Shown here: positions 1 through 22,116 of the stretch, piece by piece
Position numbering within the stretch: the stretch's first letter is position 1
Layout: every line of letters starts with the position of its first letter
Source of the DNA: a virus
Strand: one strand, 5' to 3'
Virus record (IMG/VR): IMGVR_UViG_3300000117_000306
Span: 1 to 22,116 of that record
Length of the DNA stretch: 22,116 bases
Position numbers and translations under genes: made by a program
The notes under the pieces: model-generated
The model's input: only the letters and a program-made list of their open reading frames with translations
Database searches by the model: none
What the model was told of the DNA's origin: nothing

Positions 1-118
1 TATGTCCGATGTCACTATGACTGACGCAATGACTAGCTATAGACAAGCCTTGAGGGATATTACTACTCACTCAGACTTTCCTAATCTGGCTGACGATGAT
101 TGGCCTACAGCCCCTTAA
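1..118 (+). CDS. Phage tail assembly chaperone-like protein, C-terminal end (5' partial)
   Basis: Only the last 38 codons lie in the window, ending with TAA at 116-118. The visible residues include SYRQALRDIT, then FPNL, then a DDDWPTAP terminus. This arrangement (YRQALRDI, F-P, W-P-T-x-P) is typical of the C-terminus of small phage tail-fibre or tail assembly chaperone proteins (Phage_tail_APC type). Such proteins usually sit next to tail fibre genes and help the fibres fold or assemble. An ATG at base 2 is in frame, but family members are longer, so the gene most likely begins upstream of the window. Reading direction and position agree with the virion genes that follow. The family call rests on the short tail motif alone. 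Confidence 0.6.
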   Translation, partial: MSDVTMTDAMTSYRQALRDITTHSDFPNLADDDWPTAP

Positions 119-205
119 AACTTATTCTCCCCAACGTTAAAAAAAGATCCTTTGGATGCTAATTAGCCAGGAGTTCGTATACCCAAAATAAACACGAGGT
201 GATTT

Positions 206-715
206 ATGATCGCAGAAATTGCTATCGCTATAAAAGCGCTTGATACGGCTTTTACACTCGTGCACAAAGGTATCGAAAAGAAAAAAGAAGTCGATCAAAT
301 GAGCGCCGAAATCCGGGGCTTTTTTAAATCGAAAGAAGTAGTAGAAAAAAAAATAAATGAGGCTAAAAAAAACGGCAACGATGATTTGTTTTTTGGATCT
401 GCGTTAGAAGAAGCGATCTCGGTTTCTGATCAAGAAGAGCGGATTGAAAAAATGATGGCGCGTATCGGCGCTCACTACTCCCGGCAAGGTAAATCACCCA
501 AATGGGCCGAGATTAAGCTCAAGGCTAAAAAGATCCAGCGTGATCGAGACCTAAAATCCGCTGCACAAGAAAAAAAACTACAGGCTAAAAAATTAGCTGC
601 TTCAAAAAAAAAGGCAAAGCAGAAAAAAATCCAAGATTATTTAATTGCCTTTTCCGTGCTCGGTGGGCTGCTTATCATTTTATTTCTGATGATTATTTTT
701 ATACTGAGAATTTAA
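206..715 (+). CDS. Small lysine-rich coiled-coil protein with C-terminal membrane anchor
   Basis: A 169-residue protein. ATG at 206 is preceded by a good ribosome binding site (GAGGT, 6 nt upstream). The body is highly charged and predicted helical, very rich in Lys and Glu, with a KKK/AKK-rich stretch at about residues 105-142. A single hydrophobic segment at about residues 145-167 (LIAFSVLGGLLIILF region) would place the C-terminus in a membrane with the basic part in the cytoplasm. There is no signal peptide. I do not recognise a named family. It lies between a tail-assembly gene and a tail nozzle candidate, with the next ATG 1 nt after its stop, so it is co-expressed with virion genes. 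It could be a minor virion or ejection component, or a membrane-acting late protein; the sequence does not decide. Confidence 0.75.
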   Translation: MIAEIAIAIKALDTAFTLVHKGIEKKKEVDQMSAEIRGFFKSKEVVEKKINEAKKNGNDDLFFGSALEEAISVSDQEERIEKMMARIGAHYSRQGKSPKWAEIKLKAKKIQRDRDLKSAAQEKKLQAKKLAASKKKAKQKKIQDYLIAFSVLGGLLIILFLMIIFILRI

Positions 716-716
716 T

Positions 717-2195
717 ATGGCATTAGTCACGCTTGATATACCACCAGGGTTATATAAAAACGGAACAATCTACCAAGCCTCTGGACGTTGGCATGACGCT
801 AACCTGGTACGCTGGTTTGAAAATTCTTTAAGACCGATTGGCGGCTGGCAAACAATGTCGAGCAGTCAGTTCTCAGACATATCGAGAGGAATGCACGCTT
901 ATTACGACAATGGAAATAATCGCAGAGTCATAGTAGGCACAACCTCTAATTTATATGTCTATGCCGAGGGGAAATCTCAAACCGACATCACCCCGGCAGG
1001 GATTACGGCAGGGCAAACAGACGCTACGTCTCAGGTTGGCTACGGCAGTCAATTTTATGGCGAATCAACCTACGGCACGCCCAGACCCGATAACCAAACT
1101 TACGATCCTTGTACGACATGGACCATTGATAATTTTGGTGCGAATACGGTTGCTAGTAATACCACTGACGGCAAGATTTATTATTGGCAAAACGACGTTA
1201 ATGTTGTGGCTGCACAATTAACCAATGCTCCGGTGAACAATCAAGCAGTTCTCGTAACCGATGAGCGCCATGTGATGTGTTTAGGTGCTGGCGGTACGAC
1301 TCGTAAAGTCCAGTGGAGCTCGCAAGAGGCAGAAACCGTTTGGACACCAGCAGCGACTAACTCGGCCGGGTCAATTGAGCTTGCGTCAGACGGTCAGATT
1401 CGCGCAGGGATCGTGGTGCGAGGTCAAGTATTAGTCATCACAGACAGTGACGCACACGCGCTCTCATACGTCGGCTCACCGTTCTATTACACACCCGAAA
1501 GGGTAGGGTCCAACTGCGGAATAATTGCCGCTAAAGCCGTTGCTGTGACAGGTACAGCCGCTTTCTGGATGGGTGAGAAATCATTCTTTAGATATGACGG
1601 TGGATATACAGTTCCTATTGCTTCAGAAGTCAGTGACTACGTTTTCACGAACATGAATGAAGTCCAACGATCTAAAGTGTGGGCTGTTGTTAATGGTCAG
1701 TACAACGAGATTTGGTGGTTCTATCCTTCGAGCTCGAGCTTAGAAATAGATAGTTATGTTGCTTATAACTTTGAGAATGGAACGTGGACGGTAGGTTCAT
1801 TAGCTAGAACCTCGGGAGTGGACGCTGGTAGCTTTCAAAACCCTATTTGGGCCAGTTCAGACCGATATATTTACGAGCACGAGACAGGCTTTAATTACTC
1901 CTCAGACACGCCTTTCGCGGAGAGCGGTGCGCTAGAAATCGGCGACGGTGATCGCTTTATGAACGTCAAAGAATTGATACCTGATGAGAAGACGTTGGGC
2001 AGCACCACAGTCACATTTAAAACGGCAAACTACCCCACAGCGACAGAGACATCTACTGGCCCATTTTCTATGGCTAACCCTACCTCGATTCGTTTAACTG
2101 CACGCCAGGTACGACTCCGCATTACCGGAAACACACTAACGGATTGGCGATATGGAAATATCCGTTTAAACGTTGACCCTGGAGCGGGACGATGA
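717..2195 (+). CDS. Phage virion protein, probable tail nozzle / tail tubular protein
   Basis: A 492-residue protein with no signal peptide. The N-terminus has the pattern PPGLYKNGTIYQASGRW, then NLVRW, then LRPIGGW. This opening (a list-like start, an NL-V-W motif and an R-P-x-GGW motif) is shared by many uncharacterised marine phage structural proteins. It resembles the start of T7 gp12-type nozzle proteins, which form a beta-propeller-like tail tip. The rest is rich in Gly, Thr, Tyr and Trp with predicted beta strands (WWFYP, NFENGTWTVG), as expected for a propeller. It begins 1 nt after the previous stop and overlaps the next start by 4 nt (ATGA), so it is translationally coupled. Virion role is well supported by composition and place; the nozzle assignment is inference. 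Confidence 0.7.
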   Translation: MALVTLDIPPGLYKNGTIYQASGRWHDANLVRWFENSLRPIGGWQTMSSSQFSDISRGMHAYYDNGNNRRVIVGTTSNLYVYAEGKSQTDITPAGITAGQTDATSQVGYGSQFYGESTYGTPRPDNQTYDPCTTWTIDNFGANTVASNTTDGKIYYWQNDVNVVAAQLTNAPVNNQAVLVTDERHVMCLGAGGTTRKVQWSSQEAETVWTPAATNSAGSIELASDGQIRAGIVVRGQVLVITDSDAHALSYVGSPFYYTPERVGSNCGIIAAKAVAVTGTAAFWMGEKSFFRYDGGYTVPIASEVSDYVFTNMNEVQRSKVWAVVNGQYNEIWWFYPSSSSLEIDSYVAYNFENGTWTVGSLARTSGVDAGSFQNPIWASSDRYIYEHETGFNYSSDTPFAESGALEIGDGDRFMNVKELIPDEKTLGSTTVTFKTANYPTATETSTGPFSMANPTSIRLTARQVRLRITGNTLTDWRYGNIRLNVDPGAGR

Positions 2196-2398
2196 AGTTA
2201 TCCAGACCTCTTCCAACGTATGATCCTAACCAGCGTGCCAGTGATAATTTTTCGCTTGAGCAAGCCGACAGAGCAAATCATAAACGAGATCAGGACATTG
2301 AGGTTGGTACTGCCAATATAATATTAACAAGCCCCAATGGTACTCGATACTCAATAAGTATTGATAACTCTGGGACTCTCTCAACGGCGGCAATTTAA
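2192..2398 (+). CDS. Small conserved phage virion-region protein
   Basis: A 68-residue protein whose ATG overlaps the previous stop codon (ATGA) and whose stop overlaps the next ATG by 1 nt, so three genes are tightly coupled. The C-terminal half, IILTSPNGTRYSISIDNSG, is a short beta-hairpin-like SPNGTRY-x-I-x-V/I-DN-x-G motif. I associate it with small proteins beside tail nozzle genes in other marine podoviruses. The N-terminal half is polar and probably helical (LEQADRANHKRDQDIEV). No catalytic or membrane feature is visible. It is probably a minor structural or assembly factor, an inference from place only. Confidence 0.65.
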   Translation: MKLSRPLPTYDPNQRASDNFSLEQADRANHKRDQDIEVGTANIILTSPNGTRYSISIDNSGTLSTAAI

Positions 2399-4560
2399 TG
2401 TCTTTGTTTGAAACAGCATCAAAAGGGCTATTTAATTTTGGGGGTCCGATAGGGGTAGCGTCCTCAATTTATAACGTTGGCAAAAAGCTCGGCGATATAT
2501 TTGGCGGGGATCCTGAACCCTATGTGGATAATACATACGATATACAGCAAAACTTAAACACTTTACTGGCCGATCAAAACGGTGAGCCCGAGGGGCGTGA
2601 AGAGTTATTTGTAGATTTAATGAATCGAGCGGGTGAGCTCGGTGCAAATGATATTGCTGATCAAATTGGAAGTTACGGACAGTTTAAACCGTTCTCTGAT
2701 TCTGCGATGGGAACGGTGGCAGGGAATATCTTTAGCGATGCTAGTAACAACAACACAAGACCTGTTGCGGGTACATTGCCAACTGCCCCAACTCAGGCAA
2801 CTCTTCCAACGTTAGATCAACAAACACAAACCATTTACGACAGTGGTGCTACACCGACTGAGGTCGTTAATCAAATTGGTGATTTATATGGTGATGACAC
2901 CGATGGCGCTCGTGATGTTATTTTGCGTGGAGCAAACGATAGAGAGTTAACAGCAGAGCAGATCGCAGATAATTATGATTCTGACGGTGATGGGAACGGC
3001 TTTCCGCTTGATGTTCTTTTCCAAATATTAAGAACAATGCCAGACAATCAAGACGCTGTAGATATTCTTTCACGCAGTCCGATGGGTGGACCACGCGGTG
3101 CATTTGATGCGGATGGGCAAGTCCCTGGCACTGGTTTACCGGGTAGCGGTGATCCCGGCGCTGGTGATGGACTTAATGATGGACCTGAGAATGGACCTGC
3201 AAATGGACCTGGCAATGGACCTGGCAATGGACCTGGTAATGGACCTGGAGTTGATCCTGGGGGTGGTTCTCTTGATGACCCTGTTATCCCTCCTGATGAT
3301 CTTGTAATACCAGAAATACCAGAAATACCAGAAATACCAGAAATACCAGAAATACCGACAGAACAATCAACAACCGGAGGCGGCATGGGTTTTCTCGACG
3401 GAATGTTTAACCAAGAAACAGAAGTTGAAAGAGAGGCAGATCAGCAATTAAGAGGGCGCGCACAAAGTCTTCTTGGTAGTGAAAATGCAAACTCTTCACT
3501 TTTAAATCGATTGAATCAAAGTTATACCCCATATACTGATCCTCGATTTGCACCGCTCAATCAAGATCAAACGGATCTGGGTGCATTGGTTCGTAATAAT
3601 TATCAGAATATACCCGGTAAAGATATTTTCGATGCTGCAAAAAATTATGCGACAGGTATTTCTAATATTAATTTAACTAACCCGACTGCGACTAACGTTG
3701 GGAGTTCTGCCAATACCTTAACAACTGGCGGTCGTCAAAATATCCAAGATTTAGTTGCTGGACAGTTTGCGGGTAGCAACCTTGATCAGTATATAAATCC
3801 ATACAATCGACAAGTAGTTGATACTGCGCTCGGTGATATCGAACGTGCTCGACAAATGCAAAATCTTCAAAATAATAGCGCGGCGACATTGGCTGGTGCT
3901 TATGGTGGGGACAGGGCGGCTCTCGTAAACGCAGAAACTAACCGCGCCGCATTAGACGCAAGTGCTCGTGTAGCTGCTGATTTACGTTCTCGTGGATTTG
4001 ATCAGGCCGCTGCTTTGTATGGTCAGGACGCAGACAGAGCGATGGATGCAGATATAAGGAATCAAGCAGCCGATGCGACAACGGTTCGAGATGGCATGAG
4101 TATTGCGGCACAACTTGCAGCTAACAATCAGCAGCAAGATCGATTAGCACAAAGTCAGACAGCATTAAATCAATTAGCGGCTGGAGATAATTTGTTGCAA
4201 GCATTTGGTCAAGGCACTGATGCTTATCGTGATTACGTTGGTGATTTTGCCGATTTAGGTGAAAGAGATGCTGCACGATCTCAAAGAGAACTTGATTTTG
4301 ACTTTAATCAGTATTTGCAAGGTTACGCTTACGACGATCAGATGATTAATAATCTTTTGAAAATGTTCCAAGTCAGCCCACAAAATCAAAAAGAGATAAC
4401 AAAAGAAGACACGAATTTTAGCGGAGATTTAGATGCGCTCTTGATGCTACCTGGCATGGTTGGTGCTGCTAGGAGTGCGGGAAGCGGTGTTACAGGTATG
4501 ATTGGCGATGGATATAACTATGTAAAAGGTCTTGGCGATCCTAATAAATTATTTGGGTAA
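2398..4560 (+). CDS. Large phage internal virion / ejection-type protein with repeat linker
   Basis: A 720-residue protein. The N-terminal part (to about 250) is acidic and includes an EF-hand or dockerin-like loop, DSDGDGNGFPLD, at about 194-205. The middle is a low-complexity hinge: seven 4-residue NGPG-type repeats followed by five IPE repeats, with one intervening acidic, Pro-rich stretch. The C-terminal part (about 330-720) is helical and Ala/Gln/Asp rich. It contains a segment beginning near residue 464 (YINPYNRQVVDTAL, then DIERARQ, then AGAYGGDRAAL) that recurs in uncharacterised virion proteins of podoviruses and some siphoviruses. No signal peptide. Located right after the nozzle candidate, it is best explained as an internal virion protein ejected with DNA (compare T7 gp14-gp16 by position only). 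The role is inference; the gene itself is certain. Confidence 0.7.
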   Translation: MSLFETASKGLFNFGGPIGVASSIYNVGKKLGDIFGGDPEPYVDNTYDIQQNLNTLLADQNGEPEGREELFVDLMNRAGELGANDIADQIGSYGQFKPFSDSAMGTVAGNIFSDASNNNTRPVAGTLPTAPTQATLPTLDQQTQTIYDSGATPTEVVNQIGDLYGDDTDGARDVILRGANDRELTAEQIADNYDSDGDGNGFPLDVLFQILRTMPDNQDAVDILSRSPMGGPRGAFDADGQVPGTGLPGSGDPGAGDGLNDGPENGPANGPGNGPGNGPGNGPGVDPGGGSLDDPVIPPDDLVIPEIPEIPEIPEIPEIPTEQSTTGGGMGFLDGMFNQETEVEREADQQLRGRAQSLLGSENANSSLLNRLNQSYTPYTDPRFAPLNQDQTDLGALVRNNYQNIPGKDIFDAAKNYATGISNINLTNPTATNVGSSANTLTTGGRQNIQDLVAGQFAGSNLDQYINPYNRQVVDTALGDIERARQMQNLQNNSAATLAGAYGGDRAALVNAETNRAALDASARVAADLRSRGFDQAAALYGQDADRAMDADIRNQAADATTVRDGMSIAAQLAANNQQQDRLAQSQTALNQLAAGDNLLQAFGQGTDAYRDYVGDFADLGERDAARSQRELDFDFNQYLQGYAYDDQMINNLLKMFQVSPQNQKEITKEDTNFSGDLDALLMLPGMVGAARSAGSGVTGMIGDGYNYVKGLGDPNKLFG
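3166..3249 (+). repeat. 12-bp coding tandem repeat (NGPG linker)
   Basis: Seven head-to-tail units of 12 bp with consensus AATGGACCTGGN. The first two units begin GAT and diverge most; the fourth and fifth are identical. In frame they encode DG-x-x and NGPG units inside the hinge of the 720-residue virion protein. The unit is four codons long, so gain or loss of copies keeps the frame. Confidence 0.95.
3307..3360 (+). repeat. 9-bp coding tandem repeat (IPE linker)
   Basis: Five perfect copies of ATACCAGAA (3307-3351) followed by a diverged sixth, ATACCGACA. They encode IPE-IPE-IPE-IPE-IPE-IPT in the same hinge as the NGPG repeat. Perfect identity at the DNA level suggests recent slippage expansion. 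Confidence 0.95.
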
Positions 4561-4565
4561 AAAAT

Positions 4566-5942
4566 ATGACTAATATATTTGAAAAAATTGGTAATGCGCT
4601 AGAAAAGGGTGTGCCGGGTTTAGAGCGTGTAGGTGGCGGTATTGGTGATTTAATCGCTAGAAATGCAACGCTTCCGACCGTTCCTGGAATGGATTTGTCG
4701 CCCAGCCAGCAACGAGGACTGTTATCAGCACAACTAAGGGATAGAAGAATTGGTCGTAATGTAACCAGGGGTAATGAAGATGATTTTCTAAATCGTATAA
4801 GATCTAATAATGCAATTGCGAATATGCAAAGCGGATTACAAAATTTAATTGAAGACCCTAAGTTAAAAGCCATTGCGGGAGGTTTTACGCCTCAAACAGG
4901 GCAAACAGTCGGTCAATCAATATTTGAAATGAAAACCGGAACTGGGGGCAATCTAAGTGGAACACCGATCTACATTCGTTACCCAGACGGCTCATTAGGA
5001 TTGGCACAACTTTCTAAGACGGGTGGATTGACGATGGCTGACGGGTCTGGTTTTTTCGACAACAGTCCAGGTGGAGCGCATGACGGCGCAAAAATAATAG
5101 GAAATTTAGGTCAAGATGTTGACACACAAGGTGAGATTGCAGGGGCAAGGTCGCGTGCAAGTGTAGAAGGAGAAACGCAAGGGTTGATGGCACGATATAC
5201 AAGCCCCGAGTTTGCAAACGCTACAATTGATTTTGATATTTTGACAAAAGGAGAGTTAGAAGAAGAATTACTCCGTTTGCGACGACAGTCTGCGGCGGGA
5301 ACTTTGGTTGATAAAAATCGTATAGAGAAACTGACAGCAACGTTGAACGATGCAAATAATGCTTTTTCAAGAGTCGAAGGAAAAGAAGCACAGCAAGGTT
5401 TACTTAACGGGTTGTTTGAACAGGCTCGTAATCAAACTGGTTTCTGGACCACAGGTTTTGCTGGCGCTCGAATAGCAAACCTTGAAGGTACTGACGCTTA
5501 TGACCTAAAAGAGACTATATCGGCTATTCGCGCTAATGTTGGTTTTGATAAATTACAAGCAATGAGAGACATGTCAAAAACTGGCGGTGCGTTAGGTAAC
5601 GTTTCCAACGTCGAAATCAAACTTCTGACAGATTCATTAGGTAGCTTAGACTTAGCGCAGTCTGAAGATCAATTTCGAGCACAATTAAAGCGAGTAGAAG
5701 ATCAAATTACCGAATCTTGGGGAAGAGTTACAGATGCTTTCGAGCAAGATTACGGTATCAGTTATTATGACCCAAATGCTAGAGAGTCATTGCAAGACTT
5801 CCTTCAAGGTGAGCTTGATGCTTTAGTTAACCCAAGCGATTTACGCGGTAGAGGTGCAGATAATCCAGTGGATAGGGACGAGTCGCTACGATTAATTCAA
5901 GAAGAAAGAGAAAGAAGGAACGCTGCGCGAGGGTTAAATTAA
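4566..5942 (+). CDS. Phage internal virion / ejection-type protein, 458 residues
   Basis: A 458-residue protein starting 5 nt after the previous stop; the ribosome binding site is weak (an A-rich leader). The N-terminus has an amphipathic, glycine-rich stretch (LEKGVPGLERVGGGIGDLI). The rest is soluble, polar and mostly helical, with charged coiled-coil-like segments such as KGELEEELLRLRRQ and RLIQEERERRNAARG at the end. I recognise no enzyme motif (no lysozyme or transglycosylase Glu context). It is the second of three consecutive large proteins between the nozzle candidate and attP, the usual place of ejection proteins in podoviruses. Its stop overlaps the next ATG by 1 nt, so the two are coupled. 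Function is inferred from position and composition. Confidence 0.65.
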   Translation: MTNIFEKIGNALEKGVPGLERVGGGIGDLIARNATLPTVPGMDLSPSQQRGLLSAQLRDRRIGRNVTRGNEDDFLNRIRSNNAIANMQSGLQNLIEDPKLKAIAGGFTPQTGQTVGQSIFEMKTGTGGNLSGTPIYIRYPDGSLGLAQLSKTGGLTMADGSGFFDNSPGGAHDGAKIIGNLGQDVDTQGEIAGARSRASVEGETQGLMARYTSPEFANATIDFDILTKGELEEELLRLRRQSAAGTLVDKNRIEKLTATLNDANNAFSRVEGKEAQQGLLNGLFEQARNQTGFWTTGFAGARIANLEGTDAYDLKETISAIRANVGFDKLQAMRDMSKTGGALGNVSNVEIKLLTDSLGSLDLAQSEDQFRAQLKRVEDQITESWGRVTDAFEQDYGISYYDPNARESLQDFLQGELDALVNPSDLRGRGADNPVDRDESLRLIQEERERRNAARGLN

Positions 5943-7681
5943 TGGCAAGTTTAAGTGATTTAACAGACGCTGATTTCGATGCGATTGAACGCGGGGATTT
6001 AGCTGCTCTTTCTGACACAGGTTTTGACATCTATGAATCAGTGATGACGCAACAAAGTCAGGCTGATTTAAATACAAATATAAATGCACAAGTGCAAGAT
6101 GCGATAGATACTCCTTACGCTTCAGGCAGCGCGCCTGTTGTTGTAAATCCAGAACCGGAGATGGAGCAGTCTAATTTTGCCGCACAAGGTTTCTCTGATG
6201 CTTTTAAGCGCCAAGGAATTGGGTTAGGTCAGACATTAAATGAAATGTTAGGTGTTGTTGGTTTAGATACAGATAAGTTACCAAGAGCTTCTGATACGCG
6301 AGAATTTAATCAAAGCGTACAAAAATACGCTTTAACACCGAGTATGTATCCAGGTTATAAAACAGGCGATACAGTCGGTACAATTGCAAGTGCAGCGCCT
6401 TTAGCTTTGGCAACAAGAAATCCCGCTGTGTTTGGAGCCGGGGCGGCCTATGGTTTTGCACAACCAACAGAACAAAAAAACGATCTTAAGACTAGAGGAT
6501 TGAACAGTCTCCTATACGGAACTACCGCTCTAGGTGGGAATCTGCTCGGTCAAGGAATAACAGCAGCGGGGAGGGGATTGTTAAATCCAGCGCTGCCGTC
6601 TAAAGCTGTTGCAGATTTGACAAACCGAGGCGTTCCATTGACGCCAGGGCAGTTTAGAGGCGGCTTACCTAAAACAGTGGAGGATGCTGCAACCTCTGTA
6701 CCGTTTCTAGGTCCGAAAATTACTGATGCGAGAATGCAAAGTATAGAAGGGTTTAATCGTGCTACTTTAAACAATGCGTTAGAACCAATTGATAGCACTG
6801 TAACAAAAATTGGATTTGAGGGATTTGATCAAGCCAATACCGCTATTTCTAATGTTTATGACGATGCTTATAAGGCGCTGCCTACAGTCAAGATTGAGGG
6901 TGATTCTGGAAAACAGTTAGCTGATGAGTTCTTTAATATTCAAGGCAGTATTATTAAAGATGGCTCAAGAAAAGATTACAAAAATCAGATGACCAAAGAA
7001 TTTTATAATCAATTTAATCTTAACAAAGCAAGCGGCATACCGGGTCGTGCTTGGGGTGATGTGCAGAAAACGTTGCGAGATCGTGGGTTTAAAATTTTAA
7101 AAACAGACGAGGAACTAGGACAAGCTCTTATTGATACCTCTGCCGCAATGAACGAAATGGCTGCGCGAACATCTGGCAAATTTGGAGAGTTATTGAAATC
7201 TGCTAACTTGGCACATAGGAATATGCGAGGGGTCAGAAACGCAACCGCTTCAGCCGCAACTAATGAAGGCGTTTTCATGCCAAGCCAGCTTCTCTCTGGT
7301 ATAAAAAAATCTGACAAATCACCAGACAAATTAAGTTTTGCCAAAGGTAATATGCCTTTACAAGATTTTGGCAGATCGGGACAAAGCGTCTTACCAAGCA
7401 AGATGCCAAATTCGGGTACAGCAGACAGACAAGCCTTGATGCAACTTGTGGGTGGTGGCTCTGCCGCTCTTGGAGGTGCTGGGTTCGGATTGCCCGGAGC
7501 CATTGGTGTACCAGGCGCTCTTATGGCTAGTAGAGGTTTATACAGACCAGGTACGATGGCAAAAATAAATAGAATGCGAAATCGTCCAGACCTTGTCAGA
7601 GCAGCGGGATCAGGATTCAATATACCGCAAGTTTTACGAGCACCAGTAACAACAGGATTGTTCGGGGCTAATACTCGATAA
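5942..7681 (+). CDS. Phage internal virion / DNA-ejection-type protein, 579 residues
   Basis: A 579-residue protein. ATG 5942 overlaps the previous TAA, and GAGGG lies 9 nt upstream. The N-terminus is acidic and disordered (about 1-80). A Gly/Ala-rich, weakly hydrophobic region (about 140-215, PLALATRNPAVFGAGAAYG then LGGNLLGQGITAAGRG) could associate with membrane. Next comes a segment with LTPGQF, VEDAATSVPFLGPKI and FNRATLNNAL, a pattern I associate with large uncharacterised phage proteins thought to be DNA-transfer proteins. A second Gly-rich stretch lies at about 497-530 (GGGSAALGGAGFG). The protein ends with basic residues. It is the last virion gene before attP. Ejected channel-forming protein is the likeliest role, but this is inference. 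Confidence 0.65.
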   Translation: MASLSDLTDADFDAIERGDLAALSDTGFDIYESVMTQQSQADLNTNINAQVQDAIDTPYASGSAPVVVNPEPEMEQSNFAAQGFSDAFKRQGIGLGQTLNEMLGVVGLDTDKLPRASDTREFNQSVQKYALTPSMYPGYKTGDTVGTIASAAPLALATRNPAVFGAGAAYGFAQPTEQKNDLKTRGLNSLLYGTTALGGNLLGQGITAAGRGLLNPALPSKAVADLTNRGVPLTPGQFRGGLPKTVEDAATSVPFLGPKITDARMQSIEGFNRATLNNALEPIDSTVTKIGFEGFDQANTAISNVYDDAYKALPTVKIEGDSGKQLADEFFNIQGSIIKDGSRKDYKNQMTKEFYNQFNLNKASGIPGRAWGDVQKTLRDRGFKILKTDEELGQALIDTSAAMNEMAARTSGKFGELLKSANLAHRNMRGVRNATASAATNEGVFMPSQLLSGIKKSDKSPDKLSFAKGNMPLQDFGRSGQSVLPSKMPNSGTADRQALMQLVGGGSAALGGAGFGLPGAIGVPGALMASRGLYRPGTMAKINRMRNRPDLVRAAGSGFNIPQVLRAPVTTGLFGANTR

Positions 7682-7737
7682 CCCTCCCAACGTATAGATA
7701 AAGCGAAATTTATTAGGGCGGTAATTTTGGCAATGGA

Positions 7738-7958
7738 GGTAACGGTTTTTGGTAACGGTTTTGTTGTCCATCTCTGTCCATCTACACCCATCACCGACTT
7801 AGCAACTTTAATAATATCAATTAGTTATAAAGGACACAGACGGACAGAAAAGGTCATCACAGGGGTTCGAAACCCCTAGGGGACGCCACTTTTCTTGTTA
7901 TAAAATCAATGATTTAGGTTTTTATGAAGGCCGTTGGTAACGGTTTTGTAACGGTTTC
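7738..7958. other. attP: Phage attachment site attP with integrase arm-type repeats
   Basis: The core (7853-7888) reproduces the 3' end of a tRNA-Glu gene. T-arm is AGGGG-TTCGAAA-CCCCT (7861-7877), acceptor strand AGGGGAC (7878-7884), discriminator G and CCA (7886-7888). This matches the E. coli-type tRNA-Glu(UUC) end from memory, with a difference in the T-loop. No 5' half of a tRNA is present. On the left are two direct copies of GTAACGGTTT (7739-7748, 7752-7761); on the right are two more (7937-7946, 7948-7957), placed almost symmetrically around the core. They are good candidates for arm-type sites of the adjacent integrase. The rest of the 282-bp intergenic region shows no gene. Confidence 0.85.
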
Positions 7959-7963
7959 TTACC

Positions 7964-9112
7964 TCATTCGACCAGATGTAGGCCATGATTTTGCACTGGA
8001 ACACCGTCTAAATGGGATCGATCCTTCTTTCCTGAGAAAGAATTTATGAAATGTCCGTATATCCTCTGAAACACACCTACCCCATGACCTAGTTCCTTGG
8101 CACACTCAGCATCAGCAGTGTTAGGTTGACTTATTAATTCGGACGCTCTGGTATGCCGACAGGTGTATATATCTCTTGCAGCATAGCCTCTTCTTTGGAG
8201 AGGGATTTTCATTTCTTGGTGAATAGCTTTAAATCTCTTATAAAGAGGTTTTCTGTCCCTAATAATATTCCCCTCTAAATTAACGAAAAGAAAATCATAT
8301 TCATCCAGGCTAGATACATATTTCCTGATAGATTCTCTCGCCCAAACTGGTATATAAACCCATCGGTGCTGGCAAGTTTTAGTTGTGTCAATACCGCTTT
8401 GTTTGACTGATTGGTAAATATGAACATCTTCAAAACCGTCACTAAAACAATCTTTTGTAACAGCCAAGATTTCTCCCGTCCTTAAACCGCACCCAAACCC
8501 CAAAATTAAGATTAAGTTAAAATCACCACGCCTTGTGTAGTCAAAACGATTTGCTGCAGAGATTAGCTTTTGTCTTTCTGGTTCTTCATATTTATCGACA
8601 GGTAGCTTCTGCGTAGCCTGCACCTCTATACCATCTACAGGGTTGGGCCAGATTTGATGTTTTTTGAAAACCTGTCTACACGGTATTAACCGATTTTTTA
8701 TTTCAGAGGAAGAATATTGGCTACCATCTTTTTTACGCCAGCTAGATTTGATATCGTCAATCTCAGTCTGATGTATCGCACCTAATACCCTACCTTTAAG
8801 TTTCGGTATCCAGTAAATTTCGAGATCGCTTTTAATCTCTGTATAGGTTTTTTTATTACAGATTAAATTAAGGTATCGATCAACAGCAGATTCAAATGGA
8901 AGTAGGTAATAGTCGTTTCCTAGTTTCCCTATTTTATTTTCTTCTGCGCGGATTGCTCTTAGCTTTTTCGCTGCTTCAATATGCCTTGCATTGTATGGCG
9001 AGTACGATTTGTCGAGCAATTCTTGTTTGTCTTTCCCCCATCTGATAAGAATTTGTTCTCCAAATTGCCACACTCCGGTTGCAAGTTTTCTAACGATTCT
9101 TTGTCTAGCCAT
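7964..9112 (-). CDS. int: Tyrosine-recombinase phage integrase
   Basis: A 382-residue integrase catalysing site-specific recombination between attP and the chromosomal tRNA-Glu site. The start is ATG at 9112 (MARQRIVRKL), which has GGAGG 7 nt upstream; a longer reading to 9196 has no such site and lies inside xis. N-terminal arm-binding domain (about 8-60, GVWQFGEQILIRW) resembles the DUF3596-type arm domain. A SAM-like core-binding domain follows (about 70-170), then the catalytic domain. Catalytic residues: Arg211 in GCGLRTGEI, box II TCRHTRAS with Arg319, His343 in LGHG and nucleophile Tyr352 in RIYGHF. The first position of the HxxR box is Tyr, a substitution seen in many phage integrases. 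Its 3' end lies 6 nt from the right-hand arm repeats of attP. Confidence 0.93.
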   Translation of the reverse strand: MARQRIVRKLATGVWQFGEQILIRWGKDKQELLDKSYSPYNARHIEAAKKLRAIRAEENKIGKLGNDYYLLPFESAVDRYLNLICNKKTYTEIKSDLEIYWIPKLKGRVLGAIHQTEIDDIKSSWRKKDGSQYSSSEIKNRLIPCRQVFKKHQIWPNPVDGIEVQATQKLPVDKYEEPERQKLISAANRFDYTRRGDFNLILILGFGCGLRTGEILAVTKDCFSDGFEDVHIYQSVKQSGIDTTKTCQHRWVYIPVWARESIRKYVSSLDEYDFLFVNLEGNIIRDRKPLYKRFKAIHQEMKIPLQRRGYAARDIYTCRHTRASELISQPNTADAECAKELGHGVGVFQRIYGHFINSFSGKKDRSHLDGVPVQNHGLHLVE

Positions 9113-9267
9113 TGGTTGACCTCCCGCAAGTTCACCAAAATTTGCCTGCCTACTATAATGTAATGTTTCCCTTCGTCCCAATGCCGTTTTTTCCATCCAT
9201 CAAAAACGCCGTCTGTAATACCTAAATCGGCTGAGAACTTTCTTCTATGAATAAATTCTAAATTCAT
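8959..9267 (-). CDS. xis: Excisionase-like recombination directionality factor (Xis)
   Basis: A 102-residue reading frame with ATG at 9267 and AGGAG 6 nt upstream. Residues 1-54 look like a DUF1233-type phage excisionase. They give a compact winged-helix pattern: short N-terminal strand, helix FSADLGI, then GWKKRHWDEGKHYIIV, then LREVNQWL. Xis proteins bend attP/attR DNA and steer the integrase toward excision. The int start codon lies at xis codon 52, so the last 50 residues are encoded in the same DNA as the integrase N-terminus in another frame (154-nt overlap). That tail is polar and may not be needed. The gene sits directly between the recombination operon and int, as in lambda (xis-int overlap). 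Confidence 0.75.
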   Translation of the reverse strand: MNLEFIHRRKFSADLGITDGVFDGWKKRHWDEGKHYIIVGRQILVNLREVNQWLDKESLENLQPECGNLENKFLSDGGKTNKNCSTNRTRHTMQGILKQRKS

Positions 9268-9276
9268 TTTATTCTC

Positions 9277-9549
9277 CTAATACGGCACATCGTCATTGAA
9301 AAACTTATCAAGGTCAGCCGTTGTTGGCTTCTCTGCCACGCTTGCGTTAGACCCTTCAGACTTTTTCTCTTTTCCGATTTTGCCAGAGAGGAACCCTCCG
9401 TTTTCACCTTTACGGTTATAAGCGTTTAGAAAATACCACTTACCCTCAATATTGATCGAGCCAGACCAATCAGCGTGCCAATCCTCTTTCTTCTCTCTCT
9501 GTGGGTTCAGAGTAAACGTCCCAACGTCATCAAATTTCTTATTATTCAT
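9277..9549 (-). CDS. Small phage protein, possible ssDNA-binding / recombination accessory
   Basis: A 90-residue protein; its ATG overlaps the end of the exonuclease gene by 8 nt. The core EDWHADWSGSINIEG, then KWYFLNAYNRK, then GGFLSGKIG has the alternating pattern of a short beta-barrel. It resembles small phage proteins of the kind H-x-D-[YW]-x-G-x-[IV]-x-[IV]-x-G-x-x-[YW] found beside recombination genes and often suggested to be OB-fold-like. The C-terminus is disordered with an acidic end (DLDKFFNDDVPY), similar in style to SSB acidic tails. Position after ERF and exonuclease genes supports a role in recombination, but a binding function is inference. Confidence 0.6.
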   Translation of the reverse strand: MNNKKFDDVGTFTLNPQREKKEDWHADWSGSINIEGKWYFLNAYNRKGENGGFLSGKIGKEKKSEGSNASVAEKPTTADLDKFFNDDVPY

Positions 9550-10204
9550 TCATGCTTCTCCTTTTGTTAACTCGTTCATTGAGTTCATTAATAAATTTTT
9601 CGGCCTCTTCCATCATCATCGCCATGCGTTCTGGATCTATTGGAAAAGGTATGATCATTAGTTGCTGTGCTTCTTCGACTCGAGGATCGTACTGTACAAA
9701 GTCAACTTCAGTCGCTCCGGTACAAGCTGCTTGGCATAGCATCTGCCATTGGTAGTCTGAATTGATTTGATCGATCCACCGCGTATCTGTTTTCGGTACA
9801 CCCTCAAGGTTTAACTGAATGAGGGCATCGTGCTTATCTGAGTATGGGCATTTAATTTCAATGAGTTTATTTTCCAAAATCAGTTTGCCATCAGGGCTTG
9901 CTGCTAATCCTTCCAACGTTGGGTGGTCAACAAGTCCCATCTCTTCTATTGAATCTCCTGTAGCTAACTCGTAAGCTCTCCGCGCATCTGGTTCATATAA
10001 TGTTCCCCAATCCGTTGCACTCGAACGAAAGGATTGAGTGCTTCTTTCTCGCCTTATGTTCATTTTTTGATTCTGAAGTTCAATAAGTAGGTTTTCTCGT
10101 GCCGCTAAATAACCGCCGCGTTTACCTGGCATGATGTGTCCAATAACACTAGCGGTTAATTTCCCCATCCGCGCCTCGTACCATTCCCTACTTCCCTGCT
10201 TCAA
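9542..10204 (-). CDS. YqaJ / lambda-type 5'-3' exonuclease
   Basis: A 220-residue nuclease of the YqaJ (lambda exonuclease-like) family. It would resect double-strand ends so that the ERF partner can anneal the single strands. The start is TTG at 10204; AAGGAG lies 8 nt upstream and the frame includes the N-terminal motif GSREWYEARMGKLTAS that the family needs. Later ATGs would remove it. PD-(D/E)xK core: W66-G67 and E71 (TDWGTLYEPDA), D105 (SPDG), E116 and K118 (LIEIKCP), followed by YQWQM (151-155), the usual family motif. The start overlaps the ERF gene by 17 nt and the stop overlaps the next gene by 8 nt, so the three are one translational unit. Confidence 0.92.
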   Translation of the reverse strand: MKQGSREWYEARMGKLTASVIGHIMPGKRGGYLAARENLLIELQNQKMNIRRERSTQSFRSSATDWGTLYEPDARRAYELATGDSIEEMGLVDHPTLEGLAASPDGKLILENKLIEIKCPYSDKHDALIQLNLEGVPKTDTRWIDQINSDYQWQMLCQAACTGATEVDFVQYDPRVEEAQQLMIIPFPIDPERMAMMMEEAEKFINELNERVNKRRSMNE

Positions 10205-10838
10205 CAGCCTGACTCCTTGCCTCTTTTATAATGTCATGCCCAGCCGAAAAACGTTTCTTGTATTCTTTGTCCAGTTCCTTGAAATCATTACCCTGAGTTA
10301 TTTCTTTGTATTTTTTTGCAAGCTCTACTTTGTTTTTGGTTTTCATTAGGTCGTAGATTGCGCTGGCAATCATAATTTCTGACTCTCCTTGTGGCTCTGG
10401 AGCGACAAATTCTTTGACGGTGTTAGATTCTTCTTGACCATCTACGTCGTCGGGATCTTTCTCAAAGGTTAGATTGAGAAGTAATTGAAGATTGTACCGT
10501 CGCCAGTAGGTTATTTTTTTACCGTACTCTTGGTCAAAACTCGGTCTATCTAAGACGCTTGATCCGCAAGTTGTAATAGAAGACGAAGAATCCACATGGG
10601 TTATAGTCGTTTGCACGTCGAGGACAAATTGATCTTCAATTACTCGGGTTGAAGAATTGTTGCTAACGATCAGCCCTTGTTCTTTTAAACAATGCTTGAT
10701 AGCTCCTACAAGTGCTTTGAGCGACGCAAACTTCCAACCACGGCCTGTCGTATCAACTTTCGAATCAACCTCTATCGGACCAATAGCTTCTGCGACATTT
10801 TGGAGTGCAATGTGTAGCATTTGATTTTTATTTCCCAT
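10188..10838 (-). CDS. erf: ERF-family single-strand annealing recombinase
   Basis: A 216-residue protein of the ERF superfamily (P22 Erf type), which anneals complementary single strands in phage recombination and genome circularisation. ATG 10838 has GAGGT 8 nt upstream. Typical features: short N-terminal helices, TGRGWKFASLKALV near 31-44, beta-strand core (about 55-95), and the diagnostic GKKITYWRRYNLQLLLNL followed by EKDPDDVDG (107-134), matching the family's ISYxRRYxLxxxLGI...EDDDG pattern. The C-terminal third is polar and probably a flexible partner-binding tail. First gene of the leftward operon, with its promoter in the 55-bp gap behind the repressor gene. Confidence 0.92.
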   Translation of the reverse strand: MGNKNQMLHIALQNVAEAIGPIEVDSKVDTTGRGWKFASLKALVGAIKHCLKEQGLIVSNNSSTRVIEDQFVLDVQTTITHVDSSSSITTCGSSVLDRPSFDQEYGKKITYWRRYNLQLLLNLTFEKDPDDVDGQEESNTVKEFVAPEPQGESEIMIASAIYDLMKTKNKVELAKKYKEITQGNDFKELDKEYKKRFSAGHDIIKEARSQAVEAGK

Positions 10839-10860
10839 CTATATTTACCTCATTGTTTTG

Positions 10861-10885
10861 GTACTTTTTATACACATCCTTAACA
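10861..10885 (-). promoter_or_regulatory. Candidate leftward early promoter (PL-like)
   Basis: Between the repressor stop and the ERF start the minus strand reads TATAAAAAGTAC (10872 down to 10861), containing TATAAA as a possible -10. The identical 12-mer occurs in the rightward early promoter at 12753-12764, facing the other way. The -35 is not clear. The position matches lambda PL: just downstream of the leftward repressor gene and upstream of the recombination operon. Confidence 0.45.
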
Positions 10886-10903
10886 AAAAAAAGCTAACTG
10901 CTT
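10885..10903 (-). terminator. Weak intrinsic terminator candidate after repressor gene
   Basis: On the minus strand AAGC-AGTTA-GCTT is followed directly by a run of T. The stem is only 4 bp and includes the repressor stop codon, so strength is doubtful; it could reduce read-through into the ERF operon. Confidence 0.3.
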
Positions 10904-11541
10904 ACTTGATGTCCAATGACCAGACCTACACTGTCTTCTTCGTTGATTTCTATTGTCCGGTTTGGAAAATTATCGTTAAGCAAAGTCGCAAGATTGTCCC
11001 CTAAATATTTTGCAAAAGTAATTTTGTTTTTGCCGTTCACACAAATCATCTTCCCGGCTTTTAAATCTGCTTCGAAATCAACGTAGCAAATAGCGCCGCT
11101 CGGTAATAAGGGTGCATTCGCCTCGCTCAACACTTCAATGCAGTACGTCTGTTCGCTGTGCTTACCGGGCCAATAGACCTGGTGCTCAGATTTCGTTCTT
11201 CTCTTAATGTGATTACTTATTGCCAATTCTGTTTCTCCCACGAGCCAGTTCACATCAGCAGCACCTTGGGCGGGGGCTGGCGTTCGTACCTGGCTGGCTA
11301 TCCGATTCGCCTCAGATTCTAATCTTGGGCTAAAATCTCTTAATTCGATTTGTAAAATTTCGCAGAACTGAACGCCATGTAAAAGATTAATGTCGTTTAT
11401 GCCGTTAAGCATATGGCTGACCGATGAATAAGCTCCTGATTTGAACCCCATCAGTTGAGCAATCTTCTCGTATGTCAGCCCCATTCCGCGAGCTTTTTCG
11501 TTATATATCTGTTTTAGCTTTGCGCTTTCTTCTTTTCGCAT
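10894..11541 (-). CDS. CI-like repressor, HTH plus degenerate S24 (LexA-like) domain
   Basis: A 215-residue repressor from ATG 11541 (MRKEESAKLK); the frame is open further upstream but that stretch is hydrophobic and carries the operators. N-terminal HTH at about 23-52 (TYEKIAQLMGF, then SVSHMLNG). C-terminal S24-like dimerisation domain: IEVLSEANAPLLPSGAICYVD aligns with the family pattern V-x-G-D-S-M-x-P-x-x-x-x-G-D. At the serine nucleophile position there is Ala141, so DSM reads EAN. A lysine is present in TFAKYL (Lys178). No Ala-Gly cleavage site is evident in the linker. The protein may therefore not self-cleave under SOS. It is transcribed leftward, with operators over its promoter. 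Probably the lysogenic repressor of this phage. Confidence 0.8.
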   Translation of the reverse strand: MRKEESAKLKQIYNEKARGMGLTYEKIAQLMGFKSGAYSSVSHMLNGINDINLLHGVQFCEILQIELRDFSPRLESEANRIASQVRTPAPAQGAADVNWLVGETELAISNHIKRRTKSEHQVYWPGKHSEQTYCIEVLSEANAPLLPSGAICYVDFEADLKAGKMICVNGKNKITFAKYLGDNLATLLNDNFPNRTIEINEEDSVGLVIGHQVSS

Positions 11542-11589
11542 TACACTATCCCGAATTAGCAATTCAAGGATAGTATCGCTTCCACCAAA

Positions 11590-11627
11590 TGTATACAAGC
11601 AGTATTTAATAACATACAAAATGTATG
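11590..11627 (-). promoter_or_regulatory. Repressor-gene promoter with two palindromic operators
   Basis: On the minus strand, -35-like TTGTAT (11619-11614) and -10-like TATACA (11595-11590) are 18 nt apart, about 50 nt upstream of the repressor ATG. The -35 lies inside a perfect palindrome, CATACA-AAA-TGTATG (11613-11627). The -10 lies in TGTATACA (11590-11597). This layout fits negative autoregulation or repression by a neighbouring regulator. Confidence 0.6.
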
Positions 11628-11706
11628 GCGGGTTAGAAACAATCTCAAAAATCTTTAATGTTGTAAATGCAAAACGTGTCAAAAAACGCAAATAAAATAA
11701 ATATTT

Positions 11707-11735
11707 TTAACAAAAAATAACAAAAGTGGTAAACT
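11707..11735 (+). promoter_or_regulatory. Promoter for rightward HTH regulator
   Basis: TTAACA (11707-11712), 17-nt A-rich spacer, TAAACT (11730-11735). The ATG of the downstream regulator begins at 11741, only 5 nt after the -10, so the message would be leaderless or nearly so. Confidence 0.5.
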
Positions 11736-11740
11736 TAGGT

Positions 11741-12319
11741 ATGACCGACAAACGATTAAAAAAAGTTTTCGAGGATTATAAAAGAAAAACTGGTCAGTCG
11801 ATTACAGCTACGTCCAAAAAAATTGGTTGGTCAACTTCTAAACTTGGCCTGTTCTTGACCGGAGCTCGAAAAATCTCTGTCGAAGACGCCATTGTTGCCG
11901 CTAATTTTTTTAACGTTGACCCAAGAGAAATCAAACCAGATTGCGTTATGCCGCAAGTGCTCCGTATCAAGGTCGATCATGTGGTGAGTGGCGCGACACC
12001 CCTTTCAAAATATCGAGATTTCCCAGTGCCAAATCTCCGTCGATTTAGCATTTATGTCGATGAGCCATTAAAATTTGAAGCAGGGGATGATGTAGTAGCT
12101 AGCGAATTTAAAGAAAATAATTTTGTCTCCCAAAATTGTTTCATAACCTGTAACCACCCAAACGAGCCTATACCTCAATCGACCACATGGCCTGCAACCC
12201 TCGCACCGTCTTGGATTTTGAAAAAAGACAATAAGATGCGATTAATTAAAAATATGGGTAAGCCAAAAAGACGAGGCTGGAAAGTCATAGGGTACATCGT
12301 TGCTATCCGGTATTTCTAA
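11741..12319 (+). CDS. HTH transcriptional regulator with S24-like remnant
   Basis: A 192-residue protein (start ATG 11741; a GTG at 11726 lies in the promoter spacer and is less likely). Residues 1-65 form an XRE-like HTH: KRKTGQSITATSKKIGWSTSKLGLFLTGARKISVEDA shows the usual helix-turn-helix spacing. The C-terminal part resembles a peptidase S24 / CI dimerisation fold in its strand pattern (FSIYVDEPLKFEAGDDVVASEF, ending WKVIGYIVAIRYF) but lacks the DSM nucleophile motif. It may serve only for oligomerisation. It is divergent from the repressor gene across a region of about 200 bp. It could be a second repressor or a Cro-like antagonist; the sequence does not tell which. Confidence 0.7.
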   Translation: MTDKRLKKVFEDYKRKTGQSITATSKKIGWSTSKLGLFLTGARKISVEDAIVAANFFNVDPREIKPDCVMPQVLRIKVDHVVSGATPLSKYRDFPVPNLRRFSIYVDEPLKFEAGDDVVASEFKENNFVSQNCFITCNHPNEPIPQSTTWPATLAPSWILKKDNKMRLIKNMGKPKRRGWKVIGYIVAIRYF

Positions 12320-12346
12320 CTGCGACAATTTTTCTCATCATTTTAT

Positions 12347-12376
12347 TTGACAATATAACCATACAGATTGTATGGT
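12347..12376 (+). promoter_or_regulatory. Promoter overlapped by palindromic operator
   Basis: TTGACA (12347-12352), 18-nt spacer, TATGGT (12371-12376). A perfect 17-bp inverted repeat, CCATACA-GAT-TGTATGG (12359-12375), covers the -10. Its half-sites and 3-nt spacing are the same as in the operator at 11613-11627. The expected transcription start is at or beside the ATG at 12384. Confidence 0.65.
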
Positions 12377-12383
12377 TCAATGC

Positions 12384-12731
12384 ATGGATACGAATAGCAT
12401 AATAAGAAAAAATCTTTCAGCCGAGCTAAAACGACAATCGTATAAGGCTATTGATATCACCAAAGCAACCAAATTATCTGCACGCCAGGTTAAACAAATT
12501 CTTTGTAATCAACAAAAATCCTTAAAAATAAATTTATTCCACGCCATTGAAATATGCGATTTTTTAGGCGTAAGCGTCGATGAAATGCTAGGTCGGGATA
12601 TGTCACGGACGACGAAGGTTGCTAAAATAAAGAAACAAATTTTTGAATATCGCGATTTAAGAAAACAGCGTGATACAGATTTATCGACTAAGGCAGACGA
12701 ACTGTTCAAATTAATTAACGATCTACACTGA
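12384..12731 (+). CDS. Small XRE-family HTH regulator
   Basis: A 115-residue protein. I chose ATG 12384 (MDTNSIIRKN) because the upstream in-frame ATG at 12372 lies inside the -10/operator. HTH at about 18-48: KAIDITKATKLSARQVKQILCNQQKSLKINLFHAIEICDFLGVSVDEML, the common Cro/C1-type layout. The C-terminal 40 residues are a charged helix (KIKKQIFEYRDLRKQRDTDL) that could dimerise. It has no ribosome binding site, consistent with a leaderless message. Its promoter carries the same operator as the repressor promoter, so it belongs to the same switch. It may act as Cro or as a CII-like regulator. Confidence 0.7.
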   Translation: MDTNSIIRKNLSAELKRQSYKAIDITKATKLSARQVKQILCNQQKSLKINLFHAIEICDFLGVSVDEMLGRDMSRTTKVAKIKKQIFEYRDLRKQRDTDLSTKADELFKLINDLH

Positions 12732-12738
12732 TTTTTTC

Positions 12739-12783
12739 TTGCATGAAAACTATATAAAAAGTACAGTTAGTTTATCTACTGTA
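12739..12783 (+). promoter_or_regulatory. Candidate rightward early promoter (PR-like) with operator
   Basis: TTGCAT (12739-12744) and TACAGT (12762-12767) are 17 nt apart; an alternative -10 is TATATAA around 12751. The inverted repeat TACAGT-N10-ACTGTA (12762-12783) overlaps the site. The 12-mer TATAAAAAGTAC (12753-12764) recurs in the leftward early promoter at 10861-10872. The gene at 12798 follows with AGGA 6 nt before its ATG. Confidence 0.5.
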
Positions 12784-12797
12784 TATGTGAGGAACTT

Positions 12798-13109
12798 ATG
12801 TACCCGACAACTTTTCGAAGACCCATTCCCCTTGGTGAGTGGATAGAGGCTAAACGGTTAAAGAAAACCGATGCAGCAAAGCATTTCGATTTCGCTTTAG
12901 TCACGATTCAAAAATTAATAGCGGGTAAGCGAGACATCGGTGTGCTTAACAACGAAGAGTTAGTAGAGACAAAAGAAATCGAGGTTGTCAATATCCATGC
13001 GGATGGTCAAATGATCGGTTATCCAAAGTCTCAGAAAATTATCATCACAAGAAAAATCCATCCGCGAGGTGCGATGAAAAATTCAGAGTGGAGCACCAAG
13101 TTCATATGA
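12798..13109 (+). CDS. Small HTH-like protein, first gene of the rightward early operon
   Basis: A 103-residue protein with a good ribosome binding site (GAGGA before ATG). The N-terminal 45 residues (PLGEWIEAKRLKKTDAAKHFDFALVTIQKLIAGKRDIGVL) look like a lambda-repressor-type or Cro-like HTH. The C-terminal part is beta-strand-like and basic (VVNIHADGQMIGYPKSQKIIITRK). It is the first gene after the PR-like promoter, the slot of cro or cII in lambdoid phages. The protein does not otherwise resemble either. Its stop codon overlaps the next start (ATGA). Confidence 0.6.
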   Translation: MYPTTFRRPIPLGEWIEAKRLKKTDAAKHFDFALVTIQKLIAGKRDIGVLNNEELVETKEIEVVNIHADGQMIGYPKSQKIIITRKIHPRGAMKNSEWSTKFI

Positions 13110-13486
13110 TCGACGCTGCCCATTTGAATGATTTTCTTGATGGCAGGGAGATTCGTGATGGTCAGTATGTTTCTCGCTGTCCTTTATGCACCAGTACGAG
13201 TCAGACTCTTTATTACAGAGATGGTCACACCGGGACAGTGATTGAGTGCAAGGTTGGCTGCGATAAGAAAGAACTGCTCTCATACTACGGTCTCTCAATG
13301 AAAGATCTTTTCCCCAATACCCAAACCTATGTGCGGCCTCCCTATGATCCAAGCGATGATTTGATGAACGCAAAGATTATTAAGGCTGCGCTAAAAAGAG
13401 GTGAAACGTGGTCCGACAGCGATTTGCTTTGGGCCTTCAACGTAAAAGATAGATTGCAAAAAAATGGATTTTTAAATGGACGTTGA
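13106..13486 (+). CDS. Stand-alone primase-type (CHC2-like) zinc-finger protein
   Basis: A 126-residue protein. ATG 13106 overlaps the previous stop (ATGA); a GTG at 13088 in the same frame is the alternative. Cysteines in RCPLC (Cys25, Cys28) and ECKVGC (Cys48, Cys52) form a four-cysteine zinc ribbon. The spacing and the intervening LYYRD and H-T-G-T-V-I-E-C strands resemble the N-terminal zinc-binding domain of DnaG/gp4-type primases. No TOPRIM or polymerase domain follows; the rest is a 70-residue helical tail. It would bind DNA and may work with the separate helicase two genes downstream. Position between a regulator and the initiator supports a replication role. Confidence 0.65.
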   Translation: MIDAAHLNDFLDGREIRDGQYVSRCPLCTSTSQTLYYRDGHTGTVIECKVGCDKKELLSYYGLSMKDLFPNTQTYVRPPYDPSDDLMNAKIIKAALKRGETWSDSDLLWAFNVKDRLQKNGFLNGR

Positions 13487-14195
13487 GGGTTTAAAAAAAA
13501 CAATAGCTCTCAAAGATCCAGTAGCAACCGCTATTTACTCTTTCCTCGGCACGCTACCAGACGGTCAAGCTGCGAACGCGAAAGGTATCATGGCACAATT
13601 TTTGATCGGCAAGGCTCGGTTCTATCGTGCGAGAAAACTATTGCTTCAGCACAACTTTATTGTTGAGCATAAGAAGCATTCTGACGACGGAAGTTTTGCA
13701 GGTGTTACTTATTCGGTTTCATGTGAAACCGCTATGCCGAAAACAGCACGCCGCGTTATCGAAAAAGATGAAGCGGTGGAGTTGGCACGGAAATTGATAA
13801 GAACAACAGATAATATATCTAACGATAATATATCTAACGATAATTTAAAACCTAAGATAAAAACATTGTCGGATCGTAATGCCGAAAACGGCATCACGGC
13901 GAATTACTCTGATGAATTTAATTATTTTTGGATGATTTTCACCCCAACGTTGGGAGCGAAGGGATCTAAGAGCGAAGCGTTCAAGGAGTGGAAAAAGTTG
14001 AGGTTTACAGATTCCGATGTCGAGCAAGTGTTAAAAATCTCTCAGGCCGAATACCTTAGAAAGTGTGCGGTTCGAAAGGCTGGCGAGTGGGATCCAAACT
14101 TCCCGCACGTTTGTCGGATTCTCAAACAGCGGTTGTGGGAAACCTGGGCTGAAATGCAAGTTGCTTCCCCAACGTTAAGGGAGATAATGATTTGA
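13476..14195 (+). CDS. Phage replication initiator, lambda O-like organisation
   Basis: A 239-residue protein; ATG 13476 overlaps the previous gene by 11 nt and has no clear ribosome binding site. N-terminal winged-helix domain (about 1-85: ALKDPVATAIYSFLG, KARFYRARKLLLQHNFIVEH). Middle linker (about 105-140) is polar and contains DNISNDNISNDN. C-terminal domain (about 150-235: FNYFWMIFTPTLGAKGSKSEAFKEWKKL, then WDPNFPHVCRILKQRLWETW) matches the FW-x-x-[YF]-P...K..A..AW.KL...P....WL....W module of phage replication proteins. These initiators bind the origin and load the helicase encoded next. The linker DNA holds tandem repeats, as lambda O does. Its end overlaps the helicase start. Confidence 0.75.
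   Translation: MDVEGLKKTIALKDPVATAIYSFLGTLPDGQAANAKGIMAQFLIGKARFYRARKLLLQHNFIVEHKKHSDDGSFAGVTYSVSCETAMPKTARRVIEKDEAVELARKLIRTTDNISNDNISNDNLKPKIKTLSDRNAENGITANYSDEFNYFWMIFTPTLGAKGSKSEAFKEWKKLRFTDSDVEQVLKISQAEYLRKCAVRKAGEWDPNFPHVCRILKQRLWETWAEMQVASPTLREIMI
13809..13851 (+). repeat. 15-bp tandem repeats in the initiator gene, candidate replication origin
   Basis: Two perfect copies of GATAATATATCTAAC (13809-13823, 13824-13838) and a diverged third (13839-13851, GATAATTTAAAAC). They are AT-rich and lie in the codons for the inter-domain linker of the O-like initiator. In lambda the initiator-binding iterons lie inside gene O in the same place. Function as origin is inference. Confidence 0.5.
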
Positions 14196-15148
14196 TCGTC
14201 GATAGAATTTCAGTTTCGGATTTTAACAAAGACACTTTGGATTCGATTCTCAAAGAAAAAACTCAGCATCGTGTCCAGTGGCTCAATCGCCACAAAGAAA
14301 AAATTCTTGCTGACTCTAGTGAGTCGGTCGCGCTTCAAGGCATCGATATGCCTTGGGAAAAACTGCACGGTCGAGTAGTCCTTCAGTTCGGCTGTGTGAG
14401 CACATTTATTGGAATTGACGGTCACAAAAAATCCAGCGTACTTAATCAGATCGCTGCCTTTGCGGCGAGAGACCATGTGGTCGGCATTTGTTCATTAGAA
14501 ATGGATGTCCGGTCTGTCGGTGAACTTTTATGTAAGCAATCAACTGGTGCTGTGGACCCGACACAGGAACTCAAAGAAAAATACATTGATTACTCAGAGA
14601 ACCGCATACTCGTTTACGATCATGTGGGCACTTGTAAAGTGCTAGAGGTATACGCCCTCATTTTAAAAATGACTCGGGACTACGGTGCGAAGTTTATCGT
14701 GATCGACTGTTTGCAAATGATCGAAAATGTTTGCGGTGATACAGAACGAGAACGCGAGTTTTACGCGATGATGGTGCAACTCGCAAAAGGGTACAACATT
14801 CACATAGCTATCGTGCATCACGCCAGGAAGCCTGACAAGGGCGGTGATGAGTATATACCCACCCGGTTCGATGCATTGGGTTCTGGTTCAATCTCACAAC
14901 TCTCAAGCATATTAGCGATCGTTTGGTCCGACAAAAAGAAGCAGCGCCTTGAGGACATGAAAGAACTAGGGACGGAGCTCGGGCTAGATGATGAGGAATA
15001 TCTCCAACGTCCAGATACACGGATAATCATCGCAAAGAATAGACATATCCCTTGGGAAAATACGGTTGGTCTCTGGCAACACAAATCCCGCCAGTTCTGC
15101 TCCACTTCAAATAAAGAAAAAATGTTTTTTAACGCTGAGTTTGGGTGA
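14192..15148 (+). CDS. DnaB / T7 gp4-type replicative helicase (RecA-fold ATPase)
   Basis: A 318-residue protein. TTG start at 14192 with AAGGGAG 8 nt upstream, overlapping the initiator stop (TTGA). RecA-like core: Walker A-like GIDGHKKSS (74-82), where the usual Gly before the lysine is Lys; SLEMD (101-105), the DnaB H1a-type motif with Glu103; Walker B FIVIDCLQMI with Asp172; VHHARKPDKGG; and DALGSGSISQLSSILAIVW, which matches the gp4/DnaB GSG-x-[IL]-x-Q-x-[AS]-D motif. A KNRH...G element near the end is the arginine-finger region. It has no N-terminal primase or DnaB N-domain. It probably unwinds the phage fork, with the separate zinc-finger protein and initiator as partners. Confidence 0.8.
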   Translation: MIVDRISVSDFNKDTLDSILKEKTQHRVQWLNRHKEKILADSSESVALQGIDMPWEKLHGRVVLQFGCVSTFIGIDGHKKSSVLNQIAAFAARDHVVGICSLEMDVRSVGELLCKQSTGAVDPTQELKEKYIDYSENRILVYDHVGTCKVLEVYALILKMTRDYGAKFIVIDCLQMIENVCGDTEREREFYAMMVQLAKGYNIHIAIVHHARKPDKGGDEYIPTRFDALGSGSISQLSSILAIVWSDKKKQRLEDMKELGTELGLDDEEYLQRPDTRIIIAKNRHIPWENTVGLWQHKSRQFCSTSNKEKMFFNAEFG

Positions 15149-15618
15149 TGGAAGGGCAACACTACCGAGTCCGTAACGACACGCAGATTAGCTATCTGCA
15201 TAAGGCAATTGATGAGAAATTTTCCGAGCACCACGATCTCGTTGTACAAATTTTTGATGGTCGCAATCGCTCGAACGGACAGAATATGCTCCAGCACGCT
15301 ATGTACCGGGAAATTGCAAAGCAGTTATATGGAAAAGATATGGAGCACGCTAAGTCTGAATGCAAACTTACTATTGGGGTTCCAATTCTTCGAGAGTCCA
15401 GCGAGAAATTCCGTGAGATATACGACAAGAACTTTGGGTTAGGACAGGGCGGTCTACCATTTGACCGAAAGTTAGAGTTAATGAGCATTATCGATGTAAG
15501 CAGTCTTTTCTCTGTCTCCCAGGCAAACGAATATATTACAAAAATTTACGACCAGTACGCAGATAAGGTTAATTGGACCGATTTTATAAAGCGCAGTAAA
15601 GAAGCGTTAACTGCGTGA
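15148..15618 (+). CDS. NinB-like recombination protein
   Basis: A 156-residue protein. ATG 15148 overlaps the helicase TGA (TGATG); a GTG one codon earlier is possible. The segment VVQIFDGRNRSNGQNMLQHAMYREIAKQL (about 32-60) has the R-x-R-S-x-x-Q-N then helix layout of NinB (lambda Orf) proteins, which bind single-stranded DNA and mediate recombination. The C-terminal helix (VSQANEYITKIYDQYADKVNW) also has the family look. The middle region (CKLTIGVPILRESSEKFREIY) diverges. Position between helicase and NinG-like genes equals the nin region of lambdoid phages. Family assignment is moderate. Confidence 0.55.
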   Translation: MEGQHYRVRNDTQISYLHKAIDEKFSEHHDLVVQIFDGRNRSNGQNMLQHAMYREIAKQLYGKDMEHAKSECKLTIGVPILRESSEKFREIYDKNFGLGQGGLPFDRKLELMSIIDVSSLFSVSQANEYITKIYDQYADKVNWTDFIKRSKEALTA

Positions 15619-15749
15619 AAATAATAATAGAAATCAGTGATGACGAGCTTTACGAATTCCAAGATCAGTTAGCAGAGTGGGTCGATCGCATTGAAAACGC
15701 CATTGAAAAAATCGAAGCGCAAGCCGAAGTCGAAAGCGAAACTGATTAA
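15615..15749 (+). CDS. Small acidic coiled-coil protein overlapping the NinG-like gene
   Basis: A 44-residue frame from GTG 15615 (GTGA overlap with the preceding stop) to TAA at 15747-15749. The product, VKIIIEISDDELYEFQDQLAEW followed by IENAIEKIEAQAEVESETD, is strongly acidic with a short strand and one amphipathic helix. Its last 59 nt also encode the N-terminus of the NinG-like protein in another frame, where the same bases give a Lys-rich segment. Without this frame there would be a 72-nt gap in an otherwise gapless operon, which favours a real gene. No family recognised. Confidence 0.5.
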   Translation: MKIIIEISDDELYEFQDQLAEWVDRIENAIEKIEAQAEVESETD

Positions 15750-16161
15750 CGACTGCGCGGTCCTTATGCAGAAATTAGTTCGGTTGAAAGCTGCTGATCA
15801 TAATGGCTATTGTCAATGTGTGAGTTGCGGAACAAAAAAAAGATGGCAAGAAATGCAGGGCGGTCACTATATTGAGCGAGGTAAGACAGCAACTAAGCTG
15901 CTGGAAGAGAATATACACCCGCAATGTCCCTACTGTAATTTCAGTATGGCTCACTCAACGCACGTTAGGGAGAATTATCGAGCCTTTATGATTGATATGT
16001 ATGGAGAGGATTTCCACAAAACATTGTTGCACGACGCGCTACAACCAAAAAAATATTCTATGCCAGAGATTAGGGATTTGCTTATTGAATTAAAAGACAG
16101 GGTCAAGGAACGCGAAGAAAACCTGAATGCAATTATGGTTCCGAACGAAGATGCTTACTAA
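15691..16161 (+). CDS. ninG: NinG (Rap)-like recombination endonuclease
   Basis: A 156-residue protein with a TTG start at 15691, the first start codon after an in-frame stop; a second TTG lies 12 nt later. Basic N-terminus (about 1-20), then KLVRLKAADHNGYCQCVSCG, MQGGHYIERG and EENIHPQCPYCN. Cys41, Cys43/Cys46, His59, Cys79 and Cys82 reproduce the NinG (lambda Rap) zinc and HNH-like pattern. Rap resolves branched recombination intermediates such as Holliday junctions and D-loops. The conserved IDMYGED follows. It ends where the Q-like gene starts (1-nt overlap), as in the nin-Q order of lambdoid phages. Confidence 0.85.
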   Translation: MKTPLKKSKRKPKSKAKLINDCAVLMQKLVRLKAADHNGYCQCVSCGTKKRWQEMQGGHYIERGKTATKLLEENIHPQCPYCNFSMAHSTHVRENYRAFMIDMYGEDFHKTLLHDALQPKKYSMPEIRDLLIELKDRVKEREENLNAIMVPNEDAY

Positions 16162-16586
16162 TGGATAAAGAAAAAATCGATGATCTTGTAGATATTTGGC
16201 TTGATACGATTCGCCGCACTGAAGTCGGTTGGCCGTCATCGTCTACCTTATCTCGGTTTATAGAGTACCGGGGTAGCTTTCAAACCTCGCAGATTGTAAG
16301 TGGTTTAGAAAAGTATGTTGATAAACAAGAAAAGACGCACGCAAAATTTGCTGACATTGATTTGGCACTCGCAGAGTTAGAGGAAAAGCGCGCGTTATCG
16401 ATTTTAGGTAAGCGGTTATATCAAGGTCTGAATGATGCCGGGAAGACTTATACAAATAAGGACCGCGCCAGGTTAGTTGGACAAAATTTTAGACAGTTCG
16501 AAAACAACTTATCGGCAGCCTACAAAGACTTGGAAAAAACCCTTAAATTATTGCAAAAAAGACAAAAATACACTGTATATTCGTAG
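16161..16586 (+). CDS. Q-like late antitermination protein candidate
   Basis: A 141-residue protein; ATG overlaps the NinG stop. It contains GWPSSSTLSRFIEYRG, similar to the LGYPS-x-x-P/T-x-x-R motif of many phage Q-type proteins, then ALAELEEKRALSILGKRLYQG and a final helical segment with ARLVGQNFRQFENNLSAAYKDLEKTL. The last resembles a sigma region 4-like HTH (A-x-x-L/V-G-x-S-x-x-x-[FY]-x-x-x-L). Q proteins let RNA polymerase read through terminators into lysis and virion genes. Position directly between the nin-like genes and the lysis cassette is the classic Q slot. No zinc finger is present. Confidence 0.5.
   Translation: MDKEKIDDLVDIWLDTIRRTEVGWPSSSTLSRFIEYRGSFQTSQIVSGLEKYVDKQEKTHAKFADIDLALAELEEKRALSILGKRLYQGLNDAGKTYTNKDRARLVGQNFRQFENNLSAAYKDLEKTLKLLQKRQKYTVYS
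16551..16581 (+). promoter_or_regulatory. Candidate late promoter
   Basis: TTGCAA (16551-16556) and TATATT (16576-16581) lie at the end of the Q-like gene, where lambda-type late promoters are found. The 19-nt spacer is long; TGTATA at 16574 gives 17 nt. A structured leader follows at 16622-16647 before the lysozyme gene. Confidence 0.35.
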
Positions 16587-16621
16587 TGAAACTTAGTACG
16601 ATTTTACTACTGTGGGTCTGT

Positions 16622-16647
16622 GTCGGTTGCTTTCGCAACATCCCGAC
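16622..16647 (+). other. Hairpin in the late leader
   Basis: GTTGC-TTTC-GCAAC (16626-16639) forms a 5-bp stem with a 4-nt loop. It is extended outward by GTCGG/CCGAC (16622-16626, 16643-16647) with a bulge. No U-run follows, so it is not an intrinsic terminator. It could be a pause, antitermination or translational element ahead of the lysis genes. Confidence 0.5.
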
Positions 16648-16678
16648 GGCGCGGCTCACAATCTAATTTGAGAATCCC

Positions 16679-17083
16679 ATGATAAGAGAACTCCTTAAAC
16701 GCCAGGAAGGTTTGCGGCTGCATCCGTATGACGACAATGGTGATCAAAGCATCGGCTATGGAAGGAACTTAACCTCTCTCGGGCTGACAGAGCAAGAATG
16801 CGAAATGCTGTTAGATAACGATATTGAGCGAGTTGAGAACGAGGTTCGCGCTCGGTACGACTATTTCGATGACCTGTCGCCGGAACGTGCTGCCGCTGTA
16901 TTGTCTTTAGCTTATAACTTGGGTGCGACCCGCCATGCTAAATTTATCAATCATCATTCAGCGATGGCTGCTCAAAATTGGACGTCGGCGGCTGCTAACA
17001 TATATCCAAACTCTCTTTATGCGGAACAAGTCCCAAACAGAGCGAAAGAAATCGCAGAGATCATCCTCAACAATGAAATATGA
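16679..17083 (+). CDS. Endolysin, T4-type lysozyme (GH24)
   Basis: A 134-residue muramidase that cuts the glycan strands of peptidoglycan at lysis. The N-terminus aligns with T4 lysozyme: catalytic Glu10 in KRQEGLRLHPYDD, Asp19 at the T4 Asp20 place and Ser24 in SIGYG at the Thr26 place. AVLSLAYNLG (about 74-83) and NRAKEIAEIIL near the end are also typical of GH24 enzymes. There is no signal peptide or SAR helix, so export should need the holin encoded three genes downstream. The length is slightly short of the usual 140-165. Its end overlaps the thermonuclease gene by 11 nt. Confidence 0.9.
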   Translation: MIRELLKRQEGLRLHPYDDNGDQSIGYGRNLTSLGLTEQECEMLLDNDIERVENEVRARYDYFDDLSPERAAAVLSLAYNLGATRHAKFINHHSAMAAQNWTSAAANIYPNSLYAEQVPNRAKEIAEIILNNEI

Positions 17084-17480
17084 AGTTGCTGCTACCGTAG
17101 ATCGAATCATTGACGGTGACTCTATCGAGGTTACGTTATCTTTAGGTTGGTCCATGTATCACAAAACGAGCATACGGTTGCATCATGTAGACACACCGGA
17201 AATGCGTGGTGGTACAGACATCAGTAAGGCGGCTGCAAAGTTAGCGAAAGCGCACGTTGAAAAACTCACCCCGGTGGGCTCAAAGATTGTGATCGACAGT
17301 AAAAAACTCGACAAATTTGGCAGGGGTCTTGCGATTGTCACAAACGCTGATGGTGTAGACGTTGGAGAGGATCTGATCTTGAGAGGGCTTGCAGTGCGAT
17401 ACGACGGCGGTAACAAAGCAGAGGTCGCTGCGGCCCATGAAAAGAATTACGAACTGCTACAGGCCCAAGGCTTGATCTGA
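17073..17480 (+). CDS. Staphylococcal nuclease-like (SNase) phage protein
   Basis: A 135-residue thermonuclease homologue from ATG 17073; the open frame extends upstream only through the lysozyme gene. SNase fold motifs: VDRIIDGDSIEV (9-20), IRLHHVDTPEMRGG with Arg35, Asp40 and Glu43, DKFGRGLAIV with Arg84, and DVGEDLILRGLAVRYDGG. The catalytic Arg/Glu/Arg and the calcium-site Asp are all in place, so it should be active. It has no signal peptide. It sits between endolysin and holin genes, coupled to both by overlaps. It may degrade host DNA at the end of infection or reduce viscosity on lysis; that is inference. Confidence 0.9.
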   Translation: MKYEVAATVDRIIDGDSIEVTLSLGWSMYHKTSIRLHHVDTPEMRGGTDISKAAAKLAKAHVEKLTPVGSKIVIDSKKLDKFGRGLAIVTNADGVDVGEDLILRGLAVRYDGGNKAEVAAAHEKNYELLQAQGLI

Positions 17481-17710
17481 TGGACACCCCGACAAATCGG
17501 ATTTTGAAATCGACCCCGACAAAATGGAATGCCAAATCGACCCCGACAAAACCGACCCCGACAAATGCAAAAAAGCAAAAGGTGCGGGATTTGGAGGCAC
17601 GTATACAAGAATTTATAGCGACCGGGCGAGTGGTTGGAAAGCAACCGCGACAAAAGCCGCGACAAAATCGACCGCGACAAAATGAAACCGGAAAATTAGG
17701 TGAAACTTAA
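17480..17710 (+). CDS. Small basic protein with TPT(K/N) and PRQ repeats
   Basis: A 76-residue, very basic protein; its ATG overlaps the SNase stop (TGATG). N-terminal half has four TPT[KN] units (TPTN, STPTK, STPTKPTPTN). A short amphipathic helix follows (KVRDLEARIQEFIATG), and the C-terminus has three PRQ units (QPRQKPRQNRPRQNE). No signal peptide or lipobox. The repeats come from one DNA motif read in two frames. Another frame over the same DNA is also open (17478-17688) but has no good start. I do not recognise a family; a Rz-type spanin is not supported since there is no TM or lipoprotein signal. Its end overlaps the holin start. Confidence 0.55.
   Translation: MDTPTNRILKSTPTKWNAKSTPTKPTPTNAKKQKVRDLEARIQEFIATGRVVGKQPRQKPRQNRPRQNETGKLGET
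17487..17681 (+). repeat. Seven direct copies of CC(C/G)CGACAAA
   Basis: CCCCGACAAA at 17487, 17514, 17541 and 17556; CCGCGACAAA at 17645, 17657 and 17672. Spacings are 27, 27, 15 and then 12, 15 bp. The first four are in one codon phase and the last three in another, so the DNA word is conserved although it encodes different residues. Confidence 0.9.
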
Positions 17711-18170
17711 AAGTTTACTCTCAGCATTTGCCCCAACGTTAGGAGGCGCGATAGGAGGCCCACTTGGATCCATAGCGATAAAAGCGGTCGCAAGTAAGCT
17801 AGGTGTCCCGGCAGAGGAAACAGCGGTCGAGAGAGCTCTGGAAACTGCTACACCGGACCAGAAAGCAGCGCTCTCTGTGGAGGACCAGGCGTTTAGCGTG
17901 AGAATGCGCGAGCTTGATATCGATGCTTTCAAACTGCAAACAGAGGATACACAACACGCGAGAGAGACTCATAAGGGCCAAATATTCCCGCAAGTGTTCG
18001 CAAGCGTATTTTTACTATTGTTTTTCTTGTATATATTTTTAATCACCGTATCGCCGCCGCAACAAGCAGACCTTGCATTATCAAATTTGATCGTCGGTAA
18101 CTTAATGGCCGTGATTAGTGGGATTAGCGGCTATCTGTACGGTAGTCAAAACGGGAATAGTAAGCAATAA
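17700..18170 (+). CDS. Three-transmembrane phage holin (holin_3TMs type)
   Basis: A 156-residue protein from GTG 17700, overlapping the previous gene by 11 nt. N-terminal Gly-rich hydrophobic segment (about 10-30, PTLGGAIGGPLGSIAIKAV). A soluble helical part with LGVPAEETAVERAL and VEDQAFSVRMRELDIDAF follows. Two clear TM helices come at about 95-118 (FASVFLLLFFLYIFLITV) and 128-148. This layout, with the polar AxxxEDxxxxxxxRxxDxxA-like helix before the TM pair, is that of the GTA/phage three-TM holins. It would form the inner-membrane lesion that releases the endolysin. It is the last gene of the lysis cassette; a terminator hairpin follows directly. Confidence 0.85.
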   Translation: MKLKSLLSAFAPTLGGAIGGPLGSIAIKAVASKLGVPAEETAVERALETATPDQKAALSVEDQAFSVRMRELDIDAFKLQTEDTQHARETHKGQIFPQVFASVFLLLFFLYIFLITVSPPQQADLALSNLIVGNLMAVISGISGYLYGSQNGNSKQ

Positions 18171-18197
18171 AAAAGGCCCTAAAAAGGGCCTTCACTG
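18168..18197. terminator. Intrinsic terminator between convergent operons
   Basis: AAGGCCCT-AAAA-AGGGCCTT (18173-18192) forms an 8-bp stem with a tetraloop. On the minus strand the stem is followed at once by a T6 run, so it is a strong terminator for the leftward operon. On the plus strand the T-run is later (from 18202), so it is weaker for the lysis operon. Confidence 0.85.
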
Positions 18198-18216
18198 TAT
18201 GTTTTTACATTAACGT

Positions 18217-18411
18217 TTAAATTATATGATCAAAGTATTTTTCTGCTTTTCTCACCACAGAGTCAAGTGGATCTTGTGGTTCCGTTTCGTTTAAAGCGTA
18301 AACGACCGCTTGCGTTTCTGGTAATTGGTCAAAATCCCACCATTTTTGATCATGCCAATCTTTTTTTAAATGTTTTTTGACGTCGCGTACAAATGCTTGT
18401 GTAATTTTCAT
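18217..18411 (-). CDS. Small unknown protein, last gene of leftward accessory operon
   Basis: A 64-residue protein; ATG has GAGAGG 6 nt upstream. It is aromatic- and charge-rich (KKDWHDQKWWDFDQLPETQAV), then ends in a helix (DSVVRKAEKYFDHII). No cysteines, TM segment or signal. No family recognised. It lies 20 nt before the operon terminator and 28 nt after the neighbouring gene on the same strand. Confidence 0.65.
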   Translation of the reverse strand: MKITQAFVRDVKKHLKKDWHDQKWWDFDQLPETQAVVYALNETEPQDPLDSVVRKAEKYFDHII

Positions 18412-18439
18412 AACTTGCCTCTCGGTAAATATTGATTAT

Positions 18440-18742
18440 TTATAATAGATCTCTTATATCCTCTCTAAAACTTATTCTGCAATCACCGAGATCGAGGATA
18501 GTAATTGGATTTCTCATATCGCCTTTTCGCGCTTGGACGTTAGACCAGCCAATATATGGGAATTCACCGAGGGAACCTTTAAATGGTTTATTACATTCGG
18601 CCCATTTACCGCAATTTGATTTGAAATCGTCCAAAGTATCGCGCGTCTCTACGGTTTCATAAACGAAATCACCATATTCAGCGTCGTAGAGTTCAGATTT
18701 TGTTAGGTCATGCAGTTTTTGGAGCGTTGTTTCGTTAATCAT
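18440..18742 (-). CDS. Unknown 100-residue phage accessory protein
   Basis: A 100-residue soluble, acidic protein with a strong ribosome binding site (GGAGG, 7 nt before ATG). N-terminal helix (ETTLQKLHDLTKSELYDAEYG), then a segment with two cysteines (SNCGKWAECNKPF), then a strand-rich end (FPYIGWSNVQ, PITILDLGDCRISF). No known catalytic pattern. Its start overlaps the upstream gene's stop by 4 nt, so the two are coupled. It may fold as a small alpha/beta binding protein; function unknown. Confidence 0.7.
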   Translation of the reverse strand: MINETTLQKLHDLTKSELYDAEYGDFVYETVETRDTLDDFKSNCGKWAECNKPFKGSLGEFPYIGWSNVQARKGDMRNPITILDLGDCRISFREDIRDLL

Positions 18743-18933
18743 GCTTTATCCTCCGTTAACGCAAGTTTAATTAATTTTTCCGCACTTTCCTCGGTGGGTG
18801 CTGAATCTCTCGCTAACGTGGCGCCGACAGAAATTAACGCATAAATTATCATATGTACTGGTTTATCTTGGTGAAGTTCGATTAAATCTAGAACGCTACT
18901 TTTTAATAAAGAATTTATTTCTTGTGTATCCAT
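18739..18933 (-). CDS. Small helical protein of the accessory operon
   Basis: A 64-residue protein from ATG 18933, chosen over a GTG at 18942 because GGGAG lies 9 nt upstream. Two amphipathic helices are visible: INSLLKSSVLDLIELHQDKPVHMIIYALISVGATLARD and ESAEKLIKLALTED. The central part is fairly hydrophobic but interrupted by charges, so a helix bundle is likelier than a membrane helix. No family recognised. Coupled by 4 nt to the next gene. Confidence 0.65.
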   Translation of the reverse strand: MDTQEINSLLKSSVLDLIELHQDKPVHMIIYALISVGATLARDSAPTEESAEKLIKLALTEDKA

Positions 18934-18968
18934 TTTAAACACTCCCGAAAGTGTATTGATTGTATAAG

Positions 18969-19184
18969 TTAACTAGTTACTATTAAACAGTCTTCGACAC
19001 ATAGTTCGGCTAACGCTTTGTAGGCCATCTCTCGGGCGTTTATTTCATCACCTATTGAGAAATACCTTAAAGCCGATTTTGTCATTGTTAGAGCATTATT
19101 ACGCCAAAAATCGCCGCCTTTGTGCATACACGTTGATTTATGCGCAAGGATAATAAGATCTTTTGTGCTGGTTTGATTCATCAT
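18969..19184 (-). CDS. Small unknown helical protein next to the GP88-like gene
   Basis: A 71-residue protein; two adjacent ATG codons (19184, 19181) begin directly beside the stop of the GP88-like gene, with GGTGG upstream. Sequence is helical: TKDLIILAHKSTCMHKGGDFWRNNALTMTKSALRYFSIGDEINAREMAYKALAELCVEDCLI. It resembles one TPR-like helical hairpin in style (alternating A, Y and L positions) but is too short to call. Contains three cysteines. Immediate linkage suggests it works with the GP88-like protein. Confidence 0.6.
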   Translation of the reverse strand: MMNQTSTKDLIILAHKSTCMHKGGDFWRNNALTMTKSALRYFSIGDEINAREMAYKALAELCVEDCLIVTS

Positions 19185-19904
19185 TTACGCCACCATTTTA
19201 AGAGAGATACAATTAGTATTAACGATAAACGGAGCGTCTAAAGGATCTACGCCCTGGCCCTTTGCAATCTTGTATTTAAGGCCAATAATGCAGTTTTTGT
19301 GCTTTAAGTTTTCAATGTCCGAATCGTCGCCGTTTATGACCTTTTTACCCAGGAATACACTAGGCATCGGACCATAGAAAACAACTGAGATGGGAACATT
19401 GGTTTTCTGTGCAAGGCGTACCTGGTCTTGATAATCGGGCGCCCGGCTATACGAAAACATTAACTTATAGTTACTGGGTGTTTTCGTTAATCGTTTCGCA
19501 ATTTTTGTGTAATCGTAGAAATTAATATTAGGGAATAACTGAGGGATTTCGCCGTTGGTTTTGAGTTCCCATTGTATGTCTGAGATAACATTCAATCGAA
19601 CATAGGGAACAACGCCGTTTTTATTGCAAAGCTTTTCAAAGTTTATAAGCTCTTTTGTTAATTGCTTAATAAATCCGGCCCGGTCTTTCATATAATAATT
19701 AAGTTTCCCTTTCCTGGCGTTCTCTACGCTATCGAATGCACCGCGCCCAGAGGCGCGCAAGCAAGGCTTTTTACATTTTGCTTTGTTTCTCATAGGACAA
19801 ACAAGGTCATTCGGATAGAGGGAAAGCCCAGCAACGCGAATGTCGATAGGCTTATTGTTTTTTTTAAGCTTGGTATTCGATCCGTTCGTATCTAATAGTT
19901 TCAT
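19185..19904 (-). CDS. GP88-family phage protein
   Basis: A 239-residue protein from ATG 19904, with GGGG 8 nt upstream and 1 nt after the previous stop; a further ATG at 19928 lacks a ribosome binding site. Features I associate with the GP88 (mycobacteriophage gene product 88-like) family: SLYPNDLVCPMRNKAKC-KKPCL with Cys36, Cys44 and Cys48, then SGRG, RLNVISDIQWE, INFYDYTKIAKRL, YKLMFSYSR, ISVVFYGPMP, VINGDDSDI and IIGLKYK. The biochemical role of the family is, to my knowledge, unknown. The cysteine cluster (C-x7-C-x3-C) could hold a metal or Fe-S cluster but is not the radical-SAM CX3CX2C. The acidic and aromatic motifs suggest a TIM-barrel-like enzyme. Largest gene of the leftward island and its likely functional centre. 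Confidence 0.7.
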   Translation of the reverse strand: MKLLDTNGSNTKLKKNNKPIDIRVAGLSLYPNDLVCPMRNKAKCKKPCLRASGRGAFDSVENARKGKLNYYMKDRAGFIKQLTKELINFEKLCNKNGVVPYVRLNVISDIQWELKTNGEIPQLFPNINFYDYTKIAKRLTKTPSNYKLMFSYSRAPDYQDQVRLAQKTNVPISVVFYGPMPSVFLGKKVINGDDSDIENLKHKNCIIGLKYKIAKGQGVDPLDAPFIVNTNCISLKMVA

Positions 19905-19905
19905 T

Positions 19906-20154
19906 TTAAAGACCCCAGTCGTCGGCATAATCGGAAAGTATTTGCTTAACCTGGATTTCTGTTAGTTGATCCAGATCAACACAAGGCTTATTAGTGCATT
20001 CGGTGGGTGTTTCGCTAAAAAGGCCGCACCCATATTGCTGGAACAATTTGGACGCTTGTTTATAAGAGAGCCCAGCGGGTGCTCCATAATCGTTAGAATC
20101 ATGTAAGCAATCGTTATCCCAGGGTTCGCCGCATATAGAGCATTGAATATCCAT
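19906..20154 (-). CDS. Small Cys-rich (zinc-ribbon-like) phage protein
   Basis: An 82-residue protein from ATG 20154, with GGGAGG 9 nt upstream; an earlier ATG (20184) is inside the previous gene. N-terminal IQCSICGEPWDNDCLHD gives a Cys-x-x-Cys and a third Cys/His as a partial zinc knuckle. Then AGLSYKQASKLFQQYGCGLFSE and TECTNKPC complete the cysteine set. This order (CxxCxEPWD...LHD, then Y..A...F...GCG) recurs in small uncharacterised phage proteins from diverse hosts. It probably binds zinc; the biological role is unknown. It is separated from both neighbours by 1 nt. Confidence 0.7.
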   Translation of the reverse strand: MDIQCSICGEPWDNDCLHDSNDYGAPAGLSYKQASKLFQQYGCGLFSETPTECTNKPCVDLDQLTEIQVKQILSDYADDWGL

Positions 20155-20155
20155 G

Positions 20156-20386
20156 TTATTTGGCCTCCCATGTAACAGCGCCAAACGCTTTGGTTGGATC
20201 GAAGCGATATTTAAGACCAGGGTTTTTTTCTTTAAGGCTTGCGATTACTTGCTTCGCGCCCATTTGGCTTGTGTAGGCCGTTGGGAGGATATTGGTATCA
20301 AATATCTCTCTTATTGCTGGGTCGCTGTGGTGCGCCATCCAAGTATCACCCTTGATAAAGATTGAAACTGTGTGTTGTTTAGCCAT
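20156..20386 (-). CDS. Small unknown protein, first gene of leftward accessory operon
   Basis: A 76-residue soluble protein; ATG 20386 has AGAGG 8 nt upstream. It begins with a strand (HTVSIFIKGDTWMAHHSDPAIREIF), then a helix (SQMGAKQVIASLKEKNPGLKYRF) and a last strand (FGAVTWEAK). This alpha/beta pattern looks like a small binding domain; no catalytic motif. First gene after the operator-rich promoter region, so it should be the most strongly expressed of the operon. Confidence 0.65.
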   Translation of the reverse strand: MAKQHTVSIFIKGDTWMAHHSDPAIREIFDTNILPTAYTSQMGAKQVIASLKEKNPGLKYRFDPTKAFGAVTWEAK

Positions 20387-20457
20387 TATTACGTCCTCTT
20401 TTTAATTGATGTATACATATTATATACATAAAACATAGGAAGTATACAAATAGTATA
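20387..20457. promoter_or_regulatory. Divergent promoter and operator region of the accessory island
   Basis: A 70-bp AT-rich region between divergent genes. The minus strand has a perfect -10, TATAAT (20424-20419), with TTGTAT as a possible but distant -35. Palindromes: ATGTATACAT (20409-20418), TGTATA-N7-TATACA (20410-20428) and TATAC-AAATA-GTATA (20443-20457). The last resembles the site beside the repressor promoter at 11591-11606. A shared regulator is possible. Confidence 0.6.
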
Positions 20458-20627
20458 TGATAAATACAGAAAGAGACGAAATAATTGCTAAACAGTATGA
20501 AATGTCAGGTGGTTGGGTCGCGTTCCCAATTGATGGGTATTGCCGCTGCGGTAAAGATTTACTGTTACAAGATACTGAGAAGCTTATAACCGGGTGTAGT
20601 GATTGTAATAAAAGCTTTTGTGAGTAA
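20457..20627 (+). CDS. Very small four-cysteine (zinc-ribbon-like) protein
   Basis: A 56-residue frame: ATG 20457, TAA 20625-20627. N-terminus helical and charged (TERDEIIAKQYE); then GYCRCGKDLL (Cys29, Cys31) and TGCSDCNKSFCE (Cys47, Cys50 plus a last Cys) form a probable zinc ribbon. AGGA at 20437 is rather far from the ATG, so the start is uncertain; an internal ATG at 20502 keeps all cysteines. Its stop overlaps the start of another zinc-ribbon gene, which supports both as real. Function unknown. Confidence 0.5.
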   Translation: MINTERDEIIAKQYEMSGGWVAFPIDGYCRCGKDLLLQDTEKLITGCSDCNKSFCE

Positions 20628-20835
20628 AAAGATAGTTGTTGAAATACTAACGCCAGTTTACCAAGGCGAATCTGCTTTTATCATTAACGCTGCACAATGC
20701 CCGAGTTGCGGCGAGAGAGAGCATTATATCCATAGAGTAGTAGAGGAATATAAAGATAGCCTAGAAGCAGAGCTCGAATGTATGAACTGTGAACAGCGCT
20801 TCACTTTGTATGCTAGAAGCGGGGTAGTGCATTGA
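20620..20835 (+). CDS. Small zinc-ribbon protein
   Basis: A 71-residue protein. GTG 20620 overlaps the previous stop by 8 nt; another GTG at 20599 in the same frame is possible. Motif CPSCGEREHYIHRVVEEYKDSLEAELECMNC is a classical two-knuckle zinc ribbon (CxxC - x(n) - CxxC) with antiparallel strands, followed by EQRFTLYARSG. Such ribbons are found in phage DNA- or RNA-polymerase-binding proteins, but the partner here cannot be told. Forms a pair with the gene before it. Confidence 0.6.
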   Translation: MSKKIVVEILTPVYQGESAFIINAAQCPSCGEREHYIHRVVEEYKDSLEAELECMNCEQRFTLYARSGVVH

Positions 20836-21014
20836 TTGCTTGCATTGTTGGGGAACAGCAAAACAGAGTAATTGCGTCGTGTGTTGGCCTCGAGCGCGCG
20901 CGAATAGCAAAATCTAAATACTATATCTAGTGTTTTCTATCCCAAACCAGCGAAAAACTGGTTAATTATTGAGCACTCGATTACTAAGTTATTGATTTAC
21001 AACGAATCCCTTAA

Positions 21015-21038
21015 TTCCGGTAATTATCATTACCGGAA
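21015..21038. repeat. Perfect 10-bp inverted repeat
   Basis: TTCCGGTAAT and ATTACCGGAA separated by TATC. No T-run on either strand, so it is more likely an operator or structured RNA element than a terminator. It lies 3 bp upstream of the Fur-box match. Confidence 0.85.
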
Positions 21039-21041
21039 ATA

Positions 21042-21060
21042 GTGAATGAGAATCATTATC
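21042..21060. promoter_or_regulatory. Fur-box-like operator upstream of lipase gene
   Basis: The 19 bp match the Fur consensus GATAATGATAATCATTATC at 16 of 19 positions, and the right half AATCATTATC is perfect. It lies about 60 bp before the lipase-like ATG, next to possible -10 sites (TAGAAT 21071, TATATA 21077). Host Fur would repress when iron is plentiful. Regulation is inference. Confidence 0.6.
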
Positions 21061-21121
21061 AAGACCCCCCTAGAATTATATAGCGGGGCGTACACATATA
21101 TACCCCAACAGAGTAACTCCC

Positions 21122-21793
21122 ATGCATCCAGAACTTCGCCGCTGCGCTGAACTCTCTCTCGAGGCTTATTCCGATATGCCAGGAAGACTCGCTCAAAAAT
21201 TTGAAAATAAATTTACCAGTGCTGAGTTCTTTGTGATCGACGCGGATAAGGTTTACCTGGTTCATAAGGGGACTATGGAGAGGCGTGACATTCTAATTGA
21301 TTTACTAGCCTTCCCGGTGAGGTATTTAAGGACATGGGTACACGGTGGCTTTGCTCTTCAACATAAGTCTGTCCAAAAAAAATTGCGAAAAATTTTCGAG
21401 AGAGTGAAGGACAGTGGTAAGCCCTTAATTATCACCGGGCATAGTTTAGGAGCAGCGCAAGCCAGTTTAAGTATGTTAATGGCCCAGCAGATGGGTATCT
21501 CTGCCACGTTAGTGTGCTTTGGTAAGCCTAGAGTCTATTTGAAGAAGAAGCGCTCAAGGTTCCCTAAAGGCTCTGTGTTGAGTGTGTGTAGTGGCTCAGA
21601 CATCGTGACAAGACTCCCACGTTTTCTGTACACGGTCGGCTGTCAGGACCAAGATTTTCTCTATTTAGCCAATGATAATAATAACTACCTAAACCCGAAG
21701 CCTGAGTTTGTTGAATCTGATTTCTCGATAAAGGACGCGGTGTCCGACCATTCTATGGAGCTCTACCTCCAACGTGCTTTGGAAGTCGTTTGA
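21122..21793 (+). CDS. Class 3 lipase-like alpha/beta hydrolase
   Basis: A 223-residue cytosolic-type hydrolase with no signal peptide. Class 3 (Mbeg1/TGL-like) layout: VYLVHKGT (44-51) for the oxyanion strand, WVHGGF (72-77), the nucleophile elbow ITGHSLGAAQA with Ser108, FGKPRV (133-138), Asp160 in SGSDIVTRLP and His210 in SDHSMELY. The Ser-Asp-His triad is complete. Such enzymes cleave lipid esters; here the substrate could be host phospholipid, a host storage lipid or a surface ester. It stands alone behind a Fur-box region. It overlaps the methyltransferase start by 4 nt. Ribosome binding site is weak (AGAG). Lipase family is firm; role in the phage is open. Confidence 0.85.
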   Translation: MHPELRRCAELSLEAYSDMPGRLAQKFENKFTSAEFFVIDADKVYLVHKGTMERRDILIDLLAFPVRYLRTWVHGGFALQHKSVQKKLRKIFERVKDSGKPLIITGHSLGAAQASLSMLMAQQMGISATLVCFGKPRVYLKKKRSRFPKGSVLSVCSGSDIVTRLPRFLYTVGCQDQDFLYLANDNNNYLNPKPEFVESDFSIKDAVSDHSMELYLQRALEVV

Positions 21794-22116
21794 ACTATTA
21801 CAACGAATTTGAGCCGTTTGCTTCCAAGTGGCTGAAGCAGTTAATTGTTGATGGATTAATACCACCTGGGGATGTTGATGACCGGAGTATTGCAGACGTT
21901 AAGTCCTCAGATCTCTCAGGGTACACCCAGTGTCATTTCTTTGCAGGAATCGGAGGATGGTCAAGAGCACTTGAAATTGCCCAGTGGGACGCAGATAGAC
22001 CTGTTTGGACCGGAAGCCCTCCATGCCAATCTTTCTCAGTCGCTGGAAAAGGAAAAGGAAAAGACGACGAGCGACACCTCTGGCCTGTCTTCTTTAATCT
22101 CATCCGAGAGTGCCAA
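21790..22116 (+). CDS. DNA (cytosine-5-)methyltransferase, 3' partial
   Basis: The first 109 codons are present, running off the window. TTG start at 21790 overlaps the lipase stop (TTGA) with GGAAG 4 nt upstream; no ATG exists in frame after the previous stop. After an unusual 45-residue N-terminal extension, motif I is HFFAGIGGWSRALE (SAM binding, about 49-62) and motif IV is TGSPPCQSFSVAGKGKGKDD, with catalytic Cys79. These identify a C5-type DNA methyltransferase, which would protect phage DNA from host restriction or mark it. The target-recognition domain is outside the window, so specificity cannot be stated. Confidence 0.9.
   Translation, partial: MNYYNEFEPFASKWLKQLIVDGLIPPGDVDDRSIADVKSSDLSGYTQCHFFAGIGGWSRALEIAQWDADRPVWTGSPPCQSFSVAGKGKGKDDERHLWPVFFNLIRECQ

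Follow-up and report, generated by a model that had tools for sequence, protein, structure and literature searches.

A GP88-family protein, possibly a radical-SAM-like modifying enzyme, in a small accessory operon of a marine phage

GP88 (PF17338; phrog_1617) is a family of phage proteins that has no function in the libraries and papers searched, as a sequence-only reading of the DNA studied here had noted, and neither its Pfam number nor its name led to any paper on it in the open library; in a mycobacteriophage growth-inhibition screen (PMC11797047), "gp88" is the number of a cluster K gene. Its closest described relatives are the DUF5131 proteins (PF07505, Gp37/Gp68), whose members match most of the NCBI model named "radical SAM mobile pair protein A" (TIGR04471) with E values of up to 3e-25, the "radical SAM" label of TIGR04471 being itself an annotation. 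In its predicted fold GP88 can be set beside radical SAM enzymes such as QueE, viperin, RlmN and SkfB and, through a single relative, beside the polyvalent proteins of phages, in which a single polypeptide combines at least two conflict domains. The InPase domain PF18823 is described as exclusive to the phage-type polyvalent proteins, which are probably delivered by injection and counteract the host (PMC5512222); that account of polyvalent proteins mentions neither GP88 nor radical SAM.

The DNA analysed here (the window) is the 22,116-base virus record IMGVR_UViG_3300000117_000306, from a marine phage. The phage is probably temperate because it carries, together with an integrase gene recognized by a weak Pfam match under the cut-off, genes for YqaJ and ERF recombination proteins, a DnaB-type helicase, NinG and a lysozyme. 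The seven ORFs previously read as a leftward island were all confirmed, and they run opposite to their surroundings, being flanked by lysozyme/nuclease/holin-like genes and by a lipase gene. In the direction of transcription, all on the minus strand, they are orfF (20386-20156, 76 amino acids), orfE (20154-19906, 82 amino acids), the GP88 gene (19904-19185, 239 amino acids), orfD (19184-18969, 71 amino acids), orfC (18933-18739, 64 amino acids, with a possible alternative upstream GTG start at 18942), orfB (18742-18440, 100 amino acids) and orfA (18411-18217, 64 amino acids). The close spacing proposed for them was borne out by gaps of 1, 1, 0, 35, -4 and 28 nt from orfF to orfA. A good ribosome binding site had been assigned to every gene, which holds for the others but not for GP88 and orfD, whose sites are weak; since each of these two genes abuts the preceding one, translational coupling is likely. 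When the island was compared with the relative contig L018 (IMGVR 3300025137_000656), pN/pS values of 0.26 (orfF), 0.07 (orfE), 0.06 (GP88), 0.13 (orfD), 0.17 (orfC), 0.08 (orfB) and 0.14 (orfA) were obtained, which indicates purifying selection on all seven, and the neighboring lysis-region genes gave comparable values. Because synonymous change is in excess in each of them, the seven ORFs are genes rather than chance ORFs.

The island had also been credited with a terminator and a palindrome-rich promoter of its own, and both were located. An intrinsic terminator with a stem at 18193-18172 (minus strand) was found by scanning at the end of the island, and its stem is kept in L018 with an altered loop. 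The promoter region (20409-20449, minus strand) lies before orfF and contains a TATAAT box (20424-20419), the perfect palindrome ATGTATACAT at the expected transcription start (20418-20409) and the sequence TTGTATACTT (20449-20440); it is nearly identical in L018, and a consensus scan scored no full sigma-70 promoter at the island start. The motif TTGTATACWT is common to this region and to the upstream region of a repressor-like gene (11589-11598), and nine matches with at most one mismatch were counted against 3.07 expected, a number reached in none of 100 shuffles, for a motif that was chosen post hoc. Its presence at both sites suggests that TTGTATACWT is a possible operator and that the island may be controlled by the phage repressor. 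These features, together with the opposite strand, would also fit a prophage moron-like unit that the lysogen would express and the phage repressor would control. We regard such a unit as doubtful, since the motif was picked after the fact, an operator common to both sites should instead keep the island repressed in a lysogen, and the relatives in isolated phages sit among early lytic genes.

A joint function had been suggested for the seven genes, and the distribution of the small ones speaks against it. Apart from the window, the IMG/VR scans detected orfA, orfB, orfC, orfD and orfF in just two contigs, L017 and L018, which belong to the window's phage species, one of them identical to the window across the island and the other encoding proteins 89-94% identical, with orfF at 75% identity and carrying an insertion in the more divergent contig; no relatives of these five genes outside the species were detected in the IMG/VR scans, at the GP88 loci or in isolated phages. 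None of the six small proteins, each searched singly against 50,697 phage records, gave a match, and the island DNA showed no similarity to sequenced phages. The contig L003, whose GP88 is 77% identical and whose lipase, p56, holin-like and lysozyme genes are related to those of the window, has GP88 at the equivalent position and in the opposite orientation, with different small genes alongside. The island is thus a slot whose small genes vary while GP88 is retained. The defence models of PADLOC 2023 (E up to 0.1) matched no island protein, and no defence or toxin-antitoxin identity was obtained for any of them from PADLOC, Pfam or PHROGs. It is therefore very improbable that the seven genes make up one co-adapted defence, anti-defence or toxin-antitoxin system, in spite of their arrangement in a tight operon with a common promoter and terminator, the purifying selection on every gene and the recurrence of orfE relatives beside GP88. 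A conserved seven-gene system was rejected because five of the small genes are species-specific, and these five probably travel in the operon as unrelated early genes.

With regard to whether the same small genes accompany GP88 in other phages, relatives of orfE do recur, whereas the other five genes do not. The orfE product, a CxxC-GEPW-LH protein, belongs to a family with the pattern MDI-C-x2-CGEPW-x4-LH followed by GC and is probably metal-binding. The profile of this family (MDI-C-x2-CGEPW-LH) found at least 80 viral loci, 78 of them outside the species of the window. Among the matches listed, and leaving the window species out, 21 of the 78 loci have GP88 downstream of the orfE relative and in its orientation, at a distance of mostly 0.1-0.5 kb and at most 1.7 kb; this frequency and those given below for GP88 neighbors, obtained from IMG/VR, describe the samples and not all loci. 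The pairs occur in marine phages and involve two to three GP88 groups, and orfE relatives are found beside two further GP88 groups. The linkage between orfE and GP88 is real and limited to part of both families, and for some of the family orfE may have a helper role.

The identity of the central protein, proposed to be of the GP88 family and to be accompanied by six small proteins, was confirmed by its match to PF17338 (E 3e-31, 109.4 bits against a curated cut-off of 24.4), and it also matched phrog_1617 (E 5e-45); the three cysteines, RLNxxSD and DYTK are common to the window protein and to this family, from which no sequence difference separates it. The C-x7-C-x3-C cluster seen earlier in the window protein is correct and corresponds to Cys36, Cys44 and Cys48. 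Throughout the family the pattern C-x(5-7)-C-x3-C is invariant, being present in all 208 copies with a complete N terminus, always with x3 as the second spacer, and in the 12 isolated phages checked, mycobacteriophages included. RLNxxSD was found in 208 and DYTK in 207 of 210 loci, and these motifs correspond to R103-L-N-x-x-S-D109 and D131-Y-T-K134 in the window protein; R103, N105, S108, D109, D131, Y132, K134 and D196 are invariant or nearly so across very divergent phages. GP88 is as widespread in phages as had been proposed: it is carried by Pelagibacter phages, by over 200 of the sequenced mycobacteriophages and by viral contigs that number well above 500, and it is found almost only in phages. 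Two relatives, L112 (6329-8059) and L113 (2904-4490), hold the GP88 domain within long ORFs of 577 and 529 residues, whose N-terminal parts of about 230 residues match no Pfam family. A contig from the genome of an uncultured archaeon (G008:C68; genome of L104) carries GP88 together with a DUF5131-like gene at a distance of about 6 kb.

Profile searches connected GP88 with DUF5131 in both directions. The PF17338 profile matched 9 of 17 DUF5131 proteins (best E 2e-7), and in whole-genome searches its matches coincided with the sites of the DUF5131 profile, two of them over the curated cut-off; in the reverse search, the DUF5131 profile matched GP88s at 4e-5. An earlier comparison of the two profiles, built with 74 GP88s, was weak (P 0.01), and the one made with a broader alignment placed RLNxxSD and TK of GP88 on NSMSDLF and TKR of DUF5131 (P 0.0007). 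The two families thus resemble each other in their reciprocal matches, in the aligned SD and TK motifs and in a three-cysteine N-terminal loop, although DUF5131, which was detected in 16 of 142 genomes sampled from one class, differs from GP88 in spacing its cysteines as GC-x6-C-x2-C and in having a long C-terminal portion that contains GGESG. Judged from these profile data, GP88 and DUF5131 are homologous at the superfamily level; the window protein gave no match to PF07505 and stands as a related family rather than as a member. GP88 showed no direct match to TIGR04471, to which it is linked at one remove, via DUF5131. Searches with the Radical_SAM profile PF04055 gave no match to the window protein (E up to 1) nor to 74 relatives (E up to 0.1), and in direct profile comparisons with PF04055 members neither GP88 (P 0.06) nor DUF5131 was significant. 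The canonical CX3CX2C is absent from GP88, which has C-x(5-7)-C-x3-C instead. On account of this cysteine spacing and the lack of a Radical_SAM match, we describe GP88 as radical-SAM-like but do not count it among the canonical members.

There are no sequence relatives of GP88 in the PDB, and AlphaFold2 models were built for the window protein (pLDDT 93.0) and for the divergent GP88 of L305 (pLDDT 93.4) from alignments of 74 and 67 relatives, different but overlapping sets; both are predicted to form a partial TIM barrel. A Foldseek search of the PDB with the GP88 model gave no significant match and returned only generic TIM barrels, and a search of viral models returned GP88 homologues. When the Foldseek candidates were ranked by a second alignment (VIA), the top 15 rows for the window model were all radical SAM enzymes (Z 4.6-6.4), among them SkfB, viperin-like enzymes, QueE, RlmN, TYW1, LIAS and MiaB, and so were the top 13 rows for the L305 model (QueE, viperin, ChlB, RlmN and TYW1; Z 4.4-5.8). 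In both cases the radical SAM chains cover most of GP88 and rank above glycosidases and other TIM barrels, with an identity to GP88 of just 6-14%. Scores of 4.4-6.4, below 8, lie in the range where common TIM-barrel arrangements can also score, so that the fold evidence alone does not settle the assignment; the profile evidence is separate from it. The GP88 cysteines are predicted to come after strand 1, as does the cluster loop of radical SAM enzymes, and GP88 would share with QueE, viperin, RlmN and SkfB both the partial barrel and the place of this loop, but not their canonical or well-defined SAM motifs.

The same data bear on whether GP88 has kept any chemistry. It could be a binder of a host target derived from a radical SAM or another TIM-barrel-like protein, its cysteines forming a structural zinc knot. 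Small phage proteins often contain zinc knots, and the non-canonical spacing, a strand 2 that carries RLNxxSD and no GGE-type SAM motif, and the lack of a PF04055 match would all agree with such a protein. Nevertheless, we consider this binder rather unlikely, because the (near-)invariant residues listed above look like those of an active site and the structures nearest to the GP88 models are all active radical SAM enzymes. The main alternative role for GP88, somewhat less doubtful than the binder though still on the unlikely side, is that of a metabolic or nucleotide- or DNA-modifying enzyme (QueE-, viperin- or SplB-like) that would serve phage replication or genome protection rather than an attack on the host. 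In its favor, QueE and viperin-like enzymes are the top fold neighbors, and DNA methyltransferase genes adjoin GP88 in 5 of 80 groups and lie near it in Sansa, Eagle and Nyxis; however, methyltransferases are common in phages, and queuosine-type or other nucleotide pathway genes are not consistently found alongside GP88.

The position of GP88 in isolated phages points to a function at the start of infection. Repeatedly it takes the first or second place among the genes at the early end: it is gp02 of Lo5R7ANS and gp2 of CRP-143 in Autographiviridae and gp01 in HMO-2011, in several Pelagibacter phages no more than about 1.6 kb separates it from the left end, and in CRP-235 (gp61) and mycobacteriophages it is about 2 kb from the right end and heads a leftward block (Eagle gp86, Nyxis gp86). 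We take these ends to be the early regions, first expressed, and the early placement is read from gene position. GP88 is located mid-genome in DC31, Sansa and HTVC023P, and the island of the window, between the lysis genes and the lipase gene, is no obvious early operon. The finding of GP88 among the first genes of unrelated phages suggests a task needed at once after infection. As to its neighbors, none is universal, but besides the orfE relatives two kinds of genes recur on the same strand within 3 kb: DUF932 genes, at 33 of 210 sampled loci (31 of them co-oriented with GP88) but at just 1 of 57 control loci, and L5-gp82-like genes, at 12 of the 210 (all co-oriented) and 0 of the 57 controls, which are viral loci picked by another gene and not a random draw. 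The refuting condition set in the sequence-only reading, GP88 homologues lacking conserved neighbors, thus has a mixed outcome. The L5-gp82-like neighbors are common to marine phages, HMO-2011 and mycobacteriophages.

A further connection was found in the jumbo Tunturiibacter phage Tunturi_5 (L344; 2311-3648), where GP88 is fused to a PF18823 InPase in a 445-amino-acid protein and thus carries the domain typical of phage polyvalent proteins (PMC5512222). The window protein is single-domain, and the Tunturi_5 relative is the only one that qualifies as polyvalent. The fusion protein is annotated as "minor head protein", which is probably wrong.

The early-end position, the fusion to a polyvalent-protein domain and the recurrent neighbors together favor a modifying enzyme acting at the start of infection. 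The sequence-only reading had seen in the island the best candidate in the window for an undescribed system, for example in host takeover, defence or anti-defence; the early position and the Tunturi_5 fusion fit takeover or counter-defence, and the seven-gene system is the part that does not stand. We consider it somewhat more probable than the contrary that the island is an accessory operon whose core, GP88, is an early radical-SAM-like modifying enzyme for takeover or counter-defence. According to this proposal, the island would serve its temperate marine phage as a small accessory operon with GP88 as the functional core, and GP88 would be a phage-specialized member of a DUF5131-like branch of the radical-SAM-like superfamily. 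An iron-sulphur cluster would probably be held by its three cysteines, which belong to the loop that follows barrel strand 1, and early in infection the protein would probably act on a molecule of the host or the phage, modifying it with the use of S-adenosylmethionine; this might aid takeover or blunt defence. More broadly, and only tentatively, GP88 could represent a widespread, previously unrecognized class of phage radical SAM proteins with the atypical C-x(5-7)-C-x3-C, made at the start of infection to rewrite a host component or a defence molecule and, in some jumbo phages, possibly injected within a polyvalent protein. The placement by DUF5131 and by the radical SAM fold gives GP88 a concrete, testable chemistry, and the family is present in phages of Pelagibacter, which is among the most abundant bacteria of the sea. 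Since model systems exist (gp86 of mycobacteriophage Eagle in M. smegmatis), the question can be tested directly.

Several other features of the window were observed. The lipase gene that adjoins the island (21122-21793, plus strand) encodes a class 3 lipase (PF01764, E 5e-15), an unusual cargo for a phage, and L003 also carries a relative of it. Beside the island, on the other strand, a small zinc-ribbon-like protein (20599-20835, plus strand) shows weak similarity to phrog_6504 and to the family of the restriction alleviation protein Lar (PF14354, E 0.01, under the cut-off). A 720-amino-acid ORF contains repeats at 3179-3356, namely GPGNGPGN-type and PEIPEIPEI runs with units of 12 and 9 bp, and a 76-amino-acid ORF at 17480-17710 (plus strand), whose length differs in L018, consists mostly of imperfect tandem repeats of CGACCCCGACAAA-type units, TPTK in the protein.
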